NCBI RefSeq assembly: GCF_900109465.1
Contig: NZ_FOAZ01000005.1
Location: forward strand, 328,473-392,472
Source of the DNA: Streptacidiphilus jiangxiensis
Lineage (GTDB): Bacteria; Actinomycetota; Actinomycetes; Streptomycetales; Streptomycetaceae
Direction: 5' to 3'
DNA length: 64,000 nucleotides
Below, in pieces: positions 1 through 64,000 of this stretch. The position numbers were made by a program, and so were the translations under genes. The notes under the pieces are model-generated. The model was not told the DNA's origin and made no database searches. It saw nothing but the letters and a program-made list of their open reading frames with translations. Position 1 is the first letter of the stretch. The number at the start of each line of letters is the position of its first letter.

Positions 1-130
1 CGCGACCTGCTCCCGCGCTCGGGACCGTGCGTATTCCGCGTGCCTAACCGGCCGGTTGGCGCTTTGGTCACGAATCACCGTGCCGCGCGCCCCCTGCGCG
101 GTGTCGGTGGCCGGGCTTAGCGTCGCTGGC

Positions 131-1471
131 ATGGAAGGACGACTCACGGGGTGGGGCCGCACCGCGCCCACGACCGCCCGGCTCAGCACGCCGACGACGG
201 CCGCCGAGGCGCGTGCCGCCGTGCGCGCCGCCGACGAACGCGGCCTGCTCGCCCGCGGCCTGGGCCGTAGCTACGGCGACGCCGCACAGAACGCGGGCGG
301 CACCGTCCTGGACATGACGGCGCTCACGCGCGTGCTCGCGCTCGACCTGGAGCGGGGCCTGGTCACCTGCGAGGCGGGGGTCAGCCTGGACCGGCTGATG
401 CGCCTGCTGCTGCCCTTCGGCTGGTTCGTCCCGGTCACCCCCGGCACCCGCTACGTCACCGTCGGCGGCGCGATCGGCGCGGACATCCACGGCAAGAACC
501 ACCACGTCAGCGGCAGCTTCGGCCACCACGTCACCCGGATGCGGCTGCTGACGGCCGGCGGGGAGGAGGTCGAGCTCACCCGGGGCGAGGAGCTGTTCGA
601 CGCCACCACCGGCGGCATGGGCCTGACGGGCGTGATCCTCGATGCCACGATCGAGCTGCTGCCCGTCACCACCTCGCTGATGTCCGTCGACACCGAACGC
701 GCCACCGACCTCGACGACCTGATGCAGCGCCTGGAGTCCACCGACCACCGCTACCGCTACTCGGTCGCCTGGATCGACCTGGTCGCGCGCGGCGCCGCCA
801 CCGGCCGCGCGGTGCTGTCGCGCGGGGAGCACGCCACGCCCGACCTGCTGACCCCCAGGCAGCGCCGGGACCCGTTGGCCTTCCACCCGCGCAGCCTCCC
901 CGCGGCGCCGCGCGGCATCCCCGGCGGCCTGCTGCGCACCGGCACCGTCGGCGCGTTCAACGAGCTCTGGTTCCGCAAGGCGCCGCGCGAGCGGCGCGGC
1001 CAGCTCCAGCGGATCGGCGCCTTCTTCCACCCGCTCGACGGCGTGCCCGAGTGGAACCGCGTCTACGGGCCCAGCGGCTTCCTGCAGTACCAGTTCGTCG
1101 TCCCCTACGGGCAGGAGCCGGTGCTGCGCTCGATCGTCGAGCAGCTCAGCCGGCACGGCTGCCCGTCCTTCCTCGCCGTGCTCAAGCGCTTCGGCGAGGG
1201 CGGTCCGGGCTGGCTCTCCTTCCCGATGCCCGGCTGGACGCTCGCGCTGGACCTGCCCGCCTCCGTTCCCGGCCTCGGCCCGCTGCTGGACCGCCTCGAC
1301 GAGCAGGTGCTCGCCGCCGGCGGCCGGATCTACCTGGCCAAGGACTCCCGGATGCGCCCGCGGACGCTGACGGCGATGTACCCGCGGCTCGCCGACTTCC
1401 GGGCGCTGCGCGAGCGCATCGACCCGACCGGCGCCTTCACCTCCGACCTCGCCCGCAGGCTCGCGCTCTAG
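131..1471 (+). CDS. dprE1: DprE1-like FAD-dependent decaprenylphosphoryl-ribose oxidase
   Basis: 446 aa from the ATG at 131; an in-frame TTG at 56 would add 25 residues that do not resemble the family. The N-terminal FAD-binding half contains GLGRSYGDAAQNAGG and GGAIGADIHGKNHH. The C-terminal part contains LSFPMPGW, AKDSR and a terminal SDLARRL block, as in mycobacterial DprE1. The family oxidises decaprenylphosphoryl-ribose to the 2'-keto intermediate at the membrane; with DprE2 this gives decaprenylphosphoryl-arabinose. The partner reductase starts 15 bp downstream, so the two are probably cotranscribed. The lysine of AKDSR (residue 404, equivalent to M. tuberculosis K418) is present, but the position of M. 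tuberculosis Cys387 is Ala372 here. The physiological acceptor in this organism is unknown. Confidence 0.88.
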   Translation: MEGRLTGWGRTAPTTARLSTPTTAAEARAAVRAADERGLLARGLGRSYGDAAQNAGGTVLDMTALTRVLALDLERGLVTCEAGVSLDRLMRLLLPFGWFVPVTPGTRYVTVGGAIGADIHGKNHHVSGSFGHHVTRMRLLTAGGEEVELTRGEELFDATTGGMGLTGVILDATIELLPVTTSLMSVDTERATDLDDLMQRLESTDHRYRYSVAWIDLVARGAATGRAVLSRGEHATPDLLTPRQRRDPLAFHPRSLPAAPRGIPGGLLRTGTVGAFNELWFRKAPRERRGQLQRIGAFFHPLDGVPEWNRVYGPSGFLQYQFVVPYGQEPVLRSIVEQLSRHGCPSFLAVLKRFGEGGPGWLSFPMPGWTLALDLPASVPGLGPLLDRLDEQVLAAGGRIYLAKDSRMRPRTLTAMYPRLADFRALRERIDPTGAFTSDLARRLAL

Positions 1472-1486
1472 AAAGGCCCCTTTCTC

Positions 1487-2242
1487 ATGATGAACGCCCT
1501 GGGCGACCCCCAGACCCTGCTCGTCCTCGGCGGTTCCTCCGAGATCGGGCTGGCCACGGCCCGACGGCTGGTCAGGTCCCGGGTCGAGACCGTCCACCTC
1601 GCCGGGCGCCCCTCGCCCGCGCTGGACGCCGCCGCGGCCGAGCTGCGCGGCCTCGGCGCGCAGGTGCACGTCCACGACTTCGACGCCGCCGCTGTCGACA
1701 CCCACGAGACGGTGCTCGGCAAGATCTTCGCGGAGGGCGACATCGACGTGGCCCTGCTCGCCTTCGGCGTCCTCGGCGACCAGGAGCAGGGCGAACGCGA
1801 GCCGATGGCCGCCGCCGCGGTGGCCCAGGTCAACTACCTGGGCGCGGTCACCTCCTCGCTGGTCTGCGCGCAGGCCCTGCGCCGCCAGGGTCACGGCGCC
1901 CTGGTCGTGCTCTCCTCGGTGGCCGGCGAACGCGCCCGCCGCTCCAACTTCATCTACGGCTCCACCAAGGCCGGTCTCGACGCCTTCGCCCAGGGCCTCG
2001 GCGACGCGCTGCACGGCAGCGGCGCCCGGGTGATGGTGGTCCGCCCCGGCTTCGTCCGCACCCGGATGACGGAGGGCATGCCGGAGGCCCCCCTCGCCAC
2101 CACGGCCGACGCGGTGGCCGAGGCCGTGGTCACGGGTCTGCGCCGCGGCAGCGAGACGGTCTGGGTGCCGGGCGCGCTGCGCTACGTCATGTCCGGCCTG
2201 CGACACGTTCCGCGCGCGGTGTTCCGCAAGCTCCCCGTCTGA
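1487..2242 (+). CDS. dprE2: DprE2-like short-chain reductase
   Basis: 251 aa short-chain dehydrogenase/reductase. It has an N-terminal Rossmann motif variant GGSSEIG near residue 14, a catalytic Ser in VVLSSVAGERARR and the YGSTKAG (YxxxK) pair. The family NADH-dependently reduces the 2'-keto sugar made by DprE1 to decaprenylphosphoryl-beta-D-arabinose. It lies 15 bp after dprE1 and 19 bp before the YihY gene, on the same strand. The start ATG is preceded by an AAAGG-type ribosome binding site. Pairing with dprE1 is the main reason for the DprE2 call; alone it would be a generic SDR. Confidence 0.85.
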   Translation: MMNALGDPQTLLVLGGSSEIGLATARRLVRSRVETVHLAGRPSPALDAAAAELRGLGAQVHVHDFDAAAVDTHETVLGKIFAEGDIDVALLAFGVLGDQEQGEREPMAAAAVAQVNYLGAVTSSLVCAQALRRQGHGALVVLSSVAGERARRSNFIYGSTKAGLDAFAQGLGDALHGSGARVMVVRPGFVRTRMTEGMPEAPLATTADAVAEAVVTGLRRGSETVWVPGALRYVMSGLRHVPRAVFRKLPV

Positions 2243-2261
2243 GCGGGGTACGTTCTGGGGC

Positions 2262-3179
2262 GTGGACAAGCTCACCCGAATGCCCCTGATCGGACCGGTG
2301 GTGGCCTGGGTGACGCGTACCCGGGCCTACCGCGTCTACGAGCACTTCAACGACGTCGGCTCCAACCGCCTGGCCGGAGCGGTGACCTTCTTCGGATTCC
2401 TGGCCCTCTTCCCGCTGCTGACGGTCGCCCTGGCGGTCGCAGCGGCGATCCTGACGGACAGCAGGGTCAACGAGCTCCAGCAGAAGATCGGGGAGCAGAT
2501 CCCCGGCCTGTCCAAGCAGCTGAACCTCCACGACGTCGCGGCGAACGCGGCCACGGTGGGTCTGGTCAGCGGTGTCATCCTGCTGATCTCCGGCCTCGGC
2601 TGGGTCGACACCGCCCGTGTCTCCATCCGCACCTCCTGGTACCTGCCGATCGAGCCCGGCAACGTGGTCGTCCGCAAGGCGTGGGACACGCTCGTGCTGA
2701 TCGGCCTCGGCCTGGTCGGCGCGGTGTCGCTCGGCGCGAGCACGGCTGCGGGCTCACTCACCGGCCAGGTCGCCAAGTGGCTCGGCCTCGACCACTCGAC
2801 GGCGGGCCAGGTGACGCTGGGCATCGTGGCGTTCGCCCTCGCGGTCTGCGTGGACCTGATGGTCTTCGCCTACCTGCTGGTCGGCCTGCCGCGGATCTTC
2901 GGCCAGCCGCGGAAGGTGGTCCTGCAGGCCGCGCTGCTGGGCGCGGTCGGCTTCGAGATCCTGAAGCAGGCCCTGGCCGCATACGTCGCGGGGGTCGCGA
3001 CGAAGAGCGTCTACGGGGCGTTCGGCACGCCGATCGCGCTGCTGCTGTGGATCAACTTCATGTGCCGCTGGCTGCTGTACTGCGTCGCCTGGACGGCGAC
3101 GTGGGACCCGGCAGCAGCGAAGTCCCGCGCGCGGGACCGGGCACGGGAGACGCTGGAGAAGGTCGACGAGGACCTGTAG
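2262..3179 (+). CDS. YihY/BrkB family membrane protein
   Basis: 305 aa polytopic protein with about six hydrophobic segments and the family-typical N-terminal stretch NRLAGAVTFFGFLALFPLL. The family was once wrongly called ribonuclease BN; its transport or envelope role is still unclear. The GTG start has TACGTT seven bases upstream, so a leaderless transcript is possible, but readthrough from dprE2 19 bp upstream is equally likely. It ends in a charged tail. A long hairpin follows, facing the convergent carboxypeptidase gene. Confidence 0.85.
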   Translation: MDKLTRMPLIGPVVAWVTRTRAYRVYEHFNDVGSNRLAGAVTFFGFLALFPLLTVALAVAAAILTDSRVNELQQKIGEQIPGLSKQLNLHDVAANAATVGLVSGVILLISGLGWVDTARVSIRTSWYLPIEPGNVVVRKAWDTLVLIGLGLVGAVSLGASTAAGSLTGQVAKWLGLDHSTAGQVTLGIVAFALAVCVDLMVFAYLLVGLPRIFGQPRKVVLQAALLGAVGFEILKQALAAYVAGVATKSVYGAFGTPIALLLWINFMCRWLLYCVAWTATWDPAAAKSRARDRARETLEKVDEDL

Positions 3180-3192
3180 GTGCACCACCTCC

Positions 3193-3294
3193 AGGGGGCG
3201 AGGAACCGCCCGAGCAACCACCGACGGGCGGATGGTGCTCAACGCGCAGGGCCATCCGCACGGGCTGGTTTCCCGCCCAGTTCCTCGCGCCCCT
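3193..3294. repeat. Intergenic long hairpin (ggggcgaggaac family), bidirectional terminator
   Basis: The outer arms agggggcgaggaac and gttcctcgcgcccct are complementary with small defects, and the inner part also folds (ccatccgc against gcggatgg). It lies between two convergent genes, and its right edge touches the stop codon of the carboxypeptidase gene. It belongs to the repeat family also seen at 20454, 28531, 40390, 52743 and 59787. Confidence 0.75.
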
Positions 3295-4534
3295 ATGGGC
3301 GCCTGCGGCGCCGTCGCCGGACCAGGGCGCCCGCCGTGCCGGCGACGAGTGCGGCTGCCACGCCCGCCGCCGCGTACGTCGTCGTGGACGACCCCGCCGG
3401 CTTGGAGGACGCCGCAGGCCAGGTGCCGGCCGAGGCGCCGCCGGGCTTGGCCGGGGCGGAGGGGCGGGTGGCGTCCGTGGACGTGGACTTCGTCGCGTCG
3501 AGGGTGCCGAGCGGTTGCGTGTGGCCGTCGGCCGCGAAGCCCCAGTCGAGCAGGGCGCGGGCCTCGTGGTAGACCTCGGCGTAGGCGTGGTTCTGCGGGT
3601 TCATCACGGTGACCAGCAGGGTGCGACCGTCCCGGTGGGCGGCCTCGATCACGGTGTTGCCCGCATTCGTGGTGTAGCCGTTCTTGACGCCGAGCAGGCC
3701 CGCGTAGCGGCCGCCGACCCCGTCGAACCCGGTGAGCAGGCGGTTGGTGTTGTCGATCTCGAAGGGCTTGCCCTTCGTGCTCGGGCCGCCGGGGAACTTC
3801 GCGATGGCGGTCCCGCAGTCCTTGGCGAAGACGGGGTTCTTCAGGCCGTCGCGGGCGAACAGGGTCAGGTCGTACGCCGAGGAGACCTGGCCGGGCATGT
3901 CGTAGCCGTCGGGGGTGACGACGTGCGTGTCCTTCGCGCCGAGTGCGTCCGCGCGCGCCTGCATCTGCTGGACCGTCGCGGCGACACCGCCGTTCATCGC
4001 GGCGAGCACGTGCACCGCGTCGTTGCCGGAGCGCAGGAAGACGCCGAGCCACAGGTCCGCGACGGAGTACGTCTGACCGGGCATCACCCCGACCTCGCTG
4101 CTGCCCGCGCCCATGCCGTCGAAGTCCGACTCGACGACCTTGTGCGTCGTGTCCTGCGGGAACTTGGGCAGCACCGTGTCCGCGAAGAGCGTCTTCAGCG
4201 TGCTGGCCGGAGGCAGCGCCCAGTGCGGGTTCTGCGCGGCGAGGACCTCGCCCGTGTCGGCGTCCGAGACGATCCACGACAGGGCGGAGAGCCCGCCCGG
4301 CAGCGCCGGCGCGCCCGCACCCGTCTGCGGGCCGGGGCGGCCGAGCGCGTCGCCGCCGACGGTCGACATCTGCGCGGGCGGTTGTCTGACGGGGCTGCCG
4401 CTCGGGCTCGGGGCGTGCCCCGCCCCGGCCAGTGAGAGCACAACCCCAGCCGCCGCCGCAGTGGCGAGCGTTCCCCGTACCGTCCGGCTGTCGCGGACAC
4501 GATCACGTAGCTGCACGGGCTCGACCGTACCCAA
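3293..4534 (-). CDS. D-alanyl-D-alanine carboxypeptidase (S11, PBP5-like)
   Basis: 413 aa penicillin-binding serine peptidase that would trim pentapeptide side chains of peptidoglycan outside the membrane. The three active-site motifs are visible: STLK at 111-114, SGN at 169-171, and KNG at 284-286 in place of the commoner KTG. An N-terminal hydrophobic stretch (about 21-38) follows an Arg-rich start. The C-terminus is a Pro/Ala linker, one hydrophobic segment (about 386-405) and a run of arginines, the usual membrane anchor of actinomycete DacC-type proteins. It converges with the YihY gene. Confidence 0.9.
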   Translation of the reverse strand: MGTVEPVQLRDRVRDSRTVRGTLATAAAAGVVLSLAGAGHAPSPSGSPVRQPPAQMSTVGGDALGRPGPQTGAGAPALPGGLSALSWIVSDADTGEVLAAQNPHWALPPASTLKTLFADTVLPKFPQDTTHKVVESDFDGMGAGSSEVGVMPGQTYSVADLWLGVFLRSGNDAVHVLAAMNGGVAATVQQMQARADALGAKDTHVVTPDGYDMPGQVSSAYDLTLFARDGLKNPVFAKDCGTAIAKFPGGPSTKGKPFEIDNTNRLLTGFDGVGGRYAGLLGVKNGYTTNAGNTVIEAAHRDGRTLLVTVMNPQNHAYAEVYHEARALLDWGFAADGHTQPLGTLDATKSTSTDATRPSAPAKPGGASAGTWPAASSKPAGSSTTTYAAAGVAAALVAGTAGALVRRRRRRRP

Positions 4535-4611
4535 TCCATTCTCGGTCCGGTCCTAAAAGCAGACAGGACCCCTCGTCCGGGTGCGGCCGGACGGCCGACC
4601 ATACTGACCTT

Positions 4612-4893
4612 ATGAGACTGAGCCGACGCGCTTCCTGGTTCCTGACGGCCTTCGGCGTCTGGTCGATCTGGATCTGGGTGACGTTCTTCAAGAATTTGTG
4701 GGCCGACCACGAGGGCCTCGCCTTCACCCACGGCGACCACGGCAAGCCGACCGCCTACTTCTGGATCCACGCGCTGCTCGCGCTGAGCTCCCTCGTGCTC
4801 GGCGTCGTCGTCGGCTCGCTCGGCGTGCGCAGCCTGCGCGCCACCCGCAAGATCACCAAACCGGTGGAGGCCGCCGCGGGCGGTGATCTATAA
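4612..4893 (+). CDS. Small two-TM membrane protein (SCO4848-like)
   Basis: 93 aa from the ATG at 4612. Two hydrophobic segments (about 8-26 and 50-70) flank a short charged extracellular loop rich in His and Asp. I recall conserved actinomycete membrane proteins of this size next to the carboxypeptidase gene in Streptomyces; no function is known to me. It is divergent from the carboxypeptidase gene. There is no clear ribosome binding site, and CATACT lies six bases before the ATG, so a leaderless start is possible. Confidence 0.75.
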   Translation: MRLSRRASWFLTAFGVWSIWIWVTFFKNLWADHEGLAFTHGDHGKPTAYFWIHALLALSSLVLGVVVGSLGVRSLRATRKITKPVEAAAGGDL

Positions 4894-4940
4894 AGGCTCC
4901 ACACATCCACCCCAACGGTGGATCACCTGCTTGGAGCACC

Positions 4941-5717
4941 ATGCGCATTCGCATAGCCGCGCCCGCTGTCGTGGGCGCGCTCGCCCTGGCCGCCGTCGCT
5001 GCCCCTGGCACCGCCTTCGCGGCGAGTTCGCCGGTGGTCAAGGTCTCCGCCTCGGCCGCGTCGTTCACCATCGGGCTGACCAACCCGTACACCTTCCAGG
5101 TCACCGTCAGCGCCTCCACGCTCAAGGGCATCAAGAGCATCAAGGCGGAGCCCTGGACGGCTGCGGGCAATCCGGCGTTCCACGGTCCGAACGCCGCGGC
5201 CGTCGCCCAGGAGAGCCTCGACCTCAAGACGCTCCGCCGGACGGCCACCTCGCTGACGGTCGGTTACACCGAGCACGACAGCTCCGCCACGAACCGTCCG
5301 CCGAACGCGATCGCGGGCACCTGGGAGCTCGCCGTCCTGGTCACCACCAAGGACGGCCGCACCGTCTTCGAGCCCCGCGCCGCGCACTTCACCGTCAAGC
5401 GGGCCGACGTGCTCTCCGCCAAGCCGTCCGCGGCCACCGTCCGCAAGGGCGCCGCACTGACCGTCAAGGGTCAGCTGAACCGCGCCGACTGGAACAAGGG
5501 CGTCTGGGCCGGCAACGGCGGCCAGTGGGTCCAGGTCCAGTTCCGCAAGGCGGGCACCAGCACCTGGGTGACCGTGGCCGTCGCGAAGACCGCCGCCAAT
5601 GGCTCCGTCAGCGCCTCCGTGCGTGACTACGCCTCCGGCAGCTGGCGCCTCGCCTACAACGGCAACGCGGTCAGCAGCGCCGCAGTCTCCGGCGCGGCCG
5701 GCGTGACCGTCAAGTAG
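4941..5717 (+). CDS. Secreted protein of unknown function
   Basis: 258 aa with a clear Sec signal peptide (MRIRIAAPAVVGALALAAVA, then an AFA-A cleavage site near residue 28). The rest is Ala/Val/Thr-rich with an alternating pattern typical of beta-sandwich folds and no Cys. The second half looks like an Ig-like domain (ATVRKGAALTVKGQL and following). I recognise no catalytic motif. A perfect hairpin follows. Probably an exported wall or matrix protein; no function is assigned. Confidence 0.75.
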   Translation: MRIRIAAPAVVGALALAAVAAPGTAFAASSPVVKVSASAASFTIGLTNPYTFQVTVSASTLKGIKSIKAEPWTAAGNPAFHGPNAAAVAQESLDLKTLRRTATSLTVGYTEHDSSATNRPPNAIAGTWELAVLVTTKDGRTVFEPRAAHFTVKRADVLSAKPSAATVRKGAALTVKGQLNRADWNKGVWAGNGGQWVQVQFRKAGTSTWVTVAVAKTAANGSVSASVRDYASGSWRLAYNGNAVSSAAVSGAAGVTVK

Positions 5718-5724
5718 CGCCCGA

Positions 5725-5769
5725 ACGACGTGAGGCCCGGCCCCCTTCAGGGGCCGGGCCTCACGTCGT
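5725..5769. terminator. Perfect 20-bp-stem bidirectional terminator
   Basis: ACGACGTGAGGCCCGGCCCC and its exact complement flank a 5-base loop (cttca). It lies between the secreted protein gene (plus) and sdhB (minus), eight bases after one stop and 13 before the other. Confidence 0.85.
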
Positions 5770-5782
5770 CAGCGGATCAGGC

Positions 5783-6565
5783 TCAGTAGCGACGCGTGAT
5801 CAGCGCGCGCTTCACTTCCTGGATCGCCTTGGTGACCTCGATGCCACGCGGGCACGCGTCGGTGCAGTTGAAGGTGGTGCGGCAGCGCCACACGCCCTCG
5901 CGGTCGTTCAGGATCTCCAGCCGCTGCTCCGCGCCCTCGTCACGCGAGTCGAAGATGAAGCGGTGGGCGTTCACGATCGCGGCCGGACCGAAGTACTGGC
6001 CGTCGTTCCAGAACACCGGGCAGGAGGAGGTGCAGGCGGCGCAGAGGATGCACTTGGTGGTGTCCTCGAAGCGCTGGACGTCCTCCTCCGACTGGATCCG
6101 CTCACGCGTCGGCGCGTTGCCCTTGGTGATCAGGAAGGGCATCACGTCGCGGTACGCCTGGAAGAACGGGTCCATGTCCACGACCAGGTCCTTCAGGACG
6201 GTCATGCCCTTGATGGCCTCGATCGTGATCGGCTTCTCGGGGTTCACGTCCTTGATGAGGGTCTTGCAGGCAAGACGGTTCTTGCCGTTGATCCGCATCG
6301 CGTCGGAGCCGCAGACGCCGTGGGCGCAGGAGCGACGGTAGGTGAGCGTGCCGTCCTGCTCCCACTTGACCCGGTTGATCGCGTCGAGGACGCGCTCCTT
6401 CGGGTCCACCGTGAGCTGGTAGTCGACCCACACCGCGTCCGGGTGCTCCTCCGGGTTGAACCGGCGGATCCGGAGCGTGACGGTGATCAGCTCGACCTTG
6501 CCCGACTCGGCGGCGTCCAGCGCGGCGGAGTGCGGGTTGGCTTCGTCGATGGTGGGGGTGCTCAT
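5783..6565 (-). CDS. sdhB: Succinate dehydrogenase iron-sulfur subunit
   Basis: 260 aa. It carries electrons from SdhA FAD to the quinone site through three clusters. Ligands seen: [2Fe-2S] C80, C85, D88 and C100 (Asp in the third position, as in several bacterial SdhB); then CILCAACTSSCP (172-183) and C228, C234 and C238 for the [4Fe-4S] and [3Fe-4S] clusters. Last gene of sdhC-sdhD-sdhA-sdhB; its start codon abuts the sdhA stop. Confidence 0.97.
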   Translation of the reverse strand: MSTPTIDEANPHSAALDAAESGKVELITVTLRIRRFNPEEHPDAVWVDYQLTVDPKERVLDAINRVKWEQDGTLTYRRSCAHGVCGSDAMRINGKNRLACKTLIKDVNPEKPITIEAIKGMTVLKDLVVDMDPFFQAYRDVMPFLITKGNAPTRERIQSEEDVQRFEDTTKCILCAACTSSCPVFWNDGQYFGPAAIVNAHRFIFDSRDEGAEQRLEILNDREGVWRCRTTFNCTDACPRGIEVTKAIQEVKRALITRRY

Positions 6566-8319
6566 CAGTACTTACGCTCCATCGGCTGGTAGCGGGTGAC
6601 CACGACCGGCTTGTAGTCCAGACGCACACTGGTGTCGCCGTTCGCGTCGACCTCGCGGTACGCCATGGTGTGGCGCATGAAGTTGACGTCGTCGCGGGTC
6701 GGGAAGTCCTCGCGGAAGTGACCGCCGCGCGACTCCTTGCGGGCGAGCGCGGAGACCGCGGTCACCTCGGCCAGGTCGAGCAGGTTGCCCAGCTCGACGG
6801 CCTCCAGCAGGTCGGTGTTGTAGCGCTTGCCCTTGTCCATCACCGAGATGTTCTTGTAGCGCTCCTTCAGCTCGGCGATGTCGGCCACCGCCTGCTTCAG
6901 GGTCTCCTCGGTGCGGTACACGGACACGTTGGTGTCCATGGACTGCTGCAGCGCCTCACGGATCTCGCCGACGCGCTCGGTGCCGTTCGAGGTGCGGATG
7001 GTCTCCAGCATCTCGACGACCTTGGCGGCCGGGTTCTCCGGGAGCTCGACGAACTCGGCGGTCTCGGCGTACTTCGCGGCGGCGATGCCGGCGCGGCGGC
7101 CGAAGACGTTGATGTCGAGCAGCGAGTTGGTGCCCAGGCGGTTGGCGCCGTGGACGGACACGCAGGCGACCTCACCGGCGGCGTACAGGCCCGGGACAAC
7201 GGTCGTGTTGTCGAGGAGGACCTCGGACTCGTTGTTGGTCGGGATGCCGCCCATGGCGTAGTGCGCGGTGGGCTGGATCGGGATCGGGTCCGTGTAGGGC
7301 TCGATGCCGAGGTAGGTGCGCGCGAACTCGGTGATGTCCGGCAGCTTGGCGTCCAGCTGCTCCGGCGGCAGGTGGGTGAGGTCCAGGTAGACGTGGTCGC
7401 CGTTGAGGCCACAGCCACGGCCGGCCCGGATCTCCGAGTAGATCGCGCGGGAGACGACGTCACGGGACGCGAGGTCCTTCATGACCGGCGCGTAGCGCTC
7501 CATGAAGCGCTCGCCGTCCTTGTTGCGCAGGATGCCGCCCTCGCCGCGGGCGCCCTCGGTGAGCAGGATGCCCATGCGCCAGATGCCCGTCGGGTGGAAC
7601 TGGAAGAACTCCATGTCCTCCAGCGGCAGGCCACGGCGGTACGCGGCGGCCTGGCCGTCACCGGTCAGGGTGTGCGCGTTGGAGGTCACCTTGAAGAACT
7701 TGCCGTTGCCGCCCGAGGCGAAGATGACCGACTTCGCCTGGAAGACGTGCACCTCGCCGGTGGCCAGCTCGTAGGAGACGACGCCGGAGACCTTCTTGAC
7801 GCCGTCGACCTCGACCAGCAGCAGGTCCAGGACGTAGAACTCGTTGAAGAACTCCACGCCCTCCTTGACGCAGTTCTGGTACAGCGTCTGGAGGATCATG
7901 TGGCCGGTGCGGTCCGCGGCGTAGCAGGAGCGGCGGACCGCCGCCTCGCCGTGGTTGCGGGTGTGGCCGCCGAAGCGGCGCTGGTCGATCTTGCCCTCGG
8001 GGGTCCGGTTGAAGGGCAGACCCATCTTCTCCAGGTCGAGGACGGCGTCGATCGCCTCCTTGGCCAGGATCTCGGCGGCGTCCTGGTCGACCAGGTAGTC
8101 ACCGCCCTTGACGGTGTCGAAGGTGTGCCACTCCCAGTTGTCGTCCTCGACGTTGGCCAGGGCGGCGGCCATGCCGCCCTGGGCCGCGCCGGTGTGGGAG
8201 CGGGTCGGGTAGAGCTTGGTCAGGACCGCGGTGCGGCTGCGCTTGGTGGCCTCGACGGCCGCACGCATGCCCGCGCCGCCGGCGCCGACGATGACGGTGT
8301 CGTACTGGTGAATCTTCAT
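6565..8319 (-). CDS. sdhA: Succinate dehydrogenase flavoprotein subunit
   Basis: 584 aa. N-terminal FAD-binding GAGGAGMRAA (about 12-21), the flavinylation segment SHTGAAQGGMAAAL with the His that carries covalent FAD, HPTGI, and the active-site region RGEGGILRNKDGERFM. HYAMGGIPTN matches the substrate-binding part of the family. It oxidises succinate to fumarate on the cytoplasmic side. Full length, third gene of the sdhCDAB operon. Confidence 0.97.
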   Translation of the reverse strand: MKIHQYDTVIVGAGGAGMRAAVEATKRSRTAVLTKLYPTRSHTGAAQGGMAAALANVEDDNWEWHTFDTVKGGDYLVDQDAAEILAKEAIDAVLDLEKMGLPFNRTPEGKIDQRRFGGHTRNHGEAAVRRSCYAADRTGHMILQTLYQNCVKEGVEFFNEFYVLDLLLVEVDGVKKVSGVVSYELATGEVHVFQAKSVIFASGGNGKFFKVTSNAHTLTGDGQAAAYRRGLPLEDMEFFQFHPTGIWRMGILLTEGARGEGGILRNKDGERFMERYAPVMKDLASRDVVSRAIYSEIRAGRGCGLNGDHVYLDLTHLPPEQLDAKLPDITEFARTYLGIEPYTDPIPIQPTAHYAMGGIPTNNESEVLLDNTTVVPGLYAAGEVACVSVHGANRLGTNSLLDINVFGRRAGIAAAKYAETAEFVELPENPAAKVVEMLETIRTSNGTERVGEIREALQQSMDTNVSVYRTEETLKQAVADIAELKERYKNISVMDKGKRYNTDLLEAVELGNLLDLAEVTAVSALARKESRGGHFREDFPTRDDVNFMRHTMAYREVDANGDTSVRLDYKPVVVTRYQPMERKY

Positions 8320-8347
8320 GTCTGTGTCGCTGCCTCGTCCGTCCGCG

Positions 8348-8818
8348 TCAGCTGATGTTCGGGTCGAAGGTGAAGATCACCAGGGTGCCCAGCAGCACGG
8401 TGAAGACCGTGGCGACCACCAGCAGGACCTTCAGCCAGAAGCGGGTGTTCGCGCGCTCGGCGTAGTCGTTGATGACCGTGCGCATGCCGTTGGCGCCGTG
8501 GAGCATCGCCAGCCACAGCATGAGCAGGTCCCAGCCCTGCCAGAACGGCGAGGCCCAGCGGCCGGCCACGAACGCGAAGGAGATCTTCGTGACACCGCCG
8601 TCCAGCACCAGCTGGATGATCAGGTGGCCCAGCACCAGGAAGACCAGCACGATGCCGGACAGGCGCATGAACAGCCACGCCAGCATCTCGAAGTTGGTCC
8701 GGCTGCGACGGCCGGCCGTGGTCTTGGTGCGCTTGCGCGGCGGCTCGATCAGGAAGGCCGTCGGGTCGGCGGGCGTCGTGTCGGTCAACTCGACGTTGCC
8801 GATGGAGTCGGTAGCCAT
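8348..8818 (-). CDS. sdhD: Succinate dehydrogenase hydrophobic membrane anchor
   Basis: 156 aa from the ATG at 8818 (MATDSIGNVELTD); longer in-frame readings run back through sdhC and are artefacts. After a charged cytoplasmic start (KRTKTTAGRRSR) there are three hydrophobic segments. LWLAMLHGANGMRTVINDYAE matches the anchor-subunit region that holds the haem/quinone His. It starts 8 bp after the sdhC stop. Confidence 0.92.
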   Translation of the reverse strand: MATDSIGNVELTDTTPADPTAFLIEPPRKRTKTTAGRRSRTNFEMLAWLFMRLSGIVLVFLVLGHLIIQLVLDGGVTKISFAFVAGRWASPFWQGWDLLMLWLAMLHGANGMRTVINDYAERANTRFWLKVLLVVATVFTVLLGTLVIFTFDPNIS

Positions 8819-8826
8819 CTCTCGCC

Positions 8827-9204
8827 TCACCCGAACCACTTCTGCAGGGTCGCCTGCAGGACGGGGTAGAACGCCCCGGCCATCAGCAGGACCCAGACGG
8901 TCACGACGGTCCACAGCATCTGCGCCTGGTACTTCGGCCCCTTGGCCCAGAAGTCCACCGCGATGACCCGCAGGCCGTTCAGCGCGTGGAAGAGGATGGC
9001 GGCGGTCAGGCCGTACTCCATCAGGTTGACGAGCGGCGTCTTGTACGTCGCGATCACGCTGTTGTAGGCCTGCGGTGAGACGCGGACCAGTGCGGTGTCG
9101 AGGACGTGGGCGAACAGGAAGAAGAAGATGAGGACGCCGGTGACTCGATGAGCCACCCACGACCACATGCCTTCCCGGCCGCGGTACAGCGTTCCAGCCG
9201 GCAC
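8827..9204 (-). CDS. sdhC: Succinate dehydrogenase cytochrome b556 subunit
   Basis: 125 aa from the GTG at 9204 (VPAGTLYRGREGMWSW). A strong GGAGGG lies about 6 nt upstream and supports this start over a longer Arg-rich in-frame reading. Three membrane segments; SWVAHRVTGVLIFFFLFAHVLD holds the conserved SxxHRxTG motif and the haem-ligand His region. First gene of sdhCDAB. Confidence 0.92.
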   Translation of the reverse strand: MPAGTLYRGREGMWSWVAHRVTGVLIFFFLFAHVLDTALVRVSPQAYNSVIATYKTPLVNLMEYGLTAAILFHALNGLRVIAVDFWAKGPKYQAQMLWTVVTVWVLLMAGAFYPVLQATLQKWFG

Positions 9205-9507
9205 GGAAGAACCCTCCGGGAGCGGGGCGGGGGTCGCCCGATCAGCTCGGCGGCATCGTCGTCGGTGTCGGTCGGCCCGGCCGGATACGGTCCACCGGCC
9301 GCGGCCATCGTAGCCAGGCCGGAGGCTCGTGGGCCTGTCGGGGCCCCTGCGTCGGCCCGAGATCCACTCCGATGATCTGCCTGTGACCTGCCCGTGACCG
9401 GCCACAAGGGGCCCATCCCCGGTGTTTTCCCAGACAGGGCCCGCCTTCGCGCTGGCGGGCAGTCAAAGACGCAGGTTCCGGATGTGGGCGATCTCACCCT
9501 CGCGGTC
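9205..9507. other. Upstream region of the sdhCDAB operon
   Basis: About 300 bases without a credible gene. It holds the sdhC ribosome binding site (9209-9217) and the hairpin at 9439-9460. An sdh promoter must lie here if the operon is independent of the upstream OHCU-like gene, but I could not single out convincing -35/-10 hexamers. Confidence 0.5.
9439..9460 (-). terminator. Hairpin after the OHCU-decarboxylase-like gene
   Basis: GCCCGCC, an 8-base loop, then GGCGGGC. It lies about 50 bp downstream of the OHCU-like stop and before sdhC on the same strand, which suggests the sdh operon has its own promoter. No T-run is present. Confidence 0.5.
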
Positions 9508-10152
9508 TCACGAAGACGCCGAGGCGTGAGACGAGACCAGGTGGGTGAGCCGGCTCAGGGTGATCCGCCGCAGCTCCTCGGCGCTGGTGCTGCGCTCCTC
9601 GTCCGGATCGTTGCCCAGGCGGGCGCGGATGCTGACGAGGACGGTGTCCAGCATCTCGTCCGGCGGACAGTCCTCGAGGCTCACCACGAACACGTGCCCG
9701 AAGCGCGCCTCGTACGCGGCGTGGGCGGCGCGCAGCGCGGTCCGGGCGGCGTTGCTGCCCGGCGCGCGCATGCCCAACAGGGGCTGCGGCATGCAGCTCT
9801 CGTCGGCGAGGGCCTCCGTCAGGTCCCGGTGCGACATGTCGTACGACGCCTCGCTGGCCGCGGCGAGCAGCGCGCCCACATCCGGGTAGGGCCGGTGCGC
9901 GGCCATCCTTATCGCCCACCGCCGGCTCCCGCAGCAGGCCAACAGCGCCTCCTCCGCGGCACCGGGCGCCGCGTCGTTGAGGCGTGAGAGCCCCGGCAGG
10001 GGCGACTGTGGTGCGGACGGCGACGGGATCGGCGACCTGGCCAGCGGGTCCTCCTCGAACAGCGGCTTGGAGCCCTTGAGGTTAGGGGGTACGACCGACT
10101 GCGTCGGCACTGTACGAGACGCCGGAGGCGGTGCTGCAACGACGCCTGACAC
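9508..10152 (-). CDS. OHCU decarboxylase-like protein, catalytic motifs not recognisable
   Basis: 214 aa. The C-terminal 160 residues have the helical pattern of 2-oxo-4-hydroxy-4-carboxy-5-ureidoimidazoline decarboxylase, which completes urate-to-allantoin conversion: LSRLNDAAPGAAEEALLACC, YPDVGALLAAASEASYDM, and AHAAYEARFGHVFVVSLEDC. The HPxxG and SxxEQ segments that carry the catalytic His, Glu and Gln in true enzymes are not visible; DESCMPQPLLG stands where the first is expected. The first 50 residues are Pro/Ser-rich and may not all be translated. No other urate gene is nearby. It may be a repurposed paralog. Confidence 0.65.
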   Translation of the reverse strand: MSGVVAAPPPASRTVPTQSVVPPNLKGSKPLFEEDPLARSPIPSPSAPQSPLPGLSRLNDAAPGAAEEALLACCGSRRWAIRMAAHRPYPDVGALLAAASEASYDMSHRDLTEALADESCMPQPLLGMRAPGSNAARTALRAAHAAYEARFGHVFVVSLEDCPPDEMLDTVLVSIRARLGNDPDEERSTSAEELRRITLSRLTHLVSSHASASS

Positions 10153-10235
10153 AAGGATTCACTCGTACGGGGGATTAAGTCGAGAGTTGTGCGCCCGCAA
10201 TGTGAGACAGCGTCAGCTCTTTGCTCCCGTATGTG

Positions 10236-10304
10236 GTGGCACGACCCAGGGGCGCGGGGCTCCGCCGATATGCGGCGGAGCCCCGCGCCCCTGGGTCGTG
10301 CCAC
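10236..10304. repeat. 69-bp perfect palindrome, 32-bp arms and 5-base loop
   Basis: The arms begin GTGGCACGACCCAGGGGCGC and are exactly complementary over 32 bp around the loop atatg. It is downstream of the SDR gene, whose stop codon begins on the last base, and upstream of the OHCU-like gene, both on the minus strand. It can act as the SDR terminator. It shares the ggggcgcggggc core with the other intergenic hairpins. Confidence 0.85.
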
Positions 10305-11050
10305 TACTTGCGGTGCACCTTGTGCTGTGCGGCCTGGGCGCGGGGGCGGACGACCAGGAGGTCGATGTTCACGTGCGGGGGCCGGGTGGCCGCCCAGACG
10401 ATGGTGTCCGCGACGTCCTCCGCGGTGAGCGGGTCCGGCACGCCCGCGTAGACGGACGCGGCCCGTGCGGCGTCGCCGCGGAACCGGGTGAGCGCGAACT
10501 CGTCCGTCTTGACCATGCCGGGCGCGATCTCGATCACGCGGATCGGCTCGCCGACCAGCTCCAGGCGCAGCGTCCCCGCGATCGCGTGCGCGCCGGCCTT
10601 GGCCGCGACGTAACCGCCGCCGCCCTCGTACGCGGCGAACGCCGCGGTGGAGGACAGGACGAGCACGGTGCCGTCGCCGGAGGCGCGCAACGCCGGGAGG
10701 AACGCCTGGGTGGTGTGCAACACACCCAGCACGTTGACCTGGTACATCCGCAGCCAGTCCGCGGGGTCGCCCGCCTCGACCGACTCGCTGCCGAACGCCC
10801 CGCCGGCGTTGTTGACCAGGAGGTCCACCCGGTCGATCGTCGCCGCGAACGCGTCGACCGCCGCCCGGTCCGTCACGTCGACCGCGTGGACGCTCGCCGC
10901 CTCGCCGATCTCCTTCGCCAACGCCTCGAGGCGGTCGGCGCGCCGTGCGACCAGCGCCACGCGGTACCCGGCCGCGGCCAGTCCCCGTGCCGTTGCCGCC
11001 CCGATACCGCTGCTCGCGCCGGTCACGACCGCGACCTTCTGCACTGTCAT
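10304..11050 (-). CDS. SDR family oxidoreductase (YdfG-like)
   Basis: 248 aa from the ATG at 11050, chosen because GGGAGGA lies about 9 nt upstream; an ATG at 11068 is in frame but lacks a site. TGASSGIGAAT is the NADP(H)-binding glycine motif, NNAGG follows, then SS and YVAAKAG for the catalytic Ser-Tyr-Lys. VIEIAPGMVKTDEF is typical of the YdfG group that oxidises 3-hydroxy acids or serine. Exact substrate unknown. Monocistronic: a hairpin follows and the acyl-CoA mutase gene is divergent. Confidence 0.85.
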   Translation of the reverse strand: MTVQKVAVVTGASSGIGAATARGLAAAGYRVALVARRADRLEALAKEIGEAASVHAVDVTDRAAVDAFAATIDRVDLLVNNAGGAFGSESVEAGDPADWLRMYQVNVLGVLHTTQAFLPALRASGDGTVLVLSSTAAFAAYEGGGGYVAAKAGAHAIAGTLRLELVGEPIRVIEIAPGMVKTDEFALTRFRGDAARAASVYAGVPDPLTAEDVADTIVWAATRPPHVNIDLLVVRPRAQAAQHKVHRK

Positions 11051-11173
11051 CTGATCCGTTCCTCCCATGGCGTTGCCCCGGCGTGGGCAACCTCCCAGAT
11101 GATGCGACTCCTGCCCGCCCGCGCGCATCATTACCGTACGTAGCGATTTGGTCGCCCAGCCGCGGAGGACCCC

Positions 11174-12757
11174 ATGGCCCGCCTGTCCGAGTCCGGTCTG
11201 CCCATCGAGCCCGTCTACGGGCCGGCCGCCCAGGAGGGCTGGGATCCGGCGACCGAGCTCGGCGAGCCGGGGCGGTTCCCGTTCACCCGCGGCGTCTACC
11301 CGACGATGTACACGGGCAAGCCGTGGACCATGCGGCAGTACGCCGGCTTCGGCACCGCCGCGGAGTCCAACGGTCGCTACCAGCAGCTGATCGCCAACGG
11401 CACCATGGGCCTGTCCGTCGCCTTCGACCTGCCGACCCAGATGGGCTACGACTCCGACGCGGCGATCGCGCACGGCGAGGTCGGCAAGGTCGGCGTGGCG
11501 ATCGACTCGGTCGAGGACATGGGGGTGCTCTTCGGCGGCATCCCGCTGGGTGAGGTCTCCACCTCGATGACCATCAACGCGCCCGCGTCGCTGCTGCTCC
11601 TGCTCTACCAGCTGGTGGGCGAGGCCCAGGGCGTGCCGTCCGCCCGGCTGACCGGCACGATCCAGAACGACGTGCTGAAGGAGTACATCGCCCGCGGCAC
11701 CTACATCTTCCCGCCCAAGCCCTCGCTGCGGCTGATCGCGGACATCTTCAGGTACTGCAGGGCCGAGATCCCACGCTGGAACACCATCTCCATCTCCGGG
11801 TACCACATGGCCGAGGCCGGGGCGACGCCCGCGCAGGAGATCGCGTTCACCCTCGCCAACGGCATCGAGTACGTCCGCACCGCGCTGGCGGCCGGCATGG
11901 ACGTGGACGACTTCGCGCCGCGCCTGTCCTTCTTCTTCGTCTCGCGCACCACGATCCTGGAGGAGGTGGCCAAGTTCCGGGCCGCCCGCCGGATCTGGGC
12001 GCGGGTCATGAAGGAGGAGTTCAAGGCGGAGAACCCGAGGTCGATGATGCTGCGGTTCCACACCCAGACCGCCGGCGTGCAGCTGACCGCGCAGCAGCCC
12101 GAGGTGAACCTGGTGCGCGTCTCGATCCAGGCGCTGGCCGCTGTGCTGGGCGGCACGCAGTCGCTGCACACCAACAGCTTCGACGAGGCCATCGCGCTGC
12201 CGACGGAGAAGTCCGCGCGTCTCGCACTGCGCACCCAGCAGGTGCTGGCGTACGAGAGCGACGTGACCGCGACGGTGGACCCGTTCGCGGGCTCCTACGT
12301 GGTGGAGCGGCTGACCGACGAGGTCGAGGCGGCGGCCCTGGAGCTGATGGCCAGGATCGAGGAGATGGGCGGCGCGGTCGCCGGTATCGAGCGCGGCTAC
12401 CAGAAGTCCGAGATCGAGCGCAGCGCCTACCAGGTGGCGCTGCAGACGGACTCCGGTGAGCGGACCGTCGTCGGCGTCAACCGCTTCCAGCTGGACGAGG
12501 AGGAGCCGTACGCGCCGCTGAGGGTCGACCCGGCGATCGAGCGGCAGCAGGCCGAGCGCCTGGCGAAGCTCCGCGCGGACCGCGACAACGCGGCGGTGGA
12601 CCGCGCCCTGTCCGCACTCAGGCGTGCGGCGGAGACCGCCGACGAGAACGTGCTGTACCCGATGAAGGAGGCGCTCGCCGCCCGTGCCACGGTCGGGGAG
12701 ACCTGCGACGCGCTGCGCCAGGTCTGGGGGACGTATGTGCCCGTCGACAGCTTCTGA
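11174..12757 (+). CDS. Acyl-CoA mutase large subunit (methylmalonyl-CoA mutase family)
   Basis: 527 aa, catalytic alpha/beta barrel of the coenzyme-B12-dependent acyl-CoA mutases: [51 protein letters not shown] and [10 protein letters not shown]. The protein stops after the barrel; there is no C-terminal B12-binding domain (no DxHxxG), so it should need a separate small subunit, as isobutyryl-CoA mutase does. None is in this window. The substrate is not certain: the sequence looks closer to the methylmalonyl-type barrel than to IcmA. A good ribosome binding site (GGAGGACCCC) precedes the ATG. Confidence 0.85.
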
Positions 12758-12801
12758 CGCCTCGCCGCGGCTCGCCGCCGACGGTTCCTGCAACCTCCGG
12801 C

Positions 12802-12832
12802 CTGCTCGCTCGTTGATCCTTTGAGCGAGCAG
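12802..12832 (+). terminator. Hairpin after the acyl-CoA mutase gene
   Basis: CTGCTCGCTC, an 11-base loop, then GAGCGAGCAG. It starts 45 bases after the mutase stop and separates it from the amidohydrolase gene. Confidence 0.65.
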
Positions 12833-12971
12833 TGCGGGAGGCAGCGTGAAAAAGAACCCCTACCCCGTCCGGGGCGGCTCATGCGCCGAGCGGGCGACAA
12901 CTTTCTCGTCCGGCGGTATGAATTTCGGTGATCCCCTGCCCCAACCGCCCCAGGGCCGTAGCCTTGTCGAG

Positions 12972-14162
12972 GTGAACCAGTCCCATGAGCTGCGGTCCCG
13001 CGTCGACGCCCTCCAGTCCGAACTGATCGCCTTCCGGCGTGATCTGCACATGCACCCGGAGCTGGGCCGGCAGGAAGTACGCACCACCGGGCTCATCAAG
13101 ACCAGGCTCGAGCAGGCCGGCCTCGCGCCGCGCGTGCTGCCGGGCGGCACGGGGTTGCTCTGCGACATCGTTCCGGCCGGTCTCTCCGCCGAGCGCGGCG
13201 TGATGGGCTTCCGCGCCGACATCGACGCGCTGCCGATCGACGACGCCAAGCCGCTCGACGTGCCCTACCGCTCCACCGTGCCCGGCGTCTGCCACGCCTG
13301 CGGGCACGACGTGCACACCACCGTCGTCCTCGGCACCGCCGTCGTGCTGGCCGAGGCGGCCCGGCAGGGCCGGCTGCGCCGGCCGGTGCGCCTGGTGTTC
13401 CAGCCCGCCGAGGAGCAGATGCCGGGCGGTGCGCTGGACGTCATCAAGGCGGGCGTGCTGCCGGGCCTGGAGCGGATCTTCGCGGTGCACTGCGACCCGC
13501 GGGTCGAGGTGGGCCGGATCGGTCTCAAGGTCGGCGCCATCACCTCCGCCTGCGACCTGCTGAAGCTCAGCCTCGACGGCCCCGGCGGTCACACCGCCCG
13601 CCCGCACCTGACCACCGACCTGGTGATGGCCGTCGCCAAGACCGCCACCGAGCTGCCGGCGGCGCTGCAGCGGCGGATGGACCCGCGCTGGGGCGTGAGC
13701 CTGGTGTGGGGCCGGATCGAGTCCGGTTCGGCGGCCAACGCGATCCCGCAGCACGCCGAACTGGAGGGCACCGTCCGCTGCCTGGAGACGGCCGGGTGGC
13801 GCGAGGCGCCGGGCGCGATCGACGAACTGGCCGGGCAGATCGCGGAGACCCACCGGGCCAAGTGGGTGCTGGACTACCGCCGCGGTGTGCCGCCTGTGGT
13901 CAACGAGGCGGAGTCGATCGCGCTGCTGGAGCGGACCATGACGGAACGGTTCGGCGCGGACGCGGTCGAGCCGACCGAGCAGAGCCTGGGCGGCGAGGAC
14001 TTCTCCTGGTACCTCCAGGAGGTGCCGGGCGCGCTGGCCCGTCTGGGCGTGCGCGCGCCGGACGAGCAGGGCGTGCGCGACCTGCACCAGGGCACCTTCG
14101 ACGCGGACGAGCGCGCGATCGGCATCGGCGTGGAGCTCTTCAGCGCCCTCGCGCTGGGCTGA
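12972..14162 (+). CDS. M20 family metallo-amidohydrolase
   Basis: 396 aa from the GTG at 12972, which gives the family-typical start SHELRSRVDALQSELIAFRRDLHMHPELG. In-frame alternatives are ATG 12918 and GTG 12846; the latter has GGGAGG upstream but adds 42 atypical residues. Metal and catalytic motifs are present: FRADIDALPI, CHACGHDVHT, QPAEEQMPGGA and GGEDFSWYL. These enzymes hydrolyse N-acyl amino acids such as hippurate or indoleacetyl conjugates in the cytoplasm. Substrate unknown. A hairpin follows. Confidence 0.85.
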   Translation: MNQSHELRSRVDALQSELIAFRRDLHMHPELGRQEVRTTGLIKTRLEQAGLAPRVLPGGTGLLCDIVPAGLSAERGVMGFRADIDALPIDDAKPLDVPYRSTVPGVCHACGHDVHTTVVLGTAVVLAEAARQGRLRRPVRLVFQPAEEQMPGGALDVIKAGVLPGLERIFAVHCDPRVEVGRIGLKVGAITSACDLLKLSLDGPGGHTARPHLTTDLVMAVAKTATELPAALQRRMDPRWGVSLVWGRIESGSAANAIPQHAELEGTVRCLETAGWREAPGAIDELAGQIAETHRAKWVLDYRRGVPPVVNEAESIALLERTMTERFGADAVEPTEQSLGGEDFSWYLQEVPGALARLGVRAPDEQGVRDLHQGTFDADERAIGIGVELFSALALG

Positions 14163-14207
14163 GTCGGCCGACCCGATCGCTGGGCTGTTCGAAACCGACA
14201 CGCGGAC

Positions 14208-14240
14208 AAACGACGTCGACCCTCCAGGGCGGCGTCGTTT
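14208..14240 (+). terminator. Terminator after the amidohydrolase gene
   Basis: AAACGACG pairs with CGTCGTTT across a 17-base centre and ends in a short T-rich stretch. Confidence 0.65.
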
Positions 14241-14383
14241 GGTGTCTCATGGTGTTGACAGGTGTGCGCCGAGCGAGCGAAATCGGAGTGGCCAAGTCCG
14301 TTTCATTCGACCTCTTCGCCGGGCTCGCGAGGGGAGAAATGCGACGATCTGATAACGGCCCTGTGGCCGTAATCCAAATGTGT

Positions 14384-14397
14384 TCTACGCGCGTTAA
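14384..14397 (+). promoter_or_regulatory. Nucleoside-regulon operator, ABC importer operon
   Basis: TCTACGCGCGTTAA, 11 of 14 matching the palindrome TCTACGCGCGTAGA shared with deoA, add, deoC and punA. It lies 79 bases before the lipoprotein start, in a 313-base region (14163-14475) with no gene. A possible -10, TAACCT (14395-14400), overlaps its right end, as expected of a repressor site. Confidence 0.7.
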
Positions 14398-14475
14398 CCT
14401 CGCATCCAATCGGTTGAGCAAAGCCGCTCCCTGCCCCCGGGCTCTGCGATGTCGGCTCCGTGTCTGGAGGATTTG

Positions 14476-15561
14476 ATGAACAAGCCCGTTGGCCTGGCCG
14501 TCATCGCGACAGTGGTCGCCCTGACCGCCACGGCGTGCGGTTCGAAGCCTGTGTCGACCTCGGGTTCCAGCAGCTCCGCCCAGGCCGGCGGCAGCTTCAA
14601 GGCGTGCATGGTCACCGACACCGGCGGTCTGGACGACCACTCGTTCAACGCCGAGTCCTGGGCCGGCATGCAGGACGCCGCCAAGGCCAACCCCAACATC
14701 CACGTTCAGAACGCCACCTCGGCGACGGAGAACGACTACACCAGCAACATCGCCGGCTTCGTCTCCGCCCAGTGCAAGCTGATCGTCACGGTCGGCTTCG
14801 CCATGAACACCGCCACGGTCGACTCGGCCAAGAAGAACCCCAACCAGCACTACGCGATCGTCGACAACACCTCGACCAAGCCGCAGGTGCAGGGCCTGGA
14901 GTTCAACACCGCGCAGGGCGGCTTCCTCGGCGGCTACTTCGCGGCCGGTATGACCAAGACCGGCAAGGTCGCCACCTTCGGTGGCGCCAACTACCCGACC
15001 GTCACCGTCTACATGGACGGCTTCTGGGAGGGTGTGCAGTACTACAACCAGAAGCACGGCACCCACGTGCAGGTCCTCGGCTGGGACGAGACCAAGCAGC
15101 AGGGCACCTTCGACCCGACCCAGTCCTTCACCGACCAGGCCGGTGGCAAGCAGATCGCCGCGACCTTCCAGTCCGAGGGCGCCGACATCGTCTTCCCGGT
15201 CGCCGGCGGCACCGGCATCGGTGCGCTGACCCAGGCCCAGTCCTCGGGTGGCAAGCTCAACGCCATCTGGGTCGACGACGACGGCTTCGTCTCCAACCCG
15301 CAGTACGGCTCCGTCATCATGACGTCCGTCACCAAGGGCATCGCCACCGCCGTGAGCACCTCGGTGCAGGCGGCCGCGGCGGGCAACTTCACCGCCACCC
15401 CGTTCGTCGGCACGCTGGCGAACAACGGCACCGGCCTGGCTCCGTTCCACGACTTCGCGTCCAAGGTGCCGGCCAGCCTGACCTCCGAGCTCGCGACGGT
15501 CAAGCAGGACATCATCAACGGCACCATCAAGATCCAGTCCAAGAGCCAGCCGACCGGCTGA
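14476..15561 (+). CDS. BMP family nucleoside-binding lipoprotein of ABC importer
   Basis: 361 aa. The ATG at 14476 follows a textbook GGAGG site. The signal peptide ends in ALTATACGS, a lipobox-like sequence with the lipidated Cys near residue 19. The mature protein is of the Med/BMP periplasmic-binding class (CMVTDTGGLDDHSFN, GFAMNTATVDSAKKNP, VFPVAGGTGIGAL), which binds purine and pyrimidine nucleosides outside the cell. It is followed by the ATPase and two permeases, then cytidine deaminase, which supports nucleosides as substrate. Confidence 0.9.
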   Translation: MNKPVGLAVIATVVALTATACGSKPVSTSGSSSSAQAGGSFKACMVTDTGGLDDHSFNAESWAGMQDAAKANPNIHVQNATSATENDYTSNIAGFVSAQCKLIVTVGFAMNTATVDSAKKNPNQHYAIVDNTSTKPQVQGLEFNTAQGGFLGGYFAAGMTKTGKVATFGGANYPTVTVYMDGFWEGVQYYNQKHGTHVQVLGWDETKQQGTFDPTQSFTDQAGGKQIAATFQSEGADIVFPVAGGTGIGALTQAQSSGGKLNAIWVDDDGFVSNPQYGSVIMTSVTKGIATAVSTSVQAAAAGNFTATPFVGTLANNGTGLAPFHDFASKVPASLTSELATVKQDIINGTIKIQSKSQPTG

Positions 15562-15575
15562 TTCCGGACGGTCCG

Positions 15576-15603
15576 GGGCGGGTGTGCGCGAGCGCACCCG
15601 CCC
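15576..15603 (+). terminator. Intercistronic hairpin between lipoprotein and ATPase genes
   Basis: GGGCGGGTG pairs with CACCCGCCC around a 10-base centre, 15 bases after the lipoprotein stop. There is no T-run. Such hairpins often stabilise or partly terminate the mRNA so that binding protein exceeds transporter; that role is inference. Confidence 0.6.
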
Positions 15604-15731
15604 ACCGGCCTGTCGGCACCTGGACGCGGCGTCCCCGGACGGACCTGCGCCCAGGGTCTGGCGGGTCCGTCAAGTCCTCGATAGCTTCCGCCGATCGACT
15701 CTGATGCCCGGCGTGAGGAGTGTGTTCACAA

Positions 15732-17329
<1,598 letters not shown>

Positions 17330-17333
<4 letters not shown>

Positions 17334-18715
17334 GCACGCCCGAACCTGAGAAGAACGAGCCCGCCGCCGAGCCGGCGAAGGACGCCGCGGCAGCCGCGTC
17401 CGCCGCGCCCGCCGCGACGAAGGCCCCGAAGCCGGAGCGTCCGCCCCGCGACTGGGGTGTGATCATCCGGAACGTCTTCACCGCGGAGAACTCCGCGACG
17501 GTGACCTTCCTGGCCATCGTGCTCGCCCTGGTCGTCGGCGCGATCATGATCGTGCTGTCGAACACCGAGACGATGAACAAGCTCGGCTACTTCTTCGCCT
17601 CGCCGGGCGACTTCCTCTCCGCGGCCTGGAACGACATCTCGAGCGCCTACTCCTCGCTGTTCAAGGGCGCGATCTTCGACCCGGCGACGATCTCCGGCAC
17701 CCCGGAGCAGTTCTTCGGCCCGATCTCGAACACGCTCGAGTACGCCACCCCGCTGATCTTCGGCGGCCTGGCGATCTCCGTCGCCTTCCGGGCCGGCATG
17801 TTCAACATCGGTGGCCAGGGCCAGCTGATCGTCGGCGCGATCTTCGCCTCGTACGTCGGCTTCTCCTGGACCGCGCTGCCCGGTCTGCTGCACATGCTGG
17901 TGGCCGTGCTGGCCGGCGTCGTCGGCGGCATGCTCTACGGCGGCATCGTCGGCTGGCTGAAGGCCTACCGCGGCGCCCACGAGGTGATCGTCACGATCAT
18001 GCTCAACTACGTCGCCTTCCTCTTCCTCGGTGGCTGGCTGCTGAACACCTCGGTGTTCCACGACGCCGCCGCGGCGGGTCAGGCGGTCGGCAAGCCGGCC
18101 ACCCCGAGCGCGGTGCTGCCGCACCTCTTCGGTGACCAGCTCTTCACCGACATCGGCCTGGTCTTCGCGCTGCTCGCGACCGTCGCCGTGGCCTGGTTCT
18201 TCCAGCGCAGCAAGCTCGGCTTCGAGGTCCGCGCGGTCGGCCTGCGGCCGAGCGCCGCCAAGACCGCCGGCATCAACGTCAGCCGGGTGCAGATCGCGGC
18301 CATGCTGATCTCCGGCGGACTGATGGGCCTGATCGGCGTCACCCAGACCCTGGGCCTCGCCAACCCGAACAACAACTCGCTGAGCCCGAACCTCGACGCC
18401 GGCCTCGGCTTCACCGCGATCACCGTCGCCCTCCTCGGCCGTACCAAGCCGTGGGGCGTCGTCTGGGCCTCGCTGCTGTTCGGCGCGCTGCAGGCGGGCG
18501 GTGCCCTGATGCAGACGCAGGCACAGGTCTCCATCGAGGTCATCACGGTCATCCAGGCCCTGATCGTCATCTTCGTCGCGGCGCCGCGGCTGGTGAAGGA
18601 GATCTTCCACCTGCGCGCCCACAAGATCGACACAGGCGCCAAGGGTGAGGAAGCCCCGCCGCCCGTCGACCCGTTCCACACCGACACCACGACCGCTGCC
18701 GGAGGCGAGGCATGA
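17330..18715 (+). CDS. Nucleoside ABC transporter permease 1
   Basis: 461 aa. A 50-residue Ala/Pro/Lys/Glu-rich cytoplasmic tail precedes about ten hydrophobic segments. [19 protein letters not shown] and [17 protein letters not shown] are family motifs of the BPD_transp_2 permeases that pair with BMP proteins. The start overlaps the ATPase stop (GTGA) and the next permease overlaps by 4 bp, so translation is coupled. Confidence 0.92.
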
Positions 18716-20028
18716 GCACGGCATCCACCGCTACCGGTAAGCCCGGAGCGAGCGAGGGCACCCTCTCCCTCGCCGACGCCGCCGAGCGTCGGTCCCGGCT
18801 GGTCAGCGGGATCGCGATGGCGGTCATGGGCGCCCTGGGCCTGTGGGCCTTCGGCCTCACCTCCCGGGTCTCCGGGGCCGCACACACGATCTTCGGCCTC
18901 AAGGAGGACCCGAACGCGACGGGCGGCCTCGGCCCGATCTCGGCGCCCTCCCAGGAGCTGGCGATCGCGCTGATGTCGGTTGCGATCCTCTGCGGCCTCG
19001 CCCGCGCCTTCGCGCCGGTCTCGAAGACGGTCCAGCTCTGGCTGTCCGGGATCTACTTCGCGGCCTACACGATCGGGTTCCTGGTCTGGGCGGCGGCCGG
19101 CTCGGCCGTCGGTCTGAACGTCCCGGTGATCCTGCTGCAGACCGCGCTGGCCGCGGTCCCGCTGGTGCTGGGCTCGCTGAGCGCGCTGCTCTGCGAGCGG
19201 TCCGGCGTGGTCAACATCGCGGTCGAGGGCCAGTTCCTCTTCGGCGCGTTCGCGGCGGTGCTGACCGCCTCCACCACCGGCTCGCTGTGGGCCGGTGCGA
19301 TCGCTGGCTGCCTCGGCGGCGCGCTGATGTGTGTGCTGCTGGCCGTCTTCGCCAACCGCTACCTGATCGAGCAGGTCGTCCTCGGCGTCGTCCTCAACCT
19401 GCTGGCCTCCGGCGTCACCGGCTTCCTCTACGACCGACTGATGTCCACCAACGGCGGCACCTACAACAAGGCGCAGGGTTTCAGCTCGATCCGGATCCCG
19501 GGTCTGGCCTCGATCCCGATCATCGGCCCGCTGTTCAACCAGAACATCCTGTTCTACCTGGCCTACCTGCTGGTGCCGGTGGTCTGGTTCCTGCTCTTCC
19601 GCACCCGCTGGGGCCTGCGCACCCGCGCGGTCGGCGAGCACCCGACCGCCGCCGACACGGTCGGCATCAAGGTCATCGGCCTGCGCTACCGCAACGTCAT
19701 CACGGCGGGTCTCCTCTCCGGCCTGGGTGGTGTGTGGCTGACGCTCGGGCTGGCCAGCCAGTTCGGCAAGGACATGAGCTCCGGCAAGGGTTACATCGCC
19801 ATCGCGGCCCTGATCGTCGGCCGTTGGTCGCCGATCGGTTCGCTGGGCGCCGCGGTGCTGTTCGGCTTCGCGACCGAGCTGCAGGTGGCGCTGACGTCGC
19901 TGGGCACCCCGATCCCGGGCGCGTTCCTGGCGATGGCGCCGTATCTGGTGACCATCTTCGTCGTGGCGGCTCTGGGCGGTCTCTCCCGTCCGCCGGCGGC
20001 GTCCGGCAAGCCGTACATCAAGGGCTGA
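18712..20028 (+). CDS. Nucleoside ABC transporter permease 2
   Basis: 438 aa, second permease of the same importer, starting at ATGA over the first permease stop. About ten membrane segments; CERSGVVNIAVEGQFLFGAF is the counterpart of the motif in permease 1, and RTRAVGEHPTAADTVGI is the cytoplasmic coupling loop that contacts the ATPase. The cdd start is 9 bp downstream. Confidence 0.92.
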   Translation: MSTASTATGKPGASEGTLSLADAAERRSRLVSGIAMAVMGALGLWAFGLTSRVSGAAHTIFGLKEDPNATGGLGPISAPSQELAIALMSVAILCGLARAFAPVSKTVQLWLSGIYFAAYTIGFLVWAAAGSAVGLNVPVILLQTALAAVPLVLGSLSALLCERSGVVNIAVEGQFLFGAFAAVLTASTTGSLWAGAIAGCLGGALMCVLLAVFANRYLIEQVVLGVVLNLLASGVTGFLYDRLMSTNGGTYNKAQGFSSIRIPGLASIPIIGPLFNQNILFYLAYLLVPVVWFLLFRTRWGLRTRAVGEHPTAADTVGIKVIGLRYRNVITAGLLSGLGGVWLTLGLASQFGKDMSSGKGYIAIAALIVGRWSPIGSLGAAVLFGFATELQVALTSLGTPIPGAFLAMAPYLVTIFVVAALGGLSRPPAASGKPYIKG

Positions 20029-20037
20029 GGCCTCATC

Positions 20038-20421
20038 ATGGAGATCGACTGGGACGAGCTGCGGGCCGCGGCCCGCGAGGCGATGTCCCGTGCCTACGCG
20101 CCGTACTCCGGCTTCCCGGTCGGCGCCGCCGCGCTGGTCGACGACGGTCGCGTCGTCTCCGGTTGCAACGTCGAGAACGCGTCCTACGGGCTCGCCCTGT
20201 GCGCGGAGTGCGGGCTCGTCTCCGCGCTGCACGCCTCCGGCGGCGGGCGGCTGGTGGCGTTCACCTGCTGCGATCGCAAGGGTGAACCCTTGATGCCGTG
20301 CGGGCGCTGCAGGCAGCTGCTGTGGGAGCACGGGGGAGCGGAGCTGATCGTGGAGTCCGTCTCCGGGATCCGGCCGCTCTCCGAGCTCCTCCCGGACGCC
20401 TTCGGCCCCGAACGGCTCTAG
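20038..20421 (+). CDS. cdd: Cytidine deaminase
   Basis: 127 aa, normal for tetrameric CDA. Zinc and catalytic motifs: ALCAECGLVSALH (Cys-Ala-Glu with the proton-shuttling Glu) and PCGRCRQLL. CNVENASYG is the substrate-binding strand. It converts cytidine and deoxycytidine to uridine and deoxyuridine, feeding the thymidine/uridine phosphorolysis step encoded next. Last gene of the importer operon; a long hairpin follows. Confidence 0.95.
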   Translation: MEIDWDELRAAAREAMSRAYAPYSGFPVGAAALVDDGRVVSGCNVENASYGLALCAECGLVSALHASGGGRLVAFTCCDRKGEPLMPCGRCRQLLWEHGGAELIVESVSGIRPLSELLPDAFGPERL

Positions 20422-20453
20422 ATTTCGCTCCCGCCTTTGGTTGCAAGCTCCTC

Positions 20454-20556
20454 AGGGGCGCGAGGAACTGCGCGACAGGCCACCGTGTGTGGCGGGTCGC
20501 TCAGCGAGCAGGACCATCCGCACGCGGTGGTGGCTCGCGCAGTTCCTCGCGCCCCT
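20454..20556. repeat. Long intergenic hairpin of the ggggcgcgaggaactgcgcga family
   Basis: The left arm aggggcgcgaggaactgcgc is exactly matched by the right arm gcgcagttcctcgcgcccct; the arms enclose about 60 bases that can fold further. It lies after cdd and before the deoA promoter, so it should terminate the importer operon. Confidence 0.8.
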
Positions 20557-20601
20557 GTTGTGGTTGCTCGCAGCGCGCCCGTTCCCCGCGCCCCGGAACG
20601 T

Positions 20602-20629
20602 TTGCAACGGACTGTTACGCGCGTAGAGT
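20602..20629 (+). promoter_or_regulatory. deoA promoter with overlapping nucleoside-regulon operator
   Basis: -35 TTGCAA (20602-20607), 16-base spacer, -10 TAGAGT (20624-20629). The operator GTTACGCGCGTAGA (20614-20627, core palindrome TACGCGCGTA) covers the spacer end and most of the -10. A bound protein would block RNA polymerase. Confidence 0.75.
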
Positions 20630-20668
20630 TCTCTCTGTCTCCCCTCTTCGCACAACCATGGAGTGCAC

Positions 20669-21955
20669 GTGGACGCCATCTCCGTCATCCGCGCGAAGCG
20701 CGACCGCGCCGAGTTGACCGATGCTCAGATCGACTGGGTGATCGACGCCTACACCCGCGGTGAGGTCGCCGACGAGCAGATGTCCGCGCTGGCCATGGCG
20801 ATCCTGCTGAACGGGATGAACCTGCGGGAGATCTCCCGCTGGACCGACGCGATGATCCGGTCCGGCGTGCGGATGGACTTCTCCTCGCTGCCGCTGCCCA
20901 CCAGCGACAAGCACTCCACCGGCGGCGTCGGCGACAAGATCACGCTGCCGCTGGCGCCGCTCGTCGCGGCCTGTGGTGCGGCCGTGCCGCAGCTCTCCGG
21001 GCGCGGGCTCGGGCACACCGGCGGGACGCTGGACAAGCTGGAGTCCATCCCCGGCTGGCGGGCGCTGCTCTCCAACGACGAGATGATGGACGTGCTGCGC
21101 GACGCCGGCGCGGTCATCTGCGCCGCCGGTGACGGCCTCGCGCCCGCCGACAAGAAGCTCTACGCCCTGCGCGACGTCACCGGCACGGTCGAAGCGATCC
21201 CGCTGATCGCGTCCTCGATCATGTCGAAGAAGATCGCCGAGGGCACCGGCGCGCTGGTCCTGGACGTGAAGGTCGGCTCCGGTGCCTTCATGAAGAACCT
21301 CGCCGACGCGCAGGAGCTGGCCCGCACCATGGTCGGGCTGGGCAAGAACGCGGGCGTCAACACCGTCGCGCTGCTGACGGACATGAGCACCCCGCTCGGC
21401 CTCACGGCCGGTAATGCGCTGGAGGTGCGGGAGTCGGTGGAGGTCCTCGCCGGCGGCGGTCCCGCGGACGTCGTCGAGCTGACGATCGCGCTGGCGCGCG
21501 AGATGCTCGCCGCTGCGGGCGTCACCGGTGGCAAGGACCCTGAGACCGCGCTGCGCGACGGCTCCGCGATGGACCACTGGCGCCGCATGATCGCGGCGCA
21601 GGGCGGCGACCCCGACGCGGCGCTGCCGGTCGCGCGCGAGCAGCATGTCTTCACCGCGCCGGCCGACGGCGTGCTGACGGGGCTCGACGCCTACGCCGTC
21701 GGCGTCGCCGCGTGGCGTCTGGGCGCGGGCCGCGCACGCAAGGAGGACCCGGTGCAGGCCGGCGCAGGCGTCGAGATCCACGCCAAGCCGGGCGCCGTCG
21801 TCACGGCGGGCCAGCCGCTGCTGACCCTGCACACGGACACCCCGGAGCGCTTCGCCTACGCCCTCGAGGCCCTCTCGGCTCCTGACGCCGTCACCATCGG
21901 CGCCGAAGGCGCGGACTGGAAGCCGACCCCGCTGATCCTGGACCGGATCGCGTAG
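20669..21955 (+). CDS. deoA: Thymidine (pyrimidine-nucleoside) phosphorylase
   Basis: 428 aa from the GTG at 20669, which has GGAG 5 bases upstream and gives the conserved start VDAISVIRAKRD; a GTG at 20663 is less likely. DKHSTGGVGDKI and SGRGLGHTGGTLDKLESIPG are phosphate- and family-signature sequences. It cleaves thymidine or deoxyuridine to base and deoxyribose 1-phosphate. The product feeds the mutase/DeoC route encoded near 39-43 kb. Confidence 0.96.
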   Translation: MDAISVIRAKRDRAELTDAQIDWVIDAYTRGEVADEQMSALAMAILLNGMNLREISRWTDAMIRSGVRMDFSSLPLPTSDKHSTGGVGDKITLPLAPLVAACGAAVPQLSGRGLGHTGGTLDKLESIPGWRALLSNDEMMDVLRDAGAVICAAGDGLAPADKKLYALRDVTGTVEAIPLIASSIMSKKIAEGTGALVLDVKVGSGAFMKNLADAQELARTMVGLGKNAGVNTVALLTDMSTPLGLTAGNALEVRESVEVLAGGGPADVVELTIALAREMLAAAGVTGGKDPETALRDGSAMDHWRRMIAAQGGDPDAALPVAREQHVFTAPADGVLTGLDAYAVGVAAWRLGAGRARKEDPVQAGAGVEIHAKPGAVVTAGQPLLTLHTDTPERFAYALEALSAPDAVTIGAEGADWKPTPLILDRIA

Positions 21956-21968
21956 GGACGGCTGAAGG

Positions 21969-22526
21969 TCAGGGCCCGTAGGTCAGCAGGACACTCGTGT
22001 CCAGCTGCCACGGGCCCACCTTGATCGTGTCGCCGAAGGCGAAGCGTTCGACGCTCGCGTACTTCGGCCCGGAGTGGACGATCCCGGTGCCGACCCGCGG
22101 ATCGACCAGCAGGTAGAGCGGGATGCCCATGGCGGCGTAGTCGCGGACCTTCTCCTCGTAGTCGTTCTCGGGGTTCGACTTCGAGACCACCTCGACGACG
22201 AGGATCACGTCGGAGGGGTGGAAGGCGGCATCCTCGTCCATGAGCGAGGCCTCGGGGAAGACCATGATGTCGGGTCGACGCAGGCGCCCGAGGCCGACGT
22301 CCTCCAGGTCGGCGCCCCCGTGCGCGATGTAGCCGGGGTGGGTGTCCGGCAGCTGGTCGTTCAGCTGCCGAGCGAGCTTGAGCACAGCCAGCTCGTGGCG
22401 CTTGACCGGCGACATCATCATCACGATCTCGCCGTGCGCGATCTCCACACGCCCTATCCCCGGGATCTGGGGCAACTGGTTCGCGATCTCCCGGAGCCTG
22501 GCGTAGGTGTCTGCGTCAATGCTCAT
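21969..22526 (-). CDS. Uma2 family (PD-(D/E)xK fold) protein
   Basis: 185 aa. RRPDIMVFPEA, ILVVEVVSKSNPENDYEEK and YAAMGIPLYLLVDP form the Asp, Glu-x-Lys-like core of the Uma2 family, a restriction-endonuclease-like fold abundant in Streptomyces and cyanobacteria. No biological substrate is established. It converges with deoA and ends 14 bases from it, with no clear terminator between. Confidence 0.85.
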   Translation of the reverse strand: MSIDADTYARLREIANQLPQIPGIGRVEIAHGEIVMMMSPVKRHELAVLKLARQLNDQLPDTHPGYIAHGGADLEDVGLGRLRRPDIMVFPEASLMDEDAAFHPSDVILVVEVVSKSNPENDYEEKVRDYAAMGIPLYLLVDPRVGTGIVHSGPKYASVERFAFGDTIKVGPWQLDTSVLLTYGP

Positions 22527-22553
22527 GCACCGAGTGTAACGACGGGGTGTGAC

Positions 22554-23723
22554 TCACGGTCGGGCGTAGACGGCGACGAAGTCGCGGCTGGAGTAGTCGT
22601 AGTAGCGGGTCGCGTCGCGCACGAAGTTGACCAGGTTGTGCGGGGCCGGGTCGTGCGGGTTCTTCGTCGCGTCGTAGGAGATGAACGACGGCCAGCTGAG
22701 GTTGATGTCCAGCATCATGCCCGTCACCGCGCCCGCCCGCTGCAGCAGCGTGGCGAGGGACTGGACGGTGAGCATGCGGCCGCCGACGTAGACGATGTCG
22801 CCGTTGCGGTCGACGCCGACGCCCGAGCGGGCGACGGCCGCGTTGCCGCCGTCGGTCAGGCCCCAGGTGTCGACGCCGCCGTTGTAGGCGTCGCCGGTCA
22901 CCTGCCCGTTGCGGACCAGCGGGACGAGGCACTGCCGGACCCCGACCACGTTCGGGGCCATCCGCACGTCCTCGTTCCAGACGCCGACGGTCAGTGAGCC
23001 GTCGCGGTGGAAGACCTCGGACGCCGCGCCGGTGCGCAGCTCGCCGATGGTCTGGCCGTTCAGGTAGAACCCGCCGTGCGAGTCGCCGTTGGAGACCTTG
23101 AAGCCGCCGTTGTAGGCGGCGACCAGGCCGGTGCGCTCGGCCGGGGTGATGGTCGCCGGAATCGTCCAGGTGCCGCCGGGTTCCGAGACGCCAGGGTGCA
23201 TCTGGAAGCGGAGCGCGTGCTGCTTCATCCACACCACGCCGACCGGGAACTCCGTGTCGTAGGGGTCCGGCCGCAGGATCGCGCTCTGGATCACCGGGCG
23301 GCCCTTCTCCCTGACCAGCGCCGTGAACACCCCCTCGCCCTGCTGCGCCGGGCTGACCAGCGGCCGGACCGGTGCGTGCAGCGGGATCGGCGGGAGGGTC
23401 GGCGTCGGCCTCGGCCGTGGGCGCGCGGGGGTCCGGTGGGCGACGACCGCGGTCGCTCCGCAGGCCGCGGTGGTGGTCGCGCGTTGGTGCCGGTTGTCGA
23501 CCAGGTTCACCACCGGGCCGAGCCCGTGACAGCGTCCCCAGCGCGCGAGCTTGGTCTGTGTCCCGCCGGGGCCGGGCGCGGCCAGTGCGTCGTGCACGCA
23601 GAAGCCGGCCACGACCGCCAACGCCACGGCGCTGCTTCCCAGCGCCCAGGCCAGGCGCTTTCCGTGCCGGGAGGCGACGGGCGGGCGGGTGTCGGGCTCG
23701 TTCGGCTCGGTGCGCAGTGGCAT
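22554..23723 (-). CDS. Secreted/membrane-anchored phosphodiester glycosidase family protein
   Basis: 389 aa from the ATG at 23723; a GTG at 23768 would add 15 residues, and neither has a strong ribosome binding site. One hydrophobic segment (about 22-42) serves as signal anchor, followed by a Pro/Arg-rich linker. The C-terminal 270 residues match the NAGPA (phosphodiester glycosidase) domain: VVWMKQHALRFQMHPG, AYNGGFKVSNGDSHGGFYLNG, and TGMMLDINLSWPSFISYD. Members remove sugar phosphodiester or cap residues outside the cell. Substrate unknown. Confidence 0.75.
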   Translation of the reverse strand: MPLRTEPNEPDTRPPVASRHGKRLAWALGSSAVALAVVAGFCVHDALAAPGPGGTQTKLARWGRCHGLGPVVNLVDNRHQRATTTAACGATAVVAHRTPARPRPRPTPTLPPIPLHAPVRPLVSPAQQGEGVFTALVREKGRPVIQSAILRPDPYDTEFPVGVVWMKQHALRFQMHPGVSEPGGTWTIPATITPAERTGLVAAYNGGFKVSNGDSHGGFYLNGQTIGELRTGAASEVFHRDGSLTVGVWNEDVRMAPNVVGVRQCLVPLVRNGQVTGDAYNGGVDTWGLTDGGNAAVARSGVGVDRNGDIVYVGGRMLTVQSLATLLQRAGAVTGMMLDINLSWPSFISYDATKNPHDPAPHNLVNFVRDATRYYDYSSRDFVAVYARP

Positions 23724-23791
23724 GAGGGGAGAGGTACCCGGTCGAAGCCTGCGCGGGCGCCCTTTCACTCGGGGGGAGCAGTTCAGAGAAG

Positions 23792-23818
23792 ATAGTAGCC
23801 ATGGCTATAGAAGCCATG
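23792..23818 (+). promoter_or_regulatory. Operator-like repeats before the haloalkane-dehalogenase-like gene
   Basis: Direct repeats ATAGTAGCCATG (23792) and ATAGAAGCCATG (23807) are 15 bases apart; the first lies in the palindrome TAGCCATGGCTA (23796-23807). The block is AT-rich against the background and sits 44 bases before the start codon, in the divergent region with the glycosidase gene. Confidence 0.5.
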
Positions 23819-23861
23819 TACTGTAAATGTGACGGAGTGGATCGGATGAGGGGACCGCACC

Positions 23862-24734
23862 ATGACTGAGATCACTGCTTCTGAGATCGCTGTGCTCGAC
23901 TCGACCATGCACTACCTGGAGGGCGGGAGTGGAACGCCGATCGTGTTCCTGCACGGCAACCCGAGCTCCTCGCACCTGTGGCGCGAGATCCTGCCCGCCG
24001 TCGGCGGCGGCCGGCTGCTCGCACCCGACCTGATCGGCATGGGCGGCTCCGGCAAGCCGGACTCCGCGTACCGGTTCGCCGACCACGCCCGCTACCTCGA
24101 CGCCTGGTTCGACGCGCTGGGCCTCGACGGCGTCGTGCTCGTCGGTCACGACTGGGGTGGCGCCCTCGCCTTCGACTGGGCCGCGCGGCATCCCGAGCGG
24201 GTGCGCGGCCTCGCCTTCCTGGAGACCATGGTCAAGCCGCTTGCCTGGGAGGACGTCTCCCCGCAGGCCCGCGCCCGTACGGAGCTGCTGCGCAGCCCCG
24301 CCGGGGAGGAGATGGTGCTCGATCAGAACGCGATGGTGCGGCAGGCGTTCACCGGCGGCGTGCTGACGCCGCTGTCCGAGGAGCGGCTCGCGCCCTACCT
24401 GGCGCCGTACGCCCAGTCCCGCGAGAGCCGGCGACCGCTGCTGGAGTGGGCGCGCCAGATGCCGATCGGCGGCGAGCCCGCCGAGCTGGTCGCGCGGATC
24501 GAGGCGTACGACGCGTGGCTGGCCAAGAGCGAGGACGTCCCGAAGCTGCTGATGACGTTCGAGGGCTCACCGACGCTGATGATCAGTGCCGAGACGGCGG
24601 CGTGGTGCGCGGAGAACTTCGCCGCCCTGGAGTCCGTCCACCTCGGCCCGGCCGGCCACCACGCCCCGGAGGACAAGCCGGCCGAGATCGCGGCAGCGAT
24701 CTCGGAGTGGGCCGACCGGCACGCACTGCGCTGA
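23862..24734 (+). CDS. Haloalkane dehalogenase-like alpha/beta hydrolase
   Basis: 290 aa. HGNPSSSHLW (31-40) forms the oxyanion/halide region with the Asn next to HG. VGHDWGGALAFDW supplies the Asp97 nucleophile followed by Trp98, the hallmark of haloalkane dehalogenases (DhaA group) rather than serine hydrolases. The general-base His lies in GHHAPEDKPAE near residue 267. The enzyme would convert alkyl halides to alcohols; the native substrate is unknown. GAGGGGACC precedes the ATG. Confidence 0.85.
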   Translation: MTEITASEIAVLDSTMHYLEGGSGTPIVFLHGNPSSSHLWREILPAVGGGRLLAPDLIGMGGSGKPDSAYRFADHARYLDAWFDALGLDGVVLVGHDWGGALAFDWAARHPERVRGLAFLETMVKPLAWEDVSPQARARTELLRSPAGEEMVLDQNAMVRQAFTGGVLTPLSEERLAPYLAPYAQSRESRRPLLEWARQMPIGGEPAELVARIEAYDAWLAKSEDVPKLLMTFEGSPTLMISAETAAWCAENFAALESVHLGPAGHHAPEDKPAEIAAAISEWADRHALR

Positions 24735-24762
24735 GAGGGCCCCGCACCCCTGGGCGGTGCAG

Positions 24763-26043
24763 CTATCGCGCCGTTGCCAGCGCGCGGTGCGCCGAGACGG
24801 TGCCCCAGGCGGTGACGCCCGCGGCGAGCAGCATCGCGGTCAGAGCCACCGAGACCGTCCCGGTCCAGCCGCTGCCGTGGTAGGCGTCCGCGCCCACCGC
24901 GCCGCCGAGGCTGTTGCCGACGTAGTACGCCGCCAGGTACAGCGCCGAGGCCTGGGCGCGGCCGTGGGTCGCCGTGCGGCCGACCGCCGCCGAGGCCACG
25001 CAGTGGCCGGTGAAGAAGCCCGCGGTGATGAGGACCAGGCCCAGCAGGGTGAGCGGGAGCGACTCCGGCAGGGTCAGCAGCAGGCCCGCCGAGGTCGTGG
25101 TGATCGCCGCGTACAGGGCGCCGCGGCGGCCCAGTCGGGCGCCGATGCGGGCGCTGGCCGCCGAGGCGACCGTGCCGACCAGGTAGACCACGAAGATGGA
25201 CGAGGCCAGCGCCTGCGGCAGACCGAAGGGCGCGGCGACGAGCCGGTAGCCGAGGACGGTGTAGACCGCGCCGAAGACCGTCATGAACAGCAGGCCGAGC
25301 GCGAAGAGCCGGGCCAGCAGCGGGTTCGCGACGTGGCCGGTGACGGTGTGCCACAGGGCGCGCGGGTTGACCGGGCCGGGCCGGAAGTTCCGGGCGCGGG
25401 GGATGAGGACCCGGAACGCCACCGCGCACAGCAGCGCCGCGAGGGCGACGGCGGCCAGGCCCGCGCGCCAGCCGTACGCTCCGGCCACGACACCGGACAG
25501 CAGCCGCCCGCTCATGCCGCCGATGCTGTTGCCCGCCACGTACAGGCCCATCGCCGAGGGCAGCGCCGAGGGGTGGACCTCCTCGGCGAGGAAGGCCATC
25601 GCGGTGGCGGGCAGGCCGGCGAGGGCGACGCCCTGGAGGGCGCGCAGCGCGGTCAGCGTGCCGAGGTCGCCGGTGAACGGCAGGACCAGGGCGATGGCGA
25701 CGGCGGCGAAGACCGCGAGCGTCATGATCCGGGTGCGGCCGAAGCGCTCGGACAGGGCACTGATCGGGATCACCGCGACGGCCAGCCCGATCGAGGCGGC
25801 GGAGACGGTCCAGCTGGCCTGGCCCGGCGTCAGGTGCAGGTTCGCGGAGAGGTTCGGCAGCAGTGCCTGGGTGGAGTAGAGCAGCAGGAAGGTCGCCAGG
25901 CCCGCGCCGAACAGCGCGAGTTGGGTGCGTCGCAGGCCGGGGGAGCCCGGCAGGTGGCGCGGGTCGGTGGTGCCGGACGTGGACGTCGGCGTGTCGACGG
26001 CGGTGAGGAGGGGACGGCTGGCTGTGGCAGGCTCCGCTGGCAT
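24763..26043 (-). CDS. MFS transporter (YnfM/arabinose-efflux type)
   Basis: 426 aa from the ATG at 26043; the in-frame start at 26103 would overlap the divergent LysR gene. Twelve hydrophobic segments; SERFGRTRIMTLAVF is the loop 2-3 motif. This group exports sugars, amino acids or drugs. The divergent LysR gene 51 bases away probably controls it. No strong ribosome binding site was seen for the chosen start. Confidence 0.85.
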   Translation of the reverse strand: MPAEPATASRPLLTAVDTPTSTSGTTDPRHLPGSPGLRRTQLALFGAGLATFLLLYSTQALLPNLSANLHLTPGQASWTVSAASIGLAVAVIPISALSERFGRTRIMTLAVFAAVAIALVLPFTGDLGTLTALRALQGVALAGLPATAMAFLAEEVHPSALPSAMGLYVAGNSIGGMSGRLLSGVVAGAYGWRAGLAAVALAALLCAVAFRVLIPRARNFRPGPVNPRALWHTVTGHVANPLLARLFALGLLFMTVFGAVYTVLGYRLVAAPFGLPQALASSIFVVYLVGTVASAASARIGARLGRRGALYAAITTTSAGLLLTLPESLPLTLLGLVLITAGFFTGHCVASAAVGRTATHGRAQASALYLAAYYVGNSLGGAVGADAYHGSGWTGTVSVALTAMLLAAGVTAWGTVSAHRALATAR

Positions 26044-26082
26044 GCTGCAGACGTTAGGACTGTGCAACTGATGCGTCCAATA

Positions 26083-26104
26083 CATGGATGAGGGATGATC
26101 CATG
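26083..26104. promoter_or_regulatory. Inverted repeat between MFS and LysR genes
   Basis: CATGGAT, 8-base spacer, ATCCATG: a perfect 7-bp inverted repeat between the divergent genes, overlapping the first possible LysR start codon. It fits an autoregulatory LysR site, although it is not the classic T-N11-A form. Confidence 0.5.
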
Positions 26105-27075
26105 CTGTGGCGTATGACTCCAGTTCGGACCAGGTGAACCTTCCCGTCGAGCAGGCGGAGCTGTCGTCCACGTCACCAGCGGCCCGGCTCTCGCCGCTGC
26201 TCGCGCAGTTCGCGGCGGTGGCGCGCGGGGAGCACGTGACCCGGGCGGCGGCCGAGCTCGGCATGCCGCAGCCGACGCTGAGTCGGGCCGTCGCCCGGCT
26301 GGAGGCGGAGCTCGGCGTGGTGCTGCTCGCTCGCGAGGGCCGCACGGTCCGGCTGACCCGGGCCGGGCGGATCTTCCTGGCCTCGGTCGAGCGGGCGCTC
26401 GCCGAGCTGGAGCGCGGCGCCGACGCGGCCCGCGCGGAGGCGGACCCGACGGGCGGCCGGGTGGCCTTCGGCTTCCTGCACACGATGGGCTCGGAGGCGG
26501 TGCCGATGCTGCTGCGCGGCTTCCGGGCACAGCTGCCGAGGGTGCGGTTCCAGTTGGTGCAGGACTACACCGACTCGATGCTGGCCCGGCTGCGGGAGGG
26601 CGAGCTGGACCTGTGCCTGCTCTCGCCCCGACCGGACGCCCCGGACCTGACCGCGCGTCGGATGGGCGAGCAGCGGCTGCGCCTGGTCCTGTCCACCGAC
26701 CACCGGCTCGCCGGGCGGCGCCGGGTGCGGCTGGAGGAGGTGGCCGAGGAACCCTTCGTCACCCTGGAGCCGGGCTACGGCCTGCGCCGGATCACCGACG
26801 CGCTCTGCGCGGAGGCCGGTTTCTCGCCCCGCATCTCCTTCGAGGGAGAGGAGGCCGAGACGCTGCGCGGGCTGGTCGCGGCCGGCCTTGGCGTCGCGGT
26901 GCTGCCGCCGGCCTCGGTGCCGCGTCCGGACGTGGTCGAGCTGACGCTCGCCTCCCCGTCCGCTCGGCGCGAGCTGGCGCTGGTGTGGTCGTCCACCCGG
27001 CCGCTCCCGCCGCCGGCGGTCGCCTTCCGCGACTACGTGCTCTCGGAGCGGGACCGACTGCCGCTCCACAGCTGA
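26095..27075 (+). CDS. LysR family transcriptional regulator
   Basis: 326 aa as written. The helix-turn-helix (FAAVARGEHVTRAAAELGMP, then PTLSRAVARLEAELG) begins unusually late, near residue 40. GTG starts at 26107 or 26134 would put it at the usual place and free the inverted repeat at 26083-26104. The C-terminal effector domain is full length (GELDLCLLSPRPDAP, GLGVAVLPPASVP). It is divergent from the MFS gene, its likely target. Confidence 0.85.
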   Translation: MIHAVAYDSSSDQVNLPVEQAELSSTSPAARLSPLLAQFAAVARGEHVTRAAAELGMPQPTLSRAVARLEAELGVVLLAREGRTVRLTRAGRIFLASVERALAELERGADAARAEADPTGGRVAFGFLHTMGSEAVPMLLRGFRAQLPRVRFQLVQDYTDSMLARLREGELDLCLLSPRPDAPDLTARRMGEQRLRLVLSTDHRLAGRRRVRLEEVAEEPFVTLEPGYGLRRITDALCAEAGFSPRISFEGEEAETLRGLVAAGLGVAVLPPASVPRPDVVELTLASPSARRELALVWSSTRPLPPPAVAFRDYVLSERDRLPLHS

Positions 27076-27174
27076 AGTCGGCTGAACAGCCGGAAAACTC
27101 CCTATTGTCTGGCTTGTGACCATTCTGTGCGAGCGGGACGCTGTTCCTGTACCTCTGAAAGGGGGTTGGTCAGC

Positions 27175-28521
27175 ATGACGTTCGTACAGGTCATTGAATA
27201 CGAAACCAAAGACGAGGACCGCGTCGACCGGATCATGAACGAGTGGCTCCGGCTCACCCAGGGGAAGCGCACCGCCCACCACTCCACGATGGGCAAGGAC
27301 CGCGACAAGCCCTCCCACTTCATGCAGATCGTCGAGTTCCCCTCCTACGAGGAGGCGATGCGCAACAGCGACCTCCCGGAGACCCGGCAGTTGGCCGACG
27401 AGATGCGGGAGGCCTGCGACGGCGACCCGCGCTTCGTCAACCTCGAGGTCACCCGCGACGAGATCCTCGACGAGGACGCGATGATGAGCCTGATGGGCCG
27501 GGTCGTGACCGACTTGGGGGCGGTGGCGTTGGCGCCCTCGTTGGTGATCGGCGAACGGCTCGGGCTCTTCGCCGCGATGGCGGACGGCACGCCCCGCACC
27601 TCGGCGGAGGTGGCCGCGGCCACCGACTGCAACGAGCGCAACGTGCGCGAGTGGCTCTCGGCGATGGCCGCCAGCGGCTACGTCTCCCTCGACGCCGACG
27701 GCCGGTTCCGGCTCACCCCCGAGCAGGTCGTCGCCTTCTGTGACCAGGAGAGCCCCTACTACGCACTGGGCGGCTTCCAGTCCTTCAGCGCCGCCGCCTC
27801 GTTGGAGACCCGCGCCAAGCTGCAGCAGGCCTTCCGCACCGGAGAGGGGCTGGGCTGGGACCAGCACCACCCGGAGCTCTTCTCCGGCACCGCGCGCTTC
27901 TTCCGGCCGGGCTACGCGACCTTCCTGGTGGACATGTGGCTGCCCGCCATGACGGACACGGTGGCGCGGTTGCGCGCCGGCGGCAGCGTCGCCGACATCG
28001 GCTGCGGCTTCGGCTACTCGACGCTGATGATGGCGCGGGCCTTCCCCGAGGCGCGCTGCACCGGGTTCGACTACCACGGGCCCTCCATCGAGGCGGCGCG
28101 CCGCCAGGCCAAGCAGGAGGGGCTCACCAAGCACTGCGACTTCGAGGTGGCGGGCTCCGCGGACTTCGGCGGCGGCCCCTACGACCTGATCACCTTCTTC
28201 GACTGCCTGCACGACATGGGCGACCCCGTCGGCGCCCTCTCGCACTGCCGGGCGCGGCTGACGGAGGGTGGCGCGGTCATGGTCGTCGAGCCGCAGGCGG
28301 CGGACGACATCGCCGACAACATGAACCCGCTGAGCCGCGCCTTCTACGCGGCCTCGACGGTGATCTGCGTCCCCGCGTCGCAGGCACAGCCGGTCGGCCG
28401 GGCGCTCGGCGCGCAGGCCGGTGAGGCGCGGACCCGCGAGGTCGCGGCCGAGGCCGGCTTCGGGCAGTTCCGTCGGGCGACGGAGACGCCGTTCAACATC
28501 GTCTACGAGATGAGGAGTTAG
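27175..28521 (+). CDS. Fusion: dimeric alpha-beta barrel domain + class I SAM methyltransferase
   Basis: 448 aa. Residues 1-95 (MTFVQVIEYETKDEDRVDRI, ending in FVNLEVTRDE) match small stand-alone dimeric alpha/beta-barrel (ABM/Dabb-like) proteins of Streptomyces. Residues 105-448 are a separate enzyme family: a winged-helix dimerisation part (APSLVIGERLGLFAAMADG, TDCNERNVREWLSAMAASGY), then the SAM-binding loop VADIGCGFGYS at 272-282, as in Rv2258c-like O-methyltransferases. The ATG at 27175 has GAAAGGGGG upstream. There is no stop or frameshift at the junction. Substrate unknown. Confidence 0.8.
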   Translation: MTFVQVIEYETKDEDRVDRIMNEWLRLTQGKRTAHHSTMGKDRDKPSHFMQIVEFPSYEEAMRNSDLPETRQLADEMREACDGDPRFVNLEVTRDEILDEDAMMSLMGRVVTDLGAVALAPSLVIGERLGLFAAMADGTPRTSAEVAAATDCNERNVREWLSAMAASGYVSLDADGRFRLTPEQVVAFCDQESPYYALGGFQSFSAAASLETRAKLQQAFRTGEGLGWDQHHPELFSGTARFFRPGYATFLVDMWLPAMTDTVARLRAGGSVADIGCGFGYSTLMMARAFPEARCTGFDYHGPSIEAARRQAKQEGLTKHCDFEVAGSADFGGGPYDLITFFDCLHDMGDPVGALSHCRARLTEGGAVMVVEPQAADDIADNMNPLSRAFYAASTVICVPASQAQPVGRALGAQAGEARTREVAAEAGFGQFRRATETPFNIVYEMRS

Positions 28522-28530
28522 TTGCACGCC

Positions 28531-28640
28531 CCAGGGGTGCGGGGAACTGCGCGACGAACCGCCCTGTGCGGTGACGCGCCGTACGAGCAGGGCCATCCGC
28601 GCCGGGTGGTTGCTCGCGCAGTTCCTACGCGCGCCCCTGG
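28531..28640. repeat. Long intergenic hairpin between methyltransferase and add
   Basis: The ends ccaggggtgcggggaactgc and gcagttcctacgcgcgcccctgg can pair with interruptions. It is the same family as at 20454. The right arm carries a chance half of the nucleoside operator (cctacgcgcg). Likely terminator of the methyltransferase gene. Confidence 0.7.
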
Positions 28641-28655
28641 GTTGTCGGTGGTGCA

Positions 28656-28678
28656 TCTACGCGCGTAGGAGCTAGGAT
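28656..28678 (+). promoter_or_regulatory. add promoter with nucleoside-regulon operator
   Basis: Operator TCTACGCGCGTAGG (28656-28669) followed after 3 bases by the -10 TAGGAT (28673-28678). Six bases separate the -10 from the ATG at 28685, so transcription should start at the A of the start codon (leaderless mRNA). The operator fills the -35/-10 spacer. Confidence 0.75.
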
Positions 28679-28684
28679 CGGGAA

Positions 28685-29806
28685 ATGGTGACCCACAACC
28701 CCACAATCCCCGCCGCCACCGCGGAGCAGATCCGCCGTGCGCCCAAGGTGCTGCTGCACGATCATCTGGACGGCGGTCTGCGCGCCGAGACGATCATTGA
28801 GCTGGCCGACGCCGTGGGATACGACGCCCTGCCGGAGCGGGACCCCGCCAGGCTCGCCCAGTGGTTCCGCGACGCCGCCGACTCCGGCTCGCTGGAGCGC
28901 TACCTGGAGACCTTCGCGCACACCTGCGCGGTCATGCAGACGCGCGACGCGCTGATCCGCGTCGCCGCCGACTGCGCCGAGGACCTGGCACGGGACGGCG
29001 TCGTCTACGCCGAGGTGCGGTACGCGCCCGAGCAGCACCTTGAGGGCGGGCTGACCCTCGACGAGGTCGTCGAGGCCGTCAACGAGGGCTTCCGCCTGGG
29101 CGAGCAGCGGGCGCGGGACAACGGCGACCGGATCAAGATCGGCACCCTGCTCACCGCCATGCGGCACGCCGCCCGCTCGCGTGAGATCGCCGAGCTGGCC
29201 AACCGCTACCGCGACCACGGCGTGGTGGGCTTCGACATCGCCGGCGCCGAGGCCGGCTACCCGCCCACCCGGCACCTGGACGCCTTCGAGTACCTCGCGG
29301 GCGAGAACAACCACTTCACCATCCACGCCGGTGAGGCGTTCGGCCTGCCCTCCATCTGGGAGGCGATCCAGTGCTGCGGCGCCGACCGCCTCGGGCACGG
29401 CGTGCGCATCATCGACGACATCACCGTCAAGGACGACGGGCAGGTCGAGCTCGGCCGGCTCGCCGCCTACGTCCGGGACAAGCGCATCCCGCTGGAGATG
29501 TGCCCCACCTCCAACCTGCAGACCGGGGCCGCCGCCTCCTACGCGGAGCACCCGATCGGCCTGCTGCGCCGCCTGCACTTCCGGGTCACCGTCAACACCG
29601 ACAACCGGCTGATGAGCGGCACCAGCATGAGTCAGGAGTTCCAGCACCTGGTGGACGCCTTCGGCTACACGCTGGACGACCTGCAGTGGTTCACCGTCAA
29701 CGCGATGAAGAGCGCCTTCATCCCCTTCGACGAGCGACTTGCCATGATCAACGACGTGATCAAGCCCGGCTACGCCACCCTCAAGGCGGAGTGGCTCTTC
29801 GCCTGA
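28685..29806 (+). CDS. add: Adenosine deaminase
   Basis: 373 aa. Zinc ligands and catalytic residues of the family: HDHLDG (His25, His27), HAGEAFG (His214, Glu217), LGHG (His238) and NTDN (Asp306). It converts adenosine and deoxyadenosine to inosine and deoxyinosine, which the phosphorylase at 43-44 kb can cleave. No ribosome binding site; the promoter position predicts a leaderless transcript. It is under the same operator as deoA, deoC and punA. Confidence 0.96.
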
Positions 29807-29827
29807 GCAGGCGTCGGCTCCTCGTCA

Positions 29828-29875
29828 ACACCCCGAATCCCGGTACTCCGATCGTGGGACCGGGATTTGGGGTGT
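29828..29875 (+). terminator. Terminator after add
   Basis: ACACCCCGAATCCCGGT pairs with ACCGGGATTTGGGGTGT at 16 of 17 positions around a 14-base centre. Confidence 0.75.
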
Positions 29876-29956
29876 GTCGGAACTCGTGGATACGTTGGGC
29901 CGCCAGTCGGGCACGCGCTGTGATCGCCGTGCTCGCAGGACACGAGGAGACTGCTC

Positions 29957-30424
29957 ATGAAGAAGGCCACCCTGCAGGCGGCCGGGACGGCCGTGCTCGG
30001 TGTCGCGGCGGTCACCGCCGTCGCCGGACCGGCCGCGGCGGACCCGCTCGGAGGGCTTGGGCAGGTCAGCTCGCTGACCGGCTCGGCGTCGTCGCTGACC
30101 TCCACGGCCGGCGGCCTGCACGACGTGACCTCCACGGCTCAGGGCGTCATCAACAACGCCGCGCCGACCGTGCAGGGCGCGACGGGCTCCCTGCCGATCG
30201 CGACGCGCGCCGTGCAGCAGGCGGTGCCCCAGTCCGTCGTGCCCCAGTCGGTTCTGCCGCAGTCCGTCGCGCCGCGGTCCGTGGCACCGCAGCAGCGTGA
30301 CGGCGGCCTCCCGGCCGTGGGCGGGACGCTGGGCAGCCTGCCTGCCCTGGGGAATCTCCCCACCGGGCACGCGCTCGACGCGCTGCACCAGAACCTGCCG
30401 CTGAAGCCCCCGTCGATCAGCTGA
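29957..30424 (+). CDS. Secreted protein with PQSV repeats
   Basis: 155 aa. Signal peptide MKKATLQAAGTAVLGVAAV with an AAA-D cleavage site near residue 33. The mature part is Ser/Thr/Gly-rich, then contains four short units of the form x-P-(Q/R)-S-V (VPQSV, VPQSV, LPQSV, APRSV), and ends in hydrophobic Leu/Pro sequence. No Cys and no known domain. The ATG follows an AGGAGA-type site. Role unknown; probably a wall-associated protein. Confidence 0.7.
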   Translation: MKKATLQAAGTAVLGVAAVTAVAGPAAADPLGGLGQVSSLTGSASSLTSTAGGLHDVTSTAQGVINNAAPTVQGATGSLPIATRAVQQAVPQSVVPQSVLPQSVAPRSVAPQQRDGGLPAVGGTLGSLPALGNLPTGHALDALHQNLPLKPPSIS

Positions 30425-30438
30425 TGCGTTGAGCAGCC

Positions 30439-30471
30439 GAGCAGCCGACCGACCGAGTCGGTCGGCTGCTC
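30439..30471. terminator. Bidirectional terminator
   Basis: GAGCAGCCGACCGAC and its exact complement around the loop cga. It lies between the convergent secreted protein and PspC genes. Confidence 0.8.
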
Positions 30472-30661
30472 AGTACCCGGCCGGAAGCAGCAGCCACAGG
30501 GCGAGGTAGACGAGGACCTGCGGGCCGGGCAGCAGGCACGAGAGCAGGAACAGCACGCGGACGGTGAGTGGGCTCACCCCGAAGCGGTGGGCGATACCCG
30601 CGCAGACACCACCGATCATGCGGCCGCTGCGGGGGCGGGCGAGAGTGGCGGTCGCGGACAT
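30470..30661 (-). CDS. PspC domain membrane protein
   Basis: 63 aa, a minimal PspC domain: MIGGVCAGIAHRFGVSPLTVR followed by one long hydrophobic segment with PGPQVLVYLALWLLLP. Such proteins are single-domain relatives of the phage-shock regulator PspC at the inner membrane. The start is inferred from the domain boundary. Confidence 0.85.
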   Translation of the reverse strand: MSATATLARPRSGRMIGGVCAGIAHRFGVSPLTVRVLFLLSCLLPGPQVLVYLALWLLLPAGY

Positions 30662-30718
30662 GGCTTACTCCTGTCGCTGTGGGCCGCCCCTCTCGGGACG
30701 GGCCGTCGGCTTGATGTC

Positions 30719-31360
30719 TCAAGCCTCCCGCGCAGGAAGCGCGGTGCCGTCAGCCCGGCCGATGATTCGGACCCTGCCCGGACCCGGGTTCCGCAGCGCC
30801 CTGTTCTCAGGGGCGCTCTCAGGGTCGGTCTCAGGGGCGCGTGCCGTGCCGGGCGCCGGGGCGACTGCCCGGCGACGCAGCCAGGCACGGGCGGCGGGGA
30901 CCGCCGCCAGGTGGGACAGGGCGATCCCGATGCAGGCCAGCAGGATGTCGTCGACGTTGAGCAGTCGTAGCGACAACGTGGTCTGCAGGACTTCCAGCCC
31001 GGTCGCGGCCAGCCCCCCGGCCAGCAGCGTGCGGGTGAACGAGCCGAGCAGCGGCGCGTCCCGGCGCCCGCCCGCGAGCGGCAGCAGCACTCCCAGCGGG
31101 GCGAGCGGCAGCAGGCCGCCCAGCAGCTCCAGCCAGGCGCGCCCGGTCCCGGCGGCGAGCTCGGCGTGGACCGAGGCGAAGGGCGTGAGGTTGCTGTCGG
31201 CCAGCCAGCCCGAGGGCGTGCTGCGCAGGGTGACCCAGAGCAGCACCGTCAGATGGACGCCCAGCAGCAGCAGGCCGAGCCGTCGGGTGCCCGCGTGGAC
31301 GGCGAACGGGTGGGGGTCGGCGCTGCTCTCTGCGTGCTGCACGCCAGGAGGGACGCGCAT
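30719..31360 (-). CDS. VanZ family membrane protein
   Basis: 213 aa from the ATG at 31360; longer in-frame readings run into the lipoprotein gene, and no strong ribosome binding site is seen. Hydrophobic segments about 26-45, 75-95, 110-130 and 135-160. LLLLGVHLTVLLWVTLRSTP and DSNLTPFASVH match the VanZ fold (teicoplanin-resistance VanZ relatives). A hydrophilic C-terminal tail of about 45 residues follows. Function in this context unknown; it is next to the AfsQ genes, as I recall for S. coelicolor. Confidence 0.75.
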   Translation of the reverse strand: MRVPPGVQHAESSADPHPFAVHAGTRRLGLLLLGVHLTVLLWVTLRSTPSGWLADSNLTPFASVHAELAAGTGRAWLELLGGLLPLAPLGVLLPLAGGRRDAPLLGSFTRTLLAGGLAATGLEVLQTTLSLRLLNVDDILLACIGIALSHLAAVPAARAWLRRRAVAPAPGTARAPETDPESAPENRALRNPGPGRVRIIGRADGTALPAREA

Positions 31361-31461
31361 GGTGGTGCGGATGGTTGCGAGGAGATGTGTGCGCGCCGTC
31401 ACGCTGCGCTCCCGCGCGGTCGGCACGTCCACCGAGCCCGTGCCGACCCCACCCGCGCCGG

Positions 31462-32193
31462 TCAGGGCGAGCCCGTGGCCGAGGCCCCGGCGCAGTTTTC
31501 CGGGTTGAAGCCGGATGAGCCGGACGCGGCGGAGGTGACCGGTGCCGGGGTGACCGAGGGTGCGGCCGCCGCCGGGCGGGTGGCGCGGGCACCGCGCGTC
31601 GAGGTCGCTGCCCGTGGTGATGCCGAGCCATGACCGGCCCGGACCGACCCCGAGACGCTCGCCGCCGCGGAATCGCCCGAGCCGCCCACGCCGCCGGCGT
31701 CCGGGCCCGCCGGGAACGCCGAGCTCAACACCGCCCACGAGGTCTCGGACGCGAAGTCCGTCGGACCGGCGGGCATCCCGTAGCCGGGCGCCGGGCTGGC
31801 GACCATGGCCGGCCCCTCACTGCTCCCGCCGCTCCCGGCGGACGTGGTCGGCGGCGTCTGCGGGCAGGCCGTGCGCGAGGCCGGCAGACCGGCGTCGACG
31901 GGCACCGCGGTGCTGCGGATGCCACAGCCGCTCAACGTGGCCGCCGCGACCGCCGCGACCGCGGCGGCGGCCACCGCCAGGGTCGCCGCGCGCCCGCGGC
32001 CGCGGCTCGACAGTGCGGGCCCGGCGGCGGGCGTGGCCCGGCGCAGTGCCTGCCGCCGATAGGCGTGCCGCCCGTACGCGGTGCCGCCCGGACGGCGGTC
32101 GGTGACCACTCCGGCCGAGGTGGGGACACCGGTGTCGCGCGAGTCGGTGATTTCGGGCGAGTCGGTGGGATCGGTGGGTTCGGTGGTGCTCAT
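31462..32193 (-). CDS. AfsQ-locus lipoprotein
   Basis: 243 aa. A 65-residue hydrophilic, Asp/Thr/Arg-rich start precedes a hydrophobic segment (69-87) ending in TLSGCGIRS, a plausible lipobox with Cys90; the long N-region is unusual. The mature part is Ala/Ser/Pro/Thr-rich low complexity with no recognised domain. It starts 10 bases after the afsQ2 stop, so it is the third gene of afsQ1-afsQ2-lipoprotein, matching the S. coelicolor arrangement I recall. Possibly a sensory accessory. Confidence 0.75.
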   Translation of the reverse strand: MSTTEPTDPTDSPEITDSRDTGVPTSAGVVTDRRPGGTAYGRHAYRRQALRRATPAAGPALSSRGRGRAATLAVAAAAVAAVAAATLSGCGIRSTAVPVDAGLPASRTACPQTPPTTSAGSGGSSEGPAMVASPAPGYGMPAGPTDFASETSWAVLSSAFPAGPDAGGVGGSGDSAAASVSGSVRAGHGSASPRAATSTRGARATRPAAAAPSVTPAPVTSAASGSSGFNPENCAGASATGSP

Positions 32194-32203
32194 GCGGTGC
32201 CGC

Positions 32204-33790
32204 TCATTCGGTGCTGCCGTCCTTGGTCGGCGGGGTCTTCGGCAGGCGCAGCGTGAAGACGGCGCCGACGCCGTTCGCCGCGTTGGCCGCTGTGATGGTG
32301 CCGCCGTGGATGCGGACGTTCTCCATCGCGATGGAGAGGCCGAGGCCGCTGCCCTCCGAGCGGCGTCGCGAGGCGTCCGCCTTGAAGAACCGGTCGAAGA
32401 CATGCGGGAGGACGTCCTCGGGGATGCCGGGGCCGCCGTCGGCGACCTCGACGACCAGCCACTCGCCCCCCGCGTCCGACTCCTCGCGGGCGCGGACACG
32501 GACGGGGGAGCCGCCGTGCTTGAGGGCGTTGCCGATCAGGTTGGCCAGCACCACGTCGATGCGACGCGGGTCCACCCGGACGAGCAGGCCGCGCGGCGCG
32601 TCCAGCTCTACCGCGTCCAGCCAGGCGCGCGCGTCGATGGTGGAGGTGATCAGGTCGGCGATGTCGATCTCGTCGATCACGACCTTGGCGGTGCCCGCGT
32701 CGAAGCGGGTGACCTCCATCAGGTTCTCCACCAGCTCGGTCAGCCGTCGGGTCTCACTGACGACGAGGCGGACGGCCGGCTCGATCATCGGGTCGAGGGA
32801 GTCCGCCTCGTCCTCCAGGATGTCCGTCACCGCCGTCATCGCCGTCAGCGGCGTGCGCAGCTCGTGCGACATGTCGGCGACGAAGCGGCGACTGGCGTGC
32901 TCGCGCGCGCTCAGCTCGTCGACCTGGGCCTCCAGGGCGGCCGCGGTGTGGTTGAACGTCCGCGACAGCTCCGCCAGCTCGTCCTGGCCGGTGACGTCCA
33001 GGCGGGTGTCGAGGTTGCCCTCGCCCAGGCGGCGCGCCGCCTCCGCGAGCCGGGCGACGGGCTTCAGCACCGTCGCCGCCGCGGCCTGCGCCAGCAGCGC
33101 CGCCCCGACCAGGGCGAGCAGTGTCGCGATGCCCAGCGACCAGGCCAGCGAGTCCAGGTCACGCTGTTCGTCGTCGAGGGACTTGAACATGTAGGCCGTC
33201 GGCCCGTCCGGCAGCACCTTGGTGCCGCCGATCAGGTACGGCACGCCGTTCAGGTTCACCCGCTGCCAGAACAGGTGGTACTGGCCCGGCGAGGTGGTGC
33301 AGTGCATGCACGGCTGCTCGACCTGCTGCTTCAGCACCGCCGGCACGACCGCCGCCGTGTACTGGGCGTGCAGCGACGAGACCGTGCAGGTCGGCGAGGT
33401 CATCGCGACGTCGTAGCGGAGCCCGGTGGAGGCCACCACGTTCGCGGCCACCTGCAGGTCCTGGCAGCTGGGCTGCAGCGGCATCGCCGTGACGGTTCGG
33501 TCGAGCTGGTTGCGGAAGTCGGCGAGGGCCGTGTCCTGGGTGCGCTTGAGCACCGCGTCACGGTTCAGCCAGTAGGCGATGCCGGAGGAGGAGACCGCGG
33601 CGGCCAGGGCGACCACCGAGCAGACGGCGATCATCCTTATCCGCAGCGAGGTCAGCCGCAGCCGCCCGGCCAGGCGGCGCGCCCGCGGGTGGGCGGCGGG
33701 CCGGTCGGTACGGTCCGGGCGGTCGTCCTGCGGCGCGGAGGCGGGCATGCCTTCGGCGGCGGACACAGTGGTCGTGGAACGGTCGGTCAC
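32204..33790 (-). CDS. afsQ2: AfsQ2 sensor histidine kinase
   Basis: 528 aa from the GTG at 33790, which overlaps the afsQ1 stop (GTGA). TM1 about 52-74; extracytoplasmic sensor 75-215; TM2 about 216-238; HAMP 239-292. HisKA with FVADMSHELRTPL (His309); HATPase with NLIGNALKHG (N421), DGGPGIPED and SGLGLS. The sensor carries QPCMHCTT, a CxxC pair at 161/164, besides C109 and C135. It phosphorylates AfsQ1; in S. coelicolor the pair controls antibiotic synthesis in response to nitrogen status. Confidence 0.92.
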   Translation of the reverse strand: MTDRSTTTVSAAEGMPASAPQDDRPDRTDRPAAHPRARRLAGRLRLTSLRIRMIAVCSVVALAAAVSSSGIAYWLNRDAVLKRTQDTALADFRNQLDRTVTAMPLQPSCQDLQVAANVVASTGLRYDVAMTSPTCTVSSLHAQYTAAVVPAVLKQQVEQPCMHCTTSPGQYHLFWQRVNLNGVPYLIGGTKVLPDGPTAYMFKSLDDEQRDLDSLAWSLGIATLLALVGAALLAQAAAATVLKPVARLAEAARRLGEGNLDTRLDVTGQDELAELSRTFNHTAAALEAQVDELSAREHASRRFVADMSHELRTPLTAMTAVTDILEDEADSLDPMIEPAVRLVVSETRRLTELVENLMEVTRFDAGTAKVVIDEIDIADLITSTIDARAWLDAVELDAPRGLLVRVDPRRIDVVLANLIGNALKHGGSPVRVRAREESDAGGEWLVVEVADGGPGIPEDVLPHVFDRFFKADASRRRSEGSGLGLSIAMENVRIHGGTITAANAANGVGAVFTLRLPKTPPTKDGSTE

Positions 33791-34473
33791 GCCGGGGCGT
33801 CCAGGCGGTAGCCGACGCCGCGCACGGTCCGGATCAGGGTGGGCGCGGACGGCACGTCCTCGACCTTGGCGCGCAGGCGCTGGACGCAGGCGTCCACCAG
33901 GCGCGAGTCGCCGAGGTAGTCGTGCTCCCAGACCAGGCGCAGCAACTGCTGCCGCGAGAGCGCCTGACCGGGGCGGCGGCTCAGCTCCAGCAGCAGCCGC
34001 AGCTCGGTCGGGGTGAGCTGGAGCTCGGTGCCGCGCTTCGTCACGATCATCGCGTTGCGGTCGATCACCACGTCGCCGAAGGCCGCCGAGTCGGAGCTCT
34101 CCCGCTCGCCGCGGCGCAGGACCGCGCGGATGCGCGCGTCCAGGACGCGCGGCTGCACCGGCTTGACGACGTAGTCGTCGGCGCCGGACTCCAGGCCGAC
34201 GACGACGTCGATGTCGTCGGAGCGCGCGGTGAGCAGGATGATCGGCAGCTGGTCGGTGCGGCGGATCCGCCGACAGACCTCGAAGCCGTCGATACCGGGC
34301 AGCATGACGTCGAGCACGATCAGGTCCGGGCGCTGCTCCTTGAAGAGCCGCAGGCCGTCCTCGCCGGAGGCGGCCACGGAGACCCGGTGACCCTGGCGGG
34401 TCAGCGCGAGCTCCAGACCGGTGCGGATCGCGTCGTCGTCCTCGATGAGCAACAGGTGAGACACGCGGTTCAT
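33787..34473 (-). CDS. afsQ1: AfsQ1 response regulator
   Basis: 228 aa OmpR/PhoB-type regulator. Receiver domain with EDDDA, the phosphoacceptor Asp55 (LIVLDVMLPGIDGFE), and Lys104 (DDYVVKP). The winged-helix output TPTELRLLLELSRRPGQALS to VRGVGYRLDAP is very close to the S. coelicolor AfsQ1 sequence I recall. It is divergent from sigQ, with GTGAC repeats in the shared region. Cotranscribed and overlapping with afsQ2. Confidence 0.94.
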   Translation of the reverse strand: MNRVSHLLLIEDDDAIRTGLELALTRQGHRVSVAASGEDGLRLFKEQRPDLIVLDVMLPGIDGFEVCRRIRRTDQLPIILLTARSDDIDVVVGLESGADDYVVKPVQPRVLDARIRAVLRRGERESSDSAAFGDVVIDRNAMIVTKRGTELQLTPTELRLLLELSRRPGQALSRQQLLRLVWEHDYLGDSRLVDACVQRLRAKVEDVPSAPTLIRTVRGVGYRLDAPA

Positions 34474-34524
34474 TGTGGCGCACCGCCCGCGCGGGATCGA
34501 CCCTCGTGTGCGCCGGTGTACATC

Positions 34525-34552
34525 GTGACGGGCTCTGTGACACGTCTGTGAC
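34525..34552. promoter_or_regulatory. AfsQ1-box-like GTGAC repeats in the afsQ1/sigQ region
   Basis: GTGAC occurs at 34525, 34537 and 34548 in the same orientation. The last two are separated by exactly six bases (GTGAC-ACGTCT-GTGAC) and match the published AfsQ1 consensus GTnAC-n6-GTnAC; the first pair has a 7-base gap. Expected target: sigQ activation and possibly autoregulation. Confidence 0.8.
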
Positions 34553-34662
34553 AGTCGGCGGACAGGGCGATGAAAACCCCCGGGCAGGATTTTCCATGTC
34601 GGGCGGAACCAGCAGCCCGGCAGCCAGCACCGAGCACCGACCGGAACCCGAAGGAGTACGCG

Positions 34663-35325
34663 ATGAACGCAGTCATCGAGGCTCACGCCGACAAGGCCGC
34701 CGCGACCCTGCCTCACCAGACGTACTCCGTCCGTCACCTTCACGCGGTGGGACGCCAGGAGGACGGCCACGGTTCCACGGCCACGGCCACGTGGGACGCC
34801 CACGCCGAGGACTTCACCGCCTACGTGAAGGAGCGGCGCGCGTCCCTCTACGCCACGGCCTACCACCTGACCGGCGACCGCTTCGCGGCCGAGGACCTGC
34901 TGCAGAGTGCGCTCTTCAGCACCTACCGGGCCTGGGACCGGATCTCGGACAAGGCGGCGGTCGGCGGTTACATGCGCCGCACCATGACCAACCTGCACAT
35001 CTCGGCCTGGCGCCGGCGCAAGGTCAACGAGTACCCCACCGAGGAGATGCCGGAGACCGTCGGCGACACCGACGCGATGTACGGCACGGAGCTGCGCACG
35101 GTGCTGTGGCAGGCGCTGGCCAAGCTCCCGGAGAACCAGCGGACCATGCTGGTGCTGCGGTACTACGAGGGCAAGACGGACCCGGAGATCGCCGACGTGA
35201 TGGGGATCAGCGTCGGCACGGTCAAGAGCGGCATCTGGCGCGCACTGCGTCGGCTCCGCGAGGACGAGACGCTGGCGGCGCAGGACGGGGACCTGGGGCA
35301 CGCCTTCGGCGAGCTGGTCGCCTGA
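34663..35325 (+). CDS. sigQ: SigQ, SigE-type ECF sigma factor
   Basis: 220 aa from the ATG at 34663 (AAGGAG upstream). A variable 55-residue start precedes region 2 (LYATAYHLTGDRFAAEDLLQ, TYRAWDRI) and region 4 (LPENQRTMLVLRYYEGKTD, ISVGTVKSGIWRALRRLRED). The C-terminal SFGELVA-like end (AFGELVA) is family-typical. It is divergent from afsQ1, the arrangement known for S. coelicolor, where AfsQ1 activates sigQ. No anti-sigma gene is adjacent. Confidence 0.9.
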   Translation: MNAVIEAHADKAAATLPHQTYSVRHLHAVGRQEDGHGSTATATWDAHAEDFTAYVKERRASLYATAYHLTGDRFAAEDLLQSALFSTYRAWDRISDKAAVGGYMRRTMTNLHISAWRRRKVNEYPTEEMPETVGDTDAMYGTELRTVLWQALAKLPENQRTMLVLRYYEGKTDPEIADVMGISVGTVKSGIWRALRRLREDETLAAQDGDLGHAFGELVA

Positions 35326-35346
35326 GAGGACTTTTCTGAGGGGGAG

Positions 35347-35420
35347 GCTGTGGGCACGGGGGTAGCCCACAGCGGCATGGGGCCTGGACTTCGGCGTTGG
35401 GGGATGCCGGGGTCCAGGCC
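35347..35420 (+). terminator. Two hairpins after sigQ
   Basis: GCTGTGGGC/GCCCACAGC (35347-35373), then GGCCTGGAC/GTCCAGGCC (35381-35420) followed by ttctgtttt. The second has a T-rich tail and fits an intrinsic terminator. Confidence 0.7.
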
Positions 35421-35471
35421 TTCTGTTTTGAGCCCCCACTGACGTGAGCGGGGTGCCGCCGGTTCGGTGCT

Positions 35472-36158
35472 CTACACCGCGGCCGGTTGTTCGCGCCCCG
35501 CGGCGGAGCCGCTGATCGGTGCAGCCTCGCGCCCCTGATGGTGCAGCCCACTGATGCGCGAGAAGGCATCCCGGCCGTTGCACGGAGCGGCGCCCAGGTC
35601 GCGCTGGCGGGTGACCACCGCGCGCTCGGCGCGCATCAGGCGGTAGCCGCGGCGGAGCAGGTACGGGACGGACTTGCGGGCCTCGCGCACGTCGCGCAGG
35701 AAGCGGCGGTAGGCCGTGGTGAAGGCGTGGTTGCGCAGGCAGATCGCATCGGCGAGCAGACCCTCGGCCTCGCAGGCGCGGACGATCTCGGCCGCGAAGA
35801 TGCCCTCGGCGATGAAAACCGGGGTGTCGACGGCCAGGGGGCGTGAACCGACCGCGCCGTTGGCCGGGATGGAGTAGATCGGGACCTCGGCCGCGCCGGT
35901 GTCGCACAGCGAACGGATCGCCGCGACGGCCTGGTCGAAGTGCCAGGACCGCGGGTGGTCCCAGTCGACGCTGCCGTCGGGCAGGCGCGGGAGCGTGGGG
36001 TCGTCGCCGTTCTTGTAGAAGTCGTCGAGCTGGAGGACCGGGAGACCGGCGCGCTCGGCGAGGGTGGACTTGCCGGAACCGGAGGGGCCGCAGAGAAGGA
36101 TCACGCGGGCCGGCGAAGGGTTCACGGAAGAGGTAGCCACGGGACACCAGTGTGACAT
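35472..36158 (-). CDS. Uridine kinase-like P-loop protein
   Basis: 228 aa from the ATG at 36158; GTGs at 36140 and 36125 are alternatives and none has a clear ribosome binding site. Walker A CGPSGSGKST, then LQLDDFYKNGDD (a DDFY motif as in uridine kinases/phosphoribulokinases) and WDHPRSWHFDQ. This suggests nucleoside or sugar phosphorylation, which would fit salvage in this nucleoside-rich region. The C-terminal 30 residues look unconserved. The substrate is inferred, not shown. Confidence 0.75.
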   Translation of the reverse strand: MSHWCPVATSSVNPSPARVILLCGPSGSGKSTLAERAGLPVLQLDDFYKNGDDPTLPRLPDGSVDWDHPRSWHFDQAVAAIRSLCDTGAAEVPIYSIPANGAVGSRPLAVDTPVFIAEGIFAAEIVRACEAEGLLADAICLRNHAFTTAYRRFLRDVREARKSVPYLLRRGYRLMRAERAVVTRQRDLGAAPCNGRDAFSRISGLHHQGREAAPISGSAAGREQPAAV

Positions 36159-36173
36159 CAGAAAGTAAAGAAC

Positions 36174-36206
36174 GGGCACGTGCTCACGGCGAGAGAGCAC
36201 GTGCCC
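36174..36206 (-). terminator. Terminator of the deoC-ALDH operon
   Basis: GGGCACGTGCTC and its exact complement around a 9-base loop. On the minus strand it follows the last aldehyde dehydrogenase stop and is trailed by a T-rich stretch. Confidence 0.75.
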
Positions 36207-36224
36207 GCGTCTTTGAGAGGGGAC

Positions 36225-37130
36225 TCACATCCCCATCGGGTGCCAGACCGTCTTGGTCTCCAGGAACGTCAGCAGGCGGTCCGTGCCCGGCGCGGTCGTC
36301 CAGTCGTAGGACGCCGACTCCGGGCGCAGCACGCGCTTGAGCGTGTCCGCGGCCGCGACCTCCAGGGACTTGGCCGAGGCCGGGCCCTCCTCCGCGACGA
36401 CGCCCGCGAGGTCCAGCGCGTTGACGTCCGCGTGGGAGGCCAGGGTCGGGGCGATGTCCTCGGTGCGGCCCGAGATCAGGTTGACCACGCCGCCCGGCAG
36501 GTCCGAGGTGGCCAGCACCTCGCCCAGCGAGAGGCCCGGGAGCGGGGCGCCCGGGGCCAGGGCCACGACGGCGGTGTTGCCGGTCGCGATGACGGGAGCC
36601 AGCACCGAGACGAGGCCGAGCAGCGAGAAGCCGTTGCCGCTCTGCGGTGCGACCACGCCGACCACGCCGGTGGGCTCCGGGGTGGAGAGGTTGAAGTACG
36701 GGCCGGCGACCGGGTTGGCGTTGCCCGCGATCTGGGCGACCTTGTCCGTCCAGCCCGCGTACCAGACCAGGCGGTCGACGGCGGCGTCGACGAGCGGCGC
36801 CGCCTTCTTGGCCGTCAGGCCCTCGGAGACCGCGACCTCGGCGATGTACTGCTCGCGGCGGCCCTGGAGCATCTCGGCCGCACGGTAGAGGATCTGGCCG
36901 CGGTTGTACGCGGTCGCGCCGGACCAGCCGCCGAAGGCCTTGCGCGCGGCGGAGACCGCGTCGCGGGTGTCCTTGCGGGTGCCCTGGGGGGCGTTGGCGA
37001 GCCACTCGCCGGACTTGCGGTCGGTCACCTCGTACACCCGTCCGCTCTCGGAGCGCGGGAACTTGCCGCCGACGAAGAGCTTGTAGGTCTTGTAGACGTC
37101 AAGGCGGAGAGCACTGGTGGGCTCAGACAT
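36225..37130 (-). CDS. Short aldehyde dehydrogenase-family protein lacking the catalytic Cys domain
   Basis: 301 aa against about 480 for a complete enzyme. It keeps the N-terminal coenzyme-binding half (PTGVVGVVAPQSGNGFSLLG, PVIATGNTAVVALAPGAPLP). It ends before the C-terminal catalytic domain; no E-LGGK motif and no catalytic Cys can be found. The reading frame is clean with normal codon use, so it is not an obvious decay product. It overlaps the full-length ALDH gene by 8 bp. Perhaps a regulatory or structural partner of that enzyme. Confidence 0.8.
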   Translation of the reverse strand: MSEPTSALRLDVYKTYKLFVGGKFPRSESGRVYEVTDRKSGEWLANAPQGTRKDTRDAVSAARKAFGGWSGATAYNRGQILYRAAEMLQGRREQYIAEVAVSEGLTAKKAAPLVDAAVDRLVWYAGWTDKVAQIAGNANPVAGPYFNLSTPEPTGVVGVVAPQSGNGFSLLGLVSVLAPVIATGNTAVVALAPGAPLPGLSLGEVLATSDLPGGVVNLISGRTEDIAPTLASHADVNALDLAGVVAEEGPASAKSLEVAAADTLKRVLRPESASYDWTTAPGTDRLLTFLETKTVWHPMGM

Positions 37131-38559
37131 CGAGGTAGGCCTCCAGACCGTGGCGACCGCCCTCGCGGCCGTAGCCCGACTCCTTGTAGCCGCCGAAGGG
37201 CGAGGTCGGGTCGAACTTGTTGAAGGTGTTGGACCACACCACGCCGGCGCGGAGCTTGCTCGCCATCCACAGGATGCGCGAGCCCTTCTCGGTCCAGATG
37301 CCGGCCGACAGCCCGTAGGGGGTGTTGTTGGCCTTGGCGACGGCCTCCTCCGGGGTGCGGAAGGTCAGCACGGACAGCACCGGGCCGAAGATCTCCTCGC
37401 GGGCGATCCGGTGGGTGGCGGAGACGTTGCTGAAGACCGTCGGCGCGAACCAGTAGCCGGCGGACGGCAGCTCGCACGCGGGGGACCAGCGCTCGGCGCC
37501 CTCGGCCTCACCGGCGGCGGTCAGCTCCTGGATCCGCGCGAGCTGCGCGGCGGAGTTGATGGCGCCGATGTCGGTGTTCTTGTCCAGCGGATCGCCCACG
37601 CGCAGCGTCGACATGCGGCGCTTGAGAGCGTCCATGACCTCGTCGTGGACCGACTCCTGGACCAGCAGGCGGGAACCCGCGCAGCAGACGTGGCCCTGGT
37701 TGAAGAAGATGCCGTCGACGATGCCCTCGACGGCCTGGTCGACCGGCGCGTCGTCGAAGACGATGTTCGCGGCCTTGCCGCCCAGCTCCAGCGAGAGGCG
37801 CTTGGTCGTCCCGGCGAGAGTGCGGGCGATGGCGCGGCCGACCTCGGTCGATCCGGTGAAGGCGACCTTGTCGATCTCCGGGTGCGCGGTCAGCGCGGCG
37901 CCGGTGCGCCCGTCACCGGTGACGATGTTGACGACGCCCTTGGGCAGACCGGCCTGGCGGCAGATCTCCGCGAAGCGGAGAGCGGTGAGGGGAGTCGTCT
38001 CGGCGGGCTTGAGGACGACGGTGTTGCCGGTGGCCAGCGCCGGGGCGATCTTCCAGGCCAGCATCAGCAGCGGGAAGTTCCACGGGATGACCTGGGCGGC
38101 CACGCCCACCGGGCGCGGGTTGGACCCGTAGCCGGCGAACTCCAGCTTGTCGGCCCAGCCGGCGTAGTAGAAGAAGTGCGCGGCGACCAGCGGCAGGTCG
38201 ACGTCGCGGGTCTCCTTGATCGGCTTACCGTTGTCGATCGACTCCAGCACCGCCAGCTCGCGCGAGCGCTCCTGGATGATCCGGGCGATGCGGAAGAGGT
38301 ACTTGCCGCGCTCGGCGCCGGGCAGGGCGGACCAGGAGGTGAACGCCTTGCGGGCGGCCGCGACGGCGCGGTCCACGTCGGCCTCGGTGCCCTGGGCGAA
38401 CTCGGCGAGGACCTCCTCGGTGGAGGGGTCGACGGTCTTCAGGGCCTCGGAGCCGGTGGACTCGACGAACTCGCCGTCGATGAAGTGCCCGTACGTCGAG
38501 GCGATGTCGCCGGCGGCGGCGCGCGACTCGGGTGCGGGGGCGTAGTCGAACAGTGCCAT
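37123..38559 (-). CDS. Aldehyde dehydrogenase
   Basis: 478 aa, complete. NAD-binding PWNFPLLML (Asn161) and FTGSTEVG; general base Glu258 in LELGGK; nucleophile in GHVCCAG (Cys292/Cys293). It starts 5 bases after the deoC stop, so its likely substrate is acetaldehyde from deoxyribose 5-phosphate cleavage, giving acetate. That substrate is inferred from context. Overlaps the short ALDH gene downstream. Confidence 0.92.
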   Translation of the reverse strand: MALFDYAPAPESRAAAGDIASTYGHFIDGEFVESTGSEALKTVDPSTEEVLAEFAQGTEADVDRAVAAARKAFTSWSALPGAERGKYLFRIARIIQERSRELAVLESIDNGKPIKETRDVDLPLVAAHFFYYAGWADKLEFAGYGSNPRPVGVAAQVIPWNFPLLMLAWKIAPALATGNTVVLKPAETTPLTALRFAEICRQAGLPKGVVNIVTGDGRTGAALTAHPEIDKVAFTGSTEVGRAIARTLAGTTKRLSLELGGKAANIVFDDAPVDQAVEGIVDGIFFNQGHVCCAGSRLLVQESVHDEVMDALKRRMSTLRVGDPLDKNTDIGAINSAAQLARIQELTAAGEAEGAERWSPACELPSAGYWFAPTVFSNVSATHRIAREEIFGPVLSVLTFRTPEEAVAKANNTPYGLSAGIWTEKGSRILWMASKLRAGVVWSNTFNKFDPTSPFGGYKESGYGREGGRHGLEAYLDV

Positions 38560-38564
38560 GGTGA

Positions 38565-39557
38565 TCAGTCCACCGTCACGTAGTCGGGACCGGAGTAGCG
38601 GCCGGAGGCCAGCTTCTGCCGCTGCATCAGCAGGTCGTTGAGCAGGCTGGAGGCACCGAACCGGAACCAGTCCGGGGAGAGCCAGTCGTCACCGAGGATC
38701 TCGTTCACCATGACCAGGTACTTCATGGCGTCCTTGGTGGTACGGATACCCCCGGCGGGCTTCACTCCCACCTGCACGCCGGTGGCGTTCCGGAAGTCGC
38801 GGACGGCCTCCATCAGCACCAGGGTGTTGGCCGGCGTCGCGTTGACGGTGACCTTGCCGGTGGAGGTCTTGATGAAGTCGGCCCCGGCCAGCATCGCCAG
38901 CCAGGAGGCGCGGCGGATGTTGTCGTAGGTGACGAGCTCGCCGGTCTCGAAGATCACCTTGAGGTGGGCGGCGGTGCCGTCGGGGCGCTCGCATGCCTTC
39001 TTGATCTCGGCGATCAGCTCGAAGATCTCCAGGTACCGGCCGGAGAGGAAGGCTCCCCGGTCGATGACCATGTCGATCTCGTCGGCCCCGGCGGCGACGG
39101 CCTCGGCGGTGTCGGCCAGCTTGACCGGCAGCCCCGCCCGGCCGGAGGGGAAGGCGGTGGCCACGGCGGCGACGTTGATCGGCGCTCCGCCGAGGGCCTC
39201 CTTGGCGAAGGGGACCATGTCCGGGTAGACGCAGACGGCCGCGGTGTGCGGGACGTCCGGGTTTCCGGGGTCGGGGTTCTTGGCCTTCTGGCAGAGCGAG
39301 CGCACCTTGCCGGGGGTGTCCGCACCCTCCAGCGTGGTGAGATCGATCATGGAGATGGCCAGATCGATGGCATAGGCCTTGGCGGTGGTCTTGATCGACC
39401 GCGTGCCGAGGCCGGAGGCCCGCGCCTGCAGGCCGACGGCGTCGATGCCGGGCAGCCCGTGCAGAAAGCGTCGCAGGGACGCCTCGGAGGAGGCGACGTC
39501 TGCGAGCCCGCTCGCGGCGAGGTGCCCGCTGGCAGTGGAGGAGGAGGACATGCTCAC
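38565..39557 (-). CDS. deoC: Deoxyribose-phosphate aldolase
   Basis: 330 aa from the GTG at 39557, which lies six bases after a good -10 and would be leaderless; the ATG at 39551 is the alternative. The Schiff-base Lys is in ADFIKTSTGK (Lys230) and the second active-site Lys in HLKVIFETG (Lys200). It splits deoxyribose 5-phosphate into glyceraldehyde 3-phosphate and acetaldehyde. First gene of deoC-ALDH-short ALDH. About 50 N-terminal residues exceed the short bacterial DeoC form, as in other class II-like members. Confidence 0.94.
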   Translation of the reverse strand: MSMSSSSTASGHLAASGLADVASSEASLRRFLHGLPGIDAVGLQARASGLGTRSIKTTAKAYAIDLAISMIDLTTLEGADTPGKVRSLCQKAKNPDPGNPDVPHTAAVCVYPDMVPFAKEALGGAPINVAAVATAFPSGRAGLPVKLADTAEAVAAGADEIDMVIDRGAFLSGRYLEIFELIAEIKKACERPDGTAAHLKVIFETGELVTYDNIRRASWLAMLAGADFIKTSTGKVTVNATPANTLVLMEAVRDFRNATGVQVGVKPAGGIRTTKDAMKYLVMVNEILGDDWLSPDWFRFGASSLLNDLLMQRQKLASGRYSGPDYVTVD

Positions 39558-39563
39558 CAATGC

Positions 39564-39583
39564 AGCATATCTACACGCGTAGC
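39564..39583 (-). promoter_or_regulatory. deoC promoter with nucleoside-regulon operator
   Basis: On the minus strand the operator GCTACGCGTGTAGA (39583-39570) directly abuts the -10 TATGCT (39569-39564). Six bases follow to the GTG at 39557. The operator covers the spacer and would occlude RNA polymerase. Confidence 0.75.
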
Positions 39584-39693
39584 GTTTCGTCAGGGGGGCG
39601 TCCGTGTGACATCGTGCGATTGACGGGTCCGATGCCATACCGAGACCCGCGCCCCAGTGGTGATCGGCGTGAACTGGGGCAGAATCGGAAACC

Positions 39694-40371
39694 ATGAGCG
39701 ACACCCCGGCCCGTGCGAACACGGCTCCCACCTATCACGACAAGATCTACCGCTCGGTCAGCGCCGTCGTCAGCGGTGTCTTCCTGCTGGCCCTGCTGCT
39801 CTGGCTCTCCATCGACGCGATGGTCACCGGCTCGGGCAGCGCGCCCGTGCTGGCCGCGTCGGTCCTGGTCCTGGGTGTGCCGCTGATCGTCGCGTTCACG
39901 CTGTGGCCGCAGGTCCGTGCGGGCGAGAACCGGCTGCTGGTGCGCAACCCGTTCCGCACCGTCGAGACCCGCTGGGACGGCGTGGAGTCGCTGGTCTCGG
40001 CGCTCTCGGTGGAGCTGCGGGCCGGTGGGCACAAGTTCGTGATCTGGGCGCTGCCGGTGTCGCTGCGCCAGCGGAAGAAGGCCAACCGCCGTTCGATGAT
40101 CGCCGCGGGCGACCGCGGCACGATCTCCAACACGCCGCGCCCGAGCATGTTCGGCAGCTTCGGCGGCGGCAGCACGCAGGACGACAGCGGGCCGACGCAG
40201 GCCATGGCCGACAAGGCCGTGGCGGAGCTGAACGAGCGGGTCGAGAAGTACCGCCAGCAGCTGCCGGCGGACGCGGGCACCCCCGAGGTCAAGGTCACCT
40301 GGACCTGGTGGCTCATCGCCCCGATCGTCGCCGGCGCGCTGGCGGGGATCATCACTCTCGCCGTGGGCTGA
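39694..40371 (+). CDS. PH domain-containing membrane protein
   Basis: 225 aa. Two hydrophobic segments near the start (about 24-46 and 50-68) and one at the end (205-223). The middle (VRAGENRLLVRNPFRTVETR to FVIWALPVSLRQRKK) is the bacterial PH-like fold of the low-molecular-weight antigen 6 type. Cytoplasmic Gln/Asp/Gly-rich linker. Divergent from deoC; no link to nucleosides is evident. A long hairpin follows. Confidence 0.75.
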   Translation: MSDTPARANTAPTYHDKIYRSVSAVVSGVFLLALLLWLSIDAMVTGSGSAPVLAASVLVLGVPLIVAFTLWPQVRAGENRLLVRNPFRTVETRWDGVESLVSALSVELRAGGHKFVIWALPVSLRQRKKANRRSMIAAGDRGTISNTPRPSMFGSFGGGSTQDDSGPTQAMADKAVAELNERVEKYRQQLPADAGTPEVKVTWTWWLIAPIVAGALAGIITLAVG

Positions 40372-40389
40372 GTCGCACCACCTTCAGCC

Positions 40390-40564
40390 GCACCACCTCA
40401 GGGGCGCGCGGCTCTGCCTGAGCGGCTCCGCCGCGCGTGGGCGCGAGAAACCACTGTGTGCGGATGGACCTGTGCGTTGCGGACCATCGGCTCATCAGTG
40501 GCTGGTCGCGCCCACGCGGCGGAGCCGCAAATCGGCAGAGCCCCGCGCCCCTGAGGTCGTGCCA
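40390..40564. repeat. Long intergenic hairpin, variant with gcggctctgcc arms
   Basis: gcaccacctcaggggcgcg at the left pairs with cgcgcccctgaggtcgtgc at the right with few defects; inner arms (cggctctgcc/ggcagagccc) also pair. It lies between convergent genes and shares the segment cgcgcccacgcggcggagcc with the cluster at 52.9-53.0 kb. Confidence 0.75.
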
Positions 40565-40590
40565 CTGCCTGTGGGAGCGAACGCTCAGGG

Positions 40591-41412
40591 TCAGAGGAAA
40601 GCGGCCCGGAGGGTTTTCAGTTCCGACTTCGTGACGCCGTGGGCCAGCAGGTACTGCGTGGCGTCGCCGTGGGTCGCGCGGAGGGAAGCGAGGAAGGCGA
40701 GGATCAGGCCCTCGTGGACCGGGCGGGACCGCCGCTCCGTGCCGTGCTCGTCGACGTAGAAGACCGGCCCGCGGTCCAGGCCGAGGCCGGTGTTGGAGAG
40801 GTGGTAGTCCGCGACGATGTCGGCGTCCGAGACGCCGAACGCGGACAGCAGGGTGGCCACCGTGACGCCGGTGCGGTCCTTGCCGACCGCGCAGTGGACC
40901 AGCGCCGGCAACGCGTCGGGCTGGGCCAGCGCGCTGACTGTCGCGGCGATGGCCGGACCGGCCGTGGCGGACATGAAGGCGTAGAGGGCGTCGAGGGTCT
41001 CCTCGCCCGCCTCCGCGTCCCGCTCGTCGCGGGCCGCCGCACGTTCCTGGGACGGCTCCTCGGACCGCTCCTCGGACCGCTGCGCGGCCGCGTCCGCGGC
41101 GGCGTCCTCGGCGTGCTCGGCCGCGCTCTCGCGCACGGGGAAGGTCGGCAGGTGCAGGAAGCGGACCTGCTCGCCGAACGGGCGGTCCGGCCAGACCTCC
41201 AGCTCAGGCGCGGAACGCAGGTCGATGACCGTGCGCAGCCCGAGCTCGGCCAGCCGTGCGGCGCCCTCCGGGGTGAGCTCGTGGAGGGAGCCGCCGCGAT
41301 ACAGCAGGGCCTCGGCGACGCGGCCGCCGTGCTCGGTGGGGAAACCCCCGGCATCGCGCAGGTTGCGCATGCCGGGGATGAGGATCAGACGTTCGGCACC
41401 GGTTGTCGACAC
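40591..41412 (-). CDS. Tyrosine/dual-specificity protein phosphatase (PF13350 type)
   Basis: 273 aa. N-terminal NLRDAGGFPTEHGGRV, then the P-loop VHCAVGKDRTGVT (HCxxGKDRTG) of the bacterial Tyr-phosphatase/phosphoinositide group. An Ala/Glu/Arg-rich charged insert (about 90-125) is absent from compact members and looks disordered. Starts 18 bases downstream of the mutase stop region on the minus strand, so it may be cotranscribed with the phosphosugar mutase. Substrate unknown. Confidence 0.85.
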   Translation of the reverse strand: MSTTGAERLILIPGMRNLRDAGGFPTEHGGRVAEALLYRGGSLHELTPEGAARLAELGLRTVIDLRSAPELEVWPDRPFGEQVRFLHLPTFPVRESAAEHAEDAAADAAAQRSEERSEEPSQERAAARDERDAEAGEETLDALYAFMSATAGPAIAATVSALAQPDALPALVHCAVGKDRTGVTVATLLSAFGVSDADIVADYHLSNTGLGLDRGPVFYVDEHGTERRSRPVHEGLILAFLASLRATHGDATQYLLAHGVTKSELKTLRAAFL

Positions 41413-41429
41413 CCGGCCAGCATGTCAGA

Positions 41430-43142
41430 TCAGATGCCCGCCGCGGTGGCCAGATCCGTCTTGAGAGATGTCAGCAGGGCCGTGGCCCGCTCCCGGGCCG
41501 CGCCCAGCTCGGCGACGCCGCCGACGGGGACGACGACCTCCAGGTAGCACTTGAGCTTCGGCTCCGTCCCGGAGGGGCGGACCACCACGCGCGCGCCGGA
41601 GACGCCCTCGCCGGACAGGTGGTACCGCAGGCCGTCCGTCGGCGGCAGCGCGGCGGAGCCCGCCTCCAGGTCCTCCGCGGAGTCCACGTGCAGGCCGGCC
41701 AGCCGCACGGGCGGGTGCTCGCGCAGGCGGGCCATCGCGTCGGCGATCACACGCAGGTCGGCGACGCGGACGGAGAGCTGGTCGGTGGCGTGCAGGCCGT
41801 GGGTGGCGGCCAGGTCGTCCAGCAGGTCCTGCAGGCTGCGGCCCTGGGACTTGAGTGTCGCGGCGAGCTCGGCCATCAGCAGGGCGGCGCTGACGCCGTC
41901 CTTGTCGCGGACCGCGTCGGGGTCGACGCAGTAGCCGAGCGCCTCCTCGTAGCCGTAGCGCAGGCCGTCGACGCGGGAGAGCCACTTGAAGCCGGTCAGC
42001 GTCTCCTCGTAGCCGAGGCCCGCGGACTCTGCGATCCGGCCGAGCAGCGAGGAGGAGACGATCGTCGTGGCGAAGGTGCCCTTGGCGTGCTTCGCGACCA
42101 GGTGCGCGGCCAGCAGCGCGCCGACCTCGTCGCCACGCAGCATGCGCCAGCCGGAGGCATCGCCCGGGTCGCCGGAGGGGATCGCGACGGCGAGGCGGTC
42201 GGCGTCCGGGTCGTTGGCGATGATGATGTCGGGTTGGCGCTCGGCGGCCGTGGCGAAGGCGAGGTCCATCGCGCCGGGCTCCTCCGGGTTGGGGAAGGAG
42301 ACCGTCGGGAAGGCCGGGTCCGGGTCGCCCTGTGCGGCGACGACCGTCGGCGCGGGGAAGCCGGCCCGCTCGAACGCGGCGAGGAAGGTGCCGCGGCCGA
42401 CGCCGTGCATGGGCGTGTAGACGACGTCGAGGTCGCGCGGCGCGTGCGCGTCGACGACGGAGGCGACGCGGGTCAGGTAGGGCTCCAGGACGTCGGCCTC
42501 GCTCAGCATCTCCCACCCCTCGACAGCAAGCGGCACCTCGTCGAGCGTGCCGACGGCGTCGATCTCGGCGGCGATGCCGGCGTCGTGCGGCGGGACGATC
42601 TGCGAGCCGCCGAAGTCGCCGCCCAGGTAGACCTTGTAGCCGTTGTCGCGCGGCGGGTTGTGGCTGGCGGTGACGGCGACGCCGGCGGCCGCGCCGAAGT
42701 GGCGGACGGCGAAGGCGAGCACGGGCGTCGGCAGCGGGCCGGGCAGGAGCGCGGCCTTGAGGCCCTGGGCGACCATCACGGCGGCGGTGTCGCGGGCGAA
42801 CGCCTCGGAGTTGTGGCGGGCGTCGTAGCCGACGACGACGAGCCCGGCGGTGGCGCCGCGCTTGAGGTAGGCGGCGAGGCCGGCCGCGGCGCGGATCACC
42901 ACGGCGCGGTTCATCCGCATGGGGCCTGCGCCCATCTCGCCGCGCAGGCCGGCCGTGCCGAACTGGAGCGTGCCGGAGAAGCGGTCGGCCAGCTCGGCCC
43001 AGGCCTTCTCGCTCACCGAGTTGGGGTCGCCCTCGGCGGCGGCGAGGAGCGCGGAGAGCTCCTCACGGGTCTCCGGGTCCGGGTCCTCGGCCAGCCAGGT
43101 GCGGGCCCGGGAGAGCAGATCGCCGTCGTGGTGGGCAGTCAT
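41430..43142 (-). CDS. Phospho-sugar mutase (candidate phosphopentomutase)
   Basis: 570 aa from the ATG at 43142 (GAGG about 10 bases upstream); 31 extra in-frame residues upstream are rejected. Alpha-D-phosphohexomutase family: catalytic-Ser loop TASHNPPRDNGYKVY, metal loop NDPDADRLAV, sugar-binding GDEVG and the phosphate loop RPSGTEPKLK. Annotated relatives are phosphomannomutase-like, but its place after punA and before the phosphatase makes conversion of (deoxy)ribose 1-phosphate to 5-phosphate likely. That role is inference; no separate deoB was seen. Confidence 0.85.
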   Translation of the reverse strand: MTAHHDGDLLSRARTWLAEDPDPETREELSALLAAAEGDPNSVSEKAWAELADRFSGTLQFGTAGLRGEMGAGPMRMNRAVVIRAAAGLAAYLKRGATAGLVVVGYDARHNSEAFARDTAAVMVAQGLKAALLPGPLPTPVLAFAVRHFGAAAGVAVTASHNPPRDNGYKVYLGGDFGGSQIVPPHDAGIAAEIDAVGTLDEVPLAVEGWEMLSEADVLEPYLTRVASVVDAHAPRDLDVVYTPMHGVGRGTFLAAFERAGFPAPTVVAAQGDPDPAFPTVSFPNPEEPGAMDLAFATAAERQPDIIIANDPDADRLAVAIPSGDPGDASGWRMLRGDEVGALLAAHLVAKHAKGTFATTIVSSSLLGRIAESAGLGYEETLTGFKWLSRVDGLRYGYEEALGYCVDPDAVRDKDGVSAALLMAELAATLKSQGRSLQDLLDDLAATHGLHATDQLSVRVADLRVIADAMARLREHPPVRLAGLHVDSAEDLEAGSAALPPTDGLRYHLSGEGVSGARVVVRPSGTEPKLKCYLEVVVPVGGVAELGAARERATALLTSLKTDLATAAGI

Positions 43143-43176
43143 CGCGTCACGTCCTCGTCCTCGGTGCGGGAGCGTT

Positions 43177-43287
43177 GGAGGGCCCGACAGGAGGGGGCGG
43201 CGTCGCGACGCCCGGACTCGGCCCGCTGCGGACAAGCCGCTCCGCGGCGGGCGCTCCTGCAGCCGGCCCCCTCCTGCCGGGCCCTCC
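43177..43287. repeat. Large interrupted inverted repeat between punA and the mutase gene
   Basis: 22-base arms at 43177-43198 and 43266-43287 match at 21 positions; the 67 bases between them can fold again (gcgg/ccgc). It lies in the 5' region of the mutase gene on the minus strand. Confidence 0.65.
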
Positions 43288-43307
43288 TAGCTGTGAAAAA
43301 GCCGTAC

Positions 43308-43349
43308 AAAAAGCATGGCATCCGGCGTGCGAACCGTCGGATGCCATGC
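43308..43349 (-). terminator. Intrinsic terminator of punA
   Basis: GCATGGCATCCG pairs with CGGATGCCATGC (12 bp, 13-base loop). On the minus strand the stem is followed by TTTTT. It is one of the few T-tailed terminators here and suggests punA is transcribed alone. Confidence 0.85.
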
Positions 43350-43372
43350 GGTGGATCGAAGAAAATGCGGCG

Positions 43373-44203
43373 TCAGATCCGCTCGAGGACCTTGGCCAGC
43401 AGCGCGCCCATGCGGGTGGCGGAGCTGCGGCCGGCCTCCAGGACCTCTTCGTGGTTGAGCGGCTGGCCGGTGATGCCGGCCGCCAGGTTGGTGACCAGCG
43501 AGAGGCCGAGGACCTCGGCGCCCGCCTCGCGGGCGGCGATGGCCTCCAGCGTGGTGGACATGCCGACGAGGTCGCCGCCGATGGCACGGACCATGCCGAT
43601 CTCCGCCGGGGTCTCGTAGTGCGGGCCGGGGAACTGCACGTAGACGCCCTCCTCCAGGGAGGGGTCCACCTCCTGGCACAGGGTGCGCAGGCGGGAGGAG
43701 TACAGGTCGGTCAGGTCCACGAAGTTGGCGCCGACGATCGGGGAGGCGCCGGTGAGGTTGATGTGGTCGCTGATCAGTACCGGCTGGCCGGGCTCCATGC
43801 CCTGGCGCAGACCGCCGCAGCCGTTGGTCAGCACGACCGTGCGGCAACCGGCCTCGACCGCGGTGCGCACGCCGTGGGCGACGGCGGCGACGCCGTGGCC
43901 CTCGTAGTAGTGGGTGCGGCCGAGGAAGACCAGGGCGCGCTTGTCGCCGACCCTGATCGAGCGGATCTTGCCCGCGTGCCCGGCGACGGCCGGCGGCGGG
44001 AAGCCCGGCAGCTCGGTGATGGCGAACTCGTAGTCGGGCGTGCCCAGTTCGTCGGCGGCGGGGACCCATCCCGAGCCCATCACGAGCGCGACGTCGTGCG
44101 GGTGCCCGTCCGTGAGCTCGCGCAGACGCGCGGCGGCGGCGCGGGCCGCCTCGTAGGGGCTGGCGGGGGTGGAGCCGGCGTCCGGCTGGGGGAAAGCGTT
44201 CAC
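43373..44203 (-). CDS. punA: Purine nucleoside phosphorylase
   Basis: 276 aa from the GTG at 44203, placed exactly six bases after a -10 hexamer; upstream in-frame residues include the operator and are rejected. Trimeric PNP family: [12 protein letters not shown] phosphate loop, [25 protein letters not shown] and [10 protein letters not shown]. It cleaves inosine, guanosine and deoxy forms to base and (deoxy)ribose 1-phosphate. It is under the nucleoside operator, and an intrinsic terminator follows. Confidence 0.95.
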
Positions 44204-44209
44204 GGAACG

Positions 44210-44239
44210 AGGATAACCAGAAACTCCTACGCGCGTAGA
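44210..44239 (-). promoter_or_regulatory. punA promoter with nucleoside-regulon operator
   Basis: On the minus strand the operator TCTACGCGCGTAGG (44239-44226) is followed by ten bases and the -10 TATCCT (44215-44210). Six bases then lead to the GTG at 44203, so a leaderless mRNA is expected. The operator covers the -35 position. Confidence 0.75.
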
Positions 44240-44306
44240 GCACAAACGGATGACATTCCGGACGATCTGGTGTTGATCTTCGGATGAACGCACGAAGAAG
44301 CGTCGA

Positions 44307-44339
44307 GAGCCCGTCGCGGCAGGGGTGCCGAGCGGGCTC
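44307..44339. terminator. Terminator after the LAxTG protein gene
   Basis: GAGCCCGTCGCGGCA pairs with TGCCGAGCGGGCTC around the loop gggg with minor mismatches. It follows the stop of the minus-strand LAxTG protein gene. Confidence 0.75.
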
Positions 44340-44373
44340 CCGACGCCGCCGGTGCGCGGATGGGAGGGTGCGC

Positions 44374-45150
44374 TCAGAGGCGGCTGCCACGGCGCCGGGT
44401 GAACGCGAGGGCCCCACCGCCGAGGACGACCAGCGCGACACCGCTGCCGATCAGCAGGCCGGTGTCGGAGCCGCCACCCGTGTCGGCGAGGCCGGTCCCG
44501 GTCGCGCTGGGCGCCGGGGTCGGCGTGGCCGAGGCCCCGGCCTCGGGCGCGGCCACCACCGTGAAGCGGTTGTAGGCGGCGGCGTTCGTCCCGTAGCAGC
44601 CGCTGCCGCTCGGCGGCACGCTGGTGTGCGCGGTGCTGCCCGTGGGCTGTGCGCTGAAAGCGACGCCGGTGAGCTGGTAGGTCCCCGCCGGTGCGCCCTT
44701 GGGCACGGAAAGGCGCAGCGGGACGGTGTCGACGTTCCCGGCCTTGAGCGTCTCGGAGCCGGTGGCCCAGGACAGCGGCAGGAACGGGTACGGGTCACCC
44801 TTCTGGTAGCGGTAGGGCACGACGGACCAGGTGCCGTCGTGCTCGGCCTCCACCACGACGACCTTGTTCGGGTAGGGCTTGACCGGGTCGTCCTTGATCT
44901 GGCCGCTCGTCAGGCCCTCGAAGTATTTGGGCAGGGCCTTCCCCGACACGTTCTTGAAGACGACCGTTCCGTTCACAGCCGGGCCGCCGGCCGTGAGGGT
45001 GCGGCCTGTGAACCCGGTCAACGAGACGTTCAGTGCGCAGGGCCCGGAGCCGGGCGGCGGTGCGGGTGTGGCGGCGACGGCCGGAGCCGCGCCGAGCACC
45101 CCGAACGCGGCCGCCGCGGTCAGTGCTGCGGCAATTCGATGCTTGTGCAC
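44374..45150 (-). CDS. Sortase-anchored surface protein (LAxTG)
   Basis: 258 aa. Signal peptide [20 protein letters not shown] with an AVA-A site near 27. The C-terminus has LADTGG, a hydrophobic span and RRRGSRL, i.e. a LAxTG sorting signal of the class E sortases of Streptomyces. The ectodomain has two Cys and an Ig-like strand pattern with Pro-rich start and Ala/Pro/Thr stalk. Covalently wall-bound; ligand unknown. Lies downstream of the NlpC/P60-Pgs genes with 143 bases between. Confidence 0.8.
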
Positions 45151-45293
45151 GGGCTTGTCCCCCTCCTGTGGGCAGGCTGTGATCGCAGGAGGCTAGCGAT
45201 CCGCGTGCGCACGGATGGACGGAAACCGGGAACCCGTGGGAAGGAACGGGTAAGAGCGATTTCGTTGGGGGCGGAGGCGGGGATTCTCGTCGG

Positions 45294-46346
45294 TCACAGC
45301 CTCCGGGCCGCGCGGAAGCCGGTGGCGTAGAAGCCGGGGCCGTCGAGGCGGGCGGCGCCCGCCTTGTCGCCCATGGTGGGCCCGTTGGCCTGGCTGCGGC
45401 TGGAGAGGAAGCGGGGGTGGCCCTCGGTGTCCGGGCCGAGGTACATGCCGCAGTGGTCGATGAAGTTCGGCTCGCCGATGTTGATCGAGAAGAAGACCAG
45501 GTCGCCCGGCTGCAACGGGCCGAGGTCCGACGGCCGGGCGTGGGTGTTCGGAATGACCAGCACGCCGGGCGCGTAGGCCGCGATCGCGTAGGCGCGGCGC
45601 GGCAGGCCGACGCCGCGGGTGTTGGAGACGTGCATGGGGTAGCCGTTGCGGTAGCCCCAGACCAGACGCAGGTAGCCGGAGCAGTCGACCATGCCGTAGC
45701 GGGCCTTCTCCGGATCGCGGTGGCCGTCGGGGAAGTTCCACGGGATGCCCAGGTAGTCGTAGAAGTCCGACCGTTCGTCCCGGCTGTGGAAGGAGTCCGC
45801 CGACTGGCCGGGGATGCGCGGGCCGAACGCGGCGTCACCGGCGATCCGCAGGCCGTGCGCGTCGCGGATGTCCGGGGCGCCGTCCCCGTACTGGAAGGCG
45901 ATGCCGAGGACGTCGGGGCTGCGGTCGGCCAGAGCGGTCGGGAACCAGCCGCGGAACCAGCCGGTCCGCTCCCGGCCGACGTGCCATGCGGTGGGCATCA
46001 GCCGCACCCAGGCGGTGCTTTCGACCACGGCGGTCGTGGTCCGCGGCTCGGTCCAGGTGCGGCTCGGGCCGGTCAGCAGTGCGGTGCGGGCGCCGTCGGT
46101 GAGGACTGCGAGCTGGTTCCCGTCGGCGTCGCTGACGACGGTGCGGTCCGGGCCGGTCTGCCGGGTGAAGCCCAGGCTGCCGGTGGCGACCGGAGCGGGG
46201 GAGGCCGAGGCCGCGTCGACGGGGCCGGGGGAGGCGGCGGCGGCCGACCGGTCGTGCAGCTCGACGCCGAGGGTGGCGGCGACGCCCGCGAGCGCGACGC
46301 CCGCGGCGCCGCCCAGCAGTCGGCGGCGGGACAGGGGCGGGGCCAT
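45294..46346 (-). CDS. Tat-exported NlpC/P60 hydrolase
   Basis: 350 aa from the ATG at 46346, with GGAG 5 bases upstream; a GTG at 46352 overlaps that site. Twin-arginine signal SRRRLLGGAAGVALAGVAA. An N-terminal SH3-like part (about 60-130) precedes the NlpC/P60 domain with Cys222 (MVDCSGYLRLVW) and His298 (FIDHCGMYLG). The family cleaves gamma-glutamyl bonds in peptidoglycan, and some members cleave poly-gamma-glutamate. It starts 16 bases after pgsC, which makes a role in polymer release or remodelling attractive but unproven. Confidence 0.85.
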   Translation of the reverse strand: MAPPLSRRRLLGGAAGVALAGVAATLGVELHDRSAAAASPGPVDAASASPAPVATGSLGFTRQTGPDRTVVSDADGNQLAVLTDGARTALLTGPSRTWTEPRTTTAVVESTAWVRLMPTAWHVGRERTGWFRGWFPTALADRSPDVLGIAFQYGDGAPDIRDAHGLRIAGDAAFGPRIPGQSADSFHSRDERSDFYDYLGIPWNFPDGHRDPEKARYGMVDCSGYLRLVWGYRNGYPMHVSNTRGVGLPRRAYAIAAYAPGVLVIPNTHARPSDLGPLQPGDLVFFSINIGEPNFIDHCGMYLGPDTEGHPRFLSSRSQANGPTMGDKAGAARLDGPGFYATGFRAARRL

Positions 46347-46362
46347 GGTCACTCCTTCGGGC

Positions 46363-46845
46363 TCAGGCGGTGGGCAGCGCGCCGAGCAGCAGCCCGGCGG
46401 CCAGGACGACGTACGTGCCGAGGGTGACCGCGCCGGTGGCGATGGCGGTGGCGGCCTTCGGCTGGCGGACCAGCTGGTAGGCGATCAGGCCCGGAACGAT
46501 GAAGCCGAGCGTCTGGCTGGTCCAGAGCAGCGGGAACTCCTGCTGCAGGGCGATGACGACGGTCATCTGGATCAGCACGGCGCTGAGTACGACCGCGGCG
46601 AACAGCCGCTTGCCGTAGAGGATCACCGCTCGCTGCAGCGCCTTGGTGGCCAGGTAGGTCAGCACCGTCACCGCCAGCACGAGCAGCGCCCGCTGGACGT
46701 CGGTGACGAGGGTGAGCGCCAGCCAGCCCGGGGTGATCATGCCGCCGGGGGAGAGGTTGGTGGTCAGGTAGCAGACGAGGGAGAAGACCAGCCCGAGGGC
46801 GATGCCGAGCGCGGCGATCTGCGGGGTGAGCGCGGCGGGGATCAC
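46363..46845 (-). CDS. pgsC: PgsC/CapC-like poly-gamma-glutamate synthase membrane subunit
   Basis: 160 aa, five or so hydrophobic segments. LVCYLTTNLSPGGMITPGWL and LGFIVPGLIAYQLVRQ correspond to the conserved parts of PgsC/CapC (YxxTGLSPGGLIVPGY-like and PGLIA). The GTG start overlaps the pgsB stop by 4 bp, so production is coupled to PgsB, its partner in the membrane ligase. Confidence 0.85.
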   Translation of the reverse strand: MIPAALTPQIAALGIALGLVFSLVCYLTTNLSPGGMITPGWLALTLVTDVQRALLVLAVTVLTYLATKALQRAVILYGKRLFAAVVLSAVLIQMTVVIALQQEFPLLWTSQTLGFIVPGLIAYQLVRQPKAATAIATGAVTLGTYVVLAAGLLLGALPTA

Positions 46846-48368
46846 AGGGGGTACCTCGTCCGGTCGTTGGCGTTGTCGTTGGCGTTGTCGTTCTTGTGGT
46901 CGTGGCGGTGGCCGTCGTCGGGGTGGGTGTCCGGGGCGGCGGCGGGCTGCCGGGGCAACCGCAGGGTGAGGGTGGTCGAGCCGTCGGCGGCGGCCGGAGC
47001 GTCGAAGCCGTCGAAGCGTTCCGGCCCGTCCAGTGCGTTCACCTCGCGCGGGTCCCGCGCCTGACCGGGCCGGGCCGCAGCCCCGCGGGGGGTCGCGCTG
47101 CGGGTCTGCGCGAGGTACACCCCCTCGTCGTAGCCCCATTCGTCGTCCCACTCGACGGGCTCCGGTCCGGCGGCGGCGGACGTCTCCTCGTCCGGCTCCA
47201 GCTCGGCCAGGTGCTCCAGGAGCAGTTCGCCCTGGCCGTGGATGTTGCCGATGGCGACCAGCGACGCCTCGGGTGGCAGCTCGGCCAGCAGGCTCTCGGT
47301 GAGCAGCCCGGCGTCGCGCCTGTCGCCGCCGAGGTCGACGACCCGGCCGCGGAAGGAGGCCGGGACGGCGTCCGCCGCGCTCCTGGTCGGGTGGCCGATC
47401 AGGAAGACCAGGTCGGGGGCGAGGTCGGGGATGATCGCGCCCATCTGGGCGTTGCGCTCCACCCGGTCCGGCCGGCAGTTGATCACGACGGACAGCGGTC
47501 GCCGGATCGCGCCGAGGTCCAGCAGCTGCCGGACGTTCATCAGCGTCGACTCCGGGTCGTTGGCCGCGAAGACGTTGGCGAAGCGCAGCCGCCCGCCCTG
47601 CGGGGTGCGATAGCGCTCGACGGACAGCACACCCGGGTCCGGCGGCGCCTCCCACATGCCGCGCAGCGCGGTCTCCCGTTCCACGCCCAGCAGTTCGGCC
47701 ACGGCCAGGGCGATCGCGACGTTCTCCTTGAAGGTGAACCAGGAGAAGCCGCGCAGCTCGGCGTCGCTGACGGTCTCCGGATCGACCGCGACCAGCCGGC
47801 AGTTCCGCTTGTCGGCCTCCTCCTGGAGGATCGCCAGGCGGTCCTTCTCGGCGGTCACGCAGACGCCGCCGACGGGCATCGAGCGCGAGAGCGAGCGGGC
47901 CACGTCGTCCAGGGTCGGACCCATCTCGGCGAGGTGGTCCTCGCGGACGTTGCACAGCACCCCGATGGTGGAGCGGATCAGCTTCTCCTGGTTGATCTCC
48001 TGCAGCGCCGGCATGACGGCCATGCACTCGATGACCAGGGCGTCGGGCCGGTAGGTGGCGGCGCGGCGGACGATGCCGATCTGCTCCACGACGTTCGCCA
48101 GGCCGAACTTGCGGTAGACCGGCTCCTCGGTGGCGTCGGGGTGGATGAAGCGGGCCGCGGTGCCGGTGGTCTTGGCGACGGTGGTGAGCCCGCCGCCGCG
48201 CAGCGCGCCCGCGCACAGGCGGGTGATGGAGCTCTTGCCGCGGATGCCGTTGACCAGCACCCGCACGGGTATCTGGTCGAGCGAGGAGTTGTGGCGTCGC
48301 TGCTCGACCACGCCGGCGACCAGCAGGACGAGGCAGCAGAGCAGGAGCACGAAGTACAGGAACAGCAC
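46842..48368 (-). CDS. pgsB: PgsB/CapB-like poly-gamma-glutamate ligase
   Basis: 508 aa from the GTG at 48368 (GAAGGAAGAAGA upstream). An N-terminal membrane anchor (1-22) is followed by VLVNGIRGKSSITRL (41-46 P-loop GIRGKS), then TTGTAA, NVREDHLAEMG and VINCRPDRVERN, as in the Mur-ligase-like CapB family that activates glutamate with ATP. The last 110 residues are unlike CapB: acidic and Pro-rich, ending in His/Asp/Asn repeats (KNDNANDNAND). Full catalytic core, so probably active; whether the product is poly-gamma-glutamate is not shown. Confidence 0.88.
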   Translation of the reverse strand: MLFLYFVLLLCCLVLLVAGVVEQRRHNSSLDQIPVRVLVNGIRGKSSITRLCAGALRGGGLTTVAKTTGTAARFIHPDATEEPVYRKFGLANVVEQIGIVRRAATYRPDALVIECMAVMPALQEINQEKLIRSTIGVLCNVREDHLAEMGPTLDDVARSLSRSMPVGGVCVTAEKDRLAILQEEADKRNCRLVAVDPETVSDAELRGFSWFTFKENVAIALAVAELLGVERETALRGMWEAPPDPGVLSVERYRTPQGGRLRFANVFAANDPESTLMNVRQLLDLGAIRRPLSVVINCRPDRVERNAQMGAIIPDLAPDLVFLIGHPTRSAADAVPASFRGRVVDLGGDRRDAGLLTESLLAELPPEASLVAIGNIHGQGELLLEHLAELEPDEETSAAAGPEPVEWDDEWGYDEGVYLAQTRSATPRGAAARPGQARDPREVNALDGPERFDGFDAPAAADGSTTLTLRLPRQPAAAPDTHPDDGHRHDHKNDNANDNANDRTRYPL

Positions 48369-48418
48369 GTGCGGTCTTCTTCCTTCGCTGAGCCCTTCCG
48401 GGGAAGGGCCGTCAGACG

Positions 48419-50629
48419 TCAGGTCCTGGCGGTGGAGCGGTCGCCCGGCCGGCCGGTGCGTCGTGCCGGGGCAGTCCCGAGCTGCTGGCGGATCAGTTCG
48501 AGGCTGCGCGTGACCGAGCCCACCTCGTCGTGGTGGACGGGGTAGCGGACGGTGCGGCGGTCGCCGCCGGCCAGCCGTTCGGCCGTCTCCGCGAGGTCGC
48601 GCAGCGGACGGACGACGAGCACGTGCAGCCAGCCCAGGCAGCCGGCCACGGCGGTCAGCCCGAGCAGGCCGGCCAGCAGCGTCAGCCGCTGGGTGCGGTA
48701 GGCGCCGAGGTCGAGCCAGGAGGCGTTCTGTGAGCTGACGATCTGCCAGCTCTCGGAGGTGTCGGTGCCGGTGACGGCCCCGAGCGGGGCGGCGGCGGCC
48801 AGCAGCTGGTCGCTCCCCTGCGGCAGCAGCCGCGACTGCGGGCCGGTCGCGGCGTCCTGGGCGAGCCCGGTCAGGGCCGGCGAGGGCAGGCTCTCGTAGG
48901 CGCGGAAGCCGTTGCGGGAGGCGATGACCTTCTGCCGGGCGTCGACCAGCCAGACGCTGCCCATGCCGGGCTGGTCGAGGGCGGTGTCCAGGGCGGAGAT
49001 GTCGAACTCGGCGACCACCGCGACCGGCGTGAAGTCGCCGAGGTCGATCGGCTGCTGACCGGGGACGGCCGGCCGTGCGGCCGGGACGGGGGCCCACGCG
49101 GCCAGCACCGGGATCCGGCCGGCGGTGTTGACCTGCACCAGCCCGCCGCTGCCGGTCAGCCGGTGCAGCGCCTGGCGGGGCGTGCCGCCCGCGGTGGTGA
49201 GCACCTGGCCGTCGCGGGCGAGGACGTAGACGGAGCCGTAGCGGCCGTGCTGGTCGAGCCAGGCGGACAGCACGCCCTGGGCCCGTTCCGGGGTGCTGGC
49301 GCCGTCGAGGGCCGAGGCCATGGTGGTGACGTCCTGGACGCCCTCGGCCAGGGTCTCCCGCACCCGGGCCGCCGCGGCGGAGGTGCGGGTCTGCTGGTCA
49401 GCGACGAGCTGGTGCGGGACGGCCGAGGCGCTGACCGGACGGGTGGAGATCAGCAGCAGCGGCGCGGACCAGGCCGCCAGCACCACGCCGCAGCTGACCA
49501 CCAGCGCGCCGGCGCCGAACCGGCGGCGGAGCGGACGGAACAGCTCGGCGGGTTCGCCCAGCAGTTGGCGGCGCAGGCCGTCCAGGGCGTGGCCGATCCG
49601 GGCGGCCTCGCCGGAGCGGGGCAGCGGCGCGGGGCGGGAGAGGTCGCCGCGGGCGATCCGGACGCCGCCGAGGTGCAGTTGCAGCAGCGGGCGTTGCAGC
49701 CGGGTCACCAGCAGCAGCGTCACCACGAGGGTGGCGAGCAGCAGTCCGGCGGCGGAGGAGAGGGCCAGCAGCGAGTTGCCGCTGACGTCCGGGGCCTGCG
49801 GGGTGTTCACGACGACCACGACGACCAGGCCGAGCGGGTGCACGGCGGTGTCGGTGGCCGGGACCAGGTCGGCCCAGCCCGCCACGGTCCGCCGACCGTC
49901 GCGCAGGTCGCCCAGGAGGAAGCCGGAGTTGCGGGTCTGGCCGACGCCGCCGCCGAGCCCGGTCGAGGCCCGGGCGGAGGAGGCGGGGATGCGCTGGTCC
50001 TGGGTGCCGACGAGGGCCGGCCCGAGGGCGGCGACGGTGCGGCCGCGGCCGTCGACGATGAGCACGCCGCGGCTGGTGTCCCCGCCGGGGGCGGTCAGCC
50101 GCAGCGTGTCGGTGGTGACCAGCAGCCGGTTGTCGACGGTGGCCCAGAAGGACAGCCGGGCCTGGCCGTCCGGCAGGGTGATCAGGGTGGGGCGGGGACT
50201 GTTCCGGGTGCCGTCCGCGTTGGTGGCGGCGGAGGTCCGCTGCGCGGCCTGCACGGCCGCCGCAGGGACCGGCTCGCCGCCGACGGCCAGTACGCGTCCG
50301 TCGGTGCGGTCGGCCACGACGACGCCGCTCCACGGGTGGCCCTGGGCGAGGGCGGCCGGCAGCGCGGCGTCGGCCGGCTGCGCGGAGCCCGGGGTGCTCA
50401 GCGCGGTGAGTTCGGCGGCCTGGTGGCGCAGCGTGTCGAGGTCGCGGTCCACGGTCGCGCGCAGCGCGCTCGCGGCGTCCTCGGCCAGGTGTTGTTGCGA
50501 GGTCAGGACGGCGGGGGCGACGTCGATGGTGACGTTGCGACCGAGGGCGAGGGCGGTGATCGCCGCGACCGCGAGCAGGGTGCACAGCAGCGCCGCGACG
50601 GGTGGCCGGACGCCCCCGAGCAGGGGCAT
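48419..50629 (-). CDS. Double sensor-HAMP membrane protein without output domain
   Basis: 736 aa from the ATG at 50629. Two successive modules: TM (9-29), extracellular part 30-283, TM (286-308), HAMP (309-360); then TM (372-394), extracellular 395-648, TM (649-672), HAMP (673-718, VVRPLRDLAETAERLAGGDR). The ectodomains look Cache-like (SGVVVADRTDGRVLAVGG; GSVYVLARDGQVLTTAGG; GSVWLVDARQKVIASRNGF). It ends 18 residues after the second HAMP: no histidine-kinase, methyl-accepting, GGDEF or phosphatase domain. It precedes pgsB by 50 bases on the same strand. Confidence 0.8.
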   Translation of the reverse strand: MPLLGGVRPPVAALLCTLLAVAAITALALGRNVTIDVAPAVLTSQQHLAEDAASALRATVDRDLDTLRHQAAELTALSTPGSAQPADAALPAALAQGHPWSGVVVADRTDGRVLAVGGEPVPAAAVQAAQRTSAATNADGTRNSPRPTLITLPDGQARLSFWATVDNRLLVTTDTLRLTAPGGDTSRGVLIVDGRGRTVAALGPALVGTQDQRIPASSARASTGLGGGVGQTRNSGFLLGDLRDGRRTVAGWADLVPATDTAVHPLGLVVVVVVNTPQAPDVSGNSLLALSSAAGLLLATLVVTLLLVTRLQRPLLQLHLGGVRIARGDLSRPAPLPRSGEAARIGHALDGLRRQLLGEPAELFRPLRRRFGAGALVVSCGVVLAAWSAPLLLISTRPVSASAVPHQLVADQQTRTSAAAARVRETLAEGVQDVTTMASALDGASTPERAQGVLSAWLDQHGRYGSVYVLARDGQVLTTAGGTPRQALHRLTGSGGLVQVNTAGRIPVLAAWAPVPAARPAVPGQQPIDLGDFTPVAVVAEFDISALDTALDQPGMGSVWLVDARQKVIASRNGFRAYESLPSPALTGLAQDAATGPQSRLLPQGSDQLLAAAAPLGAVTGTDTSESWQIVSSQNASWLDLGAYRTQRLTLLAGLLGLTAVAGCLGWLHVLVVRPLRDLAETAERLAGGDRRTVRYPVHHDEVGSVTRSLELIRQQLGTAPARRTGRPGDRSTART

Positions 50630-50720
50630 GTCAGCCCGCAGTCGCGTTCGGTGACGTCGCGGGTGATGCGTGGTCAGAGAAGGTCCTCTCGTGGAGATTC
50701 CGAGAGCCCATGGGGAGCCT

Positions 50721-50842
50721 ATTGGGTGGATAATCACATAATGATCATGGTTCGGTAGTACTTTCTTACCCAATTCCCGTACGTCCCGGTGCAACGCACA
50801 GGTCGCACATCTCCGACTGTTCCCTCAGAACACACTGTTCTC
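50721..50842. promoter_or_regulatory. Divergent regulatory region, Pgs operon / GT39 gene
   Basis: In the AT-rich 50630-50856 region ATTGGGT (50721-50727) and ACCCAAT (50768-50774) form an inverted repeat around the palindrome ATGATCAT (50741-50748). Closer to the GT39 start lies AGAACACACTGTTCT (50828-50842), a 6-bp inverted repeat with 3-base gap, preceded by another TGTTC (50818). These look like binding sites; the protein is unknown. Confidence 0.55.
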
Positions 50843-50856
50843 CGAGAGGTATTGTC

Positions 50857-52737
50857 ATGGCCAGTGCCGTACTGCCGGGTAGCGACACGACCGTCCGCAG
50901 GCGCGGAGGCCGTCGCCGCCGGGCCGCCGAGCCGACGCCCCCGTGGCTGCGCGCCGCCCTCGCGGTCGTGCTGCTGACCGCGGCCTGGCTGTACGGCTGG
51001 GGGCTCGACGGCGCCTCGCTGCACCCGTACTACACGGCCGCCGTCCGTGGCATGGCCGGCAGCTGGCACGCCTTCCTCTACGGCTCGCTCGACTCCGGCG
51101 GCACGATCACCGTCGACAAGCTGCCCGGTGCGCTCTGGCTCCAGGCGCTGTCCGTCCGTCTCTTCGGCCTGCACATCTGGGCGGTGGCGCTGCCGCAGGC
51201 CGTCGAGGGCGTGGCCACCGTGTGGGCGCTGTTCCGGATCGTCCGCGCCTGGGCGGGGCCGGTGGCCGGCCTGCTGGCCGCCCTCGCGCTGCTGGTCACG
51301 CCGATCGCCGCCGCGCTGGCCCGCCACAACATCGCCGACACGCTGCTGACCCTGCTGCTGGTGCTGGCCGCCGGGGCGGCACTGCGGGCCTGCCGCACCG
51401 GTCAGTCGGGTCCGCTGCTGGTCTGCGCGCTCTGGGTCGGGCTGGCCTTCCAGGCCAAGATGCTCCAGGCGTGGCTGCTGCTCCCGGTCTTCGGCGGCCT
51501 GTACCTCTACGCGGCGCCCGGCCCGTTGCGGCGCCGCGTCGTCCAGGTGCTGGCCGCCGGTGCGACCACGCTGCTGGCCTCCTGCCTGTGGGTGCTGCTG
51601 GTCTGGTTCACCCCCGCCGCCGACCGCCCCTACGTGGACGGGACCACCGGGAACAACCCGTTCGCGCTGGTCTTCGGCTACAACGGGCTGAGCCGCTTCG
51701 GCGGCGGCAACGGCTCGGGCCTCGGCTCCGTGGCGGGCACCGCCGCGTCCCGGCCCACCGGCGGCGCCGGGCTCACGGCCCTGACCAGCCACAGCGCCGC
51801 GCCCCAGATCAGCTGGTTCCTGCCGGTGGCCGTGCTGGCGCTGGTGCTCGGCCTGCTGGCCCGCCGCGGCCGGGAGCGGACCGACGGGGTGCGGACCGGC
51901 TACCTGCTCTGGGGTGGCTGGGTGCTGGTCAACTACCTCGTCTTCGCCGCCTCGTCGGGCATCCACGCCTACTACACCGTCGTGCTCGCCCCCGCCTTCG
52001 CCGCCCTCGCGGGCGCCGGGGCCGTCGCCGCGTGGGAGCGGTTCGGGGCGGCGCGGACCCAGCAGCAGCGCTATCCGATCCTCGGGGTGGTCGTGTCCGG
52101 GGTGCTGTGGGCGGTGGTCGTGGACGGCCACTTCTCGACGTTCCACCGATGGCTGGTGCCCGTCGTGGGCGCGTTGGGCCTCGCCGGGGTCGGGGCACTG
52201 GCCCAGGGGCGCGACTGGGGCGTCTGGCCCTCGCTGGCGGCGGTCGTGCTCAGCCCGCTGCTGTGGTCGCTCTCGGTGCTGACGCCGCAGTTCGCCGGCA
52301 GCGCGACCTCGCCGATGGCCGGCCCGGTCGGCAGCGGCTACCTGGCCGCCAAGTACCAGCGCGCCGCCGCGCCGGTCGCCTTCGCGGCGAAGGCGGGCCG
52401 GTACGCGCACGTGCTGGACTTCCTGCAGAAGCACCAGGGAACCGCGTACTACCTCGTCGCCACCCAGAGCGCGGAGCCGGCCGAACCGCTGCTGCGCGGC
52501 AGCGCCGCGCCGGAACTGGTGATGGGCGGCTTCACCGGCAACACCCCGTTCCCCACGGCGGAGGCGCTCGCCGCGGAGGTGGCCTCCGGCCGGGTGCGGT
52601 ACGGCCTGCTGATCGCCAACCGCCCGCAGACCGATGCGAGCCGCTGGATCGCCGCGCACTGCCGAGTGGTCCCCCCGGCGACCTACGGCGAACCCGGCCC
52701 GGGCACGACCACGCTCTACGACTGCGCGAAGGGTTAG
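50857..52737 (+). CDS. GT39-type polyprenol-phosphate-sugar glycosyltransferase
   Basis: 626 aa integral membrane protein with about 11-12 hydrophobic segments after an Arg-rich start. The first extracytoplasmic loop (HPYYTAAVRGMAGSWHAFLY, TVDKLPGALWLQAL) contains the family's acidic/DKLP region, and ALARHNIADTLLTLLLVLAA follows. It is related to ArnT/PMT-like YkcB proteins that move a sugar from a lipid carrier to an extracellular acceptor. The C-terminal soluble domain (about 505-626) carries two Cys. Divergent from the Pgs set; acceptor unknown. Confidence 0.85.
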   Translation: MASAVLPGSDTTVRRRGGRRRRAAEPTPPWLRAALAVVLLTAAWLYGWGLDGASLHPYYTAAVRGMAGSWHAFLYGSLDSGGTITVDKLPGALWLQALSVRLFGLHIWAVALPQAVEGVATVWALFRIVRAWAGPVAGLLAALALLVTPIAAALARHNIADTLLTLLLVLAAGAALRACRTGQSGPLLVCALWVGLAFQAKMLQAWLLLPVFGGLYLYAAPGPLRRRVVQVLAAGATTLLASCLWVLLVWFTPAADRPYVDGTTGNNPFALVFGYNGLSRFGGGNGSGLGSVAGTAASRPTGGAGLTALTSHSAAPQISWFLPVAVLALVLGLLARRGRERTDGVRTGYLLWGGWVLVNYLVFAASSGIHAYYTVVLAPAFAALAGAGAVAAWERFGAARTQQQRYPILGVVVSGVLWAVVVDGHFSTFHRWLVPVVGALGLAGVGALAQGRDWGVWPSLAAVVLSPLLWSLSVLTPQFAGSATSPMAGPVGSGYLAAKYQRAAAPVAFAAKAGRYAHVLDFLQKHQGTAYYLVATQSAEPAEPLLRGSAAPELVMGGFTGNTPFPTAEALAAEVASGRVRYGLLIANRPQTDASRWIAAHCRVVPPATYGEPGPGTTTLYDCAKG

Positions 52738-52742
52738 CTGAC

Positions 52743-53045
52743 CGCCCCAGGAGGCGCAGCCTCCGGGGGCCCGGGGAACTGCGCGAGAAACCACTGACGA
52801 GCGGACGGCCCTGCGCGCCGACGACCCCCTGCACGCCCGTGGCTTGTCGCGCAGAGCCCTGCGCACCTGAGCGAGGCGTGCTGTCGTGCGGGAGCCGGGT
52901 TGGCGCGCTCGCGCCCAGGCGGCGGAGCCCTGCGCCCTGTGCGCGCTGTCGCCCGGAAGCCGCGCTCGCGCGCATGCGGCGGAGCCTCGCGCCCCTGAGC
53001 GTGTGGGAGCCTCTTTGGCGCTGCTCGCGCCCACGCGGCGGAGCC
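52743..53045. repeat. Cluster of degenerate intergenic repeats
   Basis: The 365-base gap 52738-53102 has no gene. It starts with a degraded copy of the ggggaactgcgcga hairpin (52743-52866), then three copies of a 23-base unit, GCTCGCGCCCAGGCGGCGGA + GCC, at 52907, 52964 and 53023 (spacing 57 and 59). The same unit occurs at 40.5 kb. Confidence 0.75.
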
Positions 53046-53102
53046 GCGAAGCGGCTGGGCCTCGGGCCCCCGGACGGGGCGACCTGCCCTCTGTGAAAGG
53101 GG

Positions 53103-53540
53103 TCAGCAGGGGCGTTTGCGCAGGTCCATGACGTAGTCGTGCGGGGCGCCCGCGGATTCCGCCGCGTCGGCGATGATGCCGAGGTAGCGGGCCGAGGGGA
53201 GGCCGCCCTCGTAGTCGTTGAGGATGTACGTCCACGCGGTGACGTCGCCGTCGAGGGTGTGCACCCGCACCCGGAGCTTGCGGTAGAAGCCGAGCGGGAC
53301 GCCCTCCCAGCGGTCCAGGCCCTGCTCGTCCATCGGTGCGATGTCGTACAGCGCGACGAAGACCTGCTCCTTCTCGTCCTCGACGATCGTCGCGATCGAC
53401 CCCTCCCAGCCGAACTGCTCGCCGCCGAAGGTGAGCCGCCAGCCGTCCATCCAGCCCGTGCCGCGGAGCGGCGAGTGGGGGGCACGGCGGCTCATCTGCC
53501 GCGCGTCGAGGTTGCTGGCATACGCGGCGTAGAGCGTCAT
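53103..53540 (-). CDS. Gamma-glutamylcyclotransferase-like protein
   Basis: 145 aa. YAAYASNLD at the start is the YGSN-type substrate loop, and MDEQGLDRWEGVPLGFYRK holds the catalytic Glu region of the GGCT/AIG2 fold. Members release 5-oxoproline from gamma-glutamyl amines. No signal peptide, so cytoplasmic. Its closeness to Pgs genes may be chance, as the repeat cluster lies between. Convergent with the GT39 gene. Confidence 0.85.
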   Translation of the reverse strand: MTLYAAYASNLDARQMSRRAPHSPLRGTGWMDGWRLTFGGEQFGWEGSIATIVEDEKEQVFVALYDIAPMDEQGLDRWEGVPLGFYRKLRVRVHTLDGDVTAWTYILNDYEGGLPSARYLGIIADAAESAGAPHDYVMDLRKRPC

Positions 53541-53589
53541 GGGTCCTAGCCTACGGGCCGGTGCAAGGTCCGACCGAATGTGCGGGACA

Positions 53590-55035
53590 ATGGGCTACGT
53601 GACTCGGATTGTGATCATCGGTGGCGGACCTGGTGGCTATGAGGCGGCGCTGGTCGCCGCACAACTCGGCGCGGAGGTGACCATCGTCGACCGCGACGGC
53701 CTCGGCGGCGCCGCGGTGCTCACCGACTGCGTCCCCTCCAAGACGCTGATCGCGACGGCCGAGGTGATGACCACCTTCGACAGCTCCTACGAGGAGCTCG
53801 GCATCGTCGTCGCCGACGGCGCGAACCTGGCGAACGAGCGCTTCATCGGCGTGGACCTCGGGAAGGTCAACCGACGCGTCAAGCGGCTCGCCGTCGCCCA
53901 GTCGCACGACATCACCCAGTCCGTCACCCGCGCCGGAGTCACCGTGGTGCGCGGGTCCGGCCGCCTGGAGGGCGGGCAGGCGCTGGACGGCTCGCGCGCC
54001 GTCATCGTCGAGACCGCCGACGGGGAGCAGCAGGAGCTGCGCGCCGACGTCGTGCTGCTGGCCACCGGCACCCACCCGCGTGAGCTGCCGGACGCCGAGC
54101 CGGACGGCGAGCGGATCCTCACCTGGACCCAGGTCTACAACCTGGAGGAGCTGCCCGAGGAGCTCATCGTGGTCGGCTCCGGCGTCACCGGCGCCGAGTT
54201 CGCCGGCGCCTACCAGGCGCTCGGCTCCAAGGTCACCCTGGTCTCCTCCCGCGACCGCGTGCTGCCGGGCGAGGACCCGGACGCCGCGACCGTCCTGGAG
54301 GACGTCTTCCGCCGCCGCGGCATGAACGTCATGGGCCGCTCCCGCGCCGAGGCCGCGCGCCGGGTCGGCGACAAGGTCGAGGTGACCCTCGCCGACGGCC
54401 GGGTCATCACCGGCTCGCACTGCCTGATGGCCGTCGGCTCCATCCCGAACTCCGAGGGCCTCGGCCTTGCGGTCGCCGGGGTCAGGACCTCCGACTCCGG
54501 TCACATCAAGGTCGACCGGGTCTCCCGGACCTCCGCGCCAGGCGTCTACGCCGCCGGTGACGTCACCGGCGTGCTGCCGCTGGCCTCCGTCGCGGCCATG
54601 CAGGGCCGCATCGCGATGTACCACGCGCTCGGCGACGCCGTCGCGCCGCTGAACCTCAAGACGGTCTCCTCCAACGTCTTCACCGACCCCGAGATCGCCA
54701 CCGTGGGCTACAGCGCCGCGGACGTCGAGTGCGGGAAGATGGACGCCGTCTGCGTCAAGCTGCCGCTGCGCAGCAACGCCCGCGCCAAGATGCAGGGCAT
54801 CCGCGACGGCTTCGTGAAGCTCTACTGCCGCCCGGGTACCGGCATCGTCGTCGGCGGCGTGGTCGTGGCCCCGAAGGCGAGCGAGCTGATCCACCCGATC
54901 TCGCTGGCCGTGGACCTCAACCTGACGGTCGAGCAGATCGCCAACGCCTTCACCGTCTACCCCTCCGTCTCGGGCTCCATCGCCGAGGCCGCGCGCCAGT
55001 TGCACGTGCGCAAGCGTGCGGCGGAGGAGAGCTGA
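53590..55035 (+). CDS. lpdA: NAD(P)H quinone dehydrogenase LpdA-type flavoprotein
   Basis: 481 aa from the ATG at 53590; GTG 53599 and ATG 53578 are alternatives. It has the fold of dihydrolipoamide dehydrogenase: FAD motif IGGGPGGYEAALVAAQLGA, NAD motif VVGSGVTGAEFAGAYQALG and GVYAAGDVTG. The redox disulfide is broken: GLGGAAVLTDCVPSK keeps only one Cys, as in mycobacterial LpdA (Rv3303c), which reduces quinones instead of lipoamide. Close to Rv3303c throughout (SVAAMQGRIAMYHALG). Probably an antioxidant quinone reductase. Confidence 0.88.
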   Translation: MGYVTRIVIIGGGPGGYEAALVAAQLGAEVTIVDRDGLGGAAVLTDCVPSKTLIATAEVMTTFDSSYEELGIVVADGANLANERFIGVDLGKVNRRVKRLAVAQSHDITQSVTRAGVTVVRGSGRLEGGQALDGSRAVIVETADGEQQELRADVVLLATGTHPRELPDAEPDGERILTWTQVYNLEELPEELIVVGSGVTGAEFAGAYQALGSKVTLVSSRDRVLPGEDPDAATVLEDVFRRRGMNVMGRSRAEAARRVGDKVEVTLADGRVITGSHCLMAVGSIPNSEGLGLAVAGVRTSDSGHIKVDRVSRTSAPGVYAAGDVTGVLPLASVAAMQGRIAMYHALGDAVAPLNLKTVSSNVFTDPEIATVGYSAADVECGKMDAVCVKLPLRSNARAKMQGIRDGFVKLYCRPGTGIVVGGVVVAPKASELIHPISLAVDLNLTVEQIANAFTVYPSVSGSIAEAARQLHVRKRAAEES

Positions 55036-55151
55036 CGAGCCGACGGCGCACACGGGGAGCGCGTTTCCGGCAGTGAGCGGCGCACAGTGTAGAGCCGTGC
55101 GCCGGTCCACTGCGGGCGTTTTGGGCAAGTAGGCGCAATCGCCTGAAAGCT

Positions 55152-55172
55152 AACGGTCGTGCACGTTACCGT
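55152..55172 (+). promoter_or_regulatory. Putative promoter/operator of the DeoR-family gene
   Basis: ACGGT-n10-ACCGT around the palindrome GTGCAC (55153-55172). The right end includes TACCGT (55167-55172), which lies 7 bases before the GTG at 55180 and could be a leaderless -10. It does not resemble the TCTACGCGCGTAGA operator. Confidence 0.45.
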
Positions 55173-55179
55173 CTGTTTC

Positions 55180-56070
55180 GTGTTCGCAGCAGAACGTCGC
55201 CAGTTGATCCTCGAAATGGTGCGCGCAAACGGAGCGGTGTCGCTCCGGGAGCTCGCACGCGTCGTCCAGACCTCCGAAGTGACCGTACGCCGAGACGTAC
55301 GCGCCTTGGAGGCCGAGGGCCTGCTCGACCGCCGACACGGGGGCGCGGTGCTCCCCGGCGGTTTCTCGCGGGAGCCCGGATACCCCCAGAAGACTCATCT
55401 CGCCGCCGCCGAGAAGAGCGTCATCGCCGACCTCGCCGCCACGATGGTCGCCGAGGGCGACGCCATCGTCGTCGGTGCCGGCACCACCACGCAGGAGCTG
55501 GCACGCCGCCTGGCCCGGGTCCCGGGCCTGACCGTCGTGACCAACTCGCTGCTGGTCGCACAGGCGCTGGCGCACGCGAACCGCGTCGAGGTGGTGATGA
55601 CCGGGGGGACGCTGCGCGGGTCCAACTACGCCCTGGTGGGCAGCGGGGCGGAGCAGTCCCTGCAGGGCCTGCGGGTGACCAGGGCCTTCGTCTCCGGTAG
55701 CGGGCTGAGCGCGGAGCGCGGCCTGTCCACGACGAACATGCTCAGCGCCTCGGTGGACCGCGCGCTCGTCAACGCCGCGGCGGAGGTCGTGGTCCTGGCG
55801 GACCACCTCAAGCTCGGCCACGACACGATGTTCCAGACGGTCTCCAGCGAGGCGATCACGCACCTGGTCACGGACGAGCAGTCGTCGCTGATCGAGCCCG
55901 CGGCGCGTGAGCTGGACGCGCTCGCGGACCGCGGTGTCCAGGTCCACGTCGCCCCGATGACGCCGCCCACGAGCTTCCCGGCGTCATCCCCTCAGGAAGC
56001 ACCGCGCCGCCCGGCCACCTTCCCGGGCCAGCGCCGGGGCCCTGTCCCGGTGGCGTCCGGGCGGCGCTGA
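55180..56070 (+). CDS. DeoR/GlpR family transcriptional regulator
   Basis: 296 aa from the GTG at 55180 (VFAAERRQLILEMVRANGAV); a GTG at 55159 adds 7 residues. N-terminal HTH VSLRELARVVQTSEVTVRRD followed by DVRALEAEGLLDRRHGGAV, the DeoR signature. The C-terminal DeoRC sensor has GAGTTTQELAR, VVTNSLLVAQAL, MTGGTLRG and VLADHLKLG, which in the family bind phosphorylated sugars. The last 45 residues are Pro/Arg-rich. Being the only DeoR protein near the nucleoside genes, it is a candidate regulator of them. Confidence 0.9.
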   Translation: MFAAERRQLILEMVRANGAVSLRELARVVQTSEVTVRRDVRALEAEGLLDRRHGGAVLPGGFSREPGYPQKTHLAAAEKSVIADLAATMVAEGDAIVVGAGTTTQELARRLARVPGLTVVTNSLLVAQALAHANRVEVVMTGGTLRGSNYALVGSGAEQSLQGLRVTRAFVSGSGLSAERGLSTTNMLSASVDRALVNAAAEVVVLADHLKLGHDTMFQTVSSEAITHLVTDEQSSLIEPAARELDALADRGVQVHVAPMTPPTSFPASSPQEAPRRPATFPGQRRGPVPVASGRR

Positions 56071-56073
56071 GCG

Positions 56074-56493
56074 CTACTCGAACCAGATGTCGAGCGTGAC
56101 CTCGGCGTTCTCGCCGAGGTTCGCCCGGAATCCGCCCGTGCCGCGCAGCCCGGTCAGCTCTCCGGTGCCGCTGCCCGGCACGACGAACCACTCGCCGTGG
56201 ACGACGGCGCCCTCGACGACGCCGGAGTCCTGCAGCAGGAAGGATCCGCTGCGGCCCAGTACCGAGCCGGTCACCCGCTCGATGCCGACGAAGCTCGCCG
56301 AGCCGTCGGCGCGGGCCGCCTGCAGGAACTCGACGACGCCCTCGCCCTCGATGTCGCCGCTGAAGCTCTCCTCGACGTGGATCCGGTTGAGCACCGGCCC
56401 CTGCTCGGGCTGGTCGTAGGCGACCGGCTCGTACGTGTGGACCGTGATGACGGCGGTCGCGTGCTGCTTCGCCTGCGTCGGGACGTCACTCAT
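56074..56493 (-). CDS. DUF3224 domain protein
   Basis: 139 aa from the ATG at 56493 (GGGGGAACC upstream). It fits the DUF3224 beta-barrel family: VEFLQAARADGSASFVGIER, GRSGSFLLQDSGVVEG and GTGELTGLRGTGGF. Allene-oxide-cyclase-like fold; no enzyme activity known. Convergent with the DeoR gene, three bases apart. Confidence 0.85.
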   Translation of the reverse strand: MSDVPTQAKQHATAVITVHTYEPVAYDQPEQGPVLNRIHVEESFSGDIEGEGVVEFLQAARADGSASFVGIERVTGSVLGRSGSFLLQDSGVVEGAVVHGEWFVVPGSGTGELTGLRGTGGFRANLGENAEVTLDIWFE

Positions 56494-56639
56494 GGTTCCC
56501 CCTGTCACTGTGGTGAGTTGACGTCCCATTAGATCATCGCGGGCCCGCCGTTCGGCGCCGAAACGGGTCGACGCCCGCCCGGCGTTGCGCGGTGCGCGCG
56601 GCCGGACGGGCGTCGACTGTGGTGCTGCAGGCGTTCCGG

Positions 56640-58415
56640 TCAGTCCTTGATCTCGCAGATCACGGCACCGGAGGTGACCGTGGCGCCGACCTCGGCGGTG
56701 ATGCCGACGATCGTGCCCGCCTTGTGGGCGTTCAGCGGCTGCTCCATCTTCATCGCCTCCAGGACGACGACCAGGTCGCCCTCGGCGACGGTCTGGCCCT
56801 CCTCCACGGCGACCTTGACGATGGTGCCCTGCATCGGCGAGGCGAGGGTGTCACCGGAGACGGCGGAGCCGCCCTTGCCGGCGACGGCGCGGCGCTTGGC
56901 CTTGCCGCCCGCGGCCTTGGCCGGAGCCGCCGAGGAGACGCCCAGACCGGCCGGGAGGGAGACCTCGATGCGCTTGCCGCCGACCTCGACGACGACGGTC
57001 TCGCGGCCGCCCTCGCCCTCCTCCTCGCCCGCGCCGGCACCGGCGAACGGCGGGATGGTGTTGTCGAACTCGGTCTCGATCCAGCGGGTGAAGACCGTGA
57101 ACGGCGCGTCGCTGTCGCCGAGCTCGGGCGCGAACGCCGGGTCGACGACCACCGCGCGGTGGAACGGGATGGCCGTGGCCATGCCCTCGACGTTGAACTC
57201 GGCCAGCGCGCGGGCGGCACGCTGCAGCGCCTGCTTGCGGGTGGCGCCGGTGACGATCAGCTTCGCCAGCAGCGAGTCCCAGGCCGGGCCGATGACGCTG
57301 CCGGACTCGACGCCGGAGTCCAGGCGGACGCCGGGGCCGGACGGCGGGGCGAACAGGGTGACCGTGCCGGGAGCCGGCAGGAAGTTGCGGCCCGGGTCCT
57401 CGCCGTTGATGCGGAACTCGAACGAGTGACCCCGCAGCTCCGGGTCGTCGTAGCCGAGCGCCTCGCCGTCGGCGATGCGGAACATCTCGCGGACCAGGTC
57501 GATGCCGGTGACCTCCTCGGAGACCGGGTGCTCGACCTGGAGGCGGGTGTTCACCTCGAGGAAGGAGATCGTGCCGTCGTTGGCGACCAGGAACTCGCAG
57601 GTTCCGGCGCCGACGTAGCCGGCCTCCTTCAGGATGGCCTTGGAAGCCCGGTACAGCTCCTCGACCTGCGCCTCGGAGAGGAACGGCGCGGGGGCCTCCT
57701 CGACGAGCTTCTGGTGGCGACGCTGCAGCGAGCAGTCGCGGGTGGAGACGACGACCACGTTGCCGTGGGTGTCGGCCAGGCACTGGGTCTCGACGTGACG
57801 CGGCTTGTCCAGGTACCGCTCGACGAAGCACTCGCCGCGACCGAACGCGGCAACGGCCTCACGGACGGCCGACTCGTACAGCTCGGGGATCTCCTCGAGC
57901 GTACGGGCGACCTTCAGCCCGCGACCGCCACCGCCGAAGGCGGCCTTGATGGCGATCGGCAGACCGTGCTCCTGGGCGAACGCGACGACCTCGTCCGGGC
58001 CCGCGACCGGGTCCGGCGTACCGGCGACCAGCGGCGCACCCGCGCGCTGCGCGACGTGACGCGCGGTGACCTTGTCACCGAGGTCACGGATGGCCTGCGG
58101 CGGCGGGCCGATCCAGATCAGCCCGGCGTCCAGGACGGCCTGGGCGAACTCGGCGTTCTCGGAGAGAAAGCCGTAGCCCGGGTGGATGGCGTCCGCGCCG
58201 GAGTCGGCGGCGGCCTTGAGCACCTTCGCGATGTCGAGGTAGCTGGTCGCGGGGGTGTCGCCACCCAGCGCGTAGGCCTCGTCGGCAGCGCGGACGTGCA
58301 GCGCGTCCCGGTCCGGCTCGGCGTAGACGGCGACGCTGGCGATCCCGGCATCGCGGCAGGCACGGGCGACGCGGACGGCGATTTCTCCGCGGTTGGCGAT
58401 GAGCACCTTGCGCAC
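56640..58415 (-). CDS. accA2: Acyl-CoA carboxylase alpha subunit (biotin carboxylase + BCCP)
   Basis: 591 aa. Biotin carboxylase at 1-450 with ATP-grasp loop [14 protein letters not shown] and the catalytic region [19 protein letters not shown] linker (450-520, Ala/Gly/Glu-rich) leads to the biotinyl domain with EAMKMEQP (biotin on Lys556). It carboxylates biotin for transfer by the PccB carboxyltransferase encoded at 61.7-63.3 kb; with PccE this makes methylmalonyl-CoA (and malonyl-CoA with AccB). BirA near 63.5 kb would biotinylate it. Confidence 0.95.
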
Positions 58416-58599
58416 CTTGGCTCCCTTCTTTGAACCCCGGAGAGTCTAGGGAATCGCGAGGTGTACCCACGAGTCCGTCCCGGTGGTGACCTTGCCCACA
58501 CGCTGGGTGAGCAGTGCTTTCCACGGTACGCCGTCCGGGTAGTGGCTGGCTCGAGCCCACGGTCTTCCGCCGTTGACTACTCCTCAGTAAGGTGCGCCC

Positions 58600-59031
58600 A
58601 TGCGGAGATGGACAGCGGTCGCGGCGACGGTTCTGGTGGTCCTGGAGGCGGGGGTTTCGGCGCTCGCCGCCCTGATCCTGGGCGGGGTGGCGAACCGGCA
58701 GCACATGCAGTTCGCGGGCGTTTCCTACCGGGCGATGGCGGACGCCGCCTACCTCGGGCTGGGCCTGCAGGCGGCGTTCCTGCTGGTCGTCGCGGGTGTG
58801 TTGGTACGCGTCGCGATACGCGCCCAGGACCGCGCGTTCGGGCGTCCGACCCGTTTCGTGCTGATCGGCGCGGCGGTGTTCCACGCCGTGCTGGCCGCGA
58901 TCGTGCTGGCCCTGTCGGGGGTGTGGACCTTCCTGGTCGTGGCGCTCACGCTGACGCTGCTGGTGCTGCTCTTCTTCACCCGGCCGGAGCAGGGACCGGT
59001 GCCTTCGGCGCCTGCTGCGCCTGCTGCGTGA
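58600..59031 (+). CDS. Four-TM membrane protein
   Basis: 143 aa with four hydrophobic segments (about 5-28, 48-70, 85-108, 110-130) and a Pro/Ala-rich cytoplasmic tail. No motif recognised. Its 3' end overlaps the convergent downstream gene by 56 bases, where both encode Ala/Pro-rich tails. I recall similar small membrane proteins beside accA2 in Streptomyces. Confidence 0.7.
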   Translation: MRRWTAVAATVLVVLEAGVSALAALILGGVANRQHMQFAGVSYRAMADAAYLGLGLQAAFLLVVAGVLVRVAIRAQDRAFGRPTRFVLIGAAVFHAVLAAIVLALSGVWTFLVVALTLTLLVLLFFTRPEQGPVPSAPAAPAA

Positions 59032-59731
59032 CATCCGCCACGAACTCGATGACGTCCGGTCCGTAGTTGTCCGGCTGGAGCACCTTGTAGAGCAGCGCGA
59101 AGGTGCTGTCCGTCCCGTGCTTGTGACTCAACTCACGGTACGAGCGGCGCAGATGACGGACCGCCGCGAGGTTCGACACGGCCGTCTGGCCGCAGACCAG
59201 GAACGTCGGCCGACCCTGCGCGCCGACGGAGATGCGGGCCAGCAGCACGTAGTCCGCGACGCCCCGCTGCCAGGCGTAGGTCTCGCTGCCGACGACGAAC
59301 TCGATCCGCCGGACATCCTGCTCGACGGGGTGGACGGGGAACTCGAAGCCGGGGAACTTCAGCTTCAGATGCGCCGCGGTGCGCTCGTTGGTGGAGGGGC
59401 CGGCGATGCAGAACTCGGCGCGGTCGCCGATTCCTTGGCGGATCTGGTGGGCCGGCTGGACCGTGTACTGCGCGCCGCACTCGTAGACCAGTGCGGCGAG
59501 CTCCATCAGCGCGTACGCGTCCAGCTGCGCGATGATCCGGTCGTTGTCGGTGGAGCCCGCCTTCCGTGGCACCACGAGCAGCGCCTCGGAGCCGGCGGGC
59601 AGCCCGAAGAAGGCCCGCTCGCGGTTGATCCGCCGACGCCGCAGGAGCGCCTGCAGCAGCCAGGCCGCCACGGCGGAGACGGCGCTGGAGGCGACGCCGA
59701 GGACGATGTTCCATATGTCACTGCTGTTCAC
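58976..59731 (-). CDS. Single-TM anchored protein of unknown function
   Basis: 251 aa. One N-terminal hydrophobic segment (8-30), a basic patch RRRRINRER, then a soluble cytoplasmic domain (about 35-230) with alternating strands and helices (SEALLVVPRKAG, IAQLDAYALMELAALVYECG, RIEFVVGSETYAW, FLVCGQTAVSNLAAVRHL), which could be a Rossmann-like fold. No catalytic motif is recognised. Gln/Ala/Pro-rich tail overlapping the convergent gene. Confidence 0.7.
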   Translation of the reverse strand: MNSSDIWNIVLGVASSAVSAVAAWLLQALLRRRRINRERAFFGLPAGSEALLVVPRKAGSTDNDRIIAQLDAYALMELAALVYECGAQYTVQPAHQIRQGIGDRAEFCIAGPSTNERTAAHLKLKFPGFEFPVHPVEQDVRRIEFVVGSETYAWQRGVADYVLLARISVGAQGRPTFLVCGQTAVSNLAAVRHLRRSYRELSHKHGTDSTFALLYKVLQPDNYGPDVIEFVADVTQQAQQAPKAPVPAPAG

Positions 59732-59786
59732 GGCTGCGCCCCCGAACGGAAAGTGAGACTCCGACAGGAAGCATGCACCAATACCA

Positions 59787-59808
59787 GGGGCGCGGGGAAC
59801 TGCGCCCC
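59787..59808. terminator. Short ggggcgcggggaact hairpin
   Basis: GGGGCGC, 8-base loop ggggaact, GCGCCCC. It is a minimal copy of the intergenic repeat family, just after the maf stop on the minus strand. Confidence 0.7.
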
Positions 59809-59815
59809 TTCCGGG

Positions 59816-60415
59816 CTACGCCCAGAGGTCGGTGATCCGGACGTCGACCTCCGCCAGCAGGCGGCGGAGCAGGGGGAGGGAGAGGCCGATGACGTTGCCC
59901 GGGTCGCCCTCGATGCCGTCCACGAACGGGGCGCTGCGCCCGTCCAGGGTGAACGCGCCGGCGACGTGGAGCGGCTCGCCGGAGGCGATGTAGGCGTCGA
60001 TCTCGGCGTCGTCGGGAGTGCCGAAGTGGACCGTCGTGGAGGCCGTCGCCGAGGCGCGGGCGCCGCTGCGGGTGTCGATGACGCAGTGGCCCGTCTGCAG
60101 GACGCCGCTGCGGCCCCGCATGGACATCCAGCGGGCGCGGGCGTCCGCGGCGTCCGCGGGCTTGCCGAGGGCGACGCCGTCCAGTTCCAGCACGGAGTCG
60201 CAGCCGACGACCAACTCGCCGTCGGCCAGTGTCGCGGCGACCGCCGCGGCCTTGGCCTCCGCGAGGACCAGGGCCAGCTCGGCCGGGGTGGGGGCGGAGA
60301 GCGCGTCCTCGTCGACGCCGCTGACGATGACCTTCGGGTCCAGCCCGGCCTGCCGCAGCAGGCCCAGCCGGGCGGGGGAGGCGGAGGCGAGGACGAGGGT
60401 GCGCTTGTCGGTCAT
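59816..60415 (-). CDS. maf: Maf family nucleotide pyrophosphatase
   Basis: 199 aa. [16 protein letters not shown] at the start is the S/TxxR nucleotide-binding motif; [17 protein letters not shown] and [16 protein letters not shown] hold the conserved Asp and Gly-rich region. Maf proteins hydrolyse dTTP, UTP and modified nucleotides to monophosphates and so keep modified bases out of nucleic acids. Also found beside the acyl-CoA carboxylase genes in other Streptomyces as I recall. Confidence 0.92.
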
Positions 60416-60475
60416 GGGGTTCAGACTAGTGCGGCGTTCGGTGGTCTTGTCGGGGGAGAGGACGGGGGAACGACC

Positions 60476-61258
60476 ATGCGGAGAACGGCGACGGCCGCGG
60501 TGTACGCCGTGGCGGCGGCGGTGGCGTTGACGGGGTTGACGGGGTGCGGCGGCAGCGGCAGCGGTGGCAGCGGCGGTTCGCCGCAGGCGACGGCCGTCGG
60601 GACGGCGAGTGCGAGCGCGAGTCCGCTGGGGTACGGGTGTCTGACGCCGGCCCAGGCGCCCGGTGCCTTCCAGCTCGAGGTCGGTGACCAGCCCACCACC
60701 ACCACGACCGACGCCTTCGCCGCCGGGCACGGCCCTGTGGGCGTCGTCTTCGCGCACATGGCCGGGGAGTCGGTCTGCGAGTGGGCGCCGTACGTGTCGA
60801 GCTTCGCCGCGAAGGGCTATCTGGCGCTGACCTTCACCAGCGTCGGGTCGACGGACCAGGAGATCGCCGACGCCGTCGCGGAGCTCAAGCGGCGCGGTGC
60901 GCGCCGCGTGCTGCTGGTGGGCGGGTCGAAGGGCGGCACGGGCGTGCTCGTGGCCGCGTCGCGGCCGCTCGCGCTGCCGGTGGTGGCCGTGGTGAGCCTG
61001 AGCGGGCCGACGGCCTACGCGGGGATGGACGCGTCCGCCGCCGTCCCACGGCTGACCGTCCCGGTGTTCTTCATGGCGGACTCCGACGACGAGCCGTTCA
61101 CCGACGACGCCAGGACCCTGGCGGCGGCCGCCGTCCACGCGCCGGTGCACCCGCTGAAGCTCTATCCGGGCTCGAACCACGCCAGCGCGGTGCTGGGCGA
61201 CAGGGCCGCGCTCGCGGACTTCGACGCGTTCGTCGCCCGGTACGCGCCTCCGGGCTGA
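60476..61258 (+). CDS. Alpha/beta hydrolase lipoprotein
   Basis: 260 aa from the ATG at 60476 (GGGGGAACGACC upstream). The signal peptide ends in LTGLTGCGG, a lipobox with Cys24. The mature part opens with Gly/Ser repeats, then an alpha/beta hydrolase: nucleophile elbow GGSKGG, acid in DSDDEPF, His in PGSNHAS. It resembles dienelactone-hydrolase-like esterases held at the outer face of the membrane. Substrate unknown. Divergent from maf. Confidence 0.85.
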
Positions 61259-61261
61259 GCC

Positions 61262-61387
61262 TCAGACCATGACCACGATCATCGCGAGCGAGGAGCAGAG
61301 CGCGATGAGGATGCCCACCCGGCGCAGCAGCTCGCGCATCCGCGCGGCCTCCGCCGGGGTGTCGTCCGCTGGGTCTGACCAGAGCAT
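61262..61387 (-). CDS. 41-aa single-TM membrane protein
   Basis: MLWSDPADDTPAEAARMREL, then LRRVGILIALCSSLAMIVVMV and stop: an amphipathic N-terminus followed by one membrane span. It lies about 100 bases after pccE on the minus strand. The MLWSDP start recalls tiny actinomycete proteins called morphogenic membrane protein MmpB; that is from memory. Short but with normal codon bias. Confidence 0.65.
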   Translation of the reverse strand: MLWSDPADDTPAEAARMRELLRRVGILIALCSSLAMIVVMV

Positions 61388-61490
61388 GCGTCCACTGTGC
61401 GCCGCGGGCCTTGCGCGGCGCATGAGTACGGGTACTCAACTTGCGCCGCACAAGGCCCGCCTGTCGGTGGCTCCGCCGCCGGGCGCGGTC

Positions 61491-61700
61491 CTAGCGGCCG
61501 GCCCAGGCGGAGGTGCGCCAGGCGTTCGGGCCGGGCTGGGGCATGCGGCGCACCAGCGCCGCGCGGGAGCGCCAGACGTTCGCGCCGGGTGCCTCCGGGG
61601 CGGCAGCTGCGCCGGCTGCCGCCCGGGCCGAGACCACCGCCAGGACGGCGGCGAGCTCCTCGGGGTTGGGCTGCCCGTGCAGCACGCGGATGGGGGCCAT
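61491..61700 (-). CDS. pccE: Propionyl-CoA carboxylase epsilon subunit
   Basis: 69 aa. MAPIRVLHGQPNPEELAAVL, then an Ala-rich linker and VWRSRAALVRRMPQPGPNAW, the two conserved ends of actinomycete acyl-CoA carboxylase epsilon subunits (PccE/AccE). These small proteins bind the alpha/beta complex and raise its activity. It starts 46 bases after the pccB stop. Confidence 0.88.
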   Translation of the reverse strand: MAPIRVLHGQPNPEELAAVLAVVSARAAAGAAAAPEAPGANVWRSRAALVRRMPQPGPNAWRTSAWAGR

Positions 61701-61746
61701 CAGGCCGGTACCTCTTTCTGCATTCTGCGGAAGCGACGACGGGCGA

Positions 61747-63342
<1,596 letters not shown>

Positions 63343-63493
63343 GGGTCGGCGGCTCCCGTCAGGAGGGGTAGTACCGATGGCGTTCCTTCTCAGGGGATAC
63401 GCGCGGTACCAACGGGTGGGTTTCCGATCAGTAGGTTAGCCACCACGACGTGGCTCGGATATGGCGAGTGACAGGGGTCATACGCTAGGTGTC

Positions 63494-64000
63494 GTGAGCG
63501 AATCCCCGTGGAGTGACCTCGACCGCCCGCCCCTGCGGGCCGCGCAACTGAACCGCGATCCCGGGCGGCTCGGCGCTCTGTGGAACAGCGTCGACGTGGT
63601 CGTGGAGACCGGCTCGACCAACAGCGACCTGGCGGATCTCGCCACCAAGGGCGTCCCGCAGGGCGCGGTCCTGATCGCCGAGGAACAGACGCACGGCAAG
63701 GGCCGACTGGACCGCACCTGGTCCGCCCCGGCCCGGTCCGGCATCTTCGTCTCGGCGTTGCTCCGCCCGAGTGACGCGGGCGTGCCGCGCGACAACTGGA
63801 GCTGGATCCCGCTGCTCGTCGGCGTGGCCGCGTCCACCGCGCTCAGCCGCGCCGCGGAGACCCCGGTGCGGCTGAAGTGGCCCAACGACCTGCTCGTCAC
63901 GGTCGGGGAGGAGGAGCGCAAGCTCGGCGGCATCCTCACGGAGCTGGCGGACAACGGCCGGGCGGTGATCGCGGGCGTCGGCGTCAACGTGTCGCTGCGC
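63494..64000 (+). CDS. birA: Biotin-[acetyl-CoA-carboxylase] ligase, 3' end outside window
   Basis: The first 169 residues from the GTG at 63494. ETGSTNSDLADLA, AEEQTHGKGRLDRTW (biotinyl-AMP loop GKGR) and RLKWPNDLL are diagnostic of the BirA catalytic domain. There is no N-terminal DNA-binding domain, so it is a group I ligase. TACGCT lies 7 bases before the GTG (possible leaderless start). It should biotinylate AccA2. The frame runs off the window edge. Confidence 0.93.
   Translation, partial: MSESPWSDLDRPPLRAAQLNRDPGRLGALWNSVDVVVETGSTNSDLADLATKGVPQGAVLIAEEQTHGKGRLDRTWSAPARSGIFVSALLRPSDAGVPRDNWSWIPLLVGVAASTALSRAAETPVRLKWPNDLLVTVGEEERKLGGILTELADNGRAVIAGVGVNVSLR

Follow-up and report, generated by a model that had tools for sequence, protein, structure and literature searches.

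The window analysed herein is a 64,000 nt stretch of Streptacidiphilus jiangxiensis DNA (GCF_900109465.1, NZ_FOAZ01000005.1, positions 328,473–392,472 of the forward strand). It harbours, on the reverse strand, the gene for a 736 aa membrane protein, here termed the sensor, followed by pgsB, pgsC and an NlpC/P60 hydrolase gene. The features, in window coordinates, are:

50857–52737, forward strand: divergent PMT/YkcB-type GT-C glycosyltransferase gene (Pfam PMT_2, E 2e-21; YkcB_C, E 1.5e-16)
48419–50629, reverse strand: double-module TM–dCache–TM–HAMP protein with no output domain, 736 aa, ATG at 50629
50543–50599, reverse strand: TM1, residues 11–29 (hydropathy; helix 8–30 in the AlphaFold2 model)
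49778–50539, reverse strand: ectodomain 1, predicted double Cache, residues 31–284 (AlphaFold2 of the N-half with VIA-align; homology with ectodomain 2)
49706–49777, reverse strand: TM2, residues 285–308 (hydropathy and AlphaFold2 model)
49556–49705, reverse strand: HAMP 1, residues 309–358 (Pfam HAMP; model helices 285–326 and 340–356; match to the Af1503 HAMP)
49448–49510, reverse strand: TM3, residues 374–394 (hydropathy and AlphaFold2 model)
48689–49447, reverse strand: ectodomain 2, predicted double Cache, residues 395–647 (weak Pfam dCache_1; Mlp24/PctA ligand-binding domains, Z 16.8)
48614–48688, reverse strand: TM4, residues 648–672 (hydropathy and AlphaFold2 model)
48479–48613, reverse strand: HAMP 2, terminal, residues 673–717 (Pfam HAMP; motif YPVHHDEVG...RSLELIRQ)
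48422–48478, reverse strand: C-terminal tail, 19 residues, of low model confidence and unconserved
46842–48368, reverse strand: pgsB, poly-gamma-glutamate synthase amide ligase, 508 aa, GTG start (TIGR04012, E 6.6e-114)
46363–46845, reverse strand: pgsC (Pfam Caps_synth_CapC, E 5e-34)
45294–46346, reverse strand: NlpC/P60 hydrolase with a Tat-like signal, SRRRLL (Pfam NLPC_P60, 24.2 bits against a cut-off of 23)

The start site of the sensor is backed by an MPLLGGxRPP motif that is nearly invariant within an alignment of 28 family members. Hydropathy places four TM segments at about residues 11–29, 290–308, 376–394 and 655–673, whilst Pfam detects two HAMP stretches (E 3.2e-13), the first of which leads into an arginine-rich linker and then TM3. 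AlphaFold2 models, which are single-chain whereas HAMP works as a dimer, predict both ectodomains to be double Cache domains, such that the TM–dCache–TM–HAMP arrangement is repeated twice (whole protein, pLDDT 80.9 and pTM 0.74; N-half, pLDDT 79.1). Comparison of the two halves by profile–profile alignment indicates that they are homologous (99.6%, E 8e-23), as are the ectodomains alone (E 9e-12), with both E-values referring to a single comparison rather than to a database search. The claim in the earlier note that two sensor modules lie in tandem, each ending in HAMP, is therefore borne out by Pfam, hydropathy, structural modelling and the homology between halves.

That note also proposed comparing the ectodomains with Cache families, and here the outcome is mixed: the double Cache fold is recovered in the AlphaFold2 models, but the Pfam dCache_1 match of the window protein is weak, at 22 bits against a cut-off of 45. 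Across the family HAMP is matched in 28 of 28 members and dCache_1 in 15 of these. At the structural level, ectodomain 2 resembles the ligand-binding domains of the chemoreceptors Mlp24 and PctA (Z 16.8 by VIA-align, with Foldseek also run), and ectodomain 1 that of PctC (Z 14.1 by VIA-align). Amino-acid sensors of the dCache_1AA type possess a binding motif with R-x-W-Y; a simple pattern search for this, unaligned to any structure, found it in none of the 28 sensor sequences.

The absence of an output domain extends throughout the family, with none found after the last HAMP in any of the 28 aligned members, which as homologues are 38–66% identical. The earlier note was thus correct that the protein ends shortly after its second HAMP, but the tail is 19 residues in length, not 18. 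Among the 28 members the tail ranges from 2 to 59 residues (in L049 the stop lies two residues past the HAMP), and has a high content of Ala, Arg, Ser, Gly and Pro. Conservation within the protein is highest in the terminal HAMP, with a mean majority-residue fraction of 0.85, compared with 0.75 for HAMP 1, 0.53–0.54 for the ectodomains and 0.38 for the tail.

A frameshift or sequencing error concealing a kinase domain, which the earlier note had named as a risk, can be excluded, because all 28 aligned members end 2–59 residues past the HAMP and the open frame closes at the same point in each. The probability that the sensor is a truncated or frameshifted sensor kinase is accordingly negligible. 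In its favour are isolated broken copies, namely a sensor split into two frames in L059 (genome G030) and one interrupted by a single TGA in G081 (contig C98); against it stand the shared end point, the position of pgsB directly afterwards, and the fact that related HAMP proteins bearing an output have about 210–290 residues past the matched stretch. The latter are those of the weaker HAMP matches that were inspected (L002 and L016–L030); considered as a second streptomycete family of output-less HAMP proteins, they consist of histidine kinases together with a single adenylate cyclase-like protein, and this candidate was rejected. One TAA is also reported inside the PgsC open frame of G139 (contig C9), and assembly errors or decay may account for the broken copies in G030, G081 and G139.

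With regard to the neighbouring genes, the window PgsB passes the TIGR04012 equivalog model (380.6 bits, cut-off 222.7), whilst PgsC scores 117.7 bits for CapC in Pfam (cut-off 27) and 73.8 bits for TIGR04011, which is under the cut-off of 96.45. The two genes overlap by 4 bp, which is also the usual overlap across loci, and the stop codon of the sensor gene lies 50 bp from the start of pgsB, if this is the GTG at 48368. In double-module loci PgsB carries a variable, low-complexity C-terminal extension (46842–47180 in the window) that brings its total length to 405–653 aa, and PgsB in single-module loci is 393 aa. Sequence searches returned no solved structures for PgsB, PgsC or the NlpC/P60 protein, the last of which is a possible polymer hydrolase. 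A sortase-anchored (LAETG) surface protein adjoins the operon at 44374–45150 on the reverse strand (NF041528), with no match in other sensor loci.

The link between the sensor and PgsBC is remarkably strict. Amongst 150 Streptomycetaceae genomes, PgsC is present in 39 and the sensor in the same 39, with neither occurring in the other 111; these 39 genomes share ancestry and are not 39 independent events. Genomes were sampled rather than covered exhaustively, and whole-genome sensor searches were confined to Actinomycetota. Every locus with covered flanks has the order sensor–pgsB–pgsC, usually followed by the NlpC/P60 gene, a match to which is missing from two double-module loci (L045 and L049) and from the single-module loci. 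The distance from sensor stop to pgsB start ranges from -31 to 72 bp and is mostly 2–29 bp; of the 62 locus entries, a set in which some genomes are represented twice, 56 fall between -4 and 29 bp.

The same association is evident in a quick IQ-TREE phylogeny of PgsB (62 rows, unrooted, with SH-aLRT supports only), in which one branch (SH-aLRT 94) separates the 47 sensor-linked rows from the 15 others, and another (SH-aLRT 90) sets apart the 44 rows from double-module loci. Presence of the sensor requires one change on this tree, compared with about 14–16 when labels are shuffled. The earlier note had made its proposal dependent on a conserved link to pgsB, and such a link is upheld by the identical set of genomes, the fixed gene order and the single PgsB group. 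Judged from these comparisons, there is very strong support for an obligate genetic link between the sensor and one PgsBC lineage. The anatomy of the protein, its duplication, its missing output, the obligate link and the single lineage are each established by sequence.

PgsB and PgsC are common to the Bacillus PgsBCA(E) system and to the classical actinobacterial PgsB–PgsC–CapA–GGT arrangement, and both kinds of PgsB pass TIGR04012. The classical loci differ in having no sensor gene, and their PgsB is about 36–40% identical and falls outside the sensor-linked group. No sensor match was found near pgsBC in families f56 and f87 (Actinomycetota PgsC loci), and the readable sensor-less loci run pgsB–pgsC–capA–gamma-glutamyltranspeptidase (L118 by Pfam, the others among the loci listed). 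A third type of PgsC locus has two CapC stretches (G241, G485 and G536), which are fused into one protein in G241. In L094 (6578–7594 and 8921–9844, reverse strand) this fusion lies 3′ of pgsB, and just upstream of the same pgsB is a membrane protein whose soluble half is unrecognised and, by eye, perhaps a degenerate GGDEF domain. Within PgsB, 85 of 217 conserved positions are specific to the sensor-linked group; these point to no interface and may reflect divergence alone. As the sensor-linked enzyme differs at so many group-conserved positions, a somewhat different product is possible.

The duplicated sensor occurs in Streptomycetaceae and one other lineage. Single-module relatives are found in three distant loci from two families, L093 (374 aa), L128 (395 aa) and L131 (partial), and each has one TM–dCache–TM–HAMP module, ends after the HAMP and is encoded directly before pgsB. 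The L093 and L128 proteins give their best match to the second, C-terminal module of the double-module sensors. Due to the existence of these output-less, single-module versions in distant loci, the streptomycete form looks like a module duplication, and the simplest reading of the sequences is that the single module would be ancestral and the double form a later duplication of it; alternatively, the single-module forms may have lost their first module. Directly before the single-module sensor gene lie stand-alone receiver (REC) genes, one in L093 (8804–9400, reverse strand) and two in L128 (2450–2833 and 2833–3195, forward strand), and a hybrid kinase gene is located near L128. The REC proteins have no DNA-binding output, and their position suggests that a two-component relay may formerly have partnered the sensor. 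Related-looking proteins of 328–430 aa also flank the single-module pgsBC genes (L128, 6003–6989 on the forward strand and 6996–7985 on the reverse strand; L093, 8959–10251 on the forward strand). None has a Pfam match, the two in L128 also lack an NCBIfam match, and by eye they are possibly polymer hydrolases.

Sensor loci come in three flavours, having capA just upstream, a PMT/YkcB-type glycosyltransferase gene, or neither in evidence. The capA gene lies right before the sensor gene in 16 locus entries, in one of which the sensor is partial, and the glycosyltransferase gene is found in 12 retrieved entries, either upstream and divergent (the arrangement in the window) or 3′ of NlpC/P60 (L054, L055, L057, L058, L098 and L099). 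In the flanks examined, no sensor locus has both. The window genome itself has no gene anywhere for PGA_cap (PF09587), the PgsA/CapA partner. In one study B. subtilis made polymer from pgsBC without pgsA (PMC6029982), and thus the CapA-less operon of the window could still be functional; a review states that pgsA deletion blocks polymer making (PMC5751247).

In domain layout the sensor resembles chemoreceptors such as PctA, Mlp24 and McpB, as well as sensor kinases and the SiaA phosphatase, which share the TM–dCache–TM–HAMP module and, for the dCache fold, give Z scores of 14–17. Its best NCBIfam match is the SiaA HAMP region. In contrast to the sensor family, these proteins all carry a kinase, phosphatase, cyclase or methyl-accepting output past the HAMP. 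To our knowledge, HAMP domains have nearly always been studied with a covalently attached output. The statement in the earlier note that they normally signal to an output domain holds with one caveat, as in the archaeal Af1503 receptors HAMP is the sole cytosolic part and there is no effector domain (PMC4834066). The Archaeoglobus fulgidus gene is translationally coupled to the gene that follows it, lies among membrane-transport genes, and has Af1502/STAC as its partner (PMC4834066). The nearest solved HAMP to that of the sensor family by profile comparison is indeed that of Af1503, in a match confined to the HAMP. Whilst both are transmembrane receptors that have no effector and no cytosolic part other than HAMP, here the module is doubled, the ectodomains are of the bacterial dCache type and the partner genes encode a polymer synthase rather than STAC and transport functions. 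With no more than about 70 bp separating the sensor stop from the start of pgsB, there is no room for a STAC gene between them. A common lineage with Af1503 is not claimed.

Since the sensor gene always lies directly before one kind of PgsBC genes, its product probably serves the synthase as a dedicated regulatory component. We favour, with moderate confidence, a role as a sensor or regulatory subunit dedicated to one PgsB–PgsC lineage and acting through protein contact of the terminal HAMP. In favour of this role are the matching sets of genomes, the fixed gene order and close spacing, the single change on the PgsB tree, the conservation of the terminal HAMP but not of the tail, the single-module relatives that likewise stop past the HAMP just ahead of pgsB, and the Af1503 precedent. 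The two extracytoplasmic dCache domains would bind or feel something outside, and each would drive the helical bundle of a cytosolic HAMP. As HAMP 1 leads back into the membrane by way of TM3, the simplest mode of action for module 1 would be to move module 2, relaying the movement of the first sensor into the second. The C-terminal HAMP would then serve as the output surface, switching or positioning by direct contact PgsC and/or PgsB, the latter a Mur-ligase-like, ATP-dependent enzyme whose N-terminus bears a single TM helix. Direct contact, the direction of the signal and poly-gamma-glutamate as the polymer are points that we infer. The interpretation in the earlier note is thus supported in part, as to the duplicated modules, the missing output and the dedicated link to PgsB/PgsC, and the mechanical signalling proposed there is a possibility. 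If the HAMP does contact the synthase directly, then polymer would be controlled post-translationally without a kinase, cyclase or methyl-accepting domain. Held with rather more doubt than confidence is the fuller proposal that the bare HAMP directly switches the synthase, with the sensor a constitutive synthase subunit, the synthase an output domain in trans, and HAMP 1, trapped between two membrane segments, passing the signal within the protein from the first sensor to the second.

Against the favoured role, participation in assembly or export would likewise be compatible with operon linkage, the conservation of HAMP 2 could be due to dimerisation alone, no ligand motif was recognised with the simple pattern, and REC genes precede the single-module form in two lineages. 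On an assembly or export account the sensor would be a structural or export/assembly subunit, its Caches holding or guiding nascent polymer partly in the manner of Bacillus PgsA/CapA and its HAMP being a dimerisation stem only. The window genome, which keeps the sensor–pgsBC operon yet has no PGA_cap, is consistent with this, as are the several loci without capA nearby and the empty result of the simple ligand-motif pattern. We nevertheless regard it as unlikely, given that the combination of dCache and HAMP is the layout of sensors across bacteria, and that loss of CapA needs no substitute where PgsBC alone makes polymer, as in B. subtilis (PMC6029982). The notion that the sensor simply replaces CapA is further weakened by the presence of both in 16 locus entries. 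It is also conceivable, if decidedly improbable, that the sensor is a co-receptor, its terminal HAMP pairing with a separate histidine kinase or stand-alone REC protein so that the synthase is reached only via a relay. The REC genes directly before the single-module form in L093 and L128, and the hybrid kinase gene near the latter, speak for this account, but streptomycete operons, whose flanks were compared with selected queries, revealed neither a REC nor a kinase gene alongside the sensor. Moreover, REC-only proteins lacking a DNA-binding output would still place the effect at the protein level in single-module loci.

The reading of the sensor as a dedicated regulatory subunit bears on both HAMP biology and polymer synthesis. 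In the open-licence papers searched, neither an actinomycete PgsBC-linked sensor, nor the coupling of a HAMP-only receptor to a polymer synthase, nor the duplication of such a receptor is described, and the sensor-linked loci define a second type of PgsBC locus within Actinomycetota, likewise without description in those papers. Gamma-linked polyglutamate is an industrial polymer. Control of the B. subtilis polymer is reported to be exerted at transcription, by DegSU and ComPA (PMC5751247); the sensor family offers a handle on possible regulation of gamma-linked polyglutamate at the protein level. With an enzyme complex as its obligate genetic partner, the role of an effector-less HAMP becomes testable in ordinary soil bacteria.
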